Below are positions 1-64,000 of a DNA stretch of 64,000 nucleotides, piece after piece. Origin of the DNA: Halomonas elongata DSM 2581 (GTDB lineage Bacteria > Pseudomonadota > Gammaproteobacteria > Pseudomonadales > Halomonadaceae); contig NC_014532.2 of NCBI RefSeq assembly GCF_000196875.2, positions 1,302,001 to 1,366,000 on the forward strand, written 5' to 3'. The position numbers and the translations under genes were made by a program. The first letter of the stretch is position 1. Each line of letters begins with the position of its first letter. Under the pieces are notes generated by a model. That model was not told the DNA's origin. It searched no databases and saw only the letters and a program-made list of their open reading frames with translations.

Positions 1-416
1 ATGAATGGCGGGCCCGGGTGATGCTGGTGCCGGCGGAGAGTCATTGGTGGGCCGATCGTGTCGGCGATCATCTGCCGAGGGTCGCCCCGGCCGATCTGGA
101 GACGCTGGGCTTTACCCCGGACGTGCTCGACTGGCAGGTGTCGCGGCTTTCTTCCGGGGAGAAGCAGCGTCTGGCGCTATTGCGCGCGGTCGCCCGTGAG
201 CCTGAGGCCTTGCTGCTCGACGAACCCACCGCCAATCTCGACGAGGCCACGATCCGGCGCGTGGAAGCCTGGCTGGTCGAGCGTATTCGTGCTCGAGGCT
301 GGCCGACGCTCTGGGTGGCCCACGACACGGGCCAGATCGCTCGGGTGGCGGATCGTCACTGGTGCATCCGCGATGGGCAACTGGTGGCAGAGGAGGAGGC
401 GAGCGCATGGACGTGA
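1..416 (+). CDS. fetA: FetA-like ABC transporter ATP-binding protein, 3' part
   Basis: The reading frame is open from base 3, so the gene begins upstream of the window; the GTG at 18 and ATG at 21 are internal codons. Visible are the ABC signature LSSGEKQR, the Walker B stretch ALLLDEPTANLD and the switch histidine in LWVAHD. The Walker A half is missing because of the window edge. The end overlaps the next gene by 10 bases, which indicates translational coupling to a FetB-type permease. In E. coli FetA/FetB (YbbL/YbbM) is an iron exporter linked to oxidative stress resistance; that substrate is inferred from the pairing and not visible in the sequence. Confidence 0.85.
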   Translation, partial: EWRARVMLVPAESHWWADRVGDHLPRVAPADLETLGFTPDVLDWQVSRLSSGEKQRLALLRAVAREPEALLLDEPTANLDEATIRRVEAWLVERIRARGWPTLWVAHDTGQIARVADRHWCIRDGQLVAEEEASAWT

Positions 417-1210
417 TCGTGCTCACCTGGTGGCAATTGGCCCTGGCGGCACTGCTGGTAGTGGCGCTGGCGGGGTGCACGGTCGTCGCGCGGCTCGGCA
501 TGGCCAGAAGCCTGCTGATCGCCGCTGTGCGCACCGTGATTCAGTTATCTCTGGTAGGGCTGGTGCTGGAGGCGCTTTTCGCGGCATCGGCATTGCATTG
601 GGTGACGCTGATGGCGTTCGGCATGCTGCTGATTGCCGGGCGCGAGGTGATGGCACGCCAGAAGCGTCGCCTGGTAGGCGGCTGGGCGTTCGGCATCGGC
701 ACGCTGGCGATGTTCGTGTCCTCGTTCAGCGTGGCCGTGCTGACCCTGACCGTGATCATCGGGCCGGATCCCTGGTACCGGCCGCAGTACGCCATTCCGC
801 TGCTGGGCATGATGCTCGGCAATACCATGACCGGTGTGGCCCTGGCGCTGGATCGCTTGACCGACACGGCCTGGCGCCAGCGGGCGGTGATCGAGAATCG
901 CCTGATGCTCGGGCAGCGCTGGCAGGAGGCGGTCGGCGATATCCGCCGCGAAGCGATGCGCAGCGGCCTGATGCCCACCATCAACGCCATGGCCGCCGCC
1001 GGCGTGGTCAGCCTGCCGGGCATGATGACCGGCCAGATTCTGGCCGGCAGCCCGCCGGCACTGGCGGTCAAGTATCAGATCCTGGTGATGTTCACCCTGA
1101 CCCTGGGCACCGGCTTCGGCACCCTGGTGGCGGTGGCAGCGGGGAGCCGGCGATTGTTCGACGATCGCCAGCGGTTGCGGCTGGAGCGCCTGGCCGCCCC
1201 TCGCCATTAG
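407..1210 (+). CDS. fetB: FetB-like ABC transporter permease (UPF0014 family)
   Basis: A 267-residue very hydrophobic protein with about seven membrane segments and the UPF0014-type pattern: an RTVIQL stretch after the first helices, then PLLGMMLGNTMTGVALALDR, and near the end a LPGMMTGQILAG segment. The ATG at 407 is chosen because it starts on the first hydrophobic helix and follows the purine-rich AGGAGGAGG at 391-399. It overlaps the ATPase gene by 10 bases. Together they form an ABC exporter of the FetAB class; metal export is family knowledge, while the cargo here is unproven. The gene ends convergently 23 bases from the thiolase gene. Confidence 0.85.
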   Translation: MDVIVLTWWQLALAALLVVALAGCTVVARLGMARSLLIAAVRTVIQLSLVGLVLEALFAASALHWVTLMAFGMLLIAGREVMARQKRRLVGGWAFGIGTLAMFVSSFSVAVLTLTVIIGPDPWYRPQYAIPLLGMMLGNTMTGVALALDRLTDTAWRQRAVIENRLMLGQRWQEAVGDIRREAMRSGLMPTINAMAAAGVVSLPGMMTGQILAGSPPALAVKYQILVMFTLTLGTGFGTLVAVAAGSRRLFDDRQRLRLERLAAPRH

Positions 1211-1233
1211 CAAGGGGCGGCGGACGAAGCGCC

Positions 1234-2421
1234 TCAGTCGATCAGTTCCACGGCCACGGCGGTGGCTTCACCGCCGCCGATGCACAGGCTGGCGATGCCG
1301 CGCTTGCCGCCCTTGGTGCGCAGGGCGTGGATCAGGGTGGCGATGATCCGCGAGCCGGTGGAGCCGATGGGGTGGCCCTGGGCGCAGGCACCGCCGAAGA
1401 CGTTGACCTTGTCATGGGGCAGGCTCAGGTCGTCCATGGCCATCAGGGTGACCACGGCGAAGGCTTCGTTGATCTCGAACAGGTCCACGTCGTCGACGCC
1501 CCAATCGAGTTTTTTCATCAGCTTGTCGATGGCGCCCACCGGGGCGATGGTGAACTCGCTCGGATGGCGCGAATGGGTGCTGTGGCCCAGCATGCGGGCG
1601 ATGGGCTTGACGCCGACCCGGTCCGCCGCCGCCTGGCTGGCCAGGATCAGCGCCGAGGCGCCGTCGGAGATCGAGCTCGAGTTGGCCGCCGTGATGGTGC
1701 CGTCCTTGGCGAACGCCGGGCGCAGTTCGCGAATCTTGTCGAGCCGGGCCTGAAAGGGCTGCTCGTCGTGCTCGACCCGGGTCTCGCCCTTGCGATCCTT
1801 GACCGTGACCGGCGCCATCTCGGCATCCAGGTGGCCGGCCTCGGTGGCCTGCATGGCGCGTTCCAGCGAGGCAATGGCGAAGTCATCGAGCCGCTCGCGG
1901 GAATAGCCGCGCTCGCTGGCGATCTGCTGGGCGAAGCCGCCCATCAACTGACCGGTCTCGGCGTCTTCCAGGCCATCGAGGAACATGTGGTCCTTCAACT
2001 CGCCGTGCCCCAGGCGGTAGCCGGTGCGCGCCCGGGTCAGCACATGCGGGGCGTTGGACATGGATTCCATGCCGCCGGCGAGCAGGATCTCGCCACTGCC
2101 GGCGCGGATCAGGTCATGGGCCAGCATGGTGGCCTTCATGCCCGAGCCGCACAGCTTGTTGATGGTGGTGGCGCCGATGGTGTCGGGAATGTCGGCCTGA
2201 CGCATGGCCTGCCGGGCCGGCCCTTGCTTGACGCCGGCGGGCAGCACACAGCCCAGGATGCCCTCGTCGATGGCGGAGGCCTCGATGCCGGCGCGTTCGA
2301 TGGCGGCACGAATGGCGGTGGCGGCGAGCTGCGGTGCGCTGAGCGACGCGAGGCTGCCGAGCATCCCGCCCATGGGCGTGCGGGTCGCGGAGAGGAATAC
2401 GATATCGTCGGCGTGGCTCAT
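1234..2421 (-). CDS. acetyl-CoA acetyltransferase (thiolase)
   Basis: This 395-residue thiolase has the acylated nucleophile Cys about residue 91 (NKLCGSGMKA), the GHPIG motif with His about 350, and the second catalytic Cys about 380 (LCIGGGEA). NEAFAVV is also present. Such enzymes either condense two acetyl-CoA or cleave 3-ketoacyl-CoA; sequence alone does not settle whether this one is biosynthetic (PhaA-like) or degradative (AtoB/FadA-like). The ATG at 2421 is preferred over an upstream start because of GGGAG a few bases before it. It is divergent from a TetR gene, with a 17-bp palindrome between them, and sits beside acyl-CoA synthetase and dehydrogenase genes, which favours a catabolic role. 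Confidence 0.9.
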   Translation of the reverse strand: MSHADDIVFLSATRTPMGGMLGSLASLSAPQLAATAIRAAIERAGIEASAIDEGILGCVLPAGVKQGPARQAMRQADIPDTIGATTINKLCGSGMKATMLAHDLIRAGSGEILLAGGMESMSNAPHVLTRARTGYRLGHGELKDHMFLDGLEDAETGQLMGGFAQQIASERGYSRERLDDFAIASLERAMQATEAGHLDAEMAPVTVKDRKGETRVEHDEQPFQARLDKIRELRPAFAKDGTITAANSSSISDGASALILASQAAADRVGVKPIARMLGHSTHSRHPSEFTIAPVGAIDKLMKKLDWGVDDVDLFEINEAFAVVTLMAMDDLSLPHDKVNVFGGACAQGHPIGSTGSRIIATLIHALRTKGGKRGIASLCIGGGEATAVAVELID

Positions 2422-2466
2422 GAGGTATCTCCCGATCAGTGATGGTTGTGATTGTGAGGGCGCCTT

Positions 2467-2483
2467 GGTCAACGGCGTTGACC
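2467..2483. promoter_or_regulatory. 17-bp perfect palindrome, candidate TetR operator
   Basis: GGTCAAC and GTTGACC are exact inverted repeats separated by GGC. A further half-site GGGTCAAC lies at 2509-2516. The element sits in the divergent promoter region of the thiolase and TetR genes, the usual place for an autoregulatory operator. Binding is inferred. Confidence 0.5.
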
Positions 2484-2541
2484 CGTCGGCGGGGCTATGA
2501 TCTTCTCAGGGTCAACCAAGCAAGCGCTAGTGTAAATCTCG

Positions 2542-3120
2542 ATGAATGTAATGAATGACTCTCCGCGCCGCAAGGAACTGACGCGCCAGGCCGCCCAGCT
2601 CTTCGTTCAGGAAGGCTTCGACCGTACCACGGTGCGCATGCTGGCCCAGGAGATGGGCATCAAGTCCGGCAGCCTGTTCCACCATTTCCGCGACAAGCAG
2701 GAGATCCTGGCCGCGGTGATCGAGGAAGGCACGGAAAACGCCCTCGGTATCGCACGGGCAGCCCTCGATGACTGCGACAGCGACCCCGCTTCGAGGTTGC
2801 ACGCCATGGCCCGGGCTCACCTGGAGACGCTGCTCACCGACCGCAACGCCCATGTGGTGGCGCTGTACGAATGGCGACGCCTGGACGCGCCGGCGAGAGC
2901 CCATCTCAGCCACCTTCGCGATGCCTACGAGGCACTCTGGGAAGAGGTGATCGACGACGCCCTGGCCGCCGGCCTGATCCGGGGCGATCGTTTCCTGGTC
3001 TCACGTTTCGTGATGGGCGCGCTCAACTGGACCGTGCGCTGGTATGACCCCGATGGTGAACGCACGCCGGATGAACTCGCCGGGGAACTCGTCGCCATGT
3101 TGACCCATCCCGCCGGCTGA
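2542..3120 (+). CDS. TetR/AcrR family transcriptional regulator
   Basis: A 192-residue regulator with an N-terminal TetR helix-turn-helix about residues 25-50 (TVRMLAQEMGIKSGSLFHHF), followed by an all-helical ligand domain without recognisable motifs. It lies between the divergent thiolase gene and the downstream acyl-CoA synthetase gene, both of which have palindromic promoter elements sharing GTTGAC. This suggests it represses the surrounding acyl-CoA genes and itself, with an acyl-CoA or related ligand; ligand and targets are inferred. The start at 2542 gives the normal length; a second ATG follows three codons later. Confidence 0.88.
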   Translation: MNVMNDSPRRKELTRQAAQLFVQEGFDRTTVRMLAQEMGIKSGSLFHHFRDKQEILAAVIEEGTENALGIARAALDDCDSDPASRLHAMARAHLETLLTDRNAHVVALYEWRRLDAPARAHLSHLRDAYEALWEEVIDDALAAGLIRGDRFLVSRFVMGALNWTVRWYDPDGERTPDELAGELVAMLTHPAG

Positions 3121-3228
3121 CGGGCGCTTGTCGTTTGCCATGGCGTCGACCATGGTCTAGCCCCATTTGCGTCTTCGGTGCTTGCCCTGCCGAGCCCGAG
3201 CCTCTAGCTTGACCCTAGCGCTTGATAG

Positions 3229-3246
3229 GTTGACGCTTACGTCAAC
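3229..3246. promoter_or_regulatory. 18-bp inverted repeat upstream of acyl-CoA synthetase
   Basis: GTTGACG and CGTCAAC are exact inverted repeats around CTTA, about 50 bases before the synthetase start. It shares GTTGAC with the palindrome at 2467-2483, though in the opposite arm orientation. It resembles boxes of branched-chain/fatty-acid regulators in general form, but the cognate protein is unknown; the neighbouring TetR protein is the first candidate. Confidence 0.5.
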
Positions 3247-3294
3247 GAAAACATGGCGAGCGGTTTCCGACAACAATCACAAGGGGGCAAGCCC

Positions 3295-4959
3295 ATGACC
3301 ACGACCCTTCCCGACTATCATGCCTATCTCGAGACCTTTGCCATCGACGATGTCGTCGCCCGGCTCGACGACCATCGCGATGGCCGGTTGAATGCCTTCG
3401 AGGCGTGTTGTGGTCGCCACTTGCGCGAAGGGCGCGCCGAGGTGACGGCCCTGGTCCACGAGGACACTCGAGGACGGATCACGACGTTGAGCTATGGCGA
3501 ACTGGCTGCCGAAAGCGAGAAGCTCGCCGGCTGGCTCTCCGAGCGTGGCCTGGGCGAGGGCGACCGTATCGCCTGCATGCTGCCTCGCTCGCCACAGCTG
3601 TTGATCGCGATACTGGCCAGCTGGCGCATCGGCGCGGTCTACCAGCCGCTGTTCACCGCCTTCGGATCCGATTCGGTGGCGTATCGGCTGGAGCGTGCCG
3701 ATACCCGCCTGGTGATCACCGATGGCGACAATCGCGCCAAGTTCGATGGTCTGGCTCAGTGTCCGCCGGTACTCGCCGTGGGTGGGCCCGATGCCGAACA
3801 TGACGATGACCTGGATTGGGCCTCGGCCCTGGCGCATTCGTCCATCGAGACAGCGGCACCGCGGCAGTCGCCGGATGCCCCCTTCCTGCAGATGTTCACC
3901 TCCGGCACCGTGGGCAAGCCCAAGGGAGTTGCCGTGCCGCTCGCCGCCATGCCGGCCTTCGCGCTCTACATGGAACTGGCCATCGGTCTCGATGACAGCG
4001 ACCGTTTCTGGAACATGGCCGATCCCGGCTGGGCCTATGGCCTTTACTACGCCATCGCCGGCCCGCTGTTGCTGGGTGTGACCACGCACTTCTGCGAGTC
4101 CGGCTTCAGTGCCGAGGGTGCGCTGAGCTTCATGGAGCGTCATGGCATCACCAATTTCGCCGCCGCGCCCACTGCCTACCGCTTGATGAAGGCATCGGGA
4201 CTGTTCGACGACGCCCGGGAGCGGCTCTCCTTGCGGCGTGCCAGTTCCGCCGGCGAGCCGCTCAATACCGAGGTGGTCACCTGGGTGGAAACGGCGCTGG
4301 GCTGTTCGGTGATGGACCACTATGGCCAGACCGAGACCGGCATGACCTGCTGCAACCATCACGCCCTGGCGCATCCCAAGCATGTCGGTGGCATGGGCGT
4401 GCCGATGCCCGGCTATCGTCTGGCGATCCTCGATGCCGAGTACAACGAGCTGCCGCCCGGGGAACCCGGCGTGCTGGCGGTCGACATCGCCCGTTCTCCG
4501 GCACATTTCTTCCCCGGCTATACCTGGCAGGAGAAGGAACCCTTCGTCGGGGGCTATTATCTGACCGGTGACGTGGTGCAGCGCAATGAGGATGGCAGCT
4601 TCCAGTTCGCCGGTCGCGACGACGACATCATCACCACCGCCGGTTATCGGGTCGGGCCCACCGATGTGGAGAACTCGGTGCTCATGCATCCGGCCGTGGC
4701 GGAGTCGGCCGCAGTGGGCCAGCCCGACGAGATTCGCGGCGAGATCATCAAGTCCTATGTGGTGCTGCGAGACGGTGTCGAGGCCAGCGATACACTCGCC
4801 GACGAAATCCGCCAGCAAGTGCGCGAGCGCCTCTCGACCCATGCCTTTCCCAGGGTGATCGAATTCGTCGACACCCTGCCCAAGACACCCAGCGGCAAGA
4901 TCCAACGCTTCAAGCTGCGCGCGGATGCCGCCGACAAGGCGGAGACGGCCGCTCAATGA
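3295..4959 (+). CDS. AMP-dependent acyl-CoA synthetase
   Basis: A 554-residue ANL-superfamily ligase that would activate a carboxylic acid to its CoA thioester through an acyl-adenylate. Seen in order: the P-loop-like TSGTVGKPKG about residue 201, YGQTETG about 343, the YLTGD and GRDDDIITTAGYRVGP hinge region, and the C-terminal catalytic lysine motif KTPSGKIQR about 530. The acid substrate (short, medium or branched chain) cannot be read from sequence. ATG 3295 is preferred to 3253 because AAGGGGG lies just upstream. It is followed 16 bases later by an SDR dehydrogenase, presumably in one operon. Confidence 0.88.
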   Translation: MTTTLPDYHAYLETFAIDDVVARLDDHRDGRLNAFEACCGRHLREGRAEVTALVHEDTRGRITTLSYGELAAESEKLAGWLSERGLGEGDRIACMLPRSPQLLIAILASWRIGAVYQPLFTAFGSDSVAYRLERADTRLVITDGDNRAKFDGLAQCPPVLAVGGPDAEHDDDLDWASALAHSSIETAAPRQSPDAPFLQMFTSGTVGKPKGVAVPLAAMPAFALYMELAIGLDDSDRFWNMADPGWAYGLYYAIAGPLLLGVTTHFCESGFSAEGALSFMERHGITNFAAAPTAYRLMKASGLFDDARERLSLRRASSAGEPLNTEVVTWVETALGCSVMDHYGQTETGMTCCNHHALAHPKHVGGMGVPMPGYRLAILDAEYNELPPGEPGVLAVDIARSPAHFFPGYTWQEKEPFVGGYYLTGDVVQRNEDGSFQFAGRDDDIITTAGYRVGPTDVENSVLMHPAVAESAAVGQPDEIRGEIIKSYVVLRDGVEASDTLADEIRQQVRERLSTHAFPRVIEFVDTLPKTPSGKIQRFKLRADAADKAETAAQ

Positions 4960-4975
4960 CCATGGAGATGTAGCG

Positions 4976-5755
4976 ATGCAATTGAAGGACAACGCCTTTC
5001 TGATCACCGGTGCCGCATCCGGGCTGGGCGCCGCCACGGCGGAGCGTATCGTGGCCGCCGGCGGCCGCGTGGTGCTGTGCGATCTCAGCGAGGCTGTCGA
5101 GTCGCATGCCGCCCGGCTCGGCGAAGCGGCCCGTGCGGTGCGCGGGGATGTCACTCGCGAGGATGATATGCAAGCCGCCGTGGAGGCGGCCGTCGCCCTG
5201 GGGGAGAAAGGAGAGGGCGAGCGTGGCCTGGCCGGGGTGATCCATTGCGCCGGTGTGGTCAGTGTGGCCAAGCTGCTCGACCGCGAAGGCAACCCCGCCG
5301 ATCTCGATGCCTATGCGCGTACCGTGCAGATCAACCTGGTGGGCACCTTCAACGTGATGCGCCTGGCCGCGGCAGCAATGTCCAAGAATGCGCCGGGCGA
5401 GGATGGCGAACGGGGCGTGATCATCAACACCGCTTCGGTCGCTGCCTTCGATGGTCAGGTGGGGCAGTGCGCCTACAGTGCCTCCAAGGCGGGCGTGGTC
5501 GGCATGAGCCTGCCGGCGGCCCGCGAGCTCTCGCGGCACGGGATCCGTGTCATGGCGATTGCCCCCGGAGTATTCGAGACACCGATGATGAGCGACATTC
5601 CGGAGGACGCCGTGGCGGCGTTGTCCGCTTCCATTCCTTTCCCCAAGCGGCTCGGCAAGCCCGATGAATACGCCCGCCTGGCCGAACAGATCGTCACCAA
5701 CCCGATGCTCAACGGCGAAGTGATCCGCCTGGACGGCGGGATTCGGATGAGCTGA
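4976..5755 (+). CDS. SDR family 3-hydroxyacyl-CoA dehydrogenase-like oxidoreductase
   Basis: A 259-residue short-chain dehydrogenase with the nucleotide-binding TGAASGLG near residue 12, the [11 protein letters not shown] strand containing the catalytic Ser, and YSASK with Tyr about residue 167. The overall pattern, including HCAGVV and the [10 protein letters not shown] segment, resembles type II 3-hydroxyacyl-CoA dehydrogenases (HSD17B10-like). It follows the acyl-CoA synthetase closely, so it probably catalyses the NAD-dependent third step of the same acyl-CoA degradation route. ATG 4976 has GGAGATG upstream. Substrate assignment is by family and context. Confidence 0.85.
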
Positions 5756-5898
5756 AGCAGGAAGAACGCGGCTATATCGCTGGAAGAGGGAAGAAACGCT
5801 TGATGCTCCCTGCTTTGGGGCTAGTCTATCTTCCTTCTTCCTTACCGTACGTCATGTCGATAAAACGAACGCTTGACTGTCCTGTCTCGCGGGCGTAA

Positions 5899-5918
5899 TT
5901 TCAAACAATTGTTTGAAA
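5899..5918. promoter_or_regulatory. 20-bp perfect palindrome, PsrA/FadR-type operator candidate
   Basis: The sequence TTTCAAACAA is followed directly by its exact reverse complement TTGTTTGAAA. It contains CAAAC-N4-GTTTG, matching the published form of PsrA fatty-acid regulator sites. It lies 55 bases upstream of an acyl-CoA dehydrogenase start, which fits control by long-chain acyl compounds. The regulator itself is not encoded nearby. Confidence 0.6.
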
Positions 5919-5973
5919 GGCTGTTTGCAAGCGGTTCGGCCGCTGCATGCGTCCACGTTCGAGGAGAGAGACA

Positions 5974-7785
5974 ATGCCCGACTACCAGGCCCCCTTGCGT
6001 GATCTGCGCTTCGTCATGGACGAGATGCTCGACTATCCGACCCATTATGCGGGATTGCCCGGTGGCGAGGAGGCGACGCCCGATGTGGTCGGGGCGATCC
6101 TCGAGGAAGGGGCGCGCTTCGCACGCGAAGAGCTGCTGCCGTTGAACCAGAGCGGCGACCTGGAAGGTTGTTTGCTGGAGGGCGGTGAGGTCAAGACGCC
6201 GAAGGGCTTCAAGGAGGCTTACAGCCGCTACGTGGAAGGTGGCTGGCCGGGCCTGGCCGCCGATCCGGAGCAGGGCGGGCAGGGGCTGCCGCCTTCGCTG
6301 GCCATGGTGCTCTCGGAGATGATCTGCGCCACCAACCTGGCCTGGGGCATGTATCCGGGGCTGTCCCATGGGGCCGCCGATGCCTTGCGTCATCATGGCA
6401 CCGAAGCACAGCAAGCCACCTACCTGAGCAAGCTGGTCGAGGGCGTGTGGACCGGCACCATGTGCCTGACCGAGCCGCACTGCGGCACCGACCTGGGACT
6501 GATCAAGACCCGGGCGGTACCCAACGATGACGACAGCTACACGCTCAGCGGCACCAAAATCTTCATCTCCGCCGGCGACCATGACCTGGCCGAGAATATC
6601 GTGCACCTGGTGCTGGCCAAGCTGCCGGACGCTCCGGCCGGTTCCAAGGGCATCTCCTTGTTCGTGGTGCCGAAGTTCCTGCCGGATGCCGACGGCAACC
6701 CGGGAGAGCGCAACGGCGTGAGTTGCGGCTCGCTCGAGCACAAGATGGGCATCCATGGCAACGCCACCTGCGTGATGAACTTCGATGGCGCCCGTGGTTT
6801 TCTGGTCGGCAAGCCCCATAAGGGGCTGGCCTGCATGTTCACCATGATGAATGCCGCGCGCATCGGGGTGGGCATCCAGGGTCTCGGGCTCACCGAGGCC
6901 AGCTTCCAGAACGCCCTGGCCTATGCACGGGATCGCCTGCAGATGCGTGCACTGTCCGGCGCCAAGGCCGAGGACAAGCCTGCCGATCCGATCATCGTGC
7001 ACCCGGATGTCCGCCGCATGCTGCTGACCCAGAAGGCCTTCGCCGAGGGTGGCCGCATGCTGGTGCTCTATGCGGCGCAGATGGTCGATGTGGTGGAGCG
7101 CAGTGACGACACCGAGCAGACCGAGCGTGCCGAGACCCTGCTCGGCCTGCTGACGCCCATCGTCAAGGCGTTTCTCACCGAGGTCGGGTTCGAGGCGACC
7201 AATGAGGGCGTACAGGTGTTCGGCGGCCACGGCTTCATCCAGGAATGGGGCATGGAACAACTGGTGCGCGATGCCCGTATCACCCGTCTCTATGAAGGCA
7301 CCACCGGTATCCAGGCGCTCGACCTGCTGGGCCGCAAGGTGTTGATGAGCCAGGGCGAGACGCTCAAGATCTTCACCAAGGAGATCCACAAGTTCTGCCA
7401 GGCCGAAGAAGGCAATCCCGACATGGCCGAGTTCGTTCGCCCGCTGGCCAAGCTCAATGCCGAGTGGGGCGAGCTGACCATGGGCGTGGGCATGAAAGCC
7501 ATGAACGACCGTGAGGAAGTGGGTGCGGCCAGCGTCGACTACCTGATGTACTCCGGTTACGTGACGCTCGCCTACCTGTTCGCCCGCGCCGTGAAGCAGG
7601 CCAAGAGTGCCCTGGCCGCCGGCACTGATGATGCCGCCTTCTACCGCGCCAAGGTCAATACCGCGCGCTTCTACTATGAACGGCTGCTGCCGCGCACCCG
7701 GGCCCACGTCCAGATGATCCAGGCCGGTGGCGAGTCGCTGATGGCGCTGTCTCCCGACGACTTCGGTCGCGGGTTCGAAATCTGA
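5974..7785 (+). CDS. acyl-CoA dehydrogenase, long (about 600 aa) type
   Basis: A 603-residue flavoprotein with the N-terminal MPDYQAPLRDLRF signature of the long acyl-CoA dehydrogenase group (FadE/DmdC-like, about 600 residues against about 390 for short types). The FAD/substrate segment MCLTEPHCGTDLG is about residue 160 and the catalytic-base region YEGTTGIQALDLLGRK has Glu about 441. It performs the first alpha-beta oxidation of acyl-CoA with ETF as electron acceptor. ATG 5974 follows GGAGAG. It stands alone behind a PsrA-like palindrome and is closed by a hairpin terminator. DmdC-like action on methylthiopropanoyl-CoA is an alternative that sequence cannot exclude. Confidence 0.88.
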   Translation: MPDYQAPLRDLRFVMDEMLDYPTHYAGLPGGEEATPDVVGAILEEGARFAREELLPLNQSGDLEGCLLEGGEVKTPKGFKEAYSRYVEGGWPGLAADPEQGGQGLPPSLAMVLSEMICATNLAWGMYPGLSHGAADALRHHGTEAQQATYLSKLVEGVWTGTMCLTEPHCGTDLGLIKTRAVPNDDDSYTLSGTKIFISAGDHDLAENIVHLVLAKLPDAPAGSKGISLFVVPKFLPDADGNPGERNGVSCGSLEHKMGIHGNATCVMNFDGARGFLVGKPHKGLACMFTMMNAARIGVGIQGLGLTEASFQNALAYARDRLQMRALSGAKAEDKPADPIIVHPDVRRMLLTQKAFAEGGRMLVLYAAQMVDVVERSDDTEQTERAETLLGLLTPIVKAFLTEVGFEATNEGVQVFGGHGFIQEWGMEQLVRDARITRLYEGTTGIQALDLLGRKVLMSQGETLKIFTKEIHKFCQAEEGNPDMAEFVRPLAKLNAEWGELTMGVGMKAMNDREEVGAASVDYLMYSGYVTLAYLFARAVKQAKSALAAGTDDAAFYRAKVNTARFYYERLLPRTRAHVQMIQAGGESLMALSPDDFGRGFEI

Positions 7786-7842
7786 TTCCTGTGGCTTTCT
7801 CTTTCTTGTGACTCTCTCTGATCAGGCGCTCTGATCGGTGTT

Positions 7843-7869
7843 GCGGCGGGCCTTGCCCGCCGCTTTTTT
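7843..7869 (+). terminator. Rho-independent terminator
   Basis: GCGGCGGG and CCCGCCGC form an 8-bp perfect stem around CCTTG, followed by a run of six T. It lies about 58 bases after the acyl-CoA dehydrogenase stop. Confidence 0.85.
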
Positions 7870-8082
7870 ATGGCCTGACGTGGGGCGGTGTCGATTTCGG
7901 CAGTTTGCGGGCGACCAGCGGGATGGGGGGTTATCTTGTGTCTGATGCCGGCGATGCTGGTTGCACGATCCGCTTCGCCTGCGCGCTGGAAGAGGCTTGG
8001 CCCTGTCGTGAGCCGTCTCCCACGGGATGGCGGATCGGGATCGATGGGGCCGGATGAAACGCATCGACCGATGGAGGGCGAC

Positions 8083-8511
8083 ATGACGAATCTCAACCGG
8101 GCCACCATGATACCGACCTTGCGCTACCACGATGCCGCCCAGGCGATCGACTGGCTGTGCGAGGCATTCGGTTTCGAACGGCATCTGGTGGTGGAAGACG
8201 ACGACGGCGGCATCGCCCATGCCCAACTGACCTTCGGCAACGGCATGGTCATGCTGGGTTCGGCGCGAGAAGGAGAATTCGATCGCTGGCAGGTTCCCAT
8301 GGCCACGCCGGATGCCGCTGTGACACAGAGCCCTTATGTCATCGTCGACGACGTCGATGCCCATCATCGTCAGGCCGTGGCAGCGGGTGCACGAGTGCTG
8401 ATGCCGCCCGAGGATCAGCCTTATGGCGGGCGCCTGTATAGCTGTCGCGATCTCGAGGGGCATCTGTGGAACTTCGGCAGCTACGATCCCTGGCAGGATG
8501 CCGGAAGTTGA
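8083..8511 (+). CDS. VOC family (glyoxalase-like) protein
   Basis: A 142-residue vicinal-oxygen-chelate fold protein, with the paired beta-alpha-beta-beta-beta modules suggested by MIPTLRYHDAAQAIDWL at the start and YVIVDDVDAHHRQAVAAGA then GRLYSCRDLEGHLWNF near the end. Similar proteins are annotated as glyoxalase or bleomycin-resistance-like and their substrates are usually unknown. The longer frame opens at 7888, but ATG 8083 has GGAGGG five bases before it and begins at the fold, so it is chosen. No operon partner. Confidence 0.75.
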   Translation: MTNLNRATMIPTLRYHDAAQAIDWLCEAFGFERHLVVEDDDGGIAHAQLTFGNGMVMLGSAREGEFDRWQVPMATPDAAVTQSPYVIVDDVDAHHRQAVAAGARVLMPPEDQPYGGRLYSCRDLEGHLWNFGSYDPWQDAGS

Positions 8512-8609
8512 CTGCGTGAATGGCGCGAGCTGCTATCTTGGCTAGTCGCCTGACAGTTTTCGGTGCGGCGAGCGCCGAGGATAACAAGACGCGATGAGGA
8601 GACGCGCAA

Positions 8610-9068
8610 ATGGCGACCTTGACGATCAATGGGCAGACCCATGAGCTGGATGTGCCTGATGAAATGCCCTTGCTGTGGGCATTGCGCGACGTGGTGGGCC
8701 TGACCGGTACCAAGTATGGCTGCGGCATGTCGTTGTGTGGCGCCTGTACCGTGCATCTGGACGGTGAGGCGACGCGTTCCTGTGTTACGCCCGTCTCGGC
8801 GGTGGGGGAGCGCGAGATCACCACGATCGAGGCGGTGGGTGACGAGCGCATCGGCGAGGCGGTGCAGGCGGCCTGGCGCAAGCTCGATGTCGTGCAGTGC
8901 GGTTACTGCCAGTCCGGGCAGATCATGGCGGCCGTGGCACTGCTCAGTGAAAACGCCGATCCCAGCGACGACGACATCGATTCGGTGATGAGCGGCAACA
9001 TCTGCCGCTGCGCAACCTATGTACGCATTCGCGCCGCCATTCATGAAGCCGCCACTTCCCTGGCATGA
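8610..9068 (+). CDS. (2Fe-2S) small subunit of a molybdenum hydroxylase (IorA-like)
   Basis: A 152-residue xanthine-oxidase-family iron-sulfur subunit. The plant-type cluster ligands are Cys 38, 43, 46 and 58 ([15 protein letters not shown]), and the second cluster ligands are Cys 97, 100, 132 and 134 (CGYCQSGQ and GNICRCATY). It passes electrons from the molybdopterin subunit encoded 11 bases downstream. The pair resembles isoquinoline 1-oxidoreductase or periplasmic aldehyde oxidoreductase; no FAD subunit is adjacent. The substrate is not predictable. Confidence 0.9.
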
Positions 9069-9079
9069 GGAGATCGACG

Positions 9080-11344
9080 ATGGGCATTTTCGACCCCAAA
9101 CCGACGTCCCGGCCCCGCACCGAGGTCGTCAACATCAGTCGTCGTCACTTCCTGCAGGGTTCTGCCGGCCTGGCACTGGGCGTCTACCTGTCGCCCTTGC
9201 TGATGCGCGGCGGGCAGGTGCAGGCGGAGGAGGTCGCAGCCAGTGAAGGCGATGACTTTTCCCCCAATGCCTTCGTGCGCATCGGCACCGATGGCGCGGT
9301 GGTCGTGGTCGCCAAGCATCTGGAAATGGGACAAGGCACCTACACCGGCCTCGCCACCCTGGTGGCCGAAGAACTCGACGCCGACTGGCGCGATGTATCC
9401 GTGGAGGGGGCTCCAGCGGATGCCGAGCGCTACAAGAACCTGGCGTTCGGCATGCAGGGCACCGGTGGCAGTACCGCCATTGCCAATTCCTACGAGCAGA
9501 TGCGGCATGCCGGCGCGACGGCCCGGGCCATGCTGGTGGCGGCCGCCGCCGAACGCTGGCAGGTGCCTGCCGAGGAGATCCATGTGCGCGAGGGGCGCTT
9601 GCGCCATGAGTCGTCCGGTAACGAGAGCGGTTTCGGCGAGCTGGTGGAAGCGGCCGCCGAGTTGCCGGTGCCGGAGGACGTGACGCTCAAGGATCCCGAC
9701 GACTTTCGCCTGATCGGCAAGCTCGATACACCACGCCAGGACAGCCCGGCGAAGACCGATGGCAGTGCCATCTTCACCCAGGACATGACCCGTCCCGGCA
9801 TGTTGATCGCGGTGCCGGCGCATCCGCCGACGTTCGGCGCTACCTTGGCCTCGGTCGATGACAGCAAGGCACGCGAGGTTCCCGGCGTGGTCGGGGTGGT
9901 ACGTTTCGCCGGTGGACCACATCGCTTCGAAGGCGTGGCGGTGTTGGCGGACAACACCTGGGCGGCGAGCCAGGGGCGTGATGCATTGTCGCTGGAGTGG
10001 GACGAGAGCGAGGCCTTCACCCAGGGCACGGACGAGATCGTGGCCCACTTTCAGGAACTGGCCGGCCAGGAGGGCAAGGTCGCCGCCCGGCATGGCGATG
10101 CCGCCGCAGCGCTGGAGGAGCCCGCGACTCTGGTCGAGGCGGAATATGTCTTCCCCTATCTGGCCCACGCCGCCATGGAACCGATGAACTGCCTGGTGGA
10201 ACTCGGCGACGACCGCTGTGATATCTGGAACGGCGAACAGTGGCAGACCATGGATCGCCAGGCCGTGGCCGAGCTGCTTGGCATCGCGCCGGAGAATGTC
10301 TCGCTGACCCAGCTATACGCGGGCGGCAGTTTCGGTCGGCGCGCCAACCCGCAGTCCGATTTCGTGCTCGAGGCCGTGTCCATCGCCAAGGCGGCTCGCG
10401 AGGATGGCATCGAGGCGCCGGTGAAGATGGTCTGGATGCGCGAGGACGATACCCGTGGCGGCTATTACCGGCCGCTCAACGTGCATCGCGGGCGGCTGGC
10501 GCTGGACGAGCAGGGCAAGCTCGTGGCCTGGCATCAGCACCTGGTGGGACAGTCGATCATGACGGGGACGCCCATGGAGTCCGTCATGGTCAAGGACGGT
10601 GTGGACGCGACCTCGGTGGAAGGCGCGGCCAACCTGGCCTATGGCGTGCCCAATCTGCAGGTCGAGCTCACCACCCCCAGCGATATCGGCGTACCGGTGC
10701 AGTGGTGGCGTTCGGTGGGACATACGCATACTGCCTTTTCCACCGAGTGTCTGATCGATGAGGCTGCGGTCGCGGCCGAGCAGGACCCGGTGGCCTATCG
10801 CCTGGCATTGCTGAACGACAAGCCGCGCCATCGTGGCGTGTTGAAGCTGGCAGCCGAGCAGGCCGGCTGGGAGAAGCCACTGGACGCGGGTGCCGAGGGT
10901 GAGCAACGGGGGCGCGGCGTGGCCGTGCACGAATCCTTCTCGTCCTTCGTGGCCCAGGTGGCGGAGGTAACCGTCAAGTCGGATGGCAGCTATTCGGTCG
11001 ACCGGGTGGTGTGCGCGGTGGACTGCGGCGTGGCCGTGAATCCGGACGTGATCAAGGCGCAGATGGAAGGCGGCATCGGTTTTGGTCTTGCCGCGGCCAT
11101 CTCCGGCGAGATCAGTCTCGACCAGGGGGTGGTGCAGCAGACCAACTTCCACAACTATCAGGTCCTGCGGATGAATCAGATGCCCGAGGTCGAGGTACAC
11201 ATCGTGTCGTCCAGTGAACCGCCCACCGGGGTGGGCGAGCCAGGGGTGCCACCTATCGCGCCGGCGGTGGCCAATGCCCTGTACGCGGCGATCGGGCAAC
11301 GCCTGCGTCGCCTGCCCCTGGGGACTTCCTTGACGTTGAGTTGA
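9080..11344 (+). CDS. Tat-exported molybdopterin-binding subunit (IorB-like)
   Basis: A 754-residue large subunit of the xanthine dehydrogenase/aldehyde oxidase superfamily. The twin-arginine signal [15 protein letters not shown] lies at about residues 20-34, so the enzyme should be exported folded with its cofactor. Motifs of the molybdopterin domains include [30 protein letters not shown] and, near the end, [18 protein letters not shown] containing the conserved active-site Glu. ATG 9080 is preferred to 9065 because GAGGAG precedes it. The (2Fe-2S) subunit is just upstream. Substrate (N-heterocycle or aldehyde) and the electron acceptor, possibly a cytochrome encoded elsewhere, are unknown. 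Confidence 0.88.
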
Positions 11345-11397
11345 CGGTCCCGGCCTCGCCCGGGGGATACCGAGCGAGGCCGGACGCGACGAGTCAC

Positions 11398-12192
11398 TCA
11401 GGCAATGCTGTCTACCACGCCGCCATCCACTCGCAGGGCGGCGCCGCTGGTGGCCGATGCCTGGGGCGAGGCGGCGTAGACTACCATGTTGGCGACTTCC
11501 TCGACGCTGGCGGCGCGCTGGATGATCGAACTGGGGCGTTGGGCCATCACGAAGTCCCGCGCGGTATCCTCCATCGACTTGCCGCTCTGTCTCTGTTGCT
11601 CGGCGAGCATTTCCTGGACGCCCTCGGAGAGGGTCGGCCCCGGCAGTACCGCGTTGACCGTGACGCCGGTGCCGGCCAGACGCTTGGCCAGTCCCCGCGA
11701 CAGCGACAGATAGGCGGTCTTGGTCATACCATAGTGAATCATGTCGTCGGGGATGTTCAGCGCCGACTCCGACGACAGGAACAGGATGCGTCCCCAGCCG
11801 CGCTCGACCATGCCTCCGGCATAGGCCCGCGACAGGCGCACCCCGGACATCACGTTGACGTCGAAGAAGCGTTGCCATTCGTCGTCCGGCGTGTCGAAGA
11901 AGTCCTGAGGGCCGAAGATGCCGACGTTGTTGACCAGGATGTCGGTGTCGGGCTCGGCGGTGAGCATGGCATCACAACCCTCGGCGCTGCCGAGGTCGGC
12001 GGACACGCCGCGGGCATCGGCGTTCGGCACTTGCTGGCGCAGGCGTTCGAGGGCGTCGTCCACGGCAGCCTGCTTGCGCCCGTTCAACACCACGCTGGCC
12101 CCGCTGTCGGCCAGGCCCTTGGCAATGGCGAAGCCGATACCTCCGGTGGAGCCGGTGACGATAGCGGTCTTGCCGGTCAGATCGATCTGCAT
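11398..12192 (-). CDS. SDR family NAD(P)-dependent oxidoreductase
   Basis: A 264-residue short-chain dehydrogenase: TGSTGGIG cofactor loop near residue 13, the NNVGIFG strand, the catalytic Ser in LFLSSESAL, and YGMTK as the Tyr-Lys pair. The C-terminal ASPQASATSGAALRVDGG is the usual SDR end. The start is the ATG at 12192, preceded by AAGGAG. It is convergent with the molybdenum hydroxylase genes and no pathway partner is adjacent, so only the oxidoreductase class is supported. Confidence 0.85.
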   Translation of the reverse strand: MQIDLTGKTAIVTGSTGGIGFAIAKGLADSGASVVLNGRKQAAVDDALERLRQQVPNADARGVSADLGSAEGCDAMLTAEPDTDILVNNVGIFGPQDFFDTPDDEWQRFFDVNVMSGVRLSRAYAGGMVERGWGRILFLSSESALNIPDDMIHYGMTKTAYLSLSRGLAKRLAGTGVTVNAVLPGPTLSEGVQEMLAEQQRQSGKSMEDTARDFVMAQRPSSIIQRAASVEEVANMVVYAASPQASATSGAALRVDGGVVDSIA

Positions 12193-12352
12193 CGAAATCT
12201 CCTTGTATCCAGTCGAGTGAGATAAATAGCACTCTAACAACTTGGTTGCCCTGTCGCGACCGGGCTAGAGAACGCCAGGGCGAGGTGGCTCGTGGGATGC
12301 CTGCGAAGCTGTCATGCTTGGATCTTCACGTGATTCAAGGAGGAAACACGTC

Positions 12353-12898
12353 ATGCCGCCACGACGCCGTGATGTTACCCGAGAGATCGCCATTGAGCCG
12401 CTGGCTCATCACCATGCCGAGTCGTTATTCGATGCCGTCGATACCAGCCGGTCCACGCTGCGCGCATGGCTGCCCTGGGTGGATGCTACTCGGGCGGTCG
12501 ACGATAGCCGTGCGTTCATCGACTCTGCCATGCAGGAGTGGCAGGCCGGTACCGCCATGCATTTCGCCATTCTGTGGCGCGGCGAGCTGGCTGGCGCCTG
12601 CGGATTCAACCGAATCGTGGCGAGCCGGCGCATGGCCGCCTTGGGGTATTGGTTGAGTCATGACGTTACCGGCCACGGCATCATCACGGCCTGCGTGCGC
12701 GAGCTGCTGACTCTGGGATTCGATGAACTGGGCCTGCACCGTGTCGAGTTGCACTGCGGCGAGCACAACCTGCGCAGCCGTGCCGTGGCCGAGCGCCTGG
12801 GCTTCACCGAGGAAGGGCGTCTGCGGGAGTGTGAATGGATCAACGAAGAACCCGTGACGCACGTGGTGTACGGCATATTGGCGCATGAAGCGAGGTGA
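12353..12898 (+). CDS. GNAT acetyltransferase, RimJ/RimL type
   Basis: A 181-residue N-acetyltransferase resembling RimL/RimJ ribosomal-protein acetyltransferases: the early EPLAHHHAESLFDAVD segment, GYWLSHDVTGHGIITACVREL as the acetyl-CoA region, and HRVELHCGEHNLRSRAVAERLGF near the end. ATG 12353 follows AAGGAGGAAAC and is clearly the start. It sits 4 bases before a second, unrelated GNAT gene, so the two are likely co-transcribed. The acceptor substrate is not defined. Confidence 0.85.
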   Translation: MPPRRRDVTREIAIEPLAHHHAESLFDAVDTSRSTLRAWLPWVDATRAVDDSRAFIDSAMQEWQAGTAMHFAILWRGELAGACGFNRIVASRRMAALGYWLSHDVTGHGIITACVRELLTLGFDELGLHRVELHCGEHNLRSRAVAERLGFTEEGRLRECEWINEEPVTHVVYGILAHEAR

Positions 12899-12902
12899 TG
12901 CT

Positions 12903-13457
12903 GTGATCGAGAGAGTTCCCGTCACCGTGCGGTGGGCGAGTCTGGATGATGCTGCCGGAATCGCTCGCGTGCATGTCCGGGCATGGCGGGTAGCCTATCG
13001 CGATATTCTGTTGTGGGATTATCTGGAAAGTCTTTCCGTCACGCAGCAAAAGCGCCTGTGGCAGGACAGGTTGATGCATGGCGAGACTCGAGTGGTGGTG
13101 GCCGAGGGCGACGGGCGAGTGGTCGGCTTCTGCGCCTGGGGGCCTTGTCGCGATACCGATACCGTCCCGCATCAGATCGAGATATATACCCTCTACCTGG
13201 ATCCGGCCTATTGGTCCTGCGGGGTCGGTCGGCATCTGTGGCAACATGCCTTGACGGAGATACGTCAGGATTCGCCTTCTCATATCAGCCTCTGGGTGCT
13301 GACTGCCAATGAACGGGCGTTGCGTTTTTATCGGGCGGCTGGCTTCGCGTGTGACCCAGGTTCGCAGACCTCCTTCGAGCTGGGAGGCGTGACGTTGGGG
13401 GAGGTGCGCCTGGTTGGTACTCCCGAAGAGTTGTGGCGCGGGTCATTTCCGGCATGA
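12903..13457 (+). CDS. GNAT family N-acetyltransferase
   Basis: A 184-residue GNAT protein with IARVHVRAWRVAYRDIL at the start, the YLDPAYWSCGVGRHLWQHAL acetyl-CoA loop, and NERALRFYRAAGF near the C-terminus. The GTG at 12903 follows GAGGTGA and is preferred; an in-frame ATG at 12885 would overlap the previous gene by 14 bases. A pairing with the preceding RimL-like gene suggests co-expression. Substrate unknown. Confidence 0.8.
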   Translation: MIERVPVTVRWASLDDAAGIARVHVRAWRVAYRDILLWDYLESLSVTQQKRLWQDRLMHGETRVVVAEGDGRVVGFCAWGPCRDTDTVPHQIEIYTLYLDPAYWSCGVGRHLWQHALTEIRQDSPSHISLWVLTANERALRFYRAAGFACDPGSQTSFELGGVTLGEVRLVGTPEELWRGSFPA

Positions 13458-13503
13458 TCGAAAGAACGAAGATGTCGACACGAAGGAAAGGCATGAGGAA
13501 GCC

Positions 13504-13980
13504 ATGGAAAAACTGCTGATCAGTGCGTGTCTGCTGGGTCAGCCGGTTCGTTACGACGGTCGGGCCAAGACGCAGCAGAGCGACATCCTGGCACGCTGGC
13601 GCAAGGAGGGGCGACTGGTCACGGTATGCCCCGAGGTGCAGGCCGGGCTTGCCACGCCCCGCGCGCCGGCGGAGATCGAAGGAGGCGGAGGCGCCGAGGT
13701 ACTGGCCAGGGAAGCGCGCGTCATGACACGTGACGGCGAGGATGTCTCCGTGGCCTTCCGGTATGGCGCCGATCTGGCGCTGGCACTGTGTCGCCGCCAT
13801 CGAATCCGCTTTGCCATTCTCACCGAGGGTAGCCCTTCCTGCGGTAGCCAGCGCATTTACGATGGTTGCTTCGATGGTCATACGGTGGCAGGGATGGGAG
13901 TGACCACGGCCTTGCTGACGCAACATGGTATCCGGGTCTTCAATCAGGAGGAAATTGCACGGGTGGCGGCGTTGTTGTAG
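13504..13980 (+). CDS. DUF523 family protein
   Basis: A 158-residue protein starting MEKLLISACLLGQPVRYDG, the hallmark of DUF523, followed by VTVCPEVQAGL, RHRIRFAILTEGSPSCGSQRIYDG and GVTTALLTQHGIRVF. Conserved cysteines in SACLLG, VCPE and SPSCGS suggest metal or cluster binding, which is not proven. The ATG at 13504 is chosen because the motif begins there; the frame itself opens at 13414. No functional context nearby apart from the GNAT genes upstream. Confidence 0.85.
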   Translation: MEKLLISACLLGQPVRYDGRAKTQQSDILARWRKEGRLVTVCPEVQAGLATPRAPAEIEGGGGAEVLAREARVMTRDGEDVSVAFRYGADLALALCRRHRIRFAILTEGSPSCGSQRIYDGCFDGHTVAGMGVTTALLTQHGIRVFNQEEIARVAALL

Positions 13981-14714
13981 TTGAGATGGGGGCGGCTTCA
14001 AGCGCTTCTCGTTTTCCATACCCATACGTTAAGCAACTTCATTCACTGGATGTCGAAAATCCCGGTACTACCTGTCGAATGAACGTTTCTGGATTCGTCG
14101 TTACTTTCCCTTCTGCGGTCAACCTGGCAGCCTAGCCCTATACTCATCATCGTTGACTATTCAGCCCTGGCGGTATAATTGTTCGGCCATTCCATGGCTT
14201 ATGGCGAGTGATGGCGTAAGATAGAATGAGTGACGGTTACAAGAATCACGCAGCTAAAGTAGTTAACAAAAGTTCATAAATTTTCTTCGAAAAGCAGAAG
14301 ACTCCCCTCTAAGCGTTCGGATATAATCTACAACAGATGGTGCACTATGATAGTGCGTTATCATGCCTCGCTAGGATTATCATCCAACAATTACAGTGTC
14401 TCCTCGATGCATGGCGACATAGAGCTTCGCTGAGCACTCGCGTCTGAACAATTAAAGCATTCAGCATGACTCGGTGATTGCCCCGCTATCATTGCGGCGG
14501 CCGTGATTTGTCTTATCGACTTTTCCGACTGCCAAACTGGGTTCAAGGGACATTGGGCTCGTGGACGTTGTCTTGACACCGTTCAGCCGCACCTGATTGC
14601 CGAGAGAAATAGTGAAAATCGAGCAGTGGACAATAGACAGGTAGCCTGGAGCGGCAAGGTTGTCGAACCAGGGTGCTCGAACGTGATACGAATGATTATG
14701 TTGGGAGAATATAA
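13981..14714. other. AT-rich intergenic region before the pilus operon
   Basis: These 734 bases contain no convincing gene. Composition shifts from high GC to visibly AT-rich, matching the operon that follows. A 15-bp palindrome is at 14342-14356. A TTGACA at 14573-14578 could be a -35 element, but no good -10 follows at the right spacing. The region probably holds the distal regulation of the pilus operon. Confidence 0.6.
14342..14356. promoter_or_regulatory. 15-bp palindrome upstream of pilus operon
   Basis: GCACTAT and ATAGTGC are exact inverted repeats around a single G. It lies about 360 bases before the first pilin gene in a non-coding stretch, so it may be an operator; no regulator is identified. 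Confidence 0.35.
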
Positions 14715-15281
14715 ATGAAAATGAATCAGTATGTCTTGTGTGGCATCGTGAGTGCTGTGGCAGGTTTCTCTACCCTGGCAAACGCCCAAACAGCCCCGAC
14801 CGTTCCGACCGGTGAATCCACCGGCGAAATCCAGGTCAAGGCGACTGTGCTGGAAGGCTGTGCCATCAATGCAACCAGCAATGCAGGCGATGCCTGGGGT
14901 GTTCTGGACTTTGGCCAGACCAGCGGGCTGTGGAATAACCCGATCAATGCCAAGGTTTCCAATAACCAGAATGGTGGGGACCTTGCTGTCACCTGCTCTG
15001 GAGGGGTTGAATCCTTCACCTTTTCCATTGACGGCGGCCTGAATGCTTCGGGAACGGCCCGCCAAATTGCAAATTCGGATGCCAGTAAGACATTGCCTTA
15101 TAATGTCTATCAGGATGCCGCACATAGCCAGGAATATGGAATTGGTGATCCTGTAACATTTGCAGTCTCCGATGGACAGTCTGTCGACGTTCCCATCTTT
15201 GGAGTCCTCGAAGCCAATACGGGGACTGCGGCAACGGCAGGTGCCTACACTGATACACTGCGTGCGACACTGGAATTCTGA
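14715..15281 (+). CDS. csuA/B: Csu-type major pilin subunit (spore coat U domain)
   Basis: A 188-residue secreted protein with a signal peptide ending NANA before the mature Gln. The mature part has the spore coat U (SCPU) pilin pattern: an early Cys in LEGCAIN, a LDFGQTSG strand, a second Cys in AVTCSG, and the terminal AYTDTLRATLEF strand that would donate to the chaperone groove or the next subunit. As the first gene of a pilin-pilin-pilin-chaperone-usher-adhesin order it corresponds to CsuA/B, the shaft subunit of archaic chaperone-usher pili in Acinetobacter. Composition is AT-richer than the flanks. Confidence 0.85.
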   Translation: MKMNQYVLCGIVSAVAGFSTLANAQTAPTVPTGESTGEIQVKATVLEGCAINATSNAGDAWGVLDFGQTSGLWNNPINAKVSNNQNGGDLAVTCSGGVESFTFSIDGGLNASGTARQIANSDASKTLPYNVYQDAAHSQEYGIGDPVTFAVSDGQSVDVPIFGVLEANTGTAATAGAYTDTLRATLEF

Positions 15282-15329
15282 GTGTAATGCATGAGGTATA
15301 AATCATTCGGATGCTTTTCTGGGTGAAGT

Positions 15330-15359
15330 AACCTTCTCAGGGGCATCCCTGAGAAGGTT
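15330..15359 (+). promoter_or_regulatory. 12-bp hairpin covering the ribosome binding site of the second pilin
   Basis: AACCTTCTCAGG and CCTGAGAAGGTT pair perfectly around GGCATC. The 3' arm contains AGAAGG (15352-15357), eight bases before the ATG at 15366, so the stem would hide the Shine-Dalgarno sequence. No T-run follows, so it is not a classic terminator. It may set the ratio of major to minor pilin or protect the upstream mRNA 3' end. Confidence 0.7.
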
Positions 15360-15365
15360 TGCTAT

Positions 15366-15914
15366 ATGAAGAGGCTTTCTACCCTGTGCCTTTCTGGTGC
15401 GTTATGTTTGCAGTCCACCCTAGGGCTGGCACAGAACGCAAATGAAGCTATTCTCAATGTCCTGGTGACCATGGAGTTAACTCCTGCTTGTGAGTTTTCA
15501 TCAGGGAGTACCTCGACTGCAGGCAATATCCAGCTTGGAACCATGGATTTTGGGGCCATTATTGCTCAGGACGGTGAGGTTACAGCCCAACTTTCTGGAA
15601 GTAGTGGCTATGGTATCAGGGCAATATGTGCCCCTGGCGTCAGTGCGAAAGTCAACCTTCAGAGCTCCCGGAATGCTGTGCCATCCAATCTGGGTACAAC
15701 TAGGGCCATGGTCGATGGCGCGGGTCATAGTATAGGGTATAATGTTTATAGTGATGTGGCCATGTCAAATCCACTGCAAGATGGTGACGTTATCGCCAGC
15801 ATGGTGGGTGATGGAACGGAAAAAACTGTTCCTCTATATGGTAAAGCTTTCATGAGTCGCAATGAAGTGGCTGGTGAGTATACAGATATCCTATATATAA
15901 CGATCGAGATGTGA
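15366..15914 (+). CDS. csuA: Csu-type pilin subunit, CsuA-like
   Basis: A 182-residue SCPU-domain protein with a signal peptide (MKRLSTLCLSGALCLQSTLGLAQ). The mature part shows Cys in TPACEF, the LGTMDFGAI strand, Cys in AICAPG, and a final EYTDILYITIEM donor-type strand. By position it corresponds to CsuA, a minor pilin or adaptor. Its ribosome binding site lies in the 3' arm of a hairpin, so its translation may be limited relative to the first pilin. The next gene begins 18 bases after its stop, or overlaps it by four bases if the alternative GTG start there is used. Confidence 0.82.
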   Translation: MKRLSTLCLSGALCLQSTLGLAQNANEAILNVLVTMELTPACEFSSGSTSTAGNIQLGTMDFGAIIAQDGEVTAQLSGSSGYGIRAICAPGVSAKVNLQSSRNAVPSNLGTTRAMVDGAGHSIGYNVYSDVAMSNPLQDGDVIASMVGDGTEKTVPLYGKAFMSRNEVAGEYTDILYITIEM

Positions 15915-15931
15915 TCAATCAGGATCTCAAT

Positions 15932-16465
15932 ATGGCTCCTAGTGTCAAGGTTGGATACAAGCTGTTTATGATGGGGGTTGGTCTTCTGCTGAATTCTTCC
16001 TCCTATGGGGCCACCATGCCGACTCAAACCTTTCAGGTCACAGCAGCCATCATCGCAGGGTGTGAGGTTAGCGTGGGGAGTGAGAGTGGCAACTATGGCA
16101 CTATAGATTTTGGTTCGGCTTCTACCTTGGCAACTGGAGACTATACAGCCCAGTTGGTAAGGAATCAGAGCGTTTTCTTTTATTGTACTAATGGGGTGAC
16201 ACTAAGCGCTAGTTTTGATGGAGGAGGTAACTACTCTAATGGAACACGCAATATGCTTTCCCAGGATGGAAGCAATAGTCTCATTCCATATACTTTGTAT
16301 AGTGATGCCAGTATGACCACTCCAATCACTGTTAATGGGCAGGTGATGGTTGAGTCAGATGGGCAGAATCAAATCACAATTCCCGTTTATGGGAAGGCTC
16401 ACTTGTCAGGGAACCATCCAGCAGGACGCTACAGTGACACATTAACATTAACCGTAACGTGGTGA
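15932..16465 (+). CDS. csuB: Csu-type pilin subunit, CsuB-like
   Basis: A 177-residue SCPU-domain pilin with an N-terminal signal (YKLFMMGVGLLLNSSSYGA), Cys in IAGCEVS, the TIDFGSAS strand, Cys in FYCTNG, and the terminal RYSDTLTLTVTW strand. ATG 15932 is preferred because AGGA lies just before it and the signal peptide then has normal length. A GTG at 15911 in the same frame would overlap the previous stop and is possible. By position it matches CsuB of archaic pili. The chaperone gene follows three bases later. Confidence 0.8.
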   Translation: MAPSVKVGYKLFMMGVGLLLNSSSYGATMPTQTFQVTAAIIAGCEVSVGSESGNYGTIDFGSASTLATGDYTAQLVRNQSVFFYCTNGVTLSASFDGGGNYSNGTRNMLSQDGSNSLIPYTLYSDASMTTPITVNGQVMVESDGQNQITIPVYGKAHLSGNHPAGRYSDTLTLTVTW

Positions 16466-16468
16466 ATA

Positions 16469-17221
16469 ATGATGAGAAACAGAATCGCTGGGCTAAAAAA
16501 CTGTTTGTTGGCTGCTGCAATGATGCTGATGACAGCCAGTGCATGGGGTGCCGCTTCTGTGCAAATATGGCCAATAAACCCGGTGCTGAAAGCTGATGAG
16601 AATGCAACGGCTCTATGGTTGGAAAACAGAGGGGCACAAGAGGTGACCCTGCAAGTCAGGGTGTTCGCTTGGGGACAAGAGTCTGGAGATATCTACTCCA
16701 CCCAGAATGAAATCATGGCTAGCCCTCCTGTCTTTACGGTTCCCGTGGGAGAGAAGCAACTTATCCGTTTGACAAAAACTGGAAATGTACAAGCGGGTAT
16801 GGAGAATGCTTACCGTGTCATCGTGGACGAGGTGCCGGTAAAAGATAAGGTTTCCAGTGATCAAGGGTCCGCCTTGAAGTTTCAGATGCGTTATTCTGTG
16901 CCGCTTTTTGTATATGGCACAGGGAAAGAACCCTTGGAGAAAAAGGGCAGTGATGCTCAAAGCCTGCAGGAAGGGCAAAGTCTTAGCTGGCGCATCGTCG
17001 ATAATATGCTGGAGATCAGCAATGCTTCGGATCATCACGTAAGGTTGACGGGAGCAAGTGTTGTAAACAACGGGAAAGAGTTTTCTCTCGAAAACGGCCT
17101 TCTGGGCTACGTTTTGGGGAATTCCTCCAATCGTTGGCCTTTACCTGCTGGTCTCAATGGCCAGTCGATATTGAAGGGGCAGGTGAATGGTGGTGAAGCG
17201 ATAGTTATCAAAAAATATTGA
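16469..17221 (+). CDS. csuC: periplasmic pilus chaperone (archaic chaperone-usher)
   Basis: A 250-residue PapD-like chaperone with a signal peptide ending SAWG-A. Typical features are the start of strand A1 (VQIWPINPVLKADENATALWLENRG), VRVFAWGQESGD, the ASPPVFTVPVGEKQLIRL basic/hydrophobic segment near the subunit-binding cleft, and AYRVIVDEVP followed by the G1 strand. It holds pilin subunits in the periplasm by donor-strand complementation and delivers them to the usher. It begins three bases after the CsuB-like gene and precedes the usher by 144 bases. Confidence 0.88.
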   Translation: MMRNRIAGLKNCLLAAAMMLMTASAWGAASVQIWPINPVLKADENATALWLENRGAQEVTLQVRVFAWGQESGDIYSTQNEIMASPPVFTVPVGEKQLIRLTKTGNVQAGMENAYRVIVDEVPVKDKVSSDQGSALKFQMRYSVPLFVYGTGKEPLEKKGSDAQSLQEGQSLSWRIVDNMLEISNASDHHVRLTGASVVNNGKEFSLENGLLGYVLGNSSNRWPLPAGLNGQSILKGQVNGGEAIVIKKY

Positions 17222-17365
17222 TGGATGTAAGACATGCCTTGTAGCCGTATCTCTGGATGATTTATGTGGTGAAGCTAGGGTGCTGCATAGGGTGTGGTTG
17301 TATCCATCATTAAAAAACGATAAGCAGGTTGTTTACGTAGTGAATTTCTAAGGGGGAGGGCACGA

Positions 17366-19753
17366 GTGCCTAAGACTATCGAAAAGCCTTTGCCGTATGA
17401 CTCAGGAGAATCTCTCTGGGGAGTGAAGGCTTTTTTACTAGCATGCAGTGCTGCCCTTTTTTTTACCTCCTCCAGTTTGGTGTTGGGGGAAAGTTTTCGT
17501 TCTATTCCTGAGATTCCCGGAAGCGATGTCGATCGAGTCGCGACAGGAGGTGCCGCTGCTCAGGATCAGGAACTGTACCTGGAAATATTGATCAATGGGA
17601 AAAGCACTGGAAAAGTATATCGAACTGTAAAGAAAGGCGATGACTTTGTTATTGATAAGTCATTTCTCTTGAAACAGGGTGTTCGGGTTTCGAGCGCCGC
17701 TTCTGAAAATGTTGCTATATCGAGCCTTGAGGGGACCGAGGTCGAATACCTTGCTGGAGAAGGTAAGCTCAATATTATCGTTCCCGCTGACTGGTTGCCT
17801 GATCAAAACCTGGATCTATCGAAGCAGCGCGACTATGTCAAGGCCGAGATTGGGACAGGACTTCTCTTTAATTATGATTCATATTCAACTCATACCGACC
17901 AAGGGACCTCGACATCTCTTTGGAATGAGATCCGTTTTTTTAGTCCTATAGGGATCTTTTCTACAACATCGGTTTATCAGGACTATCTTTCCGGCGGGAA
18001 CGATGTCTCGGGTCAGAATGAGTTTATACGTTATGATACTTCCTGGGAGCACTCAAGCCAGGATTCAATGGTAAAGTATCAAGCGGGTGATTTTATTACT
18101 CACTCTATGTCCTGGAGCAATAGCATACGTGCGGGAGGTTTTCAGGTATCAAAAGACTTTTCTCTCCGTCCGGACCTGGTGACATATCCTCTGCCTGAAT
18201 TTAGCGGGTCGGCTGCGGTTCCATCCACTGTCGATCTCTTTATCAATGGAAATCGGTCGGGAAGAACTGATGTCAATCCTGGGCCATTTACCTTGACCGA
18301 TATTCCCTATATCAATGGGGCAGGACAGGCAGTTATCGTCACTCGAGACGCATTAGGTCGAGAGGTGTCAACGTCGGTTCCCTTCTATGTGACCAGTGAT
18401 CTATTGCGTGATGGATATACTGACTACTCTTTTGGCATTGGAAAAATTCGTGAAGATTATGGGATCAAGGATTTTTCGTATGGTTCGACGGTGGGCAATG
18501 CGAATTTCAGGTATGGCGTGACACGCCAATTTACATTTGAGAGCCATTTGGAGGCTGCTAGTGACTTGCAGCTTTATGGTGTTGGGGGTGTCTACCGGCT
18601 GGGCACACTGGGTGTTTTGAATACCTCTTATAGCCATAGTCACGACGGGGATGCCGGTAAAGATGGTGGCCAATATAATGCTGGGTATAAATATTCTGCA
18701 GGCCGCTATCATATGGGAGTGCAGTATACGGGGCGGGACTCGAGTTTCAGCGACCTTACGTCATATAAATCCGATCGCACATTGAGTGAGCAGTCCTTGC
18801 AAGCGAACGCCAGTGTTGCCGTTGACAAGGTTGGAACGCTTGGTGTCGGCTATTTTGATATAACCTCTTTCGAAGGGGACAGAACAAAGTTGCTGAATTT
18901 CACCTGGAGCAAGCCTCTTTGGGGTAATATCAATGCCTTTGTCTCGGCAAATAAAGACTTATCTGATGAGGGCGGTTGGAGCACAATGGCGCAGATAAGC
19001 ATGCCTGTTGGAACTGCTGGCAGTGCCAGTGTGACTGCCAATATGCCTGAAAGCGGCAATGCTTCACAGATTGTTCGCTATTCGCATAGCGTTCCTAGTG
19101 ACGGTGGGTTTGGCTACCAGCTCGCATACACGAATAATGAAGGCGGCCATGGCTACTATCAGGCCGATGCAACTCATCGCTCTCGTTATGTACAGCTTCG
19201 GGGAGGTGTATACGGTTACGAGAACGGTGATGATACCAAGTGGCTGGATGCTTCTGGCTCGGTGGTGTTCATGGATGGGAATGCTTATCTGGCCAATACG
19301 ATTTCGGATGCCTTTGCTGTTGTCGATACGTCGGGTTATTCAGATATCCCCGTTCTCTATGAGAACAGGTCCATAGGGAAAACGGATGATTCCGGAACGG
19401 TGCTCGTGCCCTGGGCGACAGGATATTATGACGCCAAGTATTCCATCGATCCCATGAATTTGCCTTCAAGCACCGAGGTATCCACGGTAGAACAGCGTGT
19501 TGCTATCAAGAGCCGTGCCGGATACAAGGTCGATTTCGGCATAGGGGCACCCATCGCCTTGGGCTCTGTTGCCACTATCAATGATGCGACGACGGCCCCT
19601 ATCGGGTGGGATGGCGTGCTATACGCCAAGGAGCTTCAGGAACATAACTCTCTATATGTGGAAAAGGCCGACGGTGGAGTGTGTCGTGCTTCGTTTGACA
19701 TGGAGGTTGTCTCTGAAGAGATCGAAAACATTGGCCCGCTTGTGTGTCATTAA
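17366..19753 (+). CDS. csuD: outer-membrane usher of archaic pilus
   Basis: A 795-residue FimD/CsuD-like usher. It has an N-terminal hydrophobic segment, the LYLEILINGKSTG N-domain strand, a large beta-barrel region rich in alternating aromatic residues, the plug/middle domain (VDLFINGNRSGRTDVNPGPF and DIPYINGAGQAVIVTRD), and C-terminal domains containing VPWATGYYDAKYSIDP. The GTG at 17366 follows AGGGGGAGGG and is the best-supported start. The usher forms the outer-membrane pore and assembly platform for the SCPU pilins encoded beside it. Codon use is AT-rich like the rest of the operon. Confidence 0.9.
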   Translation: MPKTIEKPLPYDSGESLWGVKAFLLACSAALFFTSSSLVLGESFRSIPEIPGSDVDRVATGGAAAQDQELYLEILINGKSTGKVYRTVKKGDDFVIDKSFLLKQGVRVSSAASENVAISSLEGTEVEYLAGEGKLNIIVPADWLPDQNLDLSKQRDYVKAEIGTGLLFNYDSYSTHTDQGTSTSLWNEIRFFSPIGIFSTTSVYQDYLSGGNDVSGQNEFIRYDTSWEHSSQDSMVKYQAGDFITHSMSWSNSIRAGGFQVSKDFSLRPDLVTYPLPEFSGSAAVPSTVDLFINGNRSGRTDVNPGPFTLTDIPYINGAGQAVIVTRDALGREVSTSVPFYVTSDLLRDGYTDYSFGIGKIREDYGIKDFSYGSTVGNANFRYGVTRQFTFESHLEAASDLQLYGVGGVYRLGTLGVLNTSYSHSHDGDAGKDGGQYNAGYKYSAGRYHMGVQYTGRDSSFSDLTSYKSDRTLSEQSLQANASVAVDKVGTLGVGYFDITSFEGDRTKLLNFTWSKPLWGNINAFVSANKDLSDEGGWSTMAQISMPVGTAGSASVTANMPESGNASQIVRYSHSVPSDGGFGYQLAYTNNEGGHGYYQADATHRSRYVQLRGGVYGYENGDDTKWLDASGSVVFMDGNAYLANTISDAFAVVDTSGYSDIPVLYENRSIGKTDDSGTVLVPWATGYYDAKYSIDPMNLPSSTEVSTVEQRVAIKSRAGYKVDFGIGAPIALGSVATINDATTAPIGWDGVLYAKELQEHNSLYVEKADGGVCRASFDMEVVSEEIENIGPLVCH

Positions 19754-19768
19754 TGTTCTGGAGGTTTT

Positions 19769-20788
19769 ATGTATCGTATTATTTTTATATTGATGGCGCT
19801 TGTGGGTATTTTTCCCGTTACTGCCTGGGCTGATTGCAATTTGCAACAAACCAATTCCAGTTTTGGGTTTAATGGATCCTTTGATGTGGCAACGGATTCC
19901 TTGAGAAGCACCGGGTCGGGGGGGCTCGTATGCGATTTCAATCTCGCCCTCCTTTCATCGAATTATATCTATGCACGGGCGGAGAGTGCAGGGCCCTATT
20001 ACCTGGAAAACGTGAAGGACCCCAATCAGAAAATTCCCTTGGAGATCTTCATGGATAGTGCTTATAGCCAGATGTTGACAACTGAAATGCAGTATTTCAG
20101 CAACTTCCAGCTCATAGGGATCGGCGGACAGAACTCTGGAGTCTCACTGTTCATGAGAACCAGTCCTGCTAACGTCAGTGCGGGGCAATATGTGGCAACC
20201 ATCCCGATTCGCTGGTGGTGGGCCGTATGCCGGGGAATCGGGATTGGTAATGCATGCTCTGGGTGGGACAGAAGCGAAGGGCTGACTCAAACCTGCATTA
20301 TCATCTGTTTTGAACCAGGCGAGGACCAGCGAGGCCCGGGAGAGGCGACAACTATTATTGTTGTCCTCAAAGTGGAAAATGATTGTGTTATTAATGCACC
20401 GGACGTTGAGTTTGGAGCGGCCCCCTTGGTCTCATCATTTGATTCCATTCAGCAACGTATCGAAATAACATGTACAAAAAACCTTGTTTACTCGGTTGGG
20501 CTGAGTGATGGTTTGTATCCGGCTGATGGTGTTCGGCGGATGCAAGGTACAGCCAATACAGATGAATATATTAAATATGATATCTATAAGGGGAACGGCG
20601 TATCCGGAGAGCGCTGGGGAAATAGTGGAAACGAAAGAGTGGAAAGTGCTGAAGCGGATCTCAACCCCGGTCCGGCGGACGGGACCAATGCACAGCAGTA
20701 TGCTTATACTGCAAAAGTGATTGAAAGCCAGGAGACGCCATCGACGGGGATATACCAGGATAGTGTGATTGTAGATGTTACTTTTTGA
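19769..20788 (+). CDS. csuE: two-domain tip adhesin, CsuE-like
   Basis: A 339-residue protein with a signal peptide (about 21 residues, ending TAWA before Asp) and two SCPU-like halves. The first contains CNLQQTNSSFGFNG and ends near residue 150; the second starts at about residue 190 (VENDCVINAPDVEFGAAPLV) and ends IYQDSVIVDVTF. This layout and terminal position match CsuE, the tip adhesin that binds abiotic surfaces through exposed hydrophobic loops. The linker has an unusual Cys-containing stretch (WWWAVCRGIG, TCIIICFEPG). It starts 15 bases after the usher with GGAGG. No terminator is evident after it. Confidence 0.82.
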   Translation: MYRIIFILMALVGIFPVTAWADCNLQQTNSSFGFNGSFDVATDSLRSTGSGGLVCDFNLALLSSNYIYARAESAGPYYLENVKDPNQKIPLEIFMDSAYSQMLTTEMQYFSNFQLIGIGGQNSGVSLFMRTSPANVSAGQYVATIPIRWWWAVCRGIGIGNACSGWDRSEGLTQTCIIICFEPGEDQRGPGEATTIIVVLKVENDCVINAPDVEFGAAPLVSSFDSIQQRIEITCTKNLVYSVGLSDGLYPADGVRRMQGTANTDEYIKYDIYKGNGVSGERWGNSGNERVESAEADLNPGPADGTNAQQYAYTAKVIESQETPSTGIYQDSVIVDVTF

Positions 20789-20838
20789 TACCTGTCGTGT
20801 TGAGCCCCGAAATAGGCGACGTGGGAAGGGACTCCCTG

Positions 20839-21216
20839 TCAACCGGCTCGTTCATCGACTTGAATGAGCCCGAAGGTATTGCCCTCGGTGTCAATAAAGT
20901 ACCCCTGCCAGCAGGTGTCGGGAACGGCGAAGATTGGCAGGGCGATCCGACCATCGAGCTCGACGATATGCTCGGCGCTGGCATGGATATCGTCGACTTC
21001 GAAAGAGCAGGTAAAGGCATTGGTGCCACATCCATCTGGAGGCATGGCGGCGGGACGTTGCAGCAGACCGCCTTGCATGCCGCCGGTGTCGATGCGCCAG
21101 TACGATACCGGGAGTCCTTCCACGCGGAAAAAATCCCAGCCGAATAGTTCTGTATAGAAGTGTCGAGCGCGTTGAGGATCGTCGGCCTGGATCTCGAAAT
21201 AGAGTGGGGAGTTCAT
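20839..21216 (-). CDS. VOC family protein
   Basis: A 125-residue glyoxalase-fold protein: FEIQADDPQRARHFYTELFGW at the start, a FEVDDIHASAEHIVELDG segment, then DTCWQGYFIDTEGNTFGL with a metal-type Glu. It belongs to the small VOC group of unknown substrate. It is transcribed towards the pilus operon, whose last gene ends 50 bases away. Composition is that of the chromosome, so the transferred segment appears to end between 20.79 and 20.84 kb. Confidence 0.8.
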   Translation of the reverse strand: MNSPLYFEIQADDPQRARHFYTELFGWDFFRVEGLPVSYWRIDTGGMQGGLLQRPAAMPPDGCGTNAFTCSFEVDDIHASAEHIVELDGRIALPIFAVPDTCWQGYFIDTEGNTFGLIQVDERAG

Positions 21217-21338
21217 CGTTGTTCTCTCCTGGCGACTCGAGCCTTGGGTCCGTGGTGCGGGGGAGGCCCGGCATTGGAAGCTGTTTGGTGTGGCCGGACA
21301 CTGGGCATGTTGGGCTTGCCGGTAGCCATGGTGTCAGC

Positions 21339-21887
21339 TCATTTCCACTTGATATTGCAGCCCATCGAAGGTTTCTGCGTCTCGTCGGGGCTCTGGCCGG
21401 CCAGCACGGCATCGGCGGCTGCCCGCAGATCGCGACCGGTTACCGGAATATCCTGGCTCGGGCGGCTGTCGTCGAACTGCCCTCGGTAGGCGAGCTTGTG
21501 GTGACGGTCGAACAGGAAGAAATCCGGGGTACAGGCTGCATCGAAGGCACGAGCCACGTCCTGTGTCTCGTCGACGAGATAGGGGAAGGTATAACCGCGC
21601 TCTCGGGCTTCCTCCAGCATGCGTTCGGGGCGATCCTCGGGATTGGCCAGAAAATCGTTGCTGTTGATGCCGACCACTGCGAGCCCGCGGTCCTGATATT
21701 GCCTGGCGAAATCGGCCAGGGCGCCGGCCAGATGCTTCACGAAGGGACAGTGGTTGCACATGAAGACGACCAGTAGCGGCTGCTCGGCGTAGTCATCACT
21801 GCTCACCATCCGGCCCTGCGCATCGGGCAGGTGAAAGGAGGGGAGAGGACTATTCAGCGCGAGCATGTTGGATGGTGTCAGGGACAT
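21339..21887 (-). CDS. thioredoxin-fold peroxiredoxin-like (AhpC/TSA, redoxin) protein
   Basis: A 182-residue thioredoxin-fold protein with FMCNHCPFVKH, whose Cys 44 and 47 form the CxxC redox site. It lacks a signal peptide, so it is probably cytosolic. Family members of this type are annotated as thioredoxin family or redoxin proteins and may reduce peroxides or disulfides. It precedes the VOC gene on the same strand by about 120 bases. Function beyond the redox fold is not established. Confidence 0.82.
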   Translation of the reverse strand: MSLTPSNMLALNSPLPSFHLPDAQGRMVSSDDYAEQPLLVVFMCNHCPFVKHLAGALADFARQYQDRGLAVVGINSNDFLANPEDRPERMLEEARERGYTFPYLVDETQDVARAFDAACTPDFFLFDRHHKLAYRGQFDDSRPSQDIPVTGRDLRAAADAVLAGQSPDETQKPSMGCNIKWK

Positions 21888-22056
21888 GACGGATGACGCC
21901 TCCTCTCGAGATGTCGGTTCACTTCAAGGCCCGAAATAGCCGTTTTCCACGTCGCTCGTATCAACCAGCATAGTTCCTTGCGGCATTATCCGGTGGGTCG
22001 CGATGCCTGGGCCTGCTGTGGATCTCCATGGGCTGCAAGGGGCCAGGCGATGAGCT

Positions 22057-22359
22057 TCAGGCCGGGGGATAACCGAGCGCCTGACGTAGCCGCTCGGCGT
22101 GACTGGCCACCCAGCTCGGGTCGATGGGGCCCCAGTCGCGAATCACGTAGTGGCCGATGTTATGGCGCTCTCCGGGAGTCGGTTCGAACTCGCAATGAAT
22201 GTCCAGTTCGCTCAGTGCCGCCAGGGTATCCTGGGCGGTGCGCCTCGGCATGCCCGTGGCGGCGGTGATTGCCGGTACGCTGTCGGTACCGGCGGACACC
22301 AGGTGGGCCACGTAGAGGCGACGATAGAAGCTCGACTGAGTCTTGCTGAGTGACGTCAT
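22057..22359 (-). CDS. winged helix-turn-helix protein
   Basis: A 100-residue protein with the stretch VPAITAATGMPRRTAQDTLAAL forming a helix-turn-helix, followed by a wing (CEFEPTPGERHNIGHYVIRDW). Similar small wHTH proteins occur in Pseudomonas and Halomonas genomes without known targets. It lies 33 bases downstream of bioA on the same strand and may be co-transcribed, so a link to biotin is conceivable but unsupported. Confidence 0.7.
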   Translation of the reverse strand: MTSLSKTQSSFYRRLYVAHLVSAGTDSVPAITAATGMPRRTAQDTLAALSELDIHCEFEPTPGERHNIGHYVIRDWGPIDPSWVASHAERLRQALGYPPA

Positions 22360-22392
22360 GGTCGGGGCACGTTCGGTGAATGTGCTGCCATG

Positions 22393-23694
22393 CTACCGAA
22401 ACCAGCCCTTCATTGCGTCGGTGATCTGACGCATCTCTTCCGGAGAGGTGATGTAGGCGGGCATGGTGTACAACCAGCGGCCGAAGGCACGCAGCCAGAC
22501 CCCCTGGCGTCTGGCGAACTCCGCCGCCCCCTCGAGCGAGTCGGCATCGTGGACCTCGATTGCAGCGGTGGCACCCAGCACGCGCACATCGGCCACGGCG
22601 GGATGGGCGCGCAGCGCCGTGTCTTCCAGCAGTTCCGCGCGCAATATGGCATTGAGGGTCGAGATGCGTCCCAGGTAATCGTCCTCCTCGAAGACCGCCA
22701 GACTCTCCAGGGCGACACGGCAGGCCAGGGGATTGCCCATGAAGGTGGGGCCGTGCATGAAGGCGTGAAGCTCGCTGTCGCCGATGAAGGTATCGTGCAC
22801 GCGATCGGTGGCCAGGGTAGCGGCATGGCCGAGATAACCGCCGGTCAGTCCCTTGGAGAGCACCATGATGTCCGGTGTCACCTCGGCATGTTCGGCGGCG
22901 AACATGCGTCCCGTGCGGCCGAAGCCGGTGGCCACTTCGTCGAGGACCAACAGGACATCGAATTCGTCGCACAGCCGGCGGGCCCCGCGCAGGTAGGCGG
23001 GCGAGGTCATGTTGAGACCGCCGGCAGCCTGCAGCAAGGGCTCCATGAGCAGGGCAGCGATCTCGTGATGATGCTCCTCCAGTACCTTGCGCAGTGCATC
23101 GAGATCGGCCTGAACGGCGTCATCGTCGGCGTCGAACGGGGCGGTGGGGGCCGGTGCGAAGTGATGCTGCGGCAGGAAGCCGGCGAACAGCGAATGCATG
23201 CCTTCCTCGGGATCGCAGACCGCCATGCAACCGGCGGTATCGCCGTGATAGGCCTTCATCAGCGATAGCATGCGATGCTTGTTTGGCTGGCCACGCAGGT
23301 ACTGGTACTGCACGGCCATCTTCATGGCGACCTCCATGCCCACCGAGCCACTGTCCGAATAGAAGACATGGTTGAGCCCTTCCGGGGTGATGCGCACCAG
23401 TTCCCGCGCCAGACGGTCGGCGGGCTCATGGGTCAGCCCGCCGAGCATGACGTGGCACAGTTCATCGGCCTGCTGCTGAATGGCGCGCACCAGGCGGGGA
23501 TGACGATAGCCATGGATCATGCACCACCAGGAGCAGGTGGCATCCAGCAACGACTCGCCACTTTCCAGGGTGAAGCGAGGGCCTTCGCCGCCGACCACCT
23601 TGGGGGCGGGAGACTGGGTCTTGAGATGGGCATAGGGATGCCAGACGGGGGATGGGGTCCTGGCAGAAAGGGAATTCCTGGTGGAATCGCTCAT
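22393..23694 (-). CDS. bioA: adenosylmethionine-8-amino-7-oxononanoate aminotransferase
   Basis: A 433-residue class III aminotransferase that converts KAPA to DAPA with S-adenosylmethionine as amino donor, the antepenultimate step of biotin synthesis. Visible are VWHPYAHLKTQ, characteristic of BioA, the YSDSGSVGMEVAMKMAVQ segment, the LDEVATGFGRTGRMFA strand, and the PLP lysine in LSKGLTGGYL about residue 280. ATG 23694 follows GGAGACC; an upstream TTG frame start is less likely. It is separated from bioBFHCD by 11 kb but has its own BirA-type operator just upstream. Confidence 0.95.
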   Translation of the reverse strand: MSDSTRNSLSARTPSPVWHPYAHLKTQSPAPKVVGGEGPRFTLESGESLLDATCSWWCMIHGYRHPRLVRAIQQQADELCHVMLGGLTHEPADRLARELVRITPEGLNHVFYSDSGSVGMEVAMKMAVQYQYLRGQPNKHRMLSLMKAYHGDTAGCMAVCDPEEGMHSLFAGFLPQHHFAPAPTAPFDADDDAVQADLDALRKVLEEHHHEIAALLMEPLLQAAGGLNMTSPAYLRGARRLCDEFDVLLVLDEVATGFGRTGRMFAAEHAEVTPDIMVLSKGLTGGYLGHAATLATDRVHDTFIGDSELHAFMHGPTFMGNPLACRVALESLAVFEEDDYLGRISTLNAILRAELLEDTALRAHPAVADVRVLGATAAIEVHDADSLEGAAEFARRQGVWLRAFGRWLYTMPAYITSPEEMRQITDAMKGWFR

Positions 23695-23736
23695 CGGGTC
23701 TCCGGGCAGGCCATGCAAATGTGCCTCTTACCTTAC

Positions 23737-23768
23737 ATGTAAACTTGTATTTTTTTAAGAGTTTACAT
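23737..23768. promoter_or_regulatory. BirA operator upstream of bioA
   Basis: ATGTAAAC and GTTTACAT are exact inverted repeats separated by 16 bases, which fits the known proteobacterial BirA box TTGTAAACC-N14/15-GGTTTACAA in both arm sequence and spacing. It lies 43 to 74 bases before the bioA start, so biotinyl-BirA would repress bioA. Confidence 0.75.
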
Positions 23769-23798
23769 GGTGGTGGCTCGGCTACGGTCGAGCATCGC

Positions 23799-24263
23799 TC
23801 AGTCGGGGATCGGAGACGATGTGTCGAACTTGCTGCGCTTGCGCGAGAGTAGGGTACGGAACTTGCGCATGTTGTCGTCGGCATAGAGGACGTTGTCGCA
23901 GAAGCGGTCATAGGCATCCATGTCGGGGACAACGACGATCAGCACGAAGTCGCATTCGCCCGTCACTTGATAGCACTGCTTGACTTCGGATGCGGCGATG
24001 GCGCGCTCCTGGAAGCGCTGATAAAGCCTCTTGTGGTCCCGCTCCATCGTGACCTCGACCACCATGTGCAGGCAGGGCTTCATGGCCTCGGGGCTCAACA
24101 GCGCTACCTGGCGCTCGATGATACCGGCTTCCCGCAGTCGCTTGACGCGCTTCAGGCAGGCCGAGGGGGAGAGGCCCACTTCGTCGGCCAGGGCCTGGTT
24201 GGTGATGTCGGCGTCACGTTGCAGGCGATCGAGAATGCGGCGGTCGAGATTATCCAAAGACAT
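23799..24263 (-). CDS. Lrp/AsnC family transcriptional regulator
   Basis: A 154-residue regulator beginning LDNLDRRILDRLQRDADITNQALADEVGLSPSACLKRVKRL, the Lrp winged HTH, followed by a RAM ligand domain with VKQCYQVTGECDFVLIVVVPDMDAYDRF. It most likely senses an amino acid. It is divergent from the nucleoside-recognition membrane protein gene at 24382, which is a plausible target, and lies upstream of bioA on the same strand. Confidence 0.9.
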   Translation of the reverse strand: MSLDNLDRRILDRLQRDADITNQALADEVGLSPSACLKRVKRLREAGIIERQVALLSPEAMKPCLHMVVEVTMERDHKRLYQRFQERAIAASEVKQCYQVTGECDFVLIVVVPDMDAYDRFCDNVLYADDNMRKFRTLLSRKRSKFDTSSPIPD

Positions 24264-24381
24264 GATATGTGGTCATAAAGGAGAAGTTCGACAGAATGTA
24301 GGTCGTTTATCGGGCATTTAACAGAAGATTCTGCACCATGCGGGCTAGGATGGTCTCTGTTTTCCTGACATGGAGTCCGCT

Positions 24382-25338
24382 ATGTATGTCCGTCGCTGTG
24401 CCAGTGCCGGCTGGAAATTGCTGCGCGATGCGCTGTTCGTCTATATGAGTCTGCTCAAGGTGATGGTGCCGGCGCTACTGGTCGTCAAGGGACTGGAATG
24501 GCTCGGGGCCATCGACTGGCTCGGCGAGATGCTGTCCCCGCTGATGAACTGGCTGGGGTTGCCCGATGCCATGGGCCTGGTCTGGGCGGCGGCCCTCTTG
24601 ACCAATATCTTCACGGGGCTCGTGGTGTTCTTCGAGGTCGCCGGGGACATGTCGTTGAGCGTGGCACAGGTCACGGTGCTCGGCGTTCTGATGCTGGTGG
24701 GCCATTCTCTGCCTGTGGAAGGGGCCGTCGCCAAACGCGCCGGCGTGCCCTGGTGGGTCACGGTGGCGCTGCGCCTGGGAGGTGCATTGGTGCTGGGCGG
24801 CATCTTGCACTGGGTCTACTCAACGGGCGGATTGTTACAGGAAACTGCGGAGATCGCCTGGCGCCCGACAGCGGCCCCGGAGGGAGTTCTGGCGTGGGGC
24901 GTGGCGCAATTGCGGACCTTGTCGCTGATCTATCTGATCATCCTCGGCCTGATGGTGCTGCTGGCAGTGTTACGTCACCTGGGGCTCGAGCGGTTGATTC
25001 ATTTCGCCCTGACGCCCCTGTTGCGCGTGCTGGGCATCGGTCGGTCGGCGGCCAATACCACCGTGATCGGCTTCACGCTGGGGTTGAGTTACGGGGCAGG
25101 CCTGCTGATTCGCGATGTCGACACTGGTGTCATGAGCCGGCGTGACAGTTTCCTGGCGATCTGTTTTCTCGGGCTCTGCCACAGCGTGATCGAAGATACC
25201 TTGCTGATTCTGCTGCTGGGAGCGGATTTGACCGGAGTGCTCTGGGCCCGGCTGCTCTTTGCCTGCCTGGTCATCGCCGTGTTGTCTCGATGGCCCGATG
25301 GCTGGCGGCCCGCTCGTTGGGGGAGGGCGCGTGTCTGA
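24382..25338 (+). CDS. nucleoside recognition (Gate) domain membrane protein
   Basis: A 318-residue membrane protein with two halves each containing a Gate/nucleoside-recognition segment (PLMNWLGLPDAMGLVWAAAL and PLLRVLGIGRSAANTTVIGF). About eight hydrophobic segments are visible. Related proteins are annotated as spore-maturation or nucleoside-recognition proteins and are probable transporters. ATG 24382 is preferred to 24370 because GGAG stands at the proper distance only from it. The divergent Lrp-type gene suggests control by amino acid supply. Substrate unknown. Confidence 0.8.
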   Translation: MYVRRCASAGWKLLRDALFVYMSLLKVMVPALLVVKGLEWLGAIDWLGEMLSPLMNWLGLPDAMGLVWAAALLTNIFTGLVVFFEVAGDMSLSVAQVTVLGVLMLVGHSLPVEGAVAKRAGVPWWVTVALRLGGALVLGGILHWVYSTGGLLQETAEIAWRPTAAPEGVLAWGVAQLRTLSLIYLIILGLMVLLAVLRHLGLERLIHFALTPLLRVLGIGRSAANTTVIGFTLGLSYGAGLLIRDVDTGVMSRRDSFLAICFLGLCHSVIEDTLLILLLGADLTGVLWARLLFACLVIAVLSRWPDGWRPARWGRARV

Positions 25339-25384
25339 ACAGGGGCGATCAGACCGGGTAAGGCATCCTGGTATGGAAGGCTGA

Positions 25385-25413
25385 AGGCGTCGCCCTGAAC
25401 GGGGGCGACGCCT
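25385..25413. terminator. GC-rich hairpin between convergent genes
   Basis: AGGCGTCGCCC and GGGCGACGCCT form an 11-bp perfect stem around TGAACGG, between the ends of two convergent genes. No T-run follows on the + strand, so intrinsic termination is uncertain. Confidence 0.5.
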
Positions 25414-25460
25414 GGCGTCTCGGGGGCGGTATTTCCCGGGCAGGTGTCCTGTCAGCTTTT

Positions 25461-25763
25461 TTAGCTGGTGGCCTCCTGGGCCAGCCCCAGAGGATTGCCG
25501 GTCACGGCAATATCGGTTTCGTGCTGCTGTTGTGCGCGCAGCTTGAGGCGAGCTTCCGCCATGGCAGCACTGCCGCCATCAGCCACGATGTCGGATGAGG
25601 CATCCGCTACCGGCGCATGGCCCTGAATCTCCTGGTCTTCGGTCTGGCTGGCCGTGGACAGCGGCTCATTCAATTGCATGGTGAGCGCTGATGCCTGGCC
25701 GGCCTGGGCAGCAATCGGGAGAGCGGCGATGAGCAGTGCAGAGAGCATCGGCTTGATTTGCAT
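25461..25763 (-). CDS. small secreted hypothetical protein
   Basis: A 100-residue protein with a clear signal peptide (MQIKPMLSALLIAALPIAAQA, likely cut after AQA). The mature part is short, acidic and rich in Ala and Gln, with no Cys and no recognisable domain; it contains IVADGGSAAMAEARLKLRAQQQ. Upstream the sequence is AT-rich with an AGGAGA ribosome binding site. No family assigned; the periplasmic location is the only supported statement. Confidence 0.6.
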   Translation of the reverse strand: MQIKPMLSALLIAALPIAAQAGQASALTMQLNEPLSTASQTEDQEIQGHAPVADASSDIVADGGSAAMAEARLKLRAQQQHETDIAVTGNPLGLAQEATS

Positions 25764-26016
25764 GGTGAGTCTCCTTTGATTCGGCGTGTCTCGAGAGGTC
25801 CCCTCTCAATAGTTAGTATGCTAATATGTTTAGCAGTCCGAACAAAAGAGACTTAAAATCCATATATGGTTCGATTTTTTCGAAAAATCCTGCATGCCGC
25901 AAGCCTCGCGAACCTGGTGAAGGTCAGGGGCTGGCTGGCGGGGTGAAGGTCGGTCGAGGGAAGAGGCCGTTCATTCGGTCCGCGTGGGTACCTGGTGCTA
26001 TTGGCGGGCCATTTCC
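25764..26016. other. intergenic region without gene
   Basis: About 250 bases containing AT-rich sequence around 25810-25890, probably the promoter of the small secreted protein, then GC-rich sequence leading to the end of the charged lipoprotein gene. No hairpin terminator with a T-run was recognised. Confidence 0.4.
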
Positions 26017-26343
26017 TCAGTCATCCCACCGGTCCTCCCAGTCATCGCGCCTGTCTTCCCAGTCATCATGCATGTCTTCCCTGCGTTCAAGGCGGCGCTC
26101 CCAACGCTCTTCCGCACGTTCGCGCGCCTCTTCGCGACGCTCGCGTTCACGTTCCCAGCGCTCTTCCTCTCTTTCCCGCCGGCGTTCCCAGCGATCCTCA
26201 TCATCCTCCCTGTCGTATGCGCGATCATACCGATCATCGTCGATGACGATGGCGGGAACCGAGGCGATGCGCGCTGGCTGGTAGGTACAACCCGTCAGGA
26301 TGGACAGGGCGATGACGGTCGACAGCAGGAATATTGGACGCAT
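26017..26343 (-). CDS. lipoprotein with a highly charged Arg/Glu/Asp helix
   Basis: A 108-residue protein with signal sequence MRPIFLLSTVIALSILTGC, where LTGC is a lipobox. After a short linker the rest is almost only Arg, Glu, Asp and Trp (patterns such as RWERRREREEERWERERER and REDMHDDWEDRRDDWED). This would form a single charged alpha helix or coiled coil reaching from the membrane anchor into the periplasm. The in-frame ATG at 26382 is rejected because it would bury the signal peptide. No named family recognised. Confidence 0.65.
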   Translation of the reverse strand: MRPIFLLSTVIALSILTGCTYQPARIASVPAIVIDDDRYDRAYDREDDEDRWERRREREEERWERERERREEARERAEERWERRLERREDMHDDWEDRRDDWEDRWDD

Positions 26344-26535
26344 GATCACTCCAACAGGGATAGGGCCGATGGATACTAGCAAGACATCGGGGCTATGCCC
26401 TGTGGCGTGATGGCGACACTTGGTGGCAACAAGATGAAAATGTGAGACATCTTGCCGAAGGCCACAGGGACGTCTGCCGACACTTTCCCCATCATGGAAA
26501 CTGGCTGCTGTCGTACAGCGCTTCGCCGTGGATGG

Positions 26536-27204
26536 CTAACCTTCCCGTTGCATCTTCTCGCGCCGTGCGACTTCCGCCGGCGTGGGAGGATCCATGGCAT
26601 AGTCCTCGGTTTTCACCGCACCGTCGCGCACGTACTGGGCCATCACGATCCCGTTGGGGGACACGCGGTGGGAGGCCAGCTTGAACGCTGCGGCCCTTGC
26701 GCCATCGTCAAACAGCTTCTTGCCTCCCCCGAGCACTACCGGAAAGATGAACATTCTGATCTCGTCGACGAGATCGCTGGCAAGCAGTGTTCGGATCAGG
26801 TCGGTACTGCCTTGGGTGACCAGCGCTGGCCCGTCTTCCCGCTTCAACCTGGCGACATCGAGTGCCGCGTCACGCAGGGCCACCGAGCCTGTCCACGTCA
26901 GTTCCAGGCCCTTGCGAGTCGCAACGTACTTGGTGGTCGAGTTGAAAGCCTTGGCCACGCCATCGTCGGGCCCACCCTCGGCATATGGCCAATGTGCCGC
27001 GAAAATCTCGTAGGTCTTTCTCCCAAGCAGAAGATCGAACGGCTGATTGAACAGCCTGTCGACCTCTTCCCCGAACACCTCGTCTATCAGCGGCATGACC
27101 CAGCCGCCGTAGTGGAATCCGCCGGTCGGGTCTTCCTGAGGCCCGCCGGGCGCCTGCATGACGCCGTCCAGTGACACGAAGGCGCCGACAATGACGTTGC
27201 GCAT
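26536..27204 (-). CDS. dihydrofolate reductase family protein (RibD C-terminal-like)
   Basis: A 222-residue protein beginning MRNVIVGAFVSLDGVMQAPGGP, then LLLGRKTYEIFAAHWPYA, KYVATRKGL, ALVTQGSTDLIRTLLASDLVDEIRMFIFPVVLGGGKKLF. This is the pattern of the YyaP/YwjB-type DHFR superfamily group. True folate reduction is unlikely for this group; substrate is unknown. ATG 27204 follows GGGAGG, so the much longer frame opening at 27411 is not used. It is divergent from a small glycine-zipper lipoprotein gene. Confidence 0.8.
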   Translation of the reverse strand: MRNVIVGAFVSLDGVMQAPGGPQEDPTGGFHYGGWVMPLIDEVFGEEVDRLFNQPFDLLLGRKTYEIFAAHWPYAEGGPDDGVAKAFNSTTKYVATRKGLELTWTGSVALRDAALDVARLKREDGPALVTQGSTDLIRTLLASDLVDEIRMFIFPVVLGGGKKLFDDGARAAAFKLASHRVSPNGIVMAQYVRDGAVKTEDYAMDPPTPAEVARREKMQREG

Positions 27205-27517
27205 GAATTTGCCTCCCGAATTGTCTTTTCGCTCCCAGTAGTCGAACGAGACACCGCCAGATCGACAGATCGAGTCGCCGAACCTGGATTCGGTGCGTGC
27301 AGAAGGCGTGAGATCATCGGTGGTTCGTGGAGTGGCTGTGATCCGACTCCCCGAATGGTGCCCTGATGGTGCGGGGCTTGGTTGGATGTCTGAAGAGGCG
27401 GAGGGCGGCATATGGCCCTGAGCACCGATGGCACTAATGTATATCGCTGTTTTACCACAGGGCGCGGACAGCTTGGCTTGCTACCATAGGTGCACTATTC
27501 CTCTATCGGAGAGCCAT
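27205..27517. other. divergent intergenic region
   Basis: These 313 bases separate the divergent DHFR-family and lipoprotein genes. The right half contains the first copy of a promoter-like repeat (27419-27490) that recurs at 30511-30584. No gene is supported here. Confidence 0.5.
27419..27490 (+). repeat. promoter-like repeat, copy 1
   Basis: This segment aligns with 30511-30584. In the 41 bases ending at 27490, 31 are identical and all ten differences are transitions. It ends in TTGCTACCAT, an extended -10-like element, 27 bases before the start of the lipoprotein gene, so it probably carries that gene's promoter. Confidence 0.6.
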
Positions 27518-27751
27518 ATGCGTGTACTGAAAACTGGTTTATTGGTTGGTCTTATGGCCATAGGACTTTCTGCCTGTGGCACGACGACAGGCGAACGCGC
27601 GCTAAGTGGCGCAGGCGTGGGCGCTGCCGTGGGTGGTGCAGCGGCTGCCGTAACGGGGGGCGATATCTCTCGAGGTGCCGTTATAGGTGCTGGTGCAGGG
27701 GCTGCTACAGGAGCTGCAACAGACGAGGATGATATCAACCTGGGCGATTGA
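27518..27751 (+). CDS. small glycine-zipper lipoprotein
   Basis: A 77-residue lipoprotein: signal sequence with lipobox LSAC, then SGAGVGAAVGGAAAAVTGG and GAVIGAGAGAATGAATDED, a glycine-zipper stretch typical of small osmotically induced outer-membrane lipoproteins. The short length and acidic tail are normal for this group. ATG 27518 follows GGAGAGCC. A weak hairpin GAAGCC/GGCTTC with TTT (27750-27770) may end transcription. Membrane association is inferred. Confidence 0.75.
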   Translation: MRVLKTGLLVGLMAIGLSACGTTTGERALSGAGVGAAVGGAAAAVTGGDISRGAVIGAGAGAATGAATDEDDINLGD

Positions 27752-28023
27752 AGCCGTGGGAGGCTTCTTTGTGCTTGCCGCACACTCTTAAGTAGCTGGT
27801 TGAATGCTCCGTTGTTTCTTTTTAGCATTCCTGGGGTTACATCATGATGTGTGGTTGGTTTTTTAAGTCTTCCTGTTGTTGTCTGCCGCGTTGTGAATGC
27901 GGAGGTTTTTTCTTTTGCTGGATGGTTTGCGTTTAATAATGGCCGCCCCTGCGAAGGGCAAGGGCGGTAAGCACTTTTAGAGTTGGTCTCCTTGTTTTGC
28001 TTTTAGCAGCATTGGCTCTTCTT
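27752..28023. other. intergenic region with hairpins and a Cys-rich micro-ORF
   Basis: This 272-base stretch has a weak terminator-like hairpin at its start and CCGCCC/GGGCGG arms near 27947-27970. A 30-codon frame at 27844-27936 would encode a peptide with eight cysteines; there is no further support that it is translated. The convergent secreted-protein gene ends at 28024. Confidence 0.4.
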
Positions 28024-28389
28024 TTATAAGGGGGCTACGGCATTGTAGTCGGACTGTACACCACCATCTTCGACAATGGGGCCATCATCTAGGATGCCGC
28101 CAGTACCCGCCTTTTCGGCGTTGTAATTGGACTGTACGCCGCCATCATTGACGATGGCCTCGTCATTGAGGATACCGCCAGAGCTTTTCCTTTCGGGGTT
28201 GTAGCCGGATTGCACGCCGCCGTCCTTGACGAGGGCTTCGCCGTCGTTGCCCTCCATCTTGGACATGTCGTGGGGTTGGCCAGCATGCCCTTCGTCTGAC
28301 ATTCCGCCTTCATGGTGGTCTGCCATGACCATGCTGGAGAGTAGGGCCATTGCGCCCATTAGTGCTGCTGCTTTAATGACATGCATCAT
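28024..28389 (-). CDS. secreted protein with three DGGVQS-x-YN repeats
   Basis: A 121-residue protein with signal peptide MMHVIKAAALMGAMALLSSMVMA, then a His/Met-rich stretch (DHHEGGMSDEGHAGQPHDMSKMEG) and three copies of DGGVQSxYN spaced exactly 26 residues apart, linked by GGIL-x-D segments. The His/Met part could bind metal. No known family recognised. ATG 28389 follows GAGGTT. It is the last gene of a same-strand run with the DUF7282-like protein and the sigma/anti-sigma genes, which suggests the sigma factor controls it. Confidence 0.65.
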   Translation of the reverse strand: MMHVIKAAALMGAMALLSSMVMADHHEGGMSDEGHAGQPHDMSKMEGNDGEALVKDGGVQSGYNPERKSSGGILNDEAIVNDGGVQSNYNAEKAGTGGILDDGPIVEDGGVQSDYNAVAPL

Positions 28390-28507
28390 GGTGAACCTCG
28401 CATATATGAGTTTCTCCATCCATGTTGGGGGGTGTCCGAAACGGTGATACTCAACCTATATAAAAGACACTAGCCTCCTAATAGCTGCTTTGGCATAGTC
28501 GGCTGAG

Positions 28508-28930
28508 TTATTGTGCAGTGATGGTGGTCATCACGAGGTTGCCGTCCATCTTGATCGGGCCGTCTTCCGAGGCCCCGAGAGTGTACTCGAACACGCCGGT
28601 CTCCATGCCACCTTCTTCGCTGTGAACCATCAACATCAGCTGGTCGCCGGAACTGACATCCTCGGTCAGCAATGCGGTGACGTCCATGTTCTTGCCTTTC
28701 TTGAGCGGGGCATGGCCGACCACGGGGCCTGGTTTCATGCTGTCGTCAGTTCGATGTACTACCAGCCAGCCGTTGCTGTTTGCCATGACCTTCTCGGCGG
28801 ACACCGTGCCATTTGCGGTGGACTGGTCATCAGCCCAGACCTGGGGATGCATGTCTGCTTGAGCCAGAGAAGCGCCGGCGAGCAGAGTAGCGGATACGAA
28901 TGCACTTGCCATGAACTTGGTCATCATCAT
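28508..28930 (-). CDS. secreted DUF7282-like protein
   Basis: A 140-residue exported protein (signal MMMTKFMASAFVSATLLAGASLAQA) whose mature part reads like a small beta-sandwich: STANGTVSAEKVMANSNGWLVVHR, PGPVVGHAPLKKGKNMDVTALL, DQLMLMVHSEEGGMETGVFEY. It resembles DUF7282 proteins, whose role is unknown. It starts 107 bases after the anti-sigma gene, and that gap contains a TGAAAC-N17-CGTAAC sequence, which looks like an ECF-type promoter. Starts at 28930, 28927 or 28924 are all possible. Confidence 0.65.
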   Translation of the reverse strand: MMMTKFMASAFVSATLLAGASLAQADMHPQVWADDQSTANGTVSAEKVMANSNGWLVVHRTDDSMKPGPVVGHAPLKKGKNMDVTALLTEDVSSGDQLMLMVHSEEGGMETGVFEYTLGASEDGPIKMDGNLVMTTITAQ

Positions 28931-28992
28931 TCTCTCCTTGTGTTCCGAAGCACGCCCTGCCGATCAAGAGGATCATGGTGGGCGTGTTCGTA

Positions 28993-29021
28993 GTTACGAG
29001 TGGAGAGCACGCAAAGTTTCA
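28993..29021 (-). promoter_or_regulatory. candidate ECF sigma promoter
   Basis: On the minus strand TGAAAC (29021-29016) and CGTAAC (28998-28993) are separated by 17 bases, the general form of ECF promoters, and lie about 60 bases upstream of the DUF7282-like start. No matching pair was found before the sigma gene itself, which weakens the assignment. Confidence 0.3.
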
Positions 29022-29037
29022 CGTCAGAGAGAAAAAA

Positions 29038-29784
29038 TCATAGGTGCTGTGACCTCTCTCCCTGGTCGGTGGGATAGAGGTAGCCGTGGATCGCAGGACC
29101 CGTCGGTTGGCCGGTAGGAGAGCCCCCCGGAGGTTCAACGCTGATGCCGAAGGTGGCCTGTTTTAGTAGGTCGGGATCATAGTCGCGCAAGGCATTGGCA
29201 TCCAGACTGAGGTTGTCGTTCAGCACGCCCACTGAGCGGGGGGTAGGTCCGAGCTCAGCCGATTTGATCCACAGCTGATAGGAGCGATCTGGAAGTGGTT
29301 CCGCCGCCACTGGCTGTACGTTGAGCCGGCGGTTGTCGAGGTTGACGGTGAGTATGAAGGCTGGCTGCTGGTCATTCTGCGAGAATACGGCCACGAAAGG
29401 GGACTGGTTCGGCGCCGAGTCGAACGGCACGACCAGCACCATGGCTAATATCAGCGCTGCAGCGGAAGCGAGCGCAGTGCTCCAGCGCCAGAACCCAAGG
29501 CGACGACGAAGTGCGACCAACTGCGTCGTACTGCTTTCACCGGTGTTTGCTTCGGTCTCGAGCACCGCGATGCGGCGCTCGATCCGCTCTAGAAGATCCG
29601 TTCCCGGGGCTACCGCCTGAATCTCGTTGCTGAGCGGGGCAAGACGTGCCTCCCAGGCGAGAATTCGTGCGTCCAGGTTGGAGTCATGCTCCCGTCGCTG
29701 GGCCACCTCGGTACGTTCGTCGGCCTCGAGGGTGCCCAGTACATATTCGGCGGCCAGCATGTCGATGTCGTCGTGTGCTGTCAT
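29038..29784 (-). CDS. RskA-family anti-sigma factor
   Basis: A 248-residue membrane-anchored anti-sigma factor. The N-terminal zinc-less anti-sigma domain has the diagnostic DIDMLAAEYVLGTLEADER, a central membrane helix is WSTALASAAALILAMVLVVPF, and the C-terminal RskA domain contains PAFILTVNLDNRRLNVQPVA, then LPDRSYQLWIK and TFGISVEPPGGSPTGQPTGP. Its start overlaps the sigma gene stop by four bases, so the two are coupled. It would hold the sigma factor at the membrane until a periplasmic signal triggers release, usually by proteolysis. Confidence 0.88.
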   Translation of the reverse strand: MTAHDDIDMLAAEYVLGTLEADERTEVAQRREHDSNLDARILAWEARLAPLSNEIQAVAPGTDLLERIERRIAVLETEANTGESSTTQLVALRRRLGFWRWSTALASAAALILAMVLVVPFDSAPNQSPFVAVFSQNDQQPAFILTVNLDNRRLNVQPVAAEPLPDRSYQLWIKSAELGPTPRSVGVLNDNLSLDANALRDYDPDLLKQATFGISVEPPGGSPTGQPTGPAIHGYLYPTDQGERSQHL

Positions 29785-30383
29785 GACCCCAGGCACCCCT
29801 TGAGTTGCTTCAAGGCTCGATGGAGCCAAGTCTTGACGGTATTCACCGGTTGTTCGAAATACGCCGCCAAGTCGGCGCGTGACCAGCCATCCAGGTACGC
29901 TAAGCGCACCATGTGATGGTGGTTGGTTTCGAGCTCTTCCAGGCAGGCGCGCAGTTGCCGGGCATCCTGTTCGTGCTCAATGTGTTCGTGGGCGCCGATC
30001 TCGTCGGTGGAAATCTGTGATAGTGCGTCTTCCGATTCATGAGGGGCTCTGGGCTGGCGGCGCAATTCGTCGATGGCAGAATGGCGAGCGATGGTCACCA
30101 TCCAGGTAATGGGTGAAGCCCGACTGGCTTCAAATTGTGCCGCCTTCTGCCAGATCGTGACGTAGACCTCCTGGATGACATCATCCGTTCGACTCCGCTC
30201 TTTCAAGATACGCAGCACCGTGCCATAGAGTTTCGCCGAGGTGGCCTCATACAACTGGGCGAAGGCGCGGCGATCACTTTGGGCAACGAGTTGGAGCAGG
30301 TCGCGCAGGTGGTTATTGGAAGATGGCGTTGCGGGTGGGGTTTCACCGCAATGCGTAGAAGAGGGCCGTGAGTGATCGGACAT
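29781..30383 (-). CDS. ECF sigma factor, SigK-like
   Basis: A 200-residue sigma-70 family factor. Region 2 has RAFAQLYEATSAKLYGTVLRIL and DDVIQEVYVTIWQKA with SPITWMVTIARHSAIDELRR; region 4 has HHMVRLAYLDGWSRADLAAYFEQPVNTVKTWLHRAL. It pairs with the downstream RskA-type anti-sigma factor. ATG 30383 follows AAGGAAGG; an upstream TTG frame start is not used. Known SigK/RskA systems respond to envelope or oxidative stress; the signal here is unknown. Likely targets are the two secreted-protein genes immediately downstream. Confidence 0.88.
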   Translation of the reverse strand: MSDHSRPSSTHCGETPPATPSSNNHLRDLLQLVAQSDRRAFAQLYEATSAKLYGTVLRILKERSRTDDVIQEVYVTIWQKAAQFEASRASPITWMVTIARHSAIDELRRQPRAPHESEDALSQISTDEIGAHEHIEHEQDARQLRACLEELETNHHHMVRLAYLDGWSRADLAAYFEQPVNTVKTWLHRALKQLKGCLGS

Positions 30384-30510
30384 ACCACCTTCCTTGTTAA
30401 TGTCATTGCGCAAGCGCCATGGCTAGAACAGGCTACCGCGCCGGCGCCGGGCTGGCCAATGCTGGCCCTTCCATAGAACGCCCATGCGAGAGAATGGGTG
30501 GAAACTACCT

Positions 30511-30584
30511 TGAGGCACCGATGAACTCAAGTGGGTGTCGCTGTCTTGCCACAGGGCACGGGCGGTTCGACTTGCTACTATGGG
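30511..30584 (+). repeat. promoter-like repeat, copy 2
   Basis: Diverged copy of 27419-27490, sharing GCACCGATG at the left and CCACAGGGC and CTTGCTAC further on. It ends in TTGCTACTAT, an extended -10-like sequence, but no intact gene follows, so the gene it once served appears to be lost or disrupted by later insertion. Confidence 0.6.
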
Positions 30585-30736
30585 GACATCATTAACTGGC
30601 ATCGCCTCCCTATACAACCGCCTCCGGCTGATCACGAGATACTTGATCAACTCACCGCGGGGCGGGCGCTTCAAGCCGATCCATCCGCGACGCTCAAGCC
30701 TCTTGTGCCACCGTGTGATCTGGTACCGCGACCACG

Positions 30737-30940
30737 TCAGCCTGACGATCCCGGTGGATTCCGGTGCAGCCGCACGCTGCCGTGGATCATTGTCAGTTCC
30801 TCGGCGATTACCAGCGAGAAGATCTGTCCGACCCAGCTTCGGGCTTTCCCGGCAATGTTGTGGGTTCCACGCTTTTCGAGGTTGCGCTGTAGCTCGGTGC
30901 AGTGCTGGCGCGAGACCTTATCGGGAGGCTTGTGGCCGAG
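30737..30940 (-). pseudogene. remnant of a tyrosine integrase (core-binding domain)
   Basis: A 67-codon stop-bounded stretch on the minus strand reads GHKPPDKVSRQHCTELQRNL, then KRGTHNIAGKARSWVGQIFS. This resembles the middle (SAM-like, core-binding) region of phage-type integrases, where NTAxRxRxWxGQIFxxA is common. The N-terminal arm domain and the whole catalytic domain with its R-H-R-Y residues are absent. The match is by eye to a family pattern and would need a profile search. Confidence 0.5.
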
Positions 30941-31106
30941 CTAGTTGTAGATATCTTCTTCCTCCCTCTCGGTTGGGTAATACCCGCAACCCCCCTCCCA
31001 TCAGCATAGAAGCGGCTTCTGCGCCTGGCGATTTTCATACCTCTCGATAACTGGCCGGTGACCCGATACCATAGTGGTATCACGTAATTTACTAATAGAG
31101 TGAGTA

Positions 31107-32168
31107 ATGATAAAGCAATTTACCTCAGCGCTGGTTGTGGCACTGGGGCTGCCGGCGACGGCCGGCGCGGACATCACTATTGGAACGTGGAACCTCAAAC
31201 ACTTGGGCTGGGATAATGGTAAGAGGGTCGATCTGGTCGCGCACATCGCTCAGGGGGCGGATCTATGGGCACTCACGGAAGTCATGGACGAGTCTGCTGT
31301 AACCCAGCTTGAAGGCGAGCTCGAGTCGCTGACGGGGGAGCGGTGGAGCTCGATGACGTCGCACGAGGTTGGCCGCAGCTCATACCAAGAGAGCTATAGC
31401 TATCTGTGGCGCGACTCCGCTGTCGAGTATACCCAGGGCGCAGTGGTCTACCTGGACCCAGGTGACGAGTTCGCAAGGGAGCCATATCTCGCAGAGTTTG
31501 CGGACAAGGAGACCGGACAGGAGGTGGCCCTAGCCGCGGTGCACATCGTCTATGGCGACAGCAGGGCGGACCGCACGCCGGAGATCCGCCAGTTGGCAGA
31601 GATCTGGGGCTGGATGAGCGAGGTCTACCCGGACACACCGCGTCTGATTGCCGGCGACTACAACCTGGCACCTGATCACGAGGCCTGGCAGATGCTGCGC
31701 GACCAGGGCGCGGTACCGGCGATCACCTCAGGGGCGACGACCTTGAGCACGACAGATGGGCAGTACTCGAACCTCTACGACAACCTCTGGCATGACGCCG
31801 CCGTGCTCAATGTTACCGGCGACGGAATTGTCCGATTCCCTGAACTGCTGGGCCTGACCCATGAGGAGGCCCGCGACATTGTCTCGGACCACGCTCCGAT
31901 CTTCGTCACCGTTGGGAATGCCGAGCCTGGATTCATCGCGATGGAAGGGGCTAGCGGCGGCAGAGAGAGCGTCGGCAGTGAGTGCATCAACATCAACGAC
32001 GCGACGGTCAGTCGTTTGGATGAGCTGCCGCACATTGGGCCGTCGAGGGCTGAGAGTGTCATCGATGCGCGCCCTTACGAGAGCGTCGACGGGCTGACCC
32101 GGGTGAGCGGCATTGGACCGTCGAGGGTTGAGGATATTGAAGCCAGTGGCCTGGTGTGCAGCCTGTAA
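31107..32168 (+). CDS. secreted endonuclease/exonuclease/phosphatase with HhH tail
   Basis: A 353-residue protein: signal peptide (MIKQFTSALVVALGLPATAGA), EEP-fold domain with GTWNLKHLGW, the Glu in WALTEVMDE, AAVHIVYGDS, the LIAGDYNLAP metal motif and the SDHAPIFV catalytic Asp-His. After a linker, residues about 290-350 carry two helix-hairpin-helix motifs (NINDATVSRLDELPHIGPSRA and GLTRVSGIGPSRVEDI) like ComEA DNA-binding tails. It should be a periplasmic or secreted nuclease. One upstream neighbour is integrase debris, so it may be island cargo. Its product class is well supported; the biological role is not. Confidence 0.82.
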   Translation: MIKQFTSALVVALGLPATAGADITIGTWNLKHLGWDNGKRVDLVAHIAQGADLWALTEVMDESAVTQLEGELESLTGERWSSMTSHEVGRSSYQESYSYLWRDSAVEYTQGAVVYLDPGDEFAREPYLAEFADKETGQEVALAAVHIVYGDSRADRTPEIRQLAEIWGWMSEVYPDTPRLIAGDYNLAPDHEAWQMLRDQGAVPAITSGATTLSTTDGQYSNLYDNLWHDAAVLNVTGDGIVRFPELLGLTHEEARDIVSDHAPIFVTVGNAEPGFIAMEGASGGRESVGSECININDATVSRLDELPHIGPSRAESVIDARPYESVDGLTRVSGIGPSRVEDIEASGLVCSL

Positions 32169-32394
32169 GCTTCTGAGTCTGCGATCTCTTATATGACAGG
32201 CAGACCGTGTCTCACAGCAGCCCGCATTGAGTGGGTTATGCTTTGGATGTGACGCCAACAGCATGCGGTGCCCTGGAACGGGCGCCGCCGCCAGGGATGG
32301 CGGCGCGTCACAATCCTCTCTTGGGACCCGTATCGGATGATGCCCGGCGGCACGTATTGTCACCCCTGCTAACCTGTAGGCCACATCTCCTGAA
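32169..32394. other. intergenic region, convergent ends
   Basis: About 225 bases between the nuclease and UspA genes, which converge. A GC-rich stretch GGGCGCCGCCGCC...GGCGGCGCG near 32280-32307 can form a hairpin. No gene seen. Confidence 0.4.
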
Positions 32395-32841
32395 TTAATG
32401 GACGGTGAGCACTCGGCACTCCGCTGAATGACTGACCCTGTGTGCGATGCTGCCAATCATCAACCCCTTGAGGTCGCTTAGACCTCGACTCCCCATGACG
32501 ATGGCATCAACGTTCTCTTCCTTGGCGGTGGCTAAAATCAGCTGGCGAGGATCACCATGAGTCAGAATGGAAGAGATGGAGTCACTGTTCAGGCCCTGAG
32601 ACTCGGCATCCTCTATTGCTTTGTCGAGAAGCGTTCGCCCGATCTTCTCGCGCTCCTCAAGTGTTGAGCCCATGGGGACAACGCCAACCCCCCAAACCAA
32701 TAGCGTTTCGTGCTCCAGAGGTTCTGGTACGTGCAAGAGAATCAAGCGCCCACCTGATGAGTCGAGCAGCTTGCTCGCCACCCGTAGTGCTAGTTGAGAA
32801 TGCTCTGAACCATCGAGGGGAACAAGAATAGATTGGAACAT
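32395..32841 (-). CDS. universal stress protein (UspA family)
   Basis: A 148-residue UspA protein: ILVPLDGSEHSQLALRVA at the N-terminus and the ATP-binding G-2x-G-9x-G(S) motif in GSRGLSDLKGLMIGSIAHRV, ending AECRVLTVH. The motif predicts an ATP-binding dimer of the stress-adaptation type. It has no operon partner. UspA copies often accompany accessory stress loci, which fits the surrounding region. Confidence 0.88.
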   Translation of the reverse strand: MFQSILVPLDGSEHSQLALRVASKLLDSSGGRLILLHVPEPLEHETLLVWGVGVVPMGSTLEEREKIGRTLLDKAIEDAESQGLNSDSISSILTHGDPRQLILATAKEENVDAIVMGSRGLSDLKGLMIGSIAHRVSHSAECRVLTVH

Positions 32842-33573
32842 GGCGGCCTCCTGTTAGAATTGGTTCCGCCCTTTAAGTTTAGTCGCTTAAACGTTGGCAT
32901 GGGGTGGCGTAATGCCGCATGAGGCATGAAGTCTCTTGAGACGGCGTGATGGTTAGGGTGTTGGCTGTAGGGCTTATCACATCAAGTACGCAACGCCTAC
33001 GGCAGGTCGCGTAGAGGGCGGCGAAAACGAGCTGAAGCTTTAAACTGAGCTACTCACGTAATCCACGTTCACATTGCCGCAACGGCATTGGATCGCTACA
33101 GAATCGCTTCGGTCGACAATTTCGACACGGAAGTGCTTCCAGGTGCATCGGTCATGGGGCCGGATCTCCCGACAGCCGCATATGTGGCAATGAGCCTCCA
33201 CGCCTTGTCCCGCCTCACTCTCCCGCCCTTGGGGCTGACACAGGGCGATGCGCGGTCCCACACTCAGTCAACTGTGCCGTCAGCGCTTGAACAAGCAGGT
33301 GTGTGAGCGGGCATCTCTATCATCATACTTAGACCTATGCTCATAAATCGCTTTCGGTGCCTTAATATATACTTTCCAGATGATCTGGAAGGTACTGGGT
33401 AACATAATGTTGGAAATGGTTCTTATTTGTGATTTTGAATTTAAAGTATTTAGGTTAGCTGTTAGAAATATCGATGCTGATCCTCCAGGGTTAGCGGAAA
33501 TCCGTGTTGTGGAGGCGAAGTCTCCACCCATGACGGTTTCCATATGATGCAATTGATCAAGGAGGAATGTTTC
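32842..33573. other. intergenic region with a doubtful zinc-ribbon frame
   Basis: About 730 bases in which composition drops to AT-rich after 33300. A 73-codon minus-strand frame (33040-33261) contains EAHCHICGCREIRPHD and AIQCRCGNVNVDYV, two Cys clusters like a small zinc ribbon, but has no good ribosome binding site. It could be a fragment of a larger gene. Confidence 0.35.
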
Positions 33574-34266
33574 ATGAAAAATATAGCTGGAATTACGTTC
33601 TTTTTGTCCTCATTTCTGATAGGTGAGTTAGCGCTTGCCGATAGTATTGCAATTGAGAATAAAGACAAATTAAATGTGAAAGTGATGTATGGCGATACCG
33701 TTTATATGAAGAATAATGATGAAAGATCCTATGACGCCAGAAATCCTAAAGAGGGGGAGGAATGGATTAGGGTTGTTTTTTCAAGCTCTAAAGGGTCAGA
33801 AGATTTTCTTGATTTGAAGTTAAGAAGCTCATATGGAATTGATGATGCTGGTCGCGGATGCAACTATTCGTTGTTAATGACTGAAAAGTCAGGGTGGAAG
33901 TTGGTTGGTAGCGATTCGGGAGAGTGCACTCGCTCACAAGATAACTACGAGCCCGAGGCTCCTCATGCCCATGCTTATACAGTAAAAAATGAATCCGAAA
34001 TTCCTGTGTATCCAGCTTTTTCTGTCGAAAAGGATAATGATTTCTCATCTGATTCAGTACTTGGCTATTTGAAGCCAGAAGAATCTAGGGTCTATTCGAC
34101 AACTACAGGGTATTGGAAAAATATTAACGTGAAAGATCATGTGCAAGTGGGTTTTTATAATCCATATACTACCTCGTATGTGAAGTGCTCGAATGAATTA
34201 GGTCTTATAGACAAAGAGAGTGATTTTGTTTTTACAAAAGATCATCAATGCGAGAAGGCTAAATAA
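33574..34266 (+). CDS. AT-rich secreted protein of unknown function
   Basis: A 230-residue protein with signal peptide MKNIAGITFFLSSFLIGELALA. The mature part is Ser/Asp/Tyr-rich with two Cys pairs (RGCNYS, GECTRS; VKCSNE, HQCEKA) and may be two beta-rich repeats: ENKDKLNVKVMYGDTVYM in the first half and VKNESEIPVYPAFSVEKDND in the second. I do not recognise the family. AAGGAGG is correctly placed before ATG 33574. Codon use is far more AT-rich than the chromosome, which indicates recent transfer. It lies 354 bases from a tRNA-Leu 3' end. Confidence 0.65.
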   Translation: MKNIAGITFFLSSFLIGELALADSIAIENKDKLNVKVMYGDTVYMKNNDERSYDARNPKEGEEWIRVVFSSSKGSEDFLDLKLRSSYGIDDAGRGCNYSLLMTEKSGWKLVGSDSGECTRSQDNYEPEAPHAHAYTVKNESEIPVYPAFSVEKDNDFSSDSVLGYLKPEESRVYSTTTGYWKNINVKDHVQVGFYNPYTTSYVKCSNELGLIDKESDFVFTKDHQCEKAK

Positions 34267-34620
34267 GGGGTAGCATCGGTTTGGCCGCTGTTGGGGCTCC
34301 AGACACAGTTGGTTTGTGATCCATTGGGGCCCCGCTCCTCAGACAACTAATCGAATGTGGCACTGAAGAGCTCACCCTATATGCTCGGTTTAGAGCTGGA
34401 TGTGCGCTTTTACTACCTCTAGTCGTCACAGACGCCGGATGCTACGAGGGCGTCGATAGACCGACCATGGTGAGTCTCACTGTTGGGTTCTGGTCAAATA
34501 TACAGTATCAACAGGAAGGGCAGGGTTGGCAAAAGCTGACCACACCATACCCAAAACAGGCATATCCAAGCCTATTTGGCGTCTAGTCGATCAGGTAATT
34601 TGCTGAAAAATAAGGAAAAA
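34267..34620. other. intergenic region beside tRNA-Leu
   Basis: About 350 bases of mixed composition with no gene or clear terminator. It adjoins the 3' end of the tRNA, the usual integration side, but I did not find a second copy of the tRNA end within it. Confidence 0.4.
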
Positions 34621-34707
<87 letters not shown>

Positions 34708-34750
34708 GGGTCAGGCAGGCGTCCATATTTTACGGACGGGCTCCTACAAG

Positions 34751-35464
34751 TCAATCGCTCCCGGGAAGGCGCAGGTGATCGGCGGCGGCCTCGGCTCGGG
34801 CGGCGGGGCTCTCGCCGGCCAGGTGCGGGAGGATACCGAGGTTCGGTGCCGACAAACGGCGTGTCAGGGTCTCGAGGTTGTCGCGATACAGGGCCGCGTC
34901 GCCGGCTTCGTCGAAGGACAGGCCCGGTTCGATCAGATTGCCCACCCAGCCGGCCAGCTGCAGGCCGTCGGCGCGAATCGCCTCGGCACTGAGTATGGCG
35001 TGGTTGAGACAACCGAGCTTGAGCCCTACCACCAGGATCACCGGAAGCTCGAGCCGCCTGGCCAGGCCGGCGAGATCCTCGTGATCGTTGAGTGGTACCC
35101 GCCAGCCGCCGGCGCCTTCCACCAGGGTCAGGTCGCGCTGCCAGGCCAGTGGGTCGGCAGTGGCCGCGACCAGGTCATCCAGCGTCGGGACATCACCGGC
35201 ACGCCATGCGGCCAGATGCGGGGCGATGGCTGGTGCATAGGCGTAGGGGTTGAGGACTTCGTATGGCACCTCGGGCGTGCTCTGCTCGCCGAGCGTCAGG
35301 GCATCGATGTTGCGCAGTCCGCGAGTCGTGGCGTCACAGCCCGAGGCCACCGGCTTGAGCCCGAGGGTGGTGTGGCCGCGACGTCGTGCCAGGGCCAGCA
35401 GGCCACTGGCCACCAGGGTCTTGCCGGCATCGGTGTCGGTGCCGGTAACGAAATAGGCTGGCAT
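34751..35464 (-). CDS. bioD: dethiobiotin synthetase
   Basis: A 237-residue ATP-dependent enzyme that closes the ureido ring from DAPA and CO2. The P-loop GTDTDAGKT is at about residues 8-16, KPVASG follows, and LTLVEGAGGWRVPLND is the typical second motif. It is the last gene of bioB-F-H-C-D, with one base between it and bioC. Normal length. Confidence 0.95.
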   Translation of the reverse strand: MPAYFVTGTDTDAGKTLVASGLLALARRRGHTTLGLKPVASGCDATTRGLRNIDALTLGEQSTPEVPYEVLNPYAYAPAIAPHLAAWRAGDVPTLDDLVAATADPLAWQRDLTLVEGAGGWRVPLNDHEDLAGLARRLELPVILVVGLKLGCLNHAILSAEAIRADGLQLAGWVGNLIEPGLSFDEAGDAALYRDNLETLTRRLSAPNLGILPHLAGESPAARAEAAADHLRLPGSD

Positions 35465-35465
35465 G

Positions 35466-36275
35466 TCAGCGCTCCAGGATCAGGGTGACAAGGTGATAGG
35501 TGACAGGAAGGCCGGGTGATTCGCGTAGCGTCTCGTATCGATGCCTGGCCCGTGCCAGATCGGCTCGGGTCAGTCGCTTCCCAGGCCGGGCCACCTGGGC
35601 GCCGACCCCTTTGATGGAGGCCATCACGGCATCCAGGTCGGGATAGTGGAAGCGTTCCTCGCGTTGCTCCACGGCGACTCGCCGAAAGCCGGCACGCCGC
35701 GCGGAACGTTGATACCGGGGAGCGTCGTGGAAGTCGAGCAAGGCGGCGGGACGCTCGGGATGCGACCAGGCCTGGCTCACTTCGTGCAGGGTGCCGGGGC
35801 CCAGGGTATTGAGCAGGGCGCGCCCTCCCGGTCTCAGCACCCGGCGGATCTCGTCGAGCACGGGGTCGAGGTCCGGGCACCACTGGATCGCCAGGTTGGA
35901 GATGACCAGGTCGAAGGCTTCGGCGGCATGAGGAAGCATGCCGGCATCGGCACATACCCAGCGGATCGGTTCCGGGTGGCGTCGACGCGCCTCGTCGAGC
36001 ATGCCGGGTGCCAGGTCGAGGCCCTCGATCCGGCGATGGTCGGGATAATGCCGGGCCAGGCGGGCGGTCAGTTCGCCCGGACCGCAGCCCAGGTCCAGGA
36101 TGCTGTCGGCCCTGGCGGGCAGGTGCGCCATCAGGCGTTCGCCCATGGCATGCTGGGCGGTCGCGCGCTGCGCATAATGCGGTGCGGCCCGGGAAAAGGC
36201 ATGGGCGACACGGGCGCGCCAGTCGGCGGCAGCGGTATGGTCGGTCGGCTCGGTGGCGATTGAGGCAGTGTTCAT
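35466..36275 (-). CDS. bioC: malonyl-ACP O-methyltransferase
   Basis: A 269-residue SAM-dependent methyltransferase that methylates malonyl-ACP so that fatty acid synthase can elongate the pimeloyl precursor. Seen are the BioC-type N-terminus (VAHAFSRAAPHYAQRA), the SAM motif LDLGCGPGELTARLA, and FDLVISNLAIQWC. ATG 36275 overlaps the bioH stop by four bases, which argues for translational coupling; the longer frame opening at 36500 is rejected for this reason. Confidence 0.93.
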   Translation of the reverse strand: MNTASIATEPTDHTAAADWRARVAHAFSRAAPHYAQRATAQHAMGERLMAHLPARADSILDLGCGPGELTARLARHYPDHRRIEGLDLAPGMLDEARRRHPEPIRWVCADAGMLPHAAEAFDLVISNLAIQWCPDLDPVLDEIRRVLRPGGRALLNTLGPGTLHEVSQAWSHPERPAALLDFHDAPRYQRSARRAGFRRVAVEQREERFHYPDLDAVMASIKGVGAQVARPGKRLTRADLARARHRYETLRESPGLPVTYHLVTLILER

Positions 36276-37006
36276 GATGTCGGCTCCGCTCGCTCGGCAT
36301 CGGACGAGTGCTGCGCGGCGATGTTCGCCAGCCGTGTCGCCAGGTGCTGCGGTTGGCTGAGCATCGGACAGTGTCCTGCGTCGTCGAGACGTTGGTCGGC
36401 TTGGGCGAGAACCTCGGGAGCGAGCAAGGGGTCGCGGGTGCCCGCGAGGCGATACACCGGGCACGGCGCGGCATTCAGGCGCGAATGATTGTCCAGGCAT
36501 GCCAGATGCTCGAGGCCGGCTTCCAGGGTGGCAGTGGATGCCGGGAGGCTCGTGTCGAGCAACTGGCGCAGGGTTCGGTGCGCGTTGCGCGGGTCGGGCT
36601 CCCCCCCGAGTTGCCAGCGCAGGAAGTGTTCCCGCGCGGCGGTGGGGGAACGCTCGAGAGCGCGACGGAAGTCGGCCAGGGCAGTGTCGCTCACCCCCTG
36701 CGGGTGGACGAAGCGCGCGCCGATGCCAAGCAGTACCAGGGCGCGCGGAGTCGGCAGATGCTCGAGCAGGGCGCCGGCCAGCAGCCCGCCGAGCGACCAG
36801 CCGACCCAGACGGTGTCGGCCGGCAGGTCGTCGGCCATGGCGTCGGCCAATTCGTTCAACGACGTGGGATCGGCGAGCGGCAAGCGACCGGCATAGCCGG
36901 GCCAGTCCGGTGCCTTGATGTCGAGATCATCAGGCCAATAGGGGGCGAGGGGGCGCCAGATTCGGGCGTCGCAGCCCCAACCGCTGAGCAATATCAACTG
37001 CGTCAT
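36272..37006 (-). CDS. bioH: pimeloyl-ACP methyl ester esterase
   Basis: A 244-residue alpha/beta hydrolase that removes the methyl ester from pimeloyl-ACP methyl ester. The nucleophile elbow GWSLGG has Ser about residue 71; GTRDPLL carries the acid and DAGHCPMLSQP the catalytic His. It overlaps bioF and bioC by four bases on either side. The sequence is shorter than E. coli BioH and has weak overall similarity, but position and triad make the assignment strong. Confidence 0.9.
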   Translation of the reverse strand: MTQLILLSGWGCDARIWRPLAPYWPDDLDIKAPDWPGYAGRLPLADPTSLNELADAMADDLPADTVWVGWSLGGLLAGALLEHLPTPRALVLLGIGARFVHPQGVSDTALADFRRALERSPTAAREHFLRWQLGGEPDPRNAHRTLRQLLDTSLPASTATLEAGLEHLACLDNHSRLNAAPCPVYRLAGTRDPLLAPEVLAQADQRLDDAGHCPMLSQPQHLATRLANIAAQHSSDAERAEPTS

Positions 37007-38163
37007 GAGGCGTCCTCGCGTCGACAGGCATCCAGAGCGCCGAGCAAGGCGTCGAGAGCCGTTGCGTCATGAGCGGCGCTCAAGGTGATCCGCAGGCGTG
37101 CCTGGCCGCGCGGCACGGTGGGCGGGCGGATGGCACCAACGCGAAACCCGGCCCGGGCCAGGCGCTCGGCCCAGCGCATGACCCGCGCGCTGTCGCCCAG
37201 TACGACAGGCTGGATGGGCGTGGTGGAGTCGGTCAGCGGCAGACCGAGCCTCGCGGCTTCGCGCCGGAAGTCGGCGATATGCCGATGGAGGCGGTCGCGA
37301 CGTTCGGGCTCCTGCTCGAGGATGTCCAGGGCCGTCAGGGTGGCCGCTGCCACGCCGGGTGGTTGGGCCGTGGTGTAGATGTAGGGACGGGCGAACTGGA
37401 CCAGGTGGTCGATCAGGGCGGCATCGCCTGCTACGAAGGCCCCGGCGCTGCCCAGCGCCTTGCCGAGCGTGCCGACGAGTATCGTCACCTGGCGTTGATC
37501 GTGGGCGCGTCCCACGCAACCGTCGCCATGTTCGCCGAGCACGCCGAGGCCATGGGCGTCATCGATCATCAGCCAGGCGCCTTGTCGCTGGCAGGTGTCG
37601 GCGAGGCCGGCGATGTCGGCCGTGTCGCCATCCATGCTGAAGACGCCATCGCTGACGACCAGCGCCGGCGCATCCTGGGGCGTGCGCTCCAGCAGGCGCT
37701 CGAGATCGGCGAGATCGCGATGGTGGAAGCGCCGCGAGGGTGCCTGGGCCAGGCGGGCACCATCGAGCAGCGAGGCGTGATTGAGACGATCCTGAAACAC
37801 CCTGGTGTGACGGTCGCACAGTGTCTGCAACACGCCGAGGTTGGCCATGTAGCCGGTGGAGAACAGCAGGGCGCGGGGACGCCCGGTCAACTCGGCAAGA
37901 CGTTGTTCGAGTCGTTCGTGGACCGCGTGATGCCCGGTGACCAAATGCGAGGCCCTGGCGCCGGCACCGAAGCGTTTCGCACCCTCGGCCTGAGCCTCGG
38001 CCAGGCGCGGGTCACCGGCCAGGCCGAGATAATCGTTGCCGGCGAAGTCGATGAGAGGGTCGGCTTCGTCCAGAGTGGGGCGTTGGCGCCAGCCGCCTTC
38101 CGCACGGCGTTGCGTGGCGGCGCTAGCCAGTCGCTTCGACCAGAGGTCCGCGCGTGACATCAT
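37003..38163 (-). CDS. bioF: 8-amino-7-oxononanoate synthase
   Basis: A 386-residue PLP enzyme condensing pimeloyl-ACP with alanine to KAPA. Recognisable are DFAGNDYLGLAG, GAGARASHLVTGHHAVH, DDAHGLGVLGEHG and the PLP lysine in VGTLGKALGSAG about residue 235. Two adjacent ATG codons (38163, 38160) are possible starts. It lies three bases after bioB and overlaps bioH, so the operon is tightly coupled. Confidence 0.95.
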   Translation of the reverse strand: MMSRADLWSKRLASAATQRRAEGGWRQRPTLDEADPLIDFAGNDYLGLAGDPRLAEAQAEGAKRFGAGARASHLVTGHHAVHERLEQRLAELTGRPRALLFSTGYMANLGVLQTLCDRHTRVFQDRLNHASLLDGARLAQAPSRRFHHRDLADLERLLERTPQDAPALVVSDGVFSMDGDTADIAGLADTCQRQGAWLMIDDAHGLGVLGEHGDGCVGRAHDQRQVTILVGTLGKALGSAGAFVAGDAALIDHLVQFARPYIYTTAQPPGVAAATLTALDILEQEPERRDRLHRHIADFRREAARLGLPLTDSTTPIQPVVLGDSARVMRWAERLARAGFRVGAIRPPTVPRGQARLRITLSAAHDATALDALLGALDACRREDAS

Positions 38164-38166
38164 GGC

Positions 38167-39279
38167 TCAGGCTTGGGCAGCGTCGTAGAATAGGGCGTCG
38201 TCGCGCTGGCGCTGGATGGCATGGGCCAGTGCGGTTTCGGCCTGTTCATCGTCGCTGCGGATGTCGCATGCGCTCTTTTCAACCTGCTCGGGGTGTAGGC
38301 CGAGCTTGTCGAACAGCGCCCGGTCGCGTTCGACCTGGGGATTGCCCGTCGTCAGCAGGGTGTCGCCATAGAAGATGGAATTGGCGCCGGCGAGAAACGC
38401 CATGGCCTGGGTCGATTCATCCATCTGCTCGCGTCCGGCGGACAGGCGGACGTGGCTGGCCGGCATGAGGATGCGGGCCACGGCGATGGCACGGATGAAC
38501 TCGAGCGGGTCCAGGTCCTCGACGTTTTCCATCGGCGTGCCCGGTACCTTGACCAGCATGTTGATGGGCACCGACTCCGGGTGCGGATTCAGGCGTGCCA
38601 GTTGCTGCAGCAGGCCGGCGCGATCCCGGGTCGCCTCGCCCATGCCGAGAATGCCGCCCGAACAGATTTTCATGCCGGCATCGCGAACATTGGACAGAGT
38701 GTCCAGGCGGTCGGCGTAGGAGCGGGTGGTGATGATCTCGCCGTAGTATTCCGGCGAGGTGTCCAGATTGTGGTTGTAGTAGTCCAGGCCCGCCTCGGCC
38801 AATCGGCTCGCCTGATGGGCGTCGACCATGCCCAGAGTCATGCAGGTTTCCAGGCCCAGCTCCTTGACCCGGCCGACCATCTCCAGCACCACGTCCAGGT
38901 CGCGTTCCCGAGGGCTGCGCCAGGCAGCGCCCATGCAGAAGCGGCTGGCACCGGCCTGTTTGGCGGCACGGGCCTGCTCCACCACCTTTTCGACCTCGAG
39001 CAGCTTTTCCTTGCCGAGCCCGGTGTTGTAGTGGCCGGACTGGGGGCAGTACTTGCAGTCTTCCGGGCAGGCGCCGGTCTTGATCGACAACAGCGTCGAG
39101 ACCTGCACGGCGTTGGGATCGAAGTGTGCCCGATGAACCTGCTGGGCGCGGAACAGCAGATCGTTGAAGGGCAGCGAGAACAGCGCCTCGATCTCTTCCA
39201 GGCGCCAGTCGTGGCGCGGTTCGTGAGAGGCGTCTAGGTTCAAGTCAACCGCATGGGCGTCGTGGTGTTGGGCTGGCAT
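38167..39279 (-). CDS. bioB: biotin synthase
   Basis: A 370-residue radical-SAM enzyme that inserts sulfur into dethiobiotin. The radical-SAM cluster ligands are Cys 71, 75 and 78 (CPEDCKYC), and the auxiliary-cluster motifs [29 protein letters not shown] and [10 protein letters not shown] are intact. It is the first gene of the operon. Its promoter region overlaps the divergent ComF-like gene's start codon. Confidence 0.96.
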
Positions 39280-39330
39280 GGGAGGGCTCGCTTTTGGTCG
39301 AACTTTTCGAGTTTGTCACGGTTGACCGAT

Positions 39331-39358
39331 AGGGTAAGGCGTCGCCGGTTTATGTCAA
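39331..39358 (-). promoter_or_regulatory. candidate bioB promoter
   Basis: On the minus strand TTGACA (39358-39353) is followed after 16 bases by TACCCT (39336-39331). The predicted transcription start is about 45 bases before bioB. GGTTGAC (39320-39326) and GTCAACC (39354-39360) are inverted arms around it. No BirA box of the bioA type is present. Confidence 0.4.
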
Positions 39359-40056
39359 CCATTCATGATTTCAAGGTTGACGACTGGCTGCGGCGCCTGT
39401 TGCCTGGTCGCTGCGCCTTCTGTCTCGCCGCCTGCGAGTCGACGGCACCCTGGTGTCAGGCCTGCCACCTGGCATTGCCGTGGAATCTGCCGGCCTGTCC
39501 GGCGTGTGCCGAGCCGCAGCCCGCTGGGTCGCGGGCGCGACGTTGTGGACGTTGTCTGCAACGTGCACCGGCCTTCGATACGGCTCGCGTGCCGCTGCGT
39601 TACGAGGGCGAGTTGAGGGGATTGATGCAAGGCTTCAAGTTCCAGGCCTCACCGCGCGCCGGCAGCTTGATGCTGGCGCTGCTGGAGGACGCGCTGAGGG
39701 ATAAGCCGTGTCCCCAGGCGTTGCTGGCGGTACCGCTGCACCCTCGACGCGCCCGGCAACGTGGCTTCGACCAGGCGCGTTGGCTTGCCGAACGCTTGTC
39801 GGCACGCCTGGACATTCCGCTGGTGGTGGCGCAGCGTCGGCGCGATACCCCGAGCCAGCGGGGGCTGGACCGCAAGCGACGACGCGGCAATCTGCGTGCT
39901 GCCTTTCGGGTGGAGACGGCACTGCCGCCCGAGGTCGCGTTGCTCGATGATGTGATGACCACCGGCGCGACCCTCGATGCCCTGGCCCGTGCCTGTCATC
40001 AAGCCGGGGCGGAGCGGGTCGAGGCCTGGGCTGTGGCGCGCACGCCATTGCCTTGA
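39352..40056 (+). CDS. comF: ComF-like phosphoribosyltransferase-domain protein
   Basis: A 234-residue protein with an N-terminal zinc-binding segment (CAFCLAACES, CQACHLALPW, CPACAEPQ, CGRCLQRAPAF) and a C-terminal phosphoribosyltransferase fold with the PRPP motif VALLDDVMTTGATLDAL. ComF proteins are needed for natural transformation in some bacteria; the biochemical step is unclear. ATG 39352 is chosen because the fold starts there; it lies within the divergent bioB promoter. This bioB-comF arrangement is common in gammaproteobacteria. Confidence 0.85.
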   Translation: MSTIHDFKVDDWLRRLLPGRCAFCLAACESTAPWCQACHLALPWNLPACPACAEPQPAGSRARRCGRCLQRAPAFDTARVPLRYEGELRGLMQGFKFQASPRAGSLMLALLEDALRDKPCPQALLAVPLHPRRARQRGFDQARWLAERLSARLDIPLVVAQRRRDTPSQRGLDRKRRRGNLRAAFRVETALPPEVALLDDVMTTGATLDALARACHQAGAERVEAWAVARTPLP

Positions 40057-40237
40057 ACCCGCCCGAGCATTCGCTGCAAGGCAATCGTAGCGACCCTTTC
40101 GCTATTTAACGCCATTGATCGAGAGTTTCCTTCAAGACACCTTGGATTGAGGTGGGCTTTTCCGGCGACAAGCCTAGCGCTCTAAGTCCGACAGGCTGTT
40201 AGCATGCCTGATTAGTCGATTGAATCAGGAGCGCCGA

Positions 40238-41224
40238 ATGGAAACCTCGATCCATCCCTTTGCCCGCCTCGAGCCTGCCCGGGTGGTGGCGGCGGTGGAG
40301 TCCCTGGGGTTCTGGCTGCCCGGCGAGCCTTTCGCCCTGAACAGCTACGAGAACCGGGTCTATCTGGTGCATGACGACGAGCGCCGGCGCTGGGTGGTGA
40401 AATTCTATCGACCGGGACGTTGGAGCGATGCCCAGATCCAGGAGGAGCATGATTTCCTGGCCGAGCTGGAAGCGGCGGATGTCGCGGTCGCCGCCCCCTG
40501 GCGCGACGAGCAGGGCGTAAGTCTGCATCGTGCCGAGGGATTTCGTTTCGCGCTCTATCCGCAATTGCCGGGGCAGGCGCCCGAGCTGGAAAACCCGGCC
40601 CATCTGTTCGCCCTGGGCGAGGTCATCGGTGCGATGCACGCCGTGGGGGAGAGCGGCCGCTTCGCTCATCGCCGCACCTTGAACCTGGACGACATGCTGG
40701 CCGAGGCATGCGATGGCGTACTCTCCAGCCCCTGGCTCGATCAGCGTCAACGGCGTGCTTATACCCGGGTGACCGACAGCCTGCGTTCGGCGCTGGTGGA
40801 TCGTGGCTGGGCGCCCGAACGCAGCATCCGCGTGCATGGCGATTGCCATCTCGGCAATATGCTGGGGCGCGACGAGGTCTTCGGCCTGGTGGACTTCGAC
40901 GATTGTCTGATGGCCCCGGCGGTGCAGGATATCTGGATGCTTTTGACCGGGCAGGAAGAAGGCGAATGGCAGATGCAGCTCTCCGAGGTGATCGAGGGTT
41001 ACGAACAGCACCGTGACTTCGACCGGAGCGAGCTGGCCCTGATCGAGCCGCTGCGCGCCTTCCGCCTGATACGCCACAGTGCCTGGCTGGTGGCGCGCTG
41101 GGAGGATCCTGCCTTCCCCGTGGCCTTTCCCTGGCTGGCCGATGCCGGTTACTGGGATGACCACATCCGCCAGCTCGAGCAGCAACGACGGGTACTGGAT
41201 GCCGCGGTCTCCGGGCAGGCGTGA
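40238..41224 (+). CDS. srkA: stress-response Ser/Thr kinase SrkA (YihE) family
   Basis: A 328-residue aminoglycoside-phosphotransferase-fold kinase with the catalytic VHGDCHLGNML and the metal-binding LVDFDDCLMAPAVQD. The N-terminal SYENRVYLVHDDE and WVVKFYRPGRW give the ATP-binding lysine. In E. coli YihE counters toxin-mediated death during envelope and oxidative stress. ATG 40238 follows AGGAG. It is upstream of folE on the same strand but separated by about 180 bases. Confidence 0.88.
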   Translation: METSIHPFARLEPARVVAAVESLGFWLPGEPFALNSYENRVYLVHDDERRRWVVKFYRPGRWSDAQIQEEHDFLAELEAADVAVAAPWRDEQGVSLHRAEGFRFALYPQLPGQAPELENPAHLFALGEVIGAMHAVGESGRFAHRRTLNLDDMLAEACDGVLSSPWLDQRQRRAYTRVTDSLRSALVDRGWAPERSIRVHGDCHLGNMLGRDEVFGLVDFDDCLMAPAVQDIWMLLTGQEEGEWQMQLSEVIEGYEQHRDFDRSELALIEPLRAFRLIRHSAWLVARWEDPAFPVAFPWLADAGYWDDHIRQLEQQRRVLDAAVSGQA

Positions 41225-41403
41225 AGTACGGCAAGACGCATCCGTGTTGCCGGGAGCCGGGGCGGGACTGCGTTGGCGCATGGCATGCGCTAGAATCGTG
41301 TCCTTTCGACCCGGGGAAGATGAACACGGGGTAACAATTCGATGGCAGAGGCGTGATGGCCGCGCTGATGCATCGCCATAACGATTCTGCATGGGGCCTG
41401 AGA

Positions 41404-41961
41404 ATGACCGAACAACTCGCCGACCATTACCGCCAGATCATCCAAGAGATCGGGGAGGATCCTGACCGGGAAGGCCTGCGCGATACGCCCAAGCGTGCCG
41501 CCAAGGCCATGCAATTCCTGAATCGTGGTTATTTCCAGTCCTTGGAGGAGATCGTCAACGGTGCCGTCTTCGAGTCGGACACCGATGAGATGGTGCTGAT
41601 CAAGGACATCGAGCTGTATTCAATCTGCGAACATCACCTGCTGCCGTTCACCGGCAAGTGTCATATCGCCTACATGCCGAGCGGCAAGGTGCTGGGCCTT
41701 TCCAAGTTCGCGCGCATCGTCGACATGTACGCGCGGCGCATGCAGATCCAGGAGAACCTGACTCGCCAGATTGCCGAGGCGGTCCAGCAGGTCACCAACG
41801 CGCGCGGCGTGGCGGTGGTGATCGAGGCGCGTCACCTGTGCATGATGATGCGCGGCGTCGAGAAGCAGAATTCGAGCATGACCTCCTCGGTGATGCTGGG
41901 TGCCTTCCGGGAGTCGCAGAGTACGCGGCAGGAATTCCTGACGCTGGTTCAAGGTAGGTAG
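41404..41961 (+). CDS. folE: GTP cyclohydrolase I
   Basis: A 185-residue type I GTP cyclohydrolase that forms dihydroneopterin triphosphate from GTP. The zinc and active-site segment is [21 protein letters not shown], followed by [20 protein letters not shown] and [14 protein letters not shown]. The start at 41404 gives the canonical [12 protein letters not shown] beginning; the longer frame is rejected. Nine bases separate it from folX, so the two form an operon leading to monapterin-type pterins. Confidence 0.95.
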
Positions 41962-41970
41962 GAGACAACA

Positions 41971-42381
41971 ATGGCAATGCTCGCCCTGGATGATCAGCAC
42001 CTCGATCACGACCTGGCCACGATACGCATCAAGAACCTGCGCTTGCGGACCTACATCGGCATCAAGGATGACGAGATCCGCAATCGCCAGGATGTGGTGA
42101 TCAATGCGGTGATTCGCTATCGCGCCGACAAGGCGCTGGCGTTCAATCACATCGAGCAGGCGCTGAATTATCGCACCATCACCAAGCAGGTCATCGCCCA
42201 TGTGGAGGATAACCGCTTCCAGTTGCTGGAGCGCATGACCCGGGAAGTGCTCGACCTGATCATGAGTTTCGAGCAGGTCCTCACCGCCCAGGTGGAAATC
42301 GACAAGCCCCATGCCCTGCGTTTCGCCGACTCCGTGTCGATTACCCTGTCGGATTCCCGGGAGCCGAGGCGAAGCAACTGA
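41971..42381 (+). CDS. folX: dihydroneopterin triphosphate 2'-epimerase
   Basis: A 136-residue tunnelling-fold protein with [25 protein letters not shown], the FolX/FolB signature, and [20 protein letters not shown]. The IGIKDDE form and the folE neighbour favour FolX over the aldolase FolB. FolX epimerises the FolE product towards tetrahydromonapterin, a pterin cofactor used by phenylalanine hydroxylase in related bacteria. AGGTAGGAGA lies before the ATG. Confidence 0.88.
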
Positions 42382-42482
42382 ATCCGGCAGCGTCATGGTG
42401 ACGCCTGGCGGTTGGCGTGCGACCTCCATACGCTTAGCATGGAGATCAATCCTCACCAAGCGCCTTGAGCCAGGAGTCGACC

Positions 42483-43955
42483 ATGGAAGCCCTGAAGGAG
42501 AATCTGAAGGAAACCCAACTGTATTGCCCCTTCGCCTACATCGACGGGAGTTGGGTCGCCGCCGACAGTGGCGAGCAGATCGAGGTGGTCAACCCGGCCA
42601 CGGGCGATGTCGTCGGGAGTGTACCGCGCCTGGGGCGGGCGGAAACCGAGCGGGCCATCGCCGCTGCCGACGCCGCCCTGCCTGCCTGGAAGGCCTTGAC
42701 TGCTCTGGAGCGCGCCGATGCGCTGATGAAGTGGCATGACCTGATGCTCGAGCATCAGCAGGACCTGGCCACCATCATGACCCACGAGCAGGGCAAGCCC
42801 TTGAAGGAAGCCGCAGGCGAGATCGCCTATGCGGCAAGCTTCTTGCGCTGGTTCGCGGAGCAGGCCCGTCGTATCAACGGCGAAACGGTACCGGCCGCTT
42901 CCAGCAACCAGCGTATCGTGGTCACCAAGCAGCCGGTGGGCGTGGTGGGGGCCATCACGCCCTGGAACTTCCCGGCCGCGATGATCACCCGCAAGGCCGG
43001 TGCGGCCCTGGCCGCGGGCTGTACCTTCGTGGTCAAGCCGGCCAGCCAGACGCCGTTCTCGGCCACCGCTCTGGCCATGCTCGCCGAACGTGCCGGCATT
43101 CCGCGCGGTGTGTTCAACGTGGTGCCCGGTCGCGCCTCGCAGATCGCCGCCGCCCTGACCGAATCACCGATCGTGCGCAAGATCACCTTCACCGGCTCCA
43201 CCGAAGTGGGGCGTGAGTTGATGGCTCAGGCCTCGCGCCACGTGCAGAAGATCTCGCTGGAGCTGGGCGGCAATGCGCCCTTCATCGTCTTCGAGGACGC
43301 CGATCTGGATGCCGCCGTGGAAGGCGCCATGGCGGCCAAGTTCCGCAATGCTGGCCAGACCTGCGTGTGCACCAACCGTTTCCTGGTGCAGTCGAGCGTG
43401 GTCAATGCCTTCTGCGAAAAGCTGGCGGTGGCCATGAACAGCGAGCTCAAGGTTGGCGACGGCACGAAGGAGGGCGTCAACATCGGCCCGCTGATCGACG
43501 AGAAGGCCGTGGAGAAAGTCTCCGAACACGTTCAGGACGCCGTCGAGCACGGCGCCGAATTGCTGCTGGGCGGCCATCCGCATCCGCTGGGCGGCAACTT
43601 CTTCACCCCGACGCTGATCACCGAAGCCAACGATGGTATGAAGGTGGCCGGCGAGGAGACCTTCGGCCCGTTGGCCGCCGTCTTCCCCTTCGAGGACGAA
43701 GAGGACGCCGTGCGCATGGCCAACGACACCGAATATGGCCTGGCCTCCTACTTCTACTCCCGCGACCTGGGGCGCGTGTGGCGCGTGGCCGATGCGCTGG
43801 AATACGGCATGGTGGGCATCAACACCGGGTTGATTTCCAACGCCGCCGCCCCCTTCGGTGGCGTCAAGGCCTCGGGGCTCGGCCGCGAAGGCGGCCACCA
43901 GGGCATCGAGGAATTCCTCGAGACCAAGTACCTGTGTATCGATCTCGGAGCCTAA
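42483..43955 (+). CDS. gabD: NAD(P)-dependent succinate-semialdehyde dehydrogenase
   Basis: A 490-residue aldehyde dehydrogenase that oxidises succinate semialdehyde to succinate in GABA breakdown. Visible are AITPWNFPAAMITRKAGAALAAG, the Glu in ELGGNAPF about residue 260, and the catalytic Cys 294 in AGQTCVCTNR with a neighbouring second Cys as in GabD enzymes, plus GLGREGG near the end. ATG 42483 follows AGGAG. No gabT lies nearby, and related semialdehyde substrates are possible. A terminator follows. Confidence 0.88.
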   Translation: MEALKENLKETQLYCPFAYIDGSWVAADSGEQIEVVNPATGDVVGSVPRLGRAETERAIAAADAALPAWKALTALERADALMKWHDLMLEHQQDLATIMTHEQGKPLKEAAGEIAYAASFLRWFAEQARRINGETVPAASSNQRIVVTKQPVGVVGAITPWNFPAAMITRKAGAALAAGCTFVVKPASQTPFSATALAMLAERAGIPRGVFNVVPGRASQIAAALTESPIVRKITFTGSTEVGRELMAQASRHVQKISLELGGNAPFIVFEDADLDAAVEGAMAAKFRNAGQTCVCTNRFLVQSSVVNAFCEKLAVAMNSELKVGDGTKEGVNIGPLIDEKAVEKVSEHVQDAVEHGAELLLGGHPHPLGGNFFTPTLITEANDGMKVAGEETFGPLAAVFPFEDEEDAVRMANDTEYGLASYFYSRDLGRVWRVADALEYGMVGINTGLISNAAAPFGGVKASGLGREGGHQGIEEFLETKYLCIDLGA

Positions 43956-44005
43956 CCCTCAGCCTTAAGCGGTAAGAAAAGACAACCCCGTCGGTATTGA
44001 ACTGC

Positions 44006-44053
44006 ACCCCGAAGGTTGGACGTCCAATCCAATCTTCGGGGTGTTTCTATTTT
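44006..44053 (+). terminator. terminator downstream of gabD
   Basis: ACCCCGAAG and CTTCGGGGT form a 9-bp stem enclosing a smaller GTTGGA/TCCAAT hairpin, followed by a T-rich GTTTCTATTTT. It stands between convergent gabD and purH and may serve both directions. Confidence 0.75.
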
Positions 44054-44190
44054 GGCGAGGTCGAGAAAACAGCTGGATGATGGTCAGGCTAGGCGAAAAT
44101 CGGCGCGAAAGCGGAGTTTGCTGTTGCAAATGAGCATTTCAAGCCGATTTTCAACGACGCATGGCCGAGTTCCAGCGTTTTCCCCCCGGC

Positions 44191-45771
44191 TCAGTGCCTG
44201 AAGTGCCGCATTCCGGTAAACACCATGGCAATCCCCGCCTCGTTGGCGGCGTCGATCACTTCCTGATCGCGCATGGAGCCACCTGGCTGGATGACGGCGG
44301 TGATGCCGGCGGCGGCTGCCGCGTCGATACCGTCGCGGAAGGGGAAGAATGCGTCGCTGGCCATGACCGAGCCGGGCACGGAAAGGCCTTCGTCGGCGGC
44401 CTTGATGCCGGCGATCTTGGCCGAGTAGACGCGACTCATCTGGCCGGCACCGACACCGATGGTCTGGCCGCCCTTGGCATAGACGATGGCGTTGGACTTG
44501 ACGAACTTGCCGACTTTCCAGGCGAAGGCCAGATCACGCATTTCCTGCTCGCTCGGCACTCGATCCGAGACCACGCTCAGCTCGTTGCGCTCGACCATGC
44601 CCAGGTCGCGGTCCTGGACCAGCAGGCCACCGGTGACGCGCTTGAGGTCGTGGTTTTGCTCGCGCTCGCCCGGCCAGTGCTCGGCAACGTCGAGCAGGCG
44701 CACGTTCTTCTTCTCGGCAACGATCTCGCGGGCGGCCTCGTCCACGCCGGGGGCGATGATCACTTCGACGAACTGGCGGTCGATGATCGCCCGGGCGGTT
44801 TCGGCGTCGAGGGGAACGTTGAAGGCGATGATGCCGCCGAAGGCGCTGGTCGGGTCGGTGGCGAACGCCTTGTCATAGGCGGAGAGTGCGCTCTCGCCGA
44901 CGGCCACGCCGCAGGGGTTGGCGTGCTTGACGATCACGCAGGCGGTCTCGTCGAACCCCTTGACGCATTCGAAGGCGGCATCGGTATCGGCGACATTGTT
45001 GAAGGACAACGGCTTGCCCTGCAGGGTGCGTGCCGTGGCCACGCCGGGTTCGCGACTGGCAGGGTCCACATAGAAGGCAGCGGCCTGGTGCGGATTCTCG
45101 CCGTAGCGCATGGACTGCTTCTTGTGGAACTGCAGGTTGTAGGTGCGCGGGAAGCCTTCCTCGCCGCCCTCGACGCGAGCGCCCAGGTAGTTGGCGATGG
45201 CCGCGTCGTAGCCGGCGGTGTGCTCGAAGGCCTTCACCGCCAGGTCGAAACGGCTCGCCTGGTTGATGCCGCCCTGGTCCAGTTCATCCAAGACTCGGGT
45301 GTAGTCGTCGGCGTTGACCACGATGGTGGTGTGGGCATGGTTCTTGGCGCAGGCTCGCACCATGGTCGGCCCGCCGATGTCGATGTTCTCGATGGCGTCC
45401 TCGAGGGTGCAGTCCGGGCGCGCCACGGTGTCGGCGAACGGGTAGAGGTTGACCACCACCATGTCGATCGCCGCGATGTCGTGCTCGGCCATGACGGCAT
45501 CGTCCTGGCCGCGCCGGCCGAGAATGCCGCCGTGGATCTTGGGATGCAGCGTCTTGACGCGACCGTCCATGATCTCCGGGAAGCCGGTGTGCTCGGAGAC
45601 CTCGGTGACGGGCACGCCGTTTTCGCGCAGCAGACGATAGGTGCCGCCTGTGGAGAGCAGCTCGACGTCTCGATCGCGCAGGCCGCGTGCGAAATCGACG
45701 ATGCCGGTCTTGTCGGAGACGCTGATCAGGGCGCGGCGTACCGGGGCGACGGAGGAAGTGGATTGGGCCAT
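44191..45771 (-). CDS. purH: bifunctional AICAR formyltransferase/IMP cyclohydrolase
   Basis: A 526-residue enzyme for the last two steps of IMP synthesis. The N-terminal MGS-like cyclohydrolase domain has [20 protein letters not shown] and [11 protein letters not shown]; the C-terminal formyltransferase has [10 protein letters not shown] and ends [30 protein letters not shown] 45771 gives the usual start; the longer frame is rejected. It follows fis on the same strand, as in many gammaproteobacteria. Confidence 0.96.
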
Positions 45772-45841
45772 GAAGATCACTCTGTTGCGGGCATGGGAGC
45801 GTGACGGGAAAAGAAGCAAGGGCGCCGGGGCGCCCTCGTGT

Positions 45842-46171
45842 TCAGATCAATCCATAATGCTTGAGCTTCTTGCGCAGGGTGCCCCGATTGAGCCCCAGCA
45901 TCTCGGCGGCTCGGGTCTGGTTGCCCTGGGCGTGATCGAGTACCGAGGCGAGCAGGGGAGCCTCCACCTCGGCCATCACCATGGCGTGCAGGTCGGTCAC
46001 CTCGCAGCCATCCAGGTGGGCGAAGTAGCGGCGCATGGCGGCGTCCACGGCATCACGCAGGAGCATATCGTCGCCGGGCGCGGAAGCGCTGTCATCGGCG
46101 GCGTCGCGAGAGGCCCGGGGTTCGATCTCGGGCAGCGCGGAAGACTGGGTAAAGGCTTGGCTGCTGGTCAT
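45842..46171 (-). CDS. fis: nucleoid protein Fis
   Basis: A 109-residue Fis with the C-terminal factor-for-inversion [23 protein letters not shown] then [18 protein letters not shown]. It bends DNA at growth-phase-regulated promoters. The ATG at 46171 overlaps the dusB stop by four bases, the classical dusB-fis operon arrangement. The N-terminal half is slightly longer and more acidic than in E. coli. Confidence 0.93.
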
Positions 46172-47226
46172 GCGGCACAGGTTCCATCCGATGTCATACC
46201 CCTGACGACCTCTGACGTCGTGTCGGCGGGAGCATGACGAAACAGTTCGTCGATGAAGCGGCACTGGGCGTTGGCGGCGTCCAGGCCGTTGAAGGTGGCG
46301 CGCAGGCGTTTGCGTTCGGCGTCGTCGAAGCGGGCATCACCGGCGAGATACCAGCCGATGTGCTTGCGCGCGATACGCACGCCCATGTGCTCACCGTAAA
46401 AATCATGCAGGGCCGACAGGTGGTCACGCAGCACCGCGGCACGTTCGGTGTCGTCGGGAGGTGCCATGCGTCGGCCGTGGCGCAGGTAATGATCGATCTC
46501 GCGGAAGATCCAGGGATTGCCCTGGGCGCCGCGACCGATCATCACCGCATCCGCTCCAGTATAGTCGAGGACTCGGCGAGCCTTCTCGGGAGAGTCGATA
46601 TCGCCGTTGGCGAATACCGGGATACCCACGGCTGCCTTGATGGCGGCGATGGTATCGTATTCTGCTTCGCCACCGTAGCGTTGCTGGCGATGGCGGCCGT
46701 GCACGGCGAGCGCCTGGATGCCCGCCGACTCGGCCAGGCGGGCCACGCGCACGCCATTGTTGCTTTCGGCACACCAGCCGGTGCGAATCTTCAGCGTCAC
46801 CGGAATGTCCACGGCGGCGACCACGGCATCGAGGATCTCGGCGACCAGGGCCTCGTCGCGCAGCAGGGCCGAGCCGGCCGCCTTGTTGCAGACCTTCTTG
46901 GCCGGGCAGCCCATGTTGATGTCGATGACCTCGGCGCCCATCTCGGCGTTGAGGCGGGCGGCCTCGGCGAGCATGGCGGCGTCACCGCCGGCGATCTGTA
47001 CGGCCCGGGGGCCGGGTTCTCCTCGGTGATCCATGCGTAGCCGCGATTTCCGGGTATGCCACAGGTTCGGGTCAGAGGTGACCATCTCGCCGACCACCAG
47101 TCCCGCGCCCAGGCGACGGGCGAGCGCCCTGAAGGGGCGGTCGGTCACGCCGGCCATGGGCGCCAGGATGACCCGATTGGACAAGGTATGACGACCAATG
47201 CGTGGCAGTGGGCTGGAATCGGACAT
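46168..47226 (-). CDS. dusB: tRNA-dihydrouridine synthase B
   Basis: A 352-residue FMN enzyme that reduces uridine in tRNA D-loops. [15 protein letters not shown], the active-site Cys in [27 protein letters not shown] and [16 protein letters not shown] are all present. ATG 47226 starts at the usual [15 protein letters not shown]; in-frame ATGs about 11 codons upstream, with GGGGGGCG before them, are a real alternative. It overlaps fis and follows prmA closely. Confidence 0.92.
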
Positions 47227-47292
47227 GCTTGCAATCGGCTGCTGAGAAAGGGGACACATCATACGCCCCCCGCTATCCAGGGTGAAGGCCAC

Positions 47293-48207
47293 TCAAGTCG
47301 AACGTCGTCCGGTCAGGCGTACCCAGCCTTCACGAACCTCCGGTTCATCCATCGTCAGGCCGCGTGCGGCATAGGCGGCGAGGACTTCATCGGCCTGGGT
47401 TTCCAGAATGCCGGACAGGGCCAGGCGGCCACCGGGGGCGACACGTTCGGCGATCTCGTCGGCGAGCTCCACCAGGGGGCCGGCCAGAATGTTGGCCACC
47501 ACCAGCGGGAAACGTGCCTCGGCCTCGAGCGATTCCGGGTATTCGAGGCGCAGTGCCGTCTCGTCGACGCCGTTGCGCTCGGCATTGTCGCGGCTGGCGG
47601 TGAGCGCCTGGGGGTCGATGTCGGTTCCCGTGGCGTGGCGGGCGCCGAGCCGCAGGGCGGCGATGGCCAGGATGCCGGAGCCGCAGCCCACGTCGAGTAC
47701 CTCGCGATCGTCCAGCTCGCCGTCCACCGCCAGGCCATCCAGCCAGGCAAGGCACAAGGCGGTGGTGGGGTGGGTGCCGGTACCGAAGGCCAGGCCCGGA
47801 TCGAGCAGCAGATTGACCGCCTGAGGGTCCGGTGCCTCATGCCAGCTCGGCACGATCCACAGTCGCTGCCCCATGCGCAGCGGCTCGAAGTCGCTCATCC
47901 ATTCCCGCTCCCAGTCGCGGTCGGCGAGCAGCTCGTGCTCGATCTCGGGCAAGGGCTCGCCGGGCATGGCCTCGGCCCAGGCGGCGGCCAGGCGTTCGAG
48001 CATGGCCGGTAGCCCTTCGAGGTCGTCGTAGAGGCCGGTGAGCACCGTCTCGTTCCAGAGCGGCGTGGTACCGCGCTCGGGCTCGAAGAGCGGTTCGTCC
48101 TGGGCGTCCTGCAGGGTGATGGCGGTGGCGCCTTCATCCAGCAGCAGTTCCTCGAGCACTTCGGCGTGTTCCGGCGCGATGCGGGCCTTGAGTTGCAACC
48201 AGGGCAT
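47293..48207 (-). CDS. prmA: ribosomal protein L11 methyltransferase
   Basis: A 304-residue methyltransferase with N-terminal substrate domain starting MPWLQLKARI, the PGLAFGTGTHPTTALCLAWLD loop, the SAM motif VLDVGCGSGILAIAAL and VVANILAGPL. It trimethylates L11. ATG 48207 matches the family start. It lies between accC and dusB in the conserved accBC-prmA-dusB-fis order; a hairpin precedes it. Confidence 0.94.
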   Translation of the reverse strand: MPWLQLKARIAPEHAEVLEELLLDEGATAITLQDAQDEPLFEPERGTTPLWNETVLTGLYDDLEGLPAMLERLAAAWAEAMPGEPLPEIEHELLADRDWEREWMSDFEPLRMGQRLWIVPSWHEAPDPQAVNLLLDPGLAFGTGTHPTTALCLAWLDGLAVDGELDDREVLDVGCGSGILAIAALRLGARHATGTDIDPQALTASRDNAERNGVDETALRLEYPESLEAEARFPLVVANILAGPLVELADEIAERVAPGGRLALSGILETQADEVLAAYAARGLTMDEPEVREGWVRLTGRRST

Positions 48208-48257
48208 GAAGACTCCGGGGGCTTGGGGCGATGGATTGGAGGATAGTCGAGACGACA

Positions 48258-48281
48258 ACGGGGCGGCGTTCGCCGCCCCGT
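48258..48281. terminator. hairpin between accC and prmA
   Basis: ACGGGGCGGCG and CGCCGCCCCGT are perfect inverted repeats around TT, between the accC stop and the prmA start. There is no T-run, so it may only attenuate or stabilise the accBC message. Confidence 0.5.
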
Positions 48282-48305
48282 CGGGGAGGGCACGTCGGCC
48301 GGGGC

Positions 48306-49646
48306 TTACAGGCCGAGTTTCTTCTCCAGGTAGTGGATATTCACGCCGCCCTGCTGGAAATAGCCGTCGCGGACCAGATCCTTGTGCAGGTCGGTGTTGG
48401 TCTTGATCCCCTCGACCAGCAGCTCGTCCAGGGCATTGCGCATGCGGATCAGTGCCGTTTCGCGGTCATCGCCCCAGGTGATCAGCTTGCCGATCAGCGA
48501 GTCGTAGTGGGGCGGAACCGTGTAACCGGTGTAGACGTGGGAGTCCATGCGCACCCCGAGGCCGCCGGGCGGGTGATAGAGCGTGACCCGGCCGGGGGAC
48601 GGCATGAAGGTCCTGGAATCCTCGGCGTTGATGCGGCATTCGAAGGCATGCCCGGACAGCTCGACGTCTTCCTGGCGAATCGACAGGGGCAGTCCGGAAG
48701 CGATGCGCAGTTGCTCGCGAACGATGTCGACGCCGGTCACCATCTCGGTCACCGGGTGCTCGACCTGTACCCGGGTGTTCATCTCGATGAAGAAGAATTC
48801 GCCGTTCTCGTAGAGGAACTCGAAGGTACCGGCGCCACGATAGCCGATCTTGACGCAGGCGTCCCGGCAGGCCTTGAAGACCTGTTCGCGTGCCTGCTGG
48901 TCCAGGCCGGGTGCGGGAGCTTCCTCGAGCACCTTCTGGTGGCGGCGTTGCAGGGAGCAGTCCCGGTCGTAGAGGTGAATGGCATTGCCCTGGCCGTCGG
49001 CCAGCACCTGCACCTCGACGTGGCGAGGGTTCTCGAGGAACTTCTCCATGTAGACGGTGCCGTCGCCGAAGGACGAGTGGGCCTCGGTACGGGTCACGTT
49101 GACCGCGGAGAGCAGGTGACCTTCGGCATGCACCACGCGCATGCCGCGCCCGCCGCCGCCGGCGGCGGCCTTGATGATCACCGGGTAGCCGATGCGCCGC
49201 GCGGTGGCCAGTATCTCGCCCTCGTCGTCGCCGAGCGGGCCGTTGGAGCCGGGCACCGTGGGCACGCCGGCTTCCTTCATGGCGTTGATGGCGCTGACCT
49301 TGTCGCCCATCAGGCGAATGGTCTCGGCGCTGGGGCCGATGAAGGTGAAGCCGGAGCGCTCGACCTGTTCGGCGAAGTCGGCATTCTCGGAGAGAAAGCC
49401 GTAGCCGGGATGGATGGCGCTGGTGTCGGTGACTTCGGCGGCGCTGATCAGCGCCGGAATGTTGAGATAGGACTGGGCCGAGGAAGCGGGACCGATGCAG
49501 ACGGCCTCGTCGGCCAGGCGTACGTGCATCAGTTCGCGGTCGGCCTTGGAGTGTACCGCGACTGTCCGAATGCCCAGTTCCTTGCAGGCGCGCAGGATGC
49601 GCAGGGCGATCTCGCCGCGATTGGCGATGAGAACCTTGTCCAGCAT
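48306..49646 (-). CDS. accC: acetyl-CoA carboxylase, biotin carboxylase subunit
   Basis: A 446-residue ATP-grasp enzyme carboxylating the biotin on AccB. It begins [20 protein letters not shown] and contains [27 protein letters not shown] and the [15 protein letters not shown] catalytic segment with its conserved Glu and Arg. It is 28 bases downstream of accB. Normal length and motifs. Confidence 0.97.
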
Positions 49647-49674
49647 GATGGAGTCCGCCAGTGTTGTGGGAAGA

Positions 49675-50142
49675 TCAGGAAATGACGACCATCGGTTGCT
49701 CGAACTCGACCGGCTCGCCGTCCTCGACCAGGATCGCCTCGACCACGCCGTCGCGGTCGGCCTCGATCTGGTTCATCATCTTCATGGCCTCGACGATGCA
49801 CACGGTCTCGCCTTTCTTGACGCTCTGGCCGAGTTCGACGAAGGCCTTGGCGCCCGGTGCCGGTGCGCGATAGAAGGTGCCTACCATGGGCGAGACGATT
49901 GGCTGGCCCTGATAAGCGGGGCCTTCATCGACCTCGGCGGGGGATTCGACGGGCGCGGCGGCCGGTTGCGGTGCCGGTGCAGCGGCCGTTGCCGGCCAGG
50001 CGGGCGCGGCGGGCTGCGGATGTTCTGTGCCATTGGGATGGCGGCTGATGCGAACCGACTCTTCGCCTTCCTGGATCTCGATCTCGCTGATGTTCGACTC
50101 TTCCAGTAGCTCGATCAGCTTCTTGACCTTGCGGATATCCAT
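49675..50142 (-). CDS. accB: biotin carboxyl carrier protein of acetyl-CoA carboxylase
   Basis: A 155-residue protein with an N-terminal oligomerisation segment ([23 protein letters not shown]), an Ala/Pro-rich linker, and a C-terminal biotinyl domain with the biotinylated Lys about 121 in [10 protein letters not shown] and the thumb-containing [15 protein letters not shown]. It carries carboxybiotin between AccC and the transferase. First gene of the accB-accC operon. Confidence 0.97.
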
Positions 50143-50341
50143 GACGTTGTCTCGATCAGTGGGTTCTGGGGGCTGCCCGGCGCTGTCAACCCGGGCGATT
50201 TCTTAATAGATCGCGGCAAGTTGGCGTGCTTTGCCGTCTCTAGGCGCCGTAATGGCTGATGTCAGCGGAGTTTGCCGAAAATCGACGTGGATGTCCAGCC
50301 AGTGACGAACGCTGTTCGTTTAACAGTCCGATGCTGGCCGA

Positions 50342-52201
50342 TCAGGCCTTGTTCCGTTGCATCCAGGCGGCGATTTCGCGCAGGTGCGTGGCCAGGTCGG
50401 GGGCGTCGATTTCGCCCTGTACACGCGCCTCGCGCAGCTCGCGGTTCCCGTCGAAGAATAGCAGGCCCGGCGGGCCGAACAGGCCGAAGTGATCGAGCAC
50501 TTCGCGACTGGTCTCGCCGCTTTCGGTGACATCGACGTCGATGCGCCGGAAGCCCTCGAGGGCGGCCACGACCCGAGGGGCGGGGAAGACATCCCGCTCC
50601 ATGATCGTGCAGGAGATGCACCACTCGGCGGTGACATTGACCATGGCGGGCTGGTCGGAGGCGGCCAGCGCCGCCTGCAGTTCGTCGAGACTCTCGACCA
50701 CCGTGACCTCCTGTGGGGCGGTCTCGGTCGATGCGGCGGAAAGGGTGGCTCCGGCTGGCGCGAGGGGGCGAAGCGGGTCCTGGGCGCCGCGCGAGGCACC
50801 GATCACCAGGGTGATGCCCCAGGTCAGCAGCAACAGCCCCGCGGCCTGGCGAACCCGTGGCCAGCCCTGGGCCTGGCCGGGGTTCAGGGCGCCCAGCGCC
50901 AGTGCCGTACCGATGGCCAGGGCGGCCCACAACAAGAGCACGACAGCGCCCGGCAGCAACCGCGCGACCAGCCAGATCGCCACGCCCAGCAAAAGAATGC
51001 CGAAGGCGCTCTTGACGCCATTCATCCAGGGGCCGGTGCGTGGCAGCAGGGTGGTGCCGAAGGTGCCGACCAGCAGCAGGGGAATCCCCATGCCCAGGGC
51101 GAGGGCGAGCAGGGCGGCGCCGCCCACCAGGGCATCGCCGGTCGACGAGATGAAGACCAGGGCGCCGGCCAGGGGGGCGGAGACGCAGGGCGAGACCACC
51201 AGCACCGAGAGCGCGCCGGCCAGCGCCAGGCCGATGGGCCCGCTGTGCTGGGCCTTGTCCTGCCAGGCATCGAGACGACTCGCCAGGCGGGGAGAGAGGC
51301 GCAGGTTGAAGACGCCGAACATGGCCAGCGCGAAGAGCCCGAACAGGATGGCGAAGACGATCAGCACCGGTGCGGATTGCAACCTGGCCTGCAGGTTCAG
51401 GCCGGCGCCGAACAGGCCCATGAGCATGCCCACCACGGCATAGGTGATCGCCATACCGGCCACGTAGCTGGCCGAGAGGGCGAAGGCGCGAGGGCGGCTG
51501 GGATTCTGGCCGACGATGATCGACGACAGGATCGGCACCATGGGCAGCACGCAGGGCGTGAAGGTCAGTCCCAGGCCGGCGAGCAGGAACAGGCCCAGCA
51601 CCAGGGGCAGGCTGGCATCGCGGATCAGGGCGTTGAAGTGGCCGTCCTCGCTGCGAGGAGCGTCGCCGGCCGTCAGTCCGGTGGTCTGGGAGGCCGTCGA
51701 GCGGGTGGCTGTTCCGCTGCCTGCGGAGGGCGCTTGCCAATCGGCGAAGGCGGCCGGTGCCTGACCTTCCGGTGCCTGAAGCTCGATGGTCTCGGGCGGA
51801 TAGCACAGGCCGGCGTCGGCGCATCCCTGGAAGGTCAGCGTCAGATCCAGGGGGCCCTGGTGAGGCGTGTCGAGAGGGGCTTCTAGAACCACGCGGTCGT
51901 AGTAGACGTTGACATCGCCGAGGAACTCATCGGTCTTGGCCTCGCCGGGCGGGAGCTCGAGTTCGCCCAGGGTGACGTTCGGATCCCGGGAAGCGACGTC
52001 GAACTGGTGGCGATATAGATAGTAGCCGTCGGCATTCTCGAAACCGATCTTCAGGGTATCGCCGTCATGCCAGACGCTGGGCTGGAACGCTTCCATGACC
52101 GGCAGGAAGTCCGAGCCGTCGTTTGAGGAAAACCATTCGGCCTGGGCCGCCATGGGCAATAGCAACAGAACAAGGCAGGCAAGACGACGAAGCTGTGACA
52201 C
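50342..52201 (-). CDS. dsbD: thiol:disulfide interchange protein DsbD
   Basis: A 619-residue protein of the normal three-part plan: signal peptide, periplasmic alpha domain with Cys pair in FQGCADAGLCYPP, eight-helix membrane beta domain with LTFTPCVLPMVPIL and VVSPCVSAPLAG, and a C-terminal thioredoxin gamma domain with CISC in VTAEWCISCTIMERDVF. It moves electrons from cytosolic thioredoxin to the periplasm. The GTG at 52201 follows AAGGAAACCCC and puts the signal peptide at the start; an ATG eight codons upstream is an alternative. Confidence 0.93.
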   Translation of the reverse strand: MSQLRRLACLVLLLLPMAAQAEWFSSNDGSDFLPVMEAFQPSVWHDGDTLKIGFENADGYYLYRHQFDVASRDPNVTLGELELPPGEAKTDEFLGDVNVYYDRVVLEAPLDTPHQGPLDLTLTFQGCADAGLCYPPETIELQAPEGQAPAAFADWQAPSAGSGTATRSTASQTTGLTAGDAPRSEDGHFNALIRDASLPLVLGLFLLAGLGLTFTPCVLPMVPILSSIIVGQNPSRPRAFALSASYVAGMAITYAVVGMLMGLFGAGLNLQARLQSAPVLIVFAILFGLFALAMFGVFNLRLSPRLASRLDAWQDKAQHSGPIGLALAGALSVLVVSPCVSAPLAGALVFISSTGDALVGGAALLALALGMGIPLLLVGTFGTTLLPRTGPWMNGVKSAFGILLLGVAIWLVARLLPGAVVLLLWAALAIGTALALGALNPGQAQGWPRVRQAAGLLLLTWGITLVIGASRGAQDPLRPLAPAGATLSAASTETAPQEVTVVESLDELQAALAASDQPAMVNVTAEWCISCTIMERDVFPAPRVVAALEGFRRIDVDVTESGETSREVLDHFGLFGPPGLLFFDGNRELREARVQGEIDAPDLATHLREIAAWMQRNKA

Positions 52202-52389
52202 GGGGTTTCCTTTCTCCGAGGGCATGGATGGCGCGATTGAGACTGCCGAGATGGCTTGGGGTTCCGGGCCTGTGCCGCTATGCTCAACTGCTGAGGCATT
52301 CATGAAGGTGTCAGGATAACGTATTCGAGCGGCATGGCGTCATGTCATGGACGTTCGGCCCTTCATCTACACGGCAGGGAAATGCGCAA

Positions 52390-53424
52390 ATGGGATTGAC
52401 GAACAAGACCACGAATCGCCGCCGCAGCAAGGACGAGGTGCTGGAGCGTCCGCAGTATGGCTGGATCTGGAAACCGTTGCTGGTGCTGCTGATCCTGTAT
52501 CTGGTGGTGACGGTGGCGCTGGGCGTGTGGTGGAGTCGGACCCCGGCGGGCTTCGATGTTGAGCAGGCGGTGGCCGAGCAGCGTGATGGCGGAACGGCTG
52601 CGAGGGGTGCGGTGACCGTCGCCGGCCTGCGGACCACCCTGGCGACCCTGATCGACAAGCCCGGCGGCTATCTGCGCAACGACATCGCACCGCCGGGCCT
52701 GTGGCTCGACAACATGCCGGCCTGGGAGTACGGCGTGCTGCGTCAGGCGCGCACCCTGGTGGCCGCCATGCCGGCACTGGCGGATGGGTCGGCCGAGACA
52801 TTCGAGGCGACGGCGACCCGGCTGCGTGGCGATGGTCGCGACTGGCTCTATCCGTCCACGGAACACCGTATTCGCCAGGCGCTCGACGATCTCGACGCCT
52901 ATCTGGTCCAGCTCGGCGAGCCCGGACATGCCGGCTTCGGTGACGATGGGAAGGGGCTGGCACCCTGGTTGTCGCAGGTGGCCAAGGAGCTCGACGAGAT
53001 GGGAGGGCGGCTCTCCGCCAGTGTCGGCGACAAGGAGCGGCTTGCCGAACTGGGCGTGCCGGTGGCATCGCTGCCGGAGTCGACGCCCTGGTACCGCGTC
53101 GACAATGTCTTCTTCGAGGCTCGAGGACAGGCCTGGGCGCTGCGCCACCTGCTGGCGGCGATGCGTCGCGACCAGGCGGACGTGCTGGAAGCCGCCGGGC
53201 TTGCCGAGCGTTGGGACGCCCTGGCGGCGGAGCTGGAGCGTAGCCAGCGTCGCCTGTGGAGCCCGGTGGTGCTCAACGGCTCGGGCTTCGGCATCTTCGC
53301 CAATCACTCCCTGGTGATGGCCAATCATGTGCTCCGGGCTCGCGATCTGGTGCGCGAGCTGGCCGAGGGGGTGGCGGCGCCGGTGGAGGGATCTGGCGCC
53401 GAAGCGCCGTCGAACGAAGGATAG
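52390..53424 (+). CDS. DUF2333 family inner-membrane protein
   Basis: A 344-residue protein with a short basic N-terminus, one membrane helix (WKPLLVLLILYLVVTVALGVW) and a large periplasmic domain that includes GGYLRNDIAPPGLWLDNMPAWEYGVL, the DUF2333 hallmark, and WYRVDNVFFEARGQAWALRHLL. Function unknown in all species. It is divergent from dsbD and convergent with ppa, with a bidirectional terminator after it. Confidence 0.85.
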   Translation: MGLTNKTTNRRRSKDEVLERPQYGWIWKPLLVLLILYLVVTVALGVWWSRTPAGFDVEQAVAEQRDGGTAARGAVTVAGLRTTLATLIDKPGGYLRNDIAPPGLWLDNMPAWEYGVLRQARTLVAAMPALADGSAETFEATATRLRGDGRDWLYPSTEHRIRQALDDLDAYLVQLGEPGHAGFGDDGKGLAPWLSQVAKELDEMGGRLSASVGDKERLAELGVPVASLPESTPWYRVDNVFFEARGQAWALRHLLAAMRRDQADVLEAAGLAERWDALAAELERSQRRLWSPVVLNGSGFGIFANHSLVMANHVLRARDLVRELAEGVAAPVEGSGAEAPSNEG

Positions 53425-53440
53425 AAGAGGCGTTGACGAC

Positions 53441-53468
53441 AAGGGGCCGCCCACTGGGCGGCCCCTTT
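53441..53468. terminator. bidirectional terminator
   Basis: AAGGGGCCGCCC and GGGCGGCCCCTT pair perfectly around ACT between the convergent DUF2333 and ppa genes, with TTT on each strand after the stem. Confidence 0.85.
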
Positions 53469-53501
53469 CATGATGGCGCGAGTGATGGCCGATCCGCTGG
53501 A

Positions 53502-54032
53502 TCAGGCCTTGCCGTAGGCGGCCACGGACTTTTCGATGGCCTTGCGGGCGGCTTCGGCGCCTTCCCAGGATTCCACCTTAACCCACTTGCCCTTCTCGAG
53601 ATCCTTGTAGTTCTCGAAGAAGTGGGCGATCTGCTGGCGCAGCAGTTCCGGCAGGTCGGTGACTTCCTGGATGTCGTCGTAGAGGCTGGACAGCTTGGCA
53701 TGCGGCACGCACACCAGCTTGGCGTCCTCGCCGGCCTCGTCGGTCATGTTGAGGATGCCGACCGGGCGGGCGCGGATCACGCTGCCGGGCGTGACCGGAT
53801 AGGGCGTCACCACGAGAGCGTCGAGGGGGTCGCCGTCATCGGCCAGGGTGTGGGGGATGAAGCCGTAGTTGGCCGGATAGAACATCGGGGTGGCCATGAA
53901 GCGATCGACCAGCAGCGCGCCCATGTCCTTGTCGATCTCGTACTTGACCGGCGCATGGTTGGCGGGGATTTCGATCGCCACGTAGACGTCGTTGGGCAGG
54001 TCCTTGCCGGCGGGGATGTTGTCGAAGTTCAT
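53502..54032 (-). CDS. ppa: inorganic pyrophosphatase
   Basis: A 176-residue family I pyrophosphatase: [44 protein letters not shown] with the metal-binding Asp residues, and [17 protein letters not shown]. It hydrolyses PPi released by biosynthesis. It is close to a PPi-dependent phosphofructokinase gene that uses the same metabolite. Confidence 0.96.
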
Positions 54033-54245
54033 GAGGGCGTCCTTTTCTGGCGAGTGTCCGGGTCGAGTGGCAGTAAATGCGGCGAATTATACGAAGCCGC
54101 CGGGGGGATTACCAATCCCCCCGGGAAATGGTTTTTTAGGAGATTACGGCTTTGGTGGACGAGCCAGCATCGCGGACGACGTGTATGATGGCCCCCTGTT
54201 GAGCCGGCCCGGCCGGCGATTTGCCGCGAGCCCGAGGAGAATGTC

Positions 54246-55970
54246 TTGGCATCCGCGCAATTGTCTCTGAGTTACGGTCAGGCCTTCGTGGCGCCGGACC
54301 GGCGTCGGCATCGCAGCTCGATGTCGGTCCTCACGCCCGAGGTGCTGCAATTGTCGACCAAGGGCGCCTGTGCCCTGATCAGCGACTCCACTTCCCGCAA
54401 CGCCCTGGCCAAGCAGGCCGGCGACATCAGTGTGCGTGGCTTTCTGGCCGATTACTTCTCGACGCCCGACCATTGGGACGTGAAGACCTCGGTCAACCGT
54501 GTGTTGCGTTCGCTCAATGGCTGGTGCTTCGGTCAGAGCCGTCAGGTGAGCGATGGCAGCTATGTGAGCTCGTTGTCCGTCATGATCTATCGCGGACGCG
54601 AGGCGCACCTCTTCCATATGGGCGACACCCTGGTATTCCGCCTGCGCGGTGCCGAGTTCGAGCAGCTTTCGCGCGATCACGTCACCGACCTCGGAGGATA
54701 TCGCTATCCCTCCCGGGCGTTGGGCATGGATGCCAGCATCGACATCGACTATGCGCGTCTGCCGCTCAAGCAGGGCGATATCTTCCTGTTCACCACCCAG
54801 GCGGTGCAGGGCACCCTGATGCCATCCGACTATGTCGGCCTGATTCGCCAGGATGCCAGCGACCTCGACGCGGCCTGCGAACGCCTGGCGCAGACCGCCC
54901 GGGAGCGCGCCCAGGAGCGGGGCTACGGTGGCGATCAGTTCTGCTTTCAGCTGGTGCGCATCGATGAGTTGCCCGAGGAGGAAGAGGATCGGCCCGGCAA
55001 GGTCTACGGTGACCTGCCGATCCCGCCGGAGCTGTCGGTGGGCGAGCGCCTGGATGGTCTCGAGGTCCTGTCGGTGCTGTCGCGCACGGCGCAGTCCCGC
55101 GTCTATCGCGTGCGCGATGTACGCAGCGGCCGGGAGATGGTGATGAAGGCGCCGAGCCCCGAGCTGTCCACCCGCAATGCCTACCTGGAGCATTTCCTGT
55201 TGCAGCAGTGGGTGGTCGAACGGGTGCATTCGCCCTTCGTGGTCAAGGTCATGGAGCCTTCGCGGCCGCGCCGTTTCCTCTATTACCTGATGACCTATGT
55301 CGAAGGCGAAACGCTCACCGCCTGGGCGCGCCGGCATCCTCAGGCGAGCCTGGCGCAGCGGCTGGATATCGCCATCCAGATGGGCAAGGCCCTGCAGGCG
55401 TTGCACCATCGCGATCTGCTGCACCAGCAGGTGCATCCCGACAACATCTTGATCGACAAGCACGGTCAGGTGGTGCTGGCCGACTTCAGCGCCTGCCATA
55501 TGCGCGATGTCGATGGTCATCGACGCTCCCGTAACCTGGTGCGCCAGGTGGGGCTGACCGAGCACAGCGCTCCGGAATATGCCCTGGACGACGAAGTGGG
55601 GCGGCGCAGCGACCAGTATTCGCTGGCCTCCACGGTCTACTGGTTGTTCACCGGTGAGTTGCCTTATTCGCTGCCGACCAAGGACCTGCTGCGGCACACC
55701 GATCTGGAGCAGATGACCTATCGCAGTGCCCGGACCCTCAATCCCGAGGTATCGCCGGCACTGGATGACACTCTGCGCCGTGCCCTGGCACCCCAGCGTG
55801 CGCTGCGCTTCCGGCGGCTGTCGGAATTTCTTCATGCCCTGCGGGGGCCGAGCGGCGAGGCGCGGGAGTTGTCGGAGGCGGTCGAGTCGTCCCGCGAGCC
55901 GACTCGCTTCTGGCAGGGTGTGGCGGGGATTTTGCTGTTGCTGTTGGTGTTGTCCTGGTTGTTGCGTTAG
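54246..55970 (+). CDS. PP2C-kinase fusion with degraded catalytic motifs
   Basis: A 574-residue protein of the bifunctional Ser/Thr kinase/phosphatase family: PP2C-like domain about 1-240, protein-kinase fold about 275-530, C-terminal membrane helix (GILLLLLVLSWLLR). In the phosphatase half the usual ADG is SDS (residue 47), GDS-R is GDTLVF, and the TTDG motif is TTQA (Gln 185). In the kinase half the ATP-binding Lys 301 is kept (MVMKAPS), but HRD-LK is HQQVHPDN (393-400), lacking the catalytic Asp, and DFG is DFSA (Asp 413). So either activity is doubtful; it may act as a membrane-bound sensor or scaffold. Confidence 0.85.
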   Translation: MASAQLSLSYGQAFVAPDRRRHRSSMSVLTPEVLQLSTKGACALISDSTSRNALAKQAGDISVRGFLADYFSTPDHWDVKTSVNRVLRSLNGWCFGQSRQVSDGSYVSSLSVMIYRGREAHLFHMGDTLVFRLRGAEFEQLSRDHVTDLGGYRYPSRALGMDASIDIDYARLPLKQGDIFLFTTQAVQGTLMPSDYVGLIRQDASDLDAACERLAQTARERAQERGYGGDQFCFQLVRIDELPEEEEDRPGKVYGDLPIPPELSVGERLDGLEVLSVLSRTAQSRVYRVRDVRSGREMVMKAPSPELSTRNAYLEHFLLQQWVVERVHSPFVVKVMEPSRPRRFLYYLMTYVEGETLTAWARRHPQASLAQRLDIAIQMGKALQALHHRDLLHQQVHPDNILIDKHGQVVLADFSACHMRDVDGHRRSRNLVRQVGLTEHSAPEYALDDEVGRRSDQYSLASTVYWLFTGELPYSLPTKDLLRHTDLEQMTYRSARTLNPEVSPALDDTLRRALAPQRALRFRRLSEFLHALRGPSGEARELSEAVESSREPTRFWQGVAGILLLLLVLSWLLR

Positions 55971-56048
55971 GACAACACTGATTTATTGCTGTGCTTCCTC
56001 TAAGCGGGATGGAAGAGGGCGGCAATCGGTAGGGAATCCGTGAGTGGT

Positions 56049-56108
56049 GAGCCACGATACGAGAATCTCGTATCGTGGCTCGTGGCTCGTGGCTCGTGGC
56101 TCGTGGCT
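56049..56108. repeat. 15-bp hairpin followed by CGTGGCT tandem array
   Basis: GAGCCACGATACGAG pairs exactly with CTCGTATCGTGGCTC around AAT, and five tandem copies of CGTGGCT run from 56074 to 56108. It lies between the convergent PP2C-kinase and pfp genes and may terminate both. Confidence 0.8.
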
Positions 56109-56115
56109 CGCAAGC

Positions 56116-57375
56116 TTAAAGCTTGAACTCGGGCAGTTTGCGTTCGACGCGATGCTTGGCGAGCTTGGCGACTTTCGGCAGGCCGTTCTCGAAGGGCGGG
56201 AAGTCCTCGCCCTGAATCAGCGGGGCGAGGTAGCGCCGGCACTGTTCGGTGATGCCGAAGCCGTCCTCGCGGATGAAGTCCCGGGGCATGAACTTCTCGC
56301 GGTTGGCCACGTCGGCCAGCGGTGCGGCCTCGACGGTCCAGGCATAGGGCTCGTCGCTGATGCGCTTGATGGCGGGCATCTTGGCGTTCTGTCCGTCAAG
56401 AGCCAGTTCCACGGCCTTTTCGCCGACGGCGTAGGCCTGGTCGACGTCGGTCTTGGAGGCCAGGTGGCGCGCGGCGCGTTGCAGGTAGTCGGCCACCGCC
56501 CAGTGGTACTTGTAACCGAGATCCTGCTTGATCATGCCGGCCAGTGTCGGTGCCACGCCGCCGAGCTGGCGGTGACCGAAGGCGTCGGTATTGCCGGAAT
56601 CCGCCAGGAAGGTGCCGTCCTCGTAGCGGGCTCCTTCGGACACCACGATCACGCAGTAACCGCACTTCTTGACCGACTCCTCGACGCGGGCCATGACCGC
56701 GGCGCGGTCGAAGTCGATCTCGGGGAAGATCACCAGGTGCGGGGGATCGCCCTCGCCCTGGCCGGCCAGGGCGCCGGCGGCGGCGATCCAGCCGGCGTGG
56801 CGGCCCATCACTTCGAGCACGAAGACCTTGGTGGAGGTGGCGCACATGGAGGCGATGTCCAGGGAGGCCTCCAGGGTCGAGGTGGCGATGTACTTGGCCA
56901 CGCTGCCGAAGCCCGGCGAGTTATCGGTGATCGGCAGGTCGTTGTCCACCGTCTTGGGAACGTGGATGGCGGTGAGCGGATAGCCCATCTTCTCGGAAAG
57001 CTGCGAGACCTTCAGGCAGGTGTCGGCGCTGTCGCCGCCGCCGTTGTAGAAGAAGTAGCGGATGTCGTGGGCGCGGAAGACCTCGATCAAGCGCTCGTAC
57101 TGGGTGCGGTGGGTCTCGATGTCCTTGAGCTTGTAGCGGCAGGAGCCGAAGGCGCCGGCCGGCGTGTGACGCAACGCCGCGATGGCTTCGTCGCTCTCCT
57201 GGCTGACGTCGATCAGGTCCTCGGTCAGGGCACCGATGATGCCGTTGTGTCCGGCATAGACCTTGCCGATGCGGTCGTCGTGGCGCCGGCAGGCTTCGAT
57301 GACGCCGCAGGCGCTGGCATTGATCACGGCGGTGACGCCGCCGGACTGGGCATAAAAGGCGTTGTGCTGAGCCAT
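56116..57375 (-). CDS. pfp: pyrophosphate-dependent 6-phosphofructokinase
   Basis: A 419-residue phosphofructokinase beginning MAQHNAFYAQSGGVTAVINASA, with NGGGDSADTCLKVSQ and AIHVPKTVDNDLPITD. The Lys in PKTVDND and the GGGDS form of the phosphate-donor loop are typical of PPi-dependent enzymes, which act reversibly in glycolysis and gluconeogenesis. MGRHAGWIAA and PEIDFDRA complete the substrate site. ATP-PFK is less likely. Metabolic proximity to ppa is noted. Confidence 0.9.
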   Translation of the reverse strand: MAQHNAFYAQSGGVTAVINASACGVIEACRRHDDRIGKVYAGHNGIIGALTEDLIDVSQESDEAIAALRHTPAGAFGSCRYKLKDIETHRTQYERLIEVFRAHDIRYFFYNGGGDSADTCLKVSQLSEKMGYPLTAIHVPKTVDNDLPITDNSPGFGSVAKYIATSTLEASLDIASMCATSTKVFVLEVMGRHAGWIAAAGALAGQGEGDPPHLVIFPEIDFDRAAVMARVEESVKKCGYCVIVVSEGARYEDGTFLADSGNTDAFGHRQLGGVAPTLAGMIKQDLGYKYHWAVADYLQRAARHLASKTDVDQAYAVGEKAVELALDGQNAKMPAIKRISDEPYAWTVEAAPLADVANREKFMPRDFIREDGFGITEQCRRYLAPLIQGEDFPPFENGLPKVAKLAKHRVERKLPEFKL

Positions 57376-57594
57376 GGGGCTTTCCTGTTGCTGGTCGCAT
57401 CAAAGGGCGCGCGGCGACTCTCCTGTCGCGTATCAGCGCCGCCGAAGGGTCGGAGCAGGCGAGGATTCTAGCTTATCGGCCCGGGGGCTGCATCCCATGG
57501 CCTCGCACCGCGATGGCTGGAGGGGGCGCGGGTGCCATGCTAGTCTGCCGCTTTCCGCCAGGCCGCCTGGCACGACTATTCCTGCGGAGACGGC

Positions 57595-58965
57595 ATGCAT
57601 CTTCACATCCTCGGCATCTGTGGCACCTTCATGGGCAGCCTGGCCCTGCTGGCTCGCGAGCAGGGGCTGCGGGTCAGCGGCTCCGACGCGGGCGTCTATC
57701 CGCCCATGAGCACTCAGCTGCAGGAAGCGGGCATCACGCTGATGGAGGGCTACAGCGCCGACAATCTCGAGCCACGCCCCGACCTGGTGGTGGTCGGCAA
57801 TGCCCTGTCGCGCGGCAACCCTGAAGTTGAAGCGCTGCTCGATCTGGGGTTGCCCTATGTATCGGGCCCCCAGTGGCTGGCGGAGCATGTGCTGCCGGGA
57901 CGCCGGGTGATCGCCGTGGCGGGCACCCACGGCAAGACGACGACGGCCAGCCTGGTGGCCTGGCTGCTGGAGGCGGCGGGACTGGCGCCAGGGTTCTTGA
58001 TCGGCGGCGTGCCGCGCAATTTCGGTATCTCGGCGCGTCTGGGAGCGTCGGACGCGCCCTTCGTGGTCGAGGCCGACGAGTATGACACTGCCTTCTTCGA
58101 CAAGCGCTCCAAGTTCGTCCACTACCGTCCCGAGATCGCTGTGCTGGGCAATCTCGAGTTCGACCATGCCGATATCTTCCCTGATCTGGCAGCCATCGAG
58201 CGCCAGTTTCATCACCTGATCCGTACCGTGCCCGGCAAGGGAAAGCTGCTGGTGGCCGACGGTGAGCCGGCGCTGGATCGTGTGCTCGAACAGGGCTGCT
58301 GGACGCCGGTCGAGCGTTTCGGCCAGTCCCCGGACAGCGACTGGCACTTGACGCTCGAGCGGGACGATGCCGGGCGCTTCCGGGTCAGCCATGGCGACGA
58401 ACAGGTCGTGGTCGACTGGGCCCTGAGCGGCACCTACAACGCCTACAACGCCCTGGCCGCGCTGGCCGCCGCCCATGCGTGTGGCGTTTCCCTGTCTCGG
58501 GGAGGCGAGGCCCTGGCGCGCTTCGAGACCCCTCGGCGGCGCCAGGAACTGCGAGGCGAGGTGGCGGGCATTCGTGTGATCGATGACTTTGCCCATCATC
58601 CCACGGCGATCGCCGCCACTCTCGATGGGCTGCGTGCAACCGATGGCCAGGGGCGGCTGCTGGCGGTGATCGAGCCCAGGTCCAACACGATGCGACTGGG
58701 CGCGCTGCGGGAACGTCTCGCCGCCAGCGTGGCGAGCGCCGATCTGGCGTACTGGTATCAGCCGGCGGAACTGGACTGGGCATTGGCGCCGGTGATCGAG
58801 GCCGCCACGACGCCGAGCCGAGCCTATGACGATCTGGACACCCTGGTGGCTGCGCTGGTTGCCGAGGCCCGGGCCGGGGATCGTATCGTGGTGATGTCCA
58901 ACGGGGGATTCGGCGGAATCCATGAGCGACTGCTGGCCGCACTGGAGGAAACCCATGGCCGATGA
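57595..58965 (+). CDS. mpl: UDP-MurNAc:L-Ala-gamma-D-Glu-meso-Dap ligase
   Basis: A 456-residue Mur-ligase family member that re-uses murein tripeptide. It begins MHLHILGICGTFMGSLALLA, typical of Mpl, with the P-loop AGTHGKTTTASLVAW about residue 110, VEADEYDTAFFDKRSKFVHYRP and VIDDFAHHPTAIAATLDGLR. Eleven bases overlap with ubiX downstream, so the two are coupled, an arrangement also seen in other gammaproteobacteria. Confidence 0.94.
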   Translation: MHLHILGICGTFMGSLALLAREQGLRVSGSDAGVYPPMSTQLQEAGITLMEGYSADNLEPRPDLVVVGNALSRGNPEVEALLDLGLPYVSGPQWLAEHVLPGRRVIAVAGTHGKTTTASLVAWLLEAAGLAPGFLIGGVPRNFGISARLGASDAPFVVEADEYDTAFFDKRSKFVHYRPEIAVLGNLEFDHADIFPDLAAIERQFHHLIRTVPGKGKLLVADGEPALDRVLEQGCWTPVERFGQSPDSDWHLTLERDDAGRFRVSHGDEQVVVDWALSGTYNAYNALAALAAAHACGVSLSRGGEALARFETPRRRQELRGEVAGIRVIDDFAHHPTAIAATLDGLRATDGQGRLLAVIEPRSNTMRLGALRERLAASVASADLAYWYQPAELDWALAPVIEAATTPSRAYDDLDTLVAALVAEARAGDRIVVMSNGGFGGIHERLLAALEETHGR

Positions 58966-59575
58966 GCTGCAACCACCCGTCACCGTGGCCATCACCGGTG
59001 CTTCCGGGGCACAGTACGGGCTGCGTCTGATCGAGGTGCTGGTGGCCGCCGAGCACGAGGTCTGGGTCATGATCTCCAAAGCCGCTCATATGGTCATTGC
59101 CACGGAGACCGAGAGTGACCTGCCGGCGCGTCCCGAGCGTTTGATGGAGGCGCTTACCGAGCGCTACGGCGCGCGGCCCGGCCAGATTCGCTGCTTCGGC
59201 CGCGAGGACTGGATGGCGCCGGTGGCCTCTGGCTCGGGTGCCAGCTCGGCGATGGTGATCTGTCCCTGTTCCACCGGCACGCTCTCGGCCGTCGCCTGTG
59301 GTGCCAGCAATAACCTGATCGAACGTGCCGCGGATGTGGCCCTGAAGGAACGCCGTACCCTGGTGCTGGTGCCGCGCGAGACGCCCCTGTCGGCGATCCA
59401 TCTGGAGCACATGCTGGCCCTGACTCGCCAGGGGGCCGTGGTGATGCCGGCGGCACCGGGCTTCTATCATCACCCGCGCGGGGTGGAGGACATGATCGAC
59501 TTCATCGTGGCGCGCATCCTCAATCAACTGGGTATCTCGCATCGCCTGATGCCACGCTGGGGCGAATCGTCGTAA
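58955..59575 (+). CDS. ubiX: flavin prenyltransferase
   Basis: A 206-residue UbiX/Pad1-type protein that prenylates FMN for the UbiD decarboxylase of ubiquinone synthesis. VAITGASGAQYGLRLIEVL binds the flavin; ICPCSTGTLSAVACGASNNLIERAADV and LVPRETPLSAIHLEHMLAL are intact. ATG 58955 has GGAGGAAACCC upstream; the longer frame at 58922 is rejected. Overlaps mpl by 11 bases. Confidence 0.93.
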   Translation: MADELQPPVTVAITGASGAQYGLRLIEVLVAAEHEVWVMISKAAHMVIATETESDLPARPERLMEALTERYGARPGQIRCFGREDWMAPVASGSGASSAMVICPCSTGTLSAVACGASNNLIERAADVALKERRTLVLVPRETPLSAIHLEHMLALTRQGAVVMPAAPGFYHHPRGVEDMIDFIVARILNQLGISHRLMPRWGESS

Positions 59576-59634
59576 CGGCAGCGACATGCATTCCTGTCAC
59601 CATTTGACGGGCTGTCGTTCGGGCCCATAAGGAT

Positions 59635-60264
59635 ATGGAAATGCTCAACCTTTCCCTGCTTTCGGTCTTCGTGCCGACCTTTCTGCTCGTTTCCCTGACG
59701 CCGGGCATGTGCATGACGCTGGCCATGGTGCTGGGCATGACCCAGGGGGTGCGGCGAACCCTGTGGATGATGCTCGGCGAGTTGGCCGGAGTGGGGCTGG
59801 TGGCCGTCGCCTCCGGAGCCGGCGTGGCAACGTTGATGCTGCGTCAACCCGAGCTGTTCGCCGTGTTCAAGTGGCTGGGGGGTGCCTACCTGATCTATCT
59901 GGGCGTGATGATGTGGCGTTCCCGGGGGCGCATGGCGGTGCCCGATGAACTGGGCTCCCAGGCCAGGGCGGGGCGGCGCGAACTGGCGGTGCAAGGCTTC
60001 GTCACGGCGGTGGCCAATCCCAAGGGCTGGGCCTTCTTCGTGGCCCTGCTGCCGCCGTTTCTCGATGCCTCCCGGCCCCTGGCGGGGCAACTGGTGGTGC
60101 TGGTCGCGCTCATCCTGACCATCGAGTTCCTGGCTCTGGTCACCTACGCCACCGGCGGCCAGACCCTGCGCCACCTGCTGGGCCAGAGCCGCAACGTGCG
60201 CCTGCTCAACCGCATCGCCGGCACGCTGATGGTGGGCGTCGGCATCTGGCTGGCGCTGGGGTAA
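59635..60264 (+). CDS. LysE family amino-acid exporter
   Basis: A 209-residue membrane protein with six predicted helices and the RhtB/LysE opening FVPTFLLVSLTPGMCMTLAMVLGMTQGVRRT, then GGAYLIYLGVMMWRSRG and ANPKGWAFFVALLPPFLD. Such proteins export amino acids or derivatives. ATGs at 59635 and 59641 both possible. It ends into a repeat-rich convergent gap. The substrate is unknown. Confidence 0.85.
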   Translation: MEMLNLSLLSVFVPTFLLVSLTPGMCMTLAMVLGMTQGVRRTLWMMLGELAGVGLVAVASGAGVATLMLRQPELFAVFKWLGGAYLIYLGVMMWRSRGRMAVPDELGSQARAGRRELAVQGFVTAVANPKGWAFFVALLPPFLDASRPLAGQLVVLVALILTIEFLALVTYATGGQTLRHLLGQSRNVRLLNRIAGTLMVGVGIWLALG

Positions 60265-60271
60265 CCCGGCT

Positions 60272-60364
60272 CGGCTTCGCCGGGAGCTGTAACCGGGCTT
60301 CGCCCGGAGCTATAAGCCGTAAGCTATAAGCTGTAAGTCCCTGCACTTCGTTCGGGAGCTGTAA
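60272..60364 (+). repeat. three REP-like CGGCTTCGCCGGGAGCTGTAA units
   Basis: Copies at 60272-60292, 60294-60315 and 60343-60364 share a mini-hairpin (GGCTTCGCC or variants) followed by CGGAGCTRTAA or GGGAGCTGTAA. Third copy is degenerate (CACTTCGTTCGGGAGCTGTAA). They lie in the convergent gap after the LysE gene. Confidence 0.75.
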
Positions 60365-60477
60365 GTTAGAAGCTGTAAGCTTTAAGAAAACCCTTCCCGC
60401 GGGCCCGTTTGGTGGCAGCATTCTGGCCTACGACTTACGACTTACGACTTACGACTTACGGCTTACGGCTTGCGACT
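60308..60477. repeat. heptad arrays in inverted arms
   Basis: The left arm has AGCTATA-AGCCGTA-AGCTATA-AGCTGTA (60308-60335). The right arm has TACGACT four times, TACGGCT twice and TGCGACT (60429-60477), whose reverse complement is the same AGYYRTA unit. The right array reaches into the last codon of the membrane protein gene. The arms could fold into a long imperfect stem between the convergent genes. Confidence 0.75.
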
Positions 60478-61879
60478 ATACCGGCGCCAAGCCGATGACT
60501 CTGGCGATGACGAGCACCAGGGAAGCGCTGCCCAGTACGAGCCAGGGGCAGGGCGACAACGGCGTGCGTTGCTTGCGCTGCCAGGCAAGCTGGACCAGGG
60601 CGCAGACCACCAGTCCCAGCAGGGCGCCGCCGATCAGGTCGCTCAGCCAATGCACGCCGATTACCAGCCTGGATAGTGCCATTGGCACGGCAAGGGCGAT
60701 CGCTCCCCAATAGGCCCAGAAGCGTCGCGTCGGTGGTAGCTCGCGGGCGGTGAAGGCGGCGGCCATGCCAAGCAGGACGATGCTCGTGGAGGTGTGGGCG
60801 CTGGGGTAGGAGAGCGAGTCGGTCAGGTGTTCCGGTGTCAGGGGGCGCGCCCGGCCGATCAGCGCCTTGCCGAGGGTATTGAGCAGGGCGATGCCGATCA
60901 GGCCGGCGCTGAAGTGGCCGAGGATGTCCCAGCGTCGCTTCCATAGCCACCAGAGCACCCAGGGCAGGACCAGAGCGATGATGCCGAGGATGTCGCCGAC
61001 CTCTGCCAGGATGTGGCTGGCCTGGTTCAGCCGGGGCATCGATATGGCGCCGAGCAGGGCGTTGAGGCGTTGGTCCATGGGCAGCGGCCCATCATGCTGC
61101 AGGACGATAAGGGTCCAGGCCGACAGCGCGGCGAGCGATGACAGCAACAGCAGCCAGGAGGCCAGTGGAGGCTCCCGGTCGCGCTGGATGGCCAGCAGTC
61201 GCCAGGTCATGCGGCCCAGGGCATGATGCCGGGACAGCCAGGCCAGGCTGCGATAGACATGGCCGTCACGGTAGGTCTGGTGGCGCAGCCAGGAGAAGAT
61301 CAGGGCCAGCGCCACGACCAGGCCACCGAGACCGGCCAGCCATGGCCTGAGCCCCTCGGGCAGGCCGGGCAGCCGCTGCCAGGCGTGGCCGAGCAGGTAG
61401 CCGGGCAGCACGTAGGCCGGTGCCCATAGCGCCGCCGAGATCAGGTTGGCCCAGGTGAAGGTGCGGGGCGGCATGCGCAACATGCCGGCGATCATGGGGA
61501 TGATGGGGCGCACGGGGCCGACGAAACGGCCCAGGAAGACCGACAGGGAGCCATGCGACTGGAAGAAGCGCGCGCCGCGCGCAAGCCATTCCGGGTGACG
61601 CGAGAGCGGCCAGAGCGCAGTGACCCTTTCGCGCTGGGTGTAGCCGAGCCAGAAACTCAGGCTGTCACCGGCCACGGCGCCGAGAAAGGCCGCGAGAATG
61701 ACCAGCGCCACGGAAAGCTCCTGGTGACCGGCCATGGAAGCGGCAGCGGTGATCAGTACCACACCGGGTACCAGCAGGCCGACCAGGGCCAGCGATTCCG
61801 CCAGGGCGATGGCGGCGACAATCAGCAGCAGCAGGGGCGGTGAGGGCGAGAGCTGGTAGAGGGCGTCGGTGAAGTTCAA
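60476..61879 (-). CDS. DedA/VTT-PAP2 phosphatase fusion membrane protein
   Basis: A 467-residue polytopic protein. The N-terminal half is a DedA (VTT) domain (LVPGVVLITAAASMAG, VFLGRFVGPVRPIIPMIAGMLRM), the C-terminal half a PAP2 lipid phosphatase with all three motifs: KALIGRARP, PSAHTSTS and SRLVIGVHWLSDLIGG. The fusion suggests undecaprenyl- or phospholipid-phosphate turnover coupled to lipid transport, as known for the separate families. It overlaps the next membrane gene by four bases. Confidence 0.9.
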   Translation of the reverse strand: MNFTDALYQLSPSPPLLLLIVAAIALAESLALVGLLVPGVVLITAAASMAGHQELSVALVILAAFLGAVAGDSLSFWLGYTQRERVTALWPLSRHPEWLARGARFFQSHGSLSVFLGRFVGPVRPIIPMIAGMLRMPPRTFTWANLISAALWAPAYVLPGYLLGHAWQRLPGLPEGLRPWLAGLGGLVVALALIFSWLRHQTYRDGHVYRSLAWLSRHHALGRMTWRLLAIQRDREPPLASWLLLLSSLAALSAWTLIVLQHDGPLPMDQRLNALLGAISMPRLNQASHILAEVGDILGIIALVLPWVLWWLWKRRWDILGHFSAGLIGIALLNTLGKALIGRARPLTPEHLTDSLSYPSAHTSTSIVLLGMAAAFTARELPPTRRFWAYWGAIALAVPMALSRLVIGVHWLSDLIGGALLGLVVCALVQLAWQRKQRTPLSPCPWLVLGSASLVLVIARVIGLAPV

Positions 61880-62829
61880 TGCGGTCTCCGTGAGTCAGGT
61901 GCCCGAGCGGTCGCCAGGCTGCGTGTCGCGGCGTGCAGGCGCCGTTCGAAAGCCGAGCCATCTTCTCCGGCGTGGCGGATGACGAGGCCGGAGCGGATTT
62001 CCAGTGGACCGGTTTCCACCAGTATCACCGGCTCGAGGGCCCGGGACAGTCGCTGACGGACCAGTTGGGCGCCGCTCTCGGTCGTGTTCGGCATGACCAG
62101 CCAGAAGACGTTGTCCTCGGCTCGCCCCAGGATGTCGTGGGCGCGGTAGCGGCCGGCGATGGCCTGACACAAACCGTCGAGCAGTGCCTGGCGGGCCTTG
62201 GGGCCGAACTGTTCCTCGGCGATCTCCAGTTGGGGCAGGTGGATCAGCAGAACGGCCAAGGGCTGACCGAGCAGTGCGGTCCGGTCGATCTCGCCGGCCA
62301 GTCGCTCCTGGAGATGAGCGCGGCTGACAGCCCGACATTCCGGGTCCTGTGGGTCGGTGTCATGCAGCAGGGCTCGTTGGCGCAGTTGTCCCCAGGGTAC
62401 CAGGGGGGTGACGGCCACCAGGCTCAGGTAGGTCAGCAGGACATCGATGTCGGGCCAGGGGTCGCCCAGCAGAATCATCCAGATCGGCGTCAAGCCGAGA
62501 TTGAGCAGCAGGGCCGGCGCCAGGGGAAGCAGCAGCAGGGCGAGAACCGGGGGCAGGCCGATCCACAGTGATGCCAGGTCCGTCGAGCGCGGAAGCTCCA
62601 CGGCAATCAGCAGGAAGCCGCAGATCAGCACCAGGCCCGCGGCGGTGCGGGTATGGTCGCCGCCCACCGGGGCGAGCAGGGTGGCCACCAGCATGATCGG
62701 GGCCAGCAGAGCCGGCGGTGGGATGCGGTGGTATTCGCCTGTCAGGTAGAACCACAGGGCCTGTCCCAACAGCAGCAGGGTGCCGATGGCCAGCATCAGG
62801 GTGAGTGGCCGGTAGCGGATGTCACGCAT
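61876..62829 (-). CDS. membrane protein with degenerate GGDEF-like domain
   Basis: A 317-residue protein with about six N-terminal helices (MRDIRYRPLTLMLAIGTLLLLG onward) and a C-terminal domain shaped like a diguanylate cyclase: RAVSRAHLQERLAGEI, AVLLIHLPQLEIAEEQFG, then GRAEDNVFWLVMP about residue 245 where GGDEF is expected. The signature is AEDNV, so synthesis of c-di-GMP is unlikely. ATG 62829 is chosen; the upstream frame overlaps the neighbouring gene. The two adjacent genes overlap by eight bases. Confidence 0.75.
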   Translation of the reverse strand: MRDIRYRPLTLMLAIGTLLLLGQALWFYLTGEYHRIPPPALLAPIMLVATLLAPVGGDHTRTAAGLVLICGFLLIAVELPRSTDLASLWIGLPPVLALLLLPLAPALLLNLGLTPIWMILLGDPWPDIDVLLTYLSLVAVTPLVPWGQLRQRALLHDTDPQDPECRAVSRAHLQERLAGEIDRTALLGQPLAVLLIHLPQLEIAEEQFGPKARQALLDGLCQAIAGRYRAHDILGRAEDNVFWLVMPNTTESGAQLVRQRLSRALEPVILVETGPLEIRSGLVIRHAGEDGSAFERRLHAATRSLATARAPDSRRPH

Positions 62830-63691
62830 GCGTCGGGCTCTCCTTGATCCATAGCGAAGGTGACTGCCGGGCCAGGGCATGCCGCTCGTCGGCCAGCGAT
62901 ACCAGGCAGGGTAGCGGGATGGCGCGGGCCGTCGTCGAGGATTCCAGCGCATCGAGCAGGCGTTGTCGACGCTGCTCCCCTTGTTCGGCATCGCGACTGA
63001 TCAACAGAACGCCCAGGGTGCTTCGATCGAGACGATAGCAGCTCTCGAAACGCTGGAGATGATGACGCAGCCGCCCGACCGCGGGTAGCTGTTTGCGTGG
63101 CGGCAGGCGCAACAGCAGCAGCTCGACATGTGCTGACTCCCGGGTCGAGCGTCGGCGCTCGCGGTCCAGGTCGCGCTCGAGCCGGGCGCGCGGCCAGAGT
63201 GGCCAGCCGGCCACCAGCCTGGCGCGATGGCGTGTGGCGAAGCGTTGTGCCTGAAGCGCCCGGGAACGCGATAGGCCGAAGACCATCAGGCCGGCCAGCA
63301 AGAGGCCGGCCAGCCACCACTGCTCGCTGCCGAGAAGTTCGCGTTGGGCATACCAGGTGATGGCTGCCAGCAAGCCGTGAAGCAGCAGCGTCCAGGGGGG
63401 CTGTGGCCACATCAGCAGGATCGCCCAGACCCAGATCCAGGCGATGTGGCGCTCCGGTGCCGCCCACAGCAGGGCCGCCAGCAACAGCCCCGGCAGCAAC
63501 TGCCAGAGCGTGACGGTGAGGCGTCGATGGCCGAGTGGCAGTCGCACACTGGTCACTATCAGCCAGGCCGTCATCGTGCCCAGCAGGATCGCATCGATCC
63601 ATGCGTCGGCAGTGATGGCGCGCAGAGCGACGAGTGCCGCCGCGACCAGCAGGTTGGCGCGCAACAGACCGGTTTTGTACTTGCTCCGCAT
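62822..63691 (-). CDS. membrane protein, paired with degenerate GGDEF-like neighbour
   Basis: A 289-residue protein with about five N-terminal helices (ANLLVAAALVALRAI, MTAWLIVTSVRLPLG, LWQLLPGLLLAALLW) and a C-terminal globular part: HVELLLLRLPPRKQLPAVGR, CYRLDRSTLGVLLIS, where a degenerate GGDEF-like strand may sit. I do not recognise a named family; similarity in plan to the downstream protein suggests a heteromeric pair. First gene of the run ending in the DedA-PAP2 fusion. It is divergent from proA. Confidence 0.65.
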   Translation of the reverse strand: MRSKYKTGLLRANLLVAAALVALRAITADAWIDAILLGTMTAWLIVTSVRLPLGHRRLTVTLWQLLPGLLLAALLWAAPERHIAWIWVWAILLMWPQPPWTLLLHGLLAAITWYAQRELLGSEQWWLAGLLLAGLMVFGLSRSRALQAQRFATRHRARLVAGWPLWPRARLERDLDRERRRSTRESAHVELLLLRLPPRKQLPAVGRLRHHLQRFESCYRLDRSTLGVLLISRDAEQGEQRRQRLLDALESSTTARAIPLPCLVSLADERHALARQSPSLWIKESPTHA

Positions 63692-63779
63692 GGTGACTTA
63701 GTATGGGCTCCTTCCCGATTCGACTTGACCAGGGGCGGCCGCCGCGGTGGCGGTCCACCATCAGGAGATACTCTACGGC

Positions 63780-64000
63780 ATGACAGCGCACGCCACACAC
63801 TCCGTCATTGGCGCCGCCGACATCGATGATGTCGACGCCTACATGCAGCGCCTCGGGCAGGGCGCCCGGGACGCCGCCACTGCCATGCGGCGCGTCGATA
63901 CCGCCGCCAAGAACGCGGCCCTGACCGCCATGGCCCGCCACCTGGAAGCGGCACGGGCCGAGGTGCTGGCCGCCAACGCCAGGGACCTGGAGCGGGGGCG
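63780..64000 (+). CDS. proA: glutamate-5-semialdehyde dehydrogenase, 5' part
   Basis: Seventy-three codons remain in the window: DVDAYMQRLGQGARDAATAMRR and NAALTAMARHLEAARAEVLAANARDL, the N-terminal helix of gamma-glutamyl phosphate reductase, second enzyme of proline synthesis and important for osmoadaptation in halophiles. The ATG spans 63780-63782; AGGAGA lies 11 bases upstream, a slightly long spacing. The catalytic Cys lies beyond the window. Confidence 0.9.
   Translation, partial: MTAHATHSVIGAADIDDVDAYMQRLGQGARDAATAMRRVDTAAKNAALTAMARHLEAARAEVLAANARDLERG

Follow-up and report, generated by a model that had tools for sequence, protein, structure and literature searches.

A PP2C-kinase fusion kept throughout the Halomonadaceae is a predicted double pseudoenzyme

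We report a PP2C-kinase fusion gene of Halomonas elongata DSM 2581 whose product has lost key residues of both active sites and which is fixed in this form across the Halomonadaceae. The gene lies in the stretch of DNA analyzed here, 64,000 nucleotides of contig NC_014532.2, hereafter the window. Its sequence points to a derived pseudoenzyme of the PP2C-kinase fusion family and not to an active fusion enzyme. The reading that we hold, with somewhat more confidence than doubt, is that of an ancient, still-selected double pseudoenzyme that would serve as a nucleotide-binding, tail-anchored, non-catalytic regulator of a predicted membrane partner. It draws on what was observed in this analysis, namely the losses, their fixation, a single clade, purifying selection, gene order and a predicted anchor.

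54234..54239, + strand: Shine-Dalgarno-like GAGGAG 5' of the TTG start (sequence reading)
54246..55970, + strand: predicted double-pseudoenzyme gene, 574 aa with a TTG start, encoding a PP2C-like domain, a kinase-like domain and a C-terminal membrane helix
55902..55964, + strand: C-terminal membrane helix, residues 553-573 (hydrophobic stretch; helix in the model)

The order of PP2C domain, kinase domain and C-terminal helix is that of known PP2C-kinase fusions, with which the protein shares homology over its full length. No domain follows the helix at 553-573, which is conserved and a predicted tail anchor, and whose W556 is common to the pseudo and intact forms in column counts. At the aligned first position, 72/81 family loci have TTG and three GTG, the other six being later-starting matches. 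A sequence-only reading of this DNA had listed HQQVHPDN (393-400), DFS (413-415), SDS (46-48), TTQA (183-186), Lys 301 and a hydrophobic C-terminus (553-573), all of which are there as described. Its claim that both active sites have lost key residues holds too, from a list that proved incomplete: alignment to intact homologues adds further losses. An artefact or frameshift was rejected, since the relatives that were read show the identical frame and losses. Neither chance nor sequencing error accounts for the losses, given a 98%-identical orthologue and the absence of the HRD Asp and the alphaC Glu from 122/122 distinct sequences. A search of the organism's own genome for an intact paralogue of the 54246-55970 protein returned none at E up to 0.001.

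Residues were counted by alignment column in these 122 distinct sequences, taken from 152 sequences of the pseudo form, and in 63 intact homologues. Rows dropped beforehand were L149 (alignment running past a stop), L163 (partial, from a genome 77% complete), L137 (the same gene as L122) and L164 and L165, which are other kinases. D47, D127, D185, K301, E320, D395, N400 and D413 are each present in 63/63 intact homologues, and intact motifs were confirmed in these 63 and in plasmid copies from Cupriavidus, Acinetobacter johnsonii and Methylobacterium. A regular-expression screen failed at least one motif in 15/36 extra and 13/31 intact rows, either because the pattern was too narrow (for example for ATDG or HLD) or because the row started late; the column counts decide the kinase sites, D47 and D185.

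The PP2C-like half carries the following features:

54252..54977, + strand: PP2C-like domain (about residues 3-244) whose predicted metal centre is gone (NCBIfam Stp1, PP2C structures)
54312..54317, + strand: R23-S24, replacing the PP2C acids E/Q-D of the "NED" site (column counts)
54384..54386, + strand: D47, the central PP2C metal Asp, retained in 121/122
54798..54800, + strand: Q185, replacing the Asp of TTDG; Q in 113, R in 8 and P in 1 of 122, D in 63/63 intact homologues

Profile matches to this half are faint: the NCBIfam Stp1 model scores 1.8e-8, far under its own cut-off, and Pfam PP2C_2 gives only 0.056 against the 574-aa protein, compared with 1.5e-13 against the intact homologue L191. 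Aligned to intact homologues, the PP2C N-E/Q-D becomes H22-R23-S24, with R23 in 121/122 and S24 in 120/122 distinct sequences; the intact set has E in 37 and Q in 22 at the first acid and D in 59 at the second, four of the 63 rows being gapped at this site. The Arg of GDSR is L129, and the DN pair reads D230-Q231, its Asp still being D in 80/122 and E in 28/122. D127 is retained in 122/122. Metal-binding acids that mark an active PP2C phosphatase are thus replaced (E/Q by R, D by S, the TTDG Asp by Q, R or P), as in a pseudophosphatase.

The kinase-like half shows losses of the same kind:

55029..55859, + strand: kinase-like domain, about residues 262-538 (Pfam Pkinase, 1.1e-24; PknA/PknB structures)
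55146..55148, + strand: K301, the beta3 (VAIK) lysine, retained; K in 120/122
55203..55205, + strand: Q320 in place of the alphaC Glu; Q in 122/122, E in 63/63 intact homologues
55422..55445, + strand: catalytic loop HQQVHPDN, with Q395 for the HRD Asp, H397 for the HRDxK Lys and N400 retained
55482..55490, + strand: DFS in place of DFG, D413 retained; D in 122/122

The HRD Asp is absent from 122/122 sequences, and a search for an alternative catalytic residue at its position, a finding that would have spoken against the pseudoenzyme reading, saw none: the position holds Q in 61, R in 37, G in 10, A in 5, N in 4, L in 2, H in 2 and S in 1. The HRDxK Lys is likewise absent from all 122 (H in 75, N in 18, T in 12, R in 8, S in 4, M in 2, and Q, C and A in one each); position 397 alone is no proof of loss, since it is Arg in those 8/122 and also in 20/63 intact forms, the other 43/63 having Lys. 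Residue 415 is S in 97, G in 12, A in 11, N in 1 and V in 1 of the pseudo set. The replacements in SDS and DFS, earlier counted among the losses, do remove the Gly, but the metal-ligand residues D47 and D413 are retained. Altogether, the residues expected of an active enzyme at E/Q23, D24, D185, E320, D395 and K/R397 read R, S, Q, Q, Q and H. The available text of PMC12599244 defines a pseudokinase by loss of the beta3 Lys, the HRD Asp or the DFG Asp, and the protein falls under this definition through the HRD Asp. N400 is retained in 118/122 sequences and lost in a small clade (L122, L123, L155 and L162), where L162 has lost K301 too; L144 has Arg at 301.

We built an AlphaFold2 model on 46 sequences, from the window and the family. 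Its match to PP2C structures spans roughly residues 3-244 (Z about 20-23) and that to kinases of the PknB type roughly 262-538 (Z 18-20); the model is weak (mean pLDDT 64.4), and we therefore claim no residue geometry from it. A solved full-length homologue was also sought, and the best 60 of 741 sequence matches are all kinases by name.

The altered form is fixed in the family. The gene is present in 200/201 Halomonadaceae genomes covering 24/24 genera and in 198/198 good genomes (at least 90% complete, at most 5% contaminated), the sole genome without it being 88% complete; no internal stops were seen among the family matches listed. On a quick tree of all distinct pseudo sequences below 77% identity plus L001 and a random selection of the others, the 55 pseudo rows form one clade with support 100 and a long stem, separate from the second, intact copies found in 13/16 multi-hit genomes examined. 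Four loci from two further genera (L247-L250; g9 and g12) and L149 match the loss pattern. Beyond the family, 293 order-level genomes (12 of the family) and 369 class-level genomes (three of the family) were searched for the pseudo form; among the matches listed outside Halomonadaceae none exceeded 38% identity, and the best loci were read for motifs. The gene is under purifying selection: its median dN/dS is 0.154 (926 pairs), close to that of mpl (0.136) and lower than that of dsbD (0.298), other neighbours giving 0.065 for ppa, 0.092 for pfp, 0.183 for accB and 0.348 for DUF2333. On a tree of the 122 distinct sequences, 68/574 columns show no change at all. The check that the sequence-only reading had proposed, conservation of the same substitutions in Halomonadaceae at high overall identity, came out in its favor. 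Fixed losses, a single clade and purifying selection argue strongly, as far as sequence goes, for the "dead or repurposed pseudoenzyme pair" that it had suggested.

Gene order tells where the protein comes from. Its immediate neighbors in the window are:

53502..54032, - strand: ppa, inorganic pyrophosphatase, head-to-head neighbor (NCBIfam 7.4e-87; 213 bp between starts)
56116..57375, - strand: pfp, PPi-dependent phosphofructokinase, convergent neighbor (NCBIfam 3e-195)

The arrangement of ppa on the minus strand followed by the gene on the plus strand recurs in 81/81 pseudo loci, with pfp downstream in 79/81. Outgroups carrying intact copies preserve pieces of a longer order: ppa- nirD- nirB- narK+ gene+ (L189, L191), nirD- nirB- narK+ gene+ mpl+ ubiX+ (L190), nirD- nirB- gene+ pfp- mpl+ (L200) and dsbD- DUF2333+ gene+ (L195), NCBIfam naming NirD, NirB and NarK in L191, NirB in L200 and NarK in L193. 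Read together, these pieces indicate an ancestral order ppa-nirD-nirB-narK-kinase-pfp-mpl. The window has this order minus nirBD and narK, which makes it most likely that its gene descends by position from a kinase/phosphatase of a nitrate cluster. Two other features of the neighborhood may be recorded here. A gene for a DUF2333 protein (window 52342-53424; Pfam 7.3e-75) is fast-evolving (dN/dS 0.35) and is found by tblastn at this site in 39/81 loci, and five tandem GTGGCTC units (window 56075-56109) lie between the pseudo gene and pfp.

The intact relatives keep company with transporters. We chose 23 intact loci (16 order-level loci from 14 genomes, four second copies and three of the ten plasmid copies listed), of which 19 have a transporter directly upstream on the same strand (NarK in 12, a formate/nitrite transporter, FNT, in 7); in one the FNT gene is on the opposite strand, and three have neither. 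FNT and NasC queries score under the curated cut-offs of their NCBIfam models, for which reason the FNT label rests also on the annotation of L244-L246, and NasC denotes here no more than a molybdopterin oxidoreductase of this type. This gene order suggests nitrate/nitrite transporters as targets of regulation by the intact relatives, the intact ancestor probably tuning the adjacent transporter from the membrane face. NarK, FNT, NirB, NirD, NasC and CynS were all sought beside the pseudo gene and occur in the flanks of none of the 81 loci; in 77 of these the sequence extends 4.5 kb or more in both directions. nirB itself is present in 152/198 good family genomes, including that of H. elongata, where it lies at another place; the pseudo gene is kept in the other 46, in which the search (up to four candidates per genome scored) found no nirB, so its present role is not tied to NirB. 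Among loci seen along the way, L205-L208 and L244-L246 have an intact kinase/phosphatase by a formate/nitrite transporter, sometimes with cyanase, and the transporter-kinase/phosphatase unit also occurs on plasmids of several genera. At L207:6485-7198 (G004), next to cynS, there is a PP2C-only relative; a formate/nitrite transporter and a full kinase/phosphatase lie downstream of it.

Candidates for a present partner were weighed on the same grounds. A functional tie to ppa and pfp was rejected, since outgroups have ppa, pfp and mpl near nirBD/narK and an intact gene, which makes the order probably inherited; this, together with a family copy located elsewhere, leaves Ppa and Pfp as weak partner candidates. 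That copy, in G024, has none of the ten window neighbors inside the 19.5 kb taken, and the copy in G017 has ppa about 5 kb off with other genes between. A partner shared by the deep branches was also rejected: when four G024 neighbors were compared with 23 loci, the sole match was an MCP-like protein (27-38%). A methyl-accepting-chemotaxis-like gene does occur near the kinase/phosphatase in L239, L242 and L243, from deep-branching family genomes, and in L244, which may be chance. An obligate partner kinase fared no better, as the only other kinase-domain match in the H. elongata genome is a different protein, found in 71/101 family genomes. This protein (L237:1294-3228; C1:1564433-1566364 in the genome) has 644 aa and an intact-looking kinase domain with HGDIKPSN and DWG; its gene adjoins one read as an acyltransferase (E2-like), and some of its family matches have in-frame stops. 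L164 and L165 (G044, G056), with frames of 2333 and 1181 aa, read HKQISPDN and then DFT, so that the HRD Asp is missing there too; they are perhaps CP1-type kinases.

The pattern of change on the tree of 122 sequences separates the nucleotide site from the phosphotransfer site. By Fitch counting, K301 changed twice, N400 twice, D413 never and Q320 never, the median column changing seven times; positions 395 and 397 changed 16 and 15 times, more than 75% and 73% of columns. There is precedent for such a combination. In the passages available from PMC4718504, HER3, which is without the HRD Asp and the alphaC Glu and retains the Lys, Asn and Asp, binds ATP (about 1 uM) together with one Mg, the alphaC helix being out. 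JAK JH2 is described there as similar: Asn replaces its HRD Asp, and the Lys-Glu bond is missing. From the retained K301, N400 and D413, the drifting 395 and 397 and this precedent, we infer that the kinase-like domain binds Mg-ATP without phosphotransfer. The same source ascribes some activity to HER3 and JAK2 JH2, so that "dead" is a prediction, and the losses of N400 or K301 in L122, L123, L155, L162 and L144 mean that nucleotide binding may be dispensable in places.

These elements fit a sequence of events in which an ancestor of the Halomonadaceae would have carried, between ppa and pfp/mpl, a PP2C-kinase fusion that belonged to a nitrate cluster. The neighboring nirBD and narK, and the catalytic residues of both domains, would then have been lost, the protein persisting tail-anchored after the nitrate genes had gone. 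Its kinase-like domain would bind Mg-ATP through K301, N400 and D413 in an alphaC-out, HER3-like manner and without phosphotransfer. The PP2C-like domain, its metal site replaced by R23-S24 and Q185, would be a protein-binding module in which, as a guess, R23 beside D47 stands in for a metal ion. Together the two would make up an adaptor at the inner membrane, responsive to nucleotide and controlling a probably membrane-bound partner. Sensing or scaffolding at the membrane, as proposed earlier, is what we too would infer. A more specific proposal falls a little short of an even chance and is put forward tentatively: a "double-dead" switch, both domains of which were disabled before the family diversified, with the ATP pocket kept under selection and the phosphotransfer residues released, could now work as an ATP-gated tail-anchored adaptor, representing a class of bacterial pseudokinase, fused to PP2C and lacking the HRD site alone, that lies beyond the groups described in the available text of PMC12599244.

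Other explanations accommodate part of this evidence. K301, N400 and D413 might be retained for the fold alone, or for a partner surface, in a pure structural scaffold that binds neither nucleotide nor metal. The gene persists in the one clade that has lost N400 (and K301 too in L162), and the portion of PMC12599244 at hand presents several bacterial pseudokinases as probably not binding ATP; yet exactly the three Mg-ATP residues are near-invariant, with 0-2 changes against 15-16 at the phosphotransfer positions, and we regard a pure scaffold as unlikely. The same three residues could also support new chemistry in the kinase fold, such as the AMP or glutamate transfer of SelO or SidJ, pseudokinases with such other activities being described in PMC12599244 as far as its text was available. 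We hold this improbable: 395 and 397 are not fixed to any new residue, the alphaC Glu is lost and neither the SelO nor the SidJ family appears in the Pfam or NCBIfam results at E up to 0.1.

The opposite concern is that "pseudokinase" overstates the case and that low kinase activity remains as in HER3, which sections of PMC4718504 name together with JAK2 JH2 and KSR2 as active despite missing or changed residues. With the HRD Asp, HRDxK Lys and alphaC Glu all absent from 122/122 (Arg at 397 in 8) and G, A, L and R among the residues at 395, we would be surprised by such activity. The view of the gene as a relic, decaying since the nitrate cluster left, takes account of the vanished nitrate neighbors and of the key residues lost from both sites. 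It is largely contradicted already by presence in 198/198 good genomes, the lack of internal stops among the matches listed, a dN/dS of 0.15 and 68/574 unchanged columns, and is very improbable. The nucleotide-binding, non-catalytic regulator is the reading that we prefer.

Taken together, our findings describe a natural experiment, with a loss at the base of one family, an intact positional ancestor and 200 genomes keeping the gene. Halomonas species are mostly harmless and genetically usable. The residue pattern predicts ATP binding without transfer, and the system would allow a direct test of whether a phosphorylation switch can survive purely through protein-protein contacts. Should annotation transfer the name "kinase/phosphatase" from intact relatives, it would mislead for the whole family.

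No description of a Halomonadaceae double pseudoenzyme was found among the titles and abstract starts listed from the open-access literature. "PP2C" and "Halomonas" are absent from the main text of a 2025 review of bacterial pseudokinases (PMC12599244). Kinase domains are mentioned in a 2025 paper on PP2C phosphatases of bacteria, whose main text contains none of the words "inactive", "pseudophosphatase" and "Halomonas". The review's ActPs1-3, GLW, CP1, DYD and DLHK families are also bacterial serine-threonine pseudokinases, several of them membrane-anchored, and the text available sorts them into two groups, one with all three motifs degraded and one with the ATP/metal motifs degraded; none of the seven is described there as fused to PP2C and lacking, among the three motifs, HRD alone. 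GLW proteins have GLW for HRD and Leu or Trp for the beta3 Lys, and the window protein, with HQQ and Lys 301 kept, is no member (PMC12599244, available text). CP1 proteins, some with a single degraded motif, have no membrane region and a link to a COG3899 ATPase according to the same text, unlike the window protein, which has the C-terminal helix and, within its 574 aa, no domains other than the PP2C-like and the kinase-like one.

HER3 resembles the window protein in having lost the alphaC Glu and HRD Asp and kept the Lys, Asn and DFG Asp (PMC4718504, in the passages available), a likeness that we claim for the way of working only. HER3 and JAK JH2 are not closely related to it and sit in a eukaryotic receptor or JAK context, whereas the window kinase-like domain has as its partner a PP2C without metal ligands. 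PP2C-kinase fusions have been on record since 2005, with PP2C and kinase joined in Pseudomonas (PMC1262709, available text).

The nearest known proteins are the Pseudomonadota "bifunctional protein-serine/threonine kinase/phosphatase" fusions, which are like the window protein in domain order, length and C-terminal helix. We take PA1782 to be a name for this kind of fusion. Identity to them is mostly 31-38% over nearly the full length, and the ancestral neighborhood is common to both. The Pseudomonadota fusions retain the PP2C acids and HQD/DFG intact, and most are found next to NarK or a formate/nitrite transporter; neither feature holds for the window protein.
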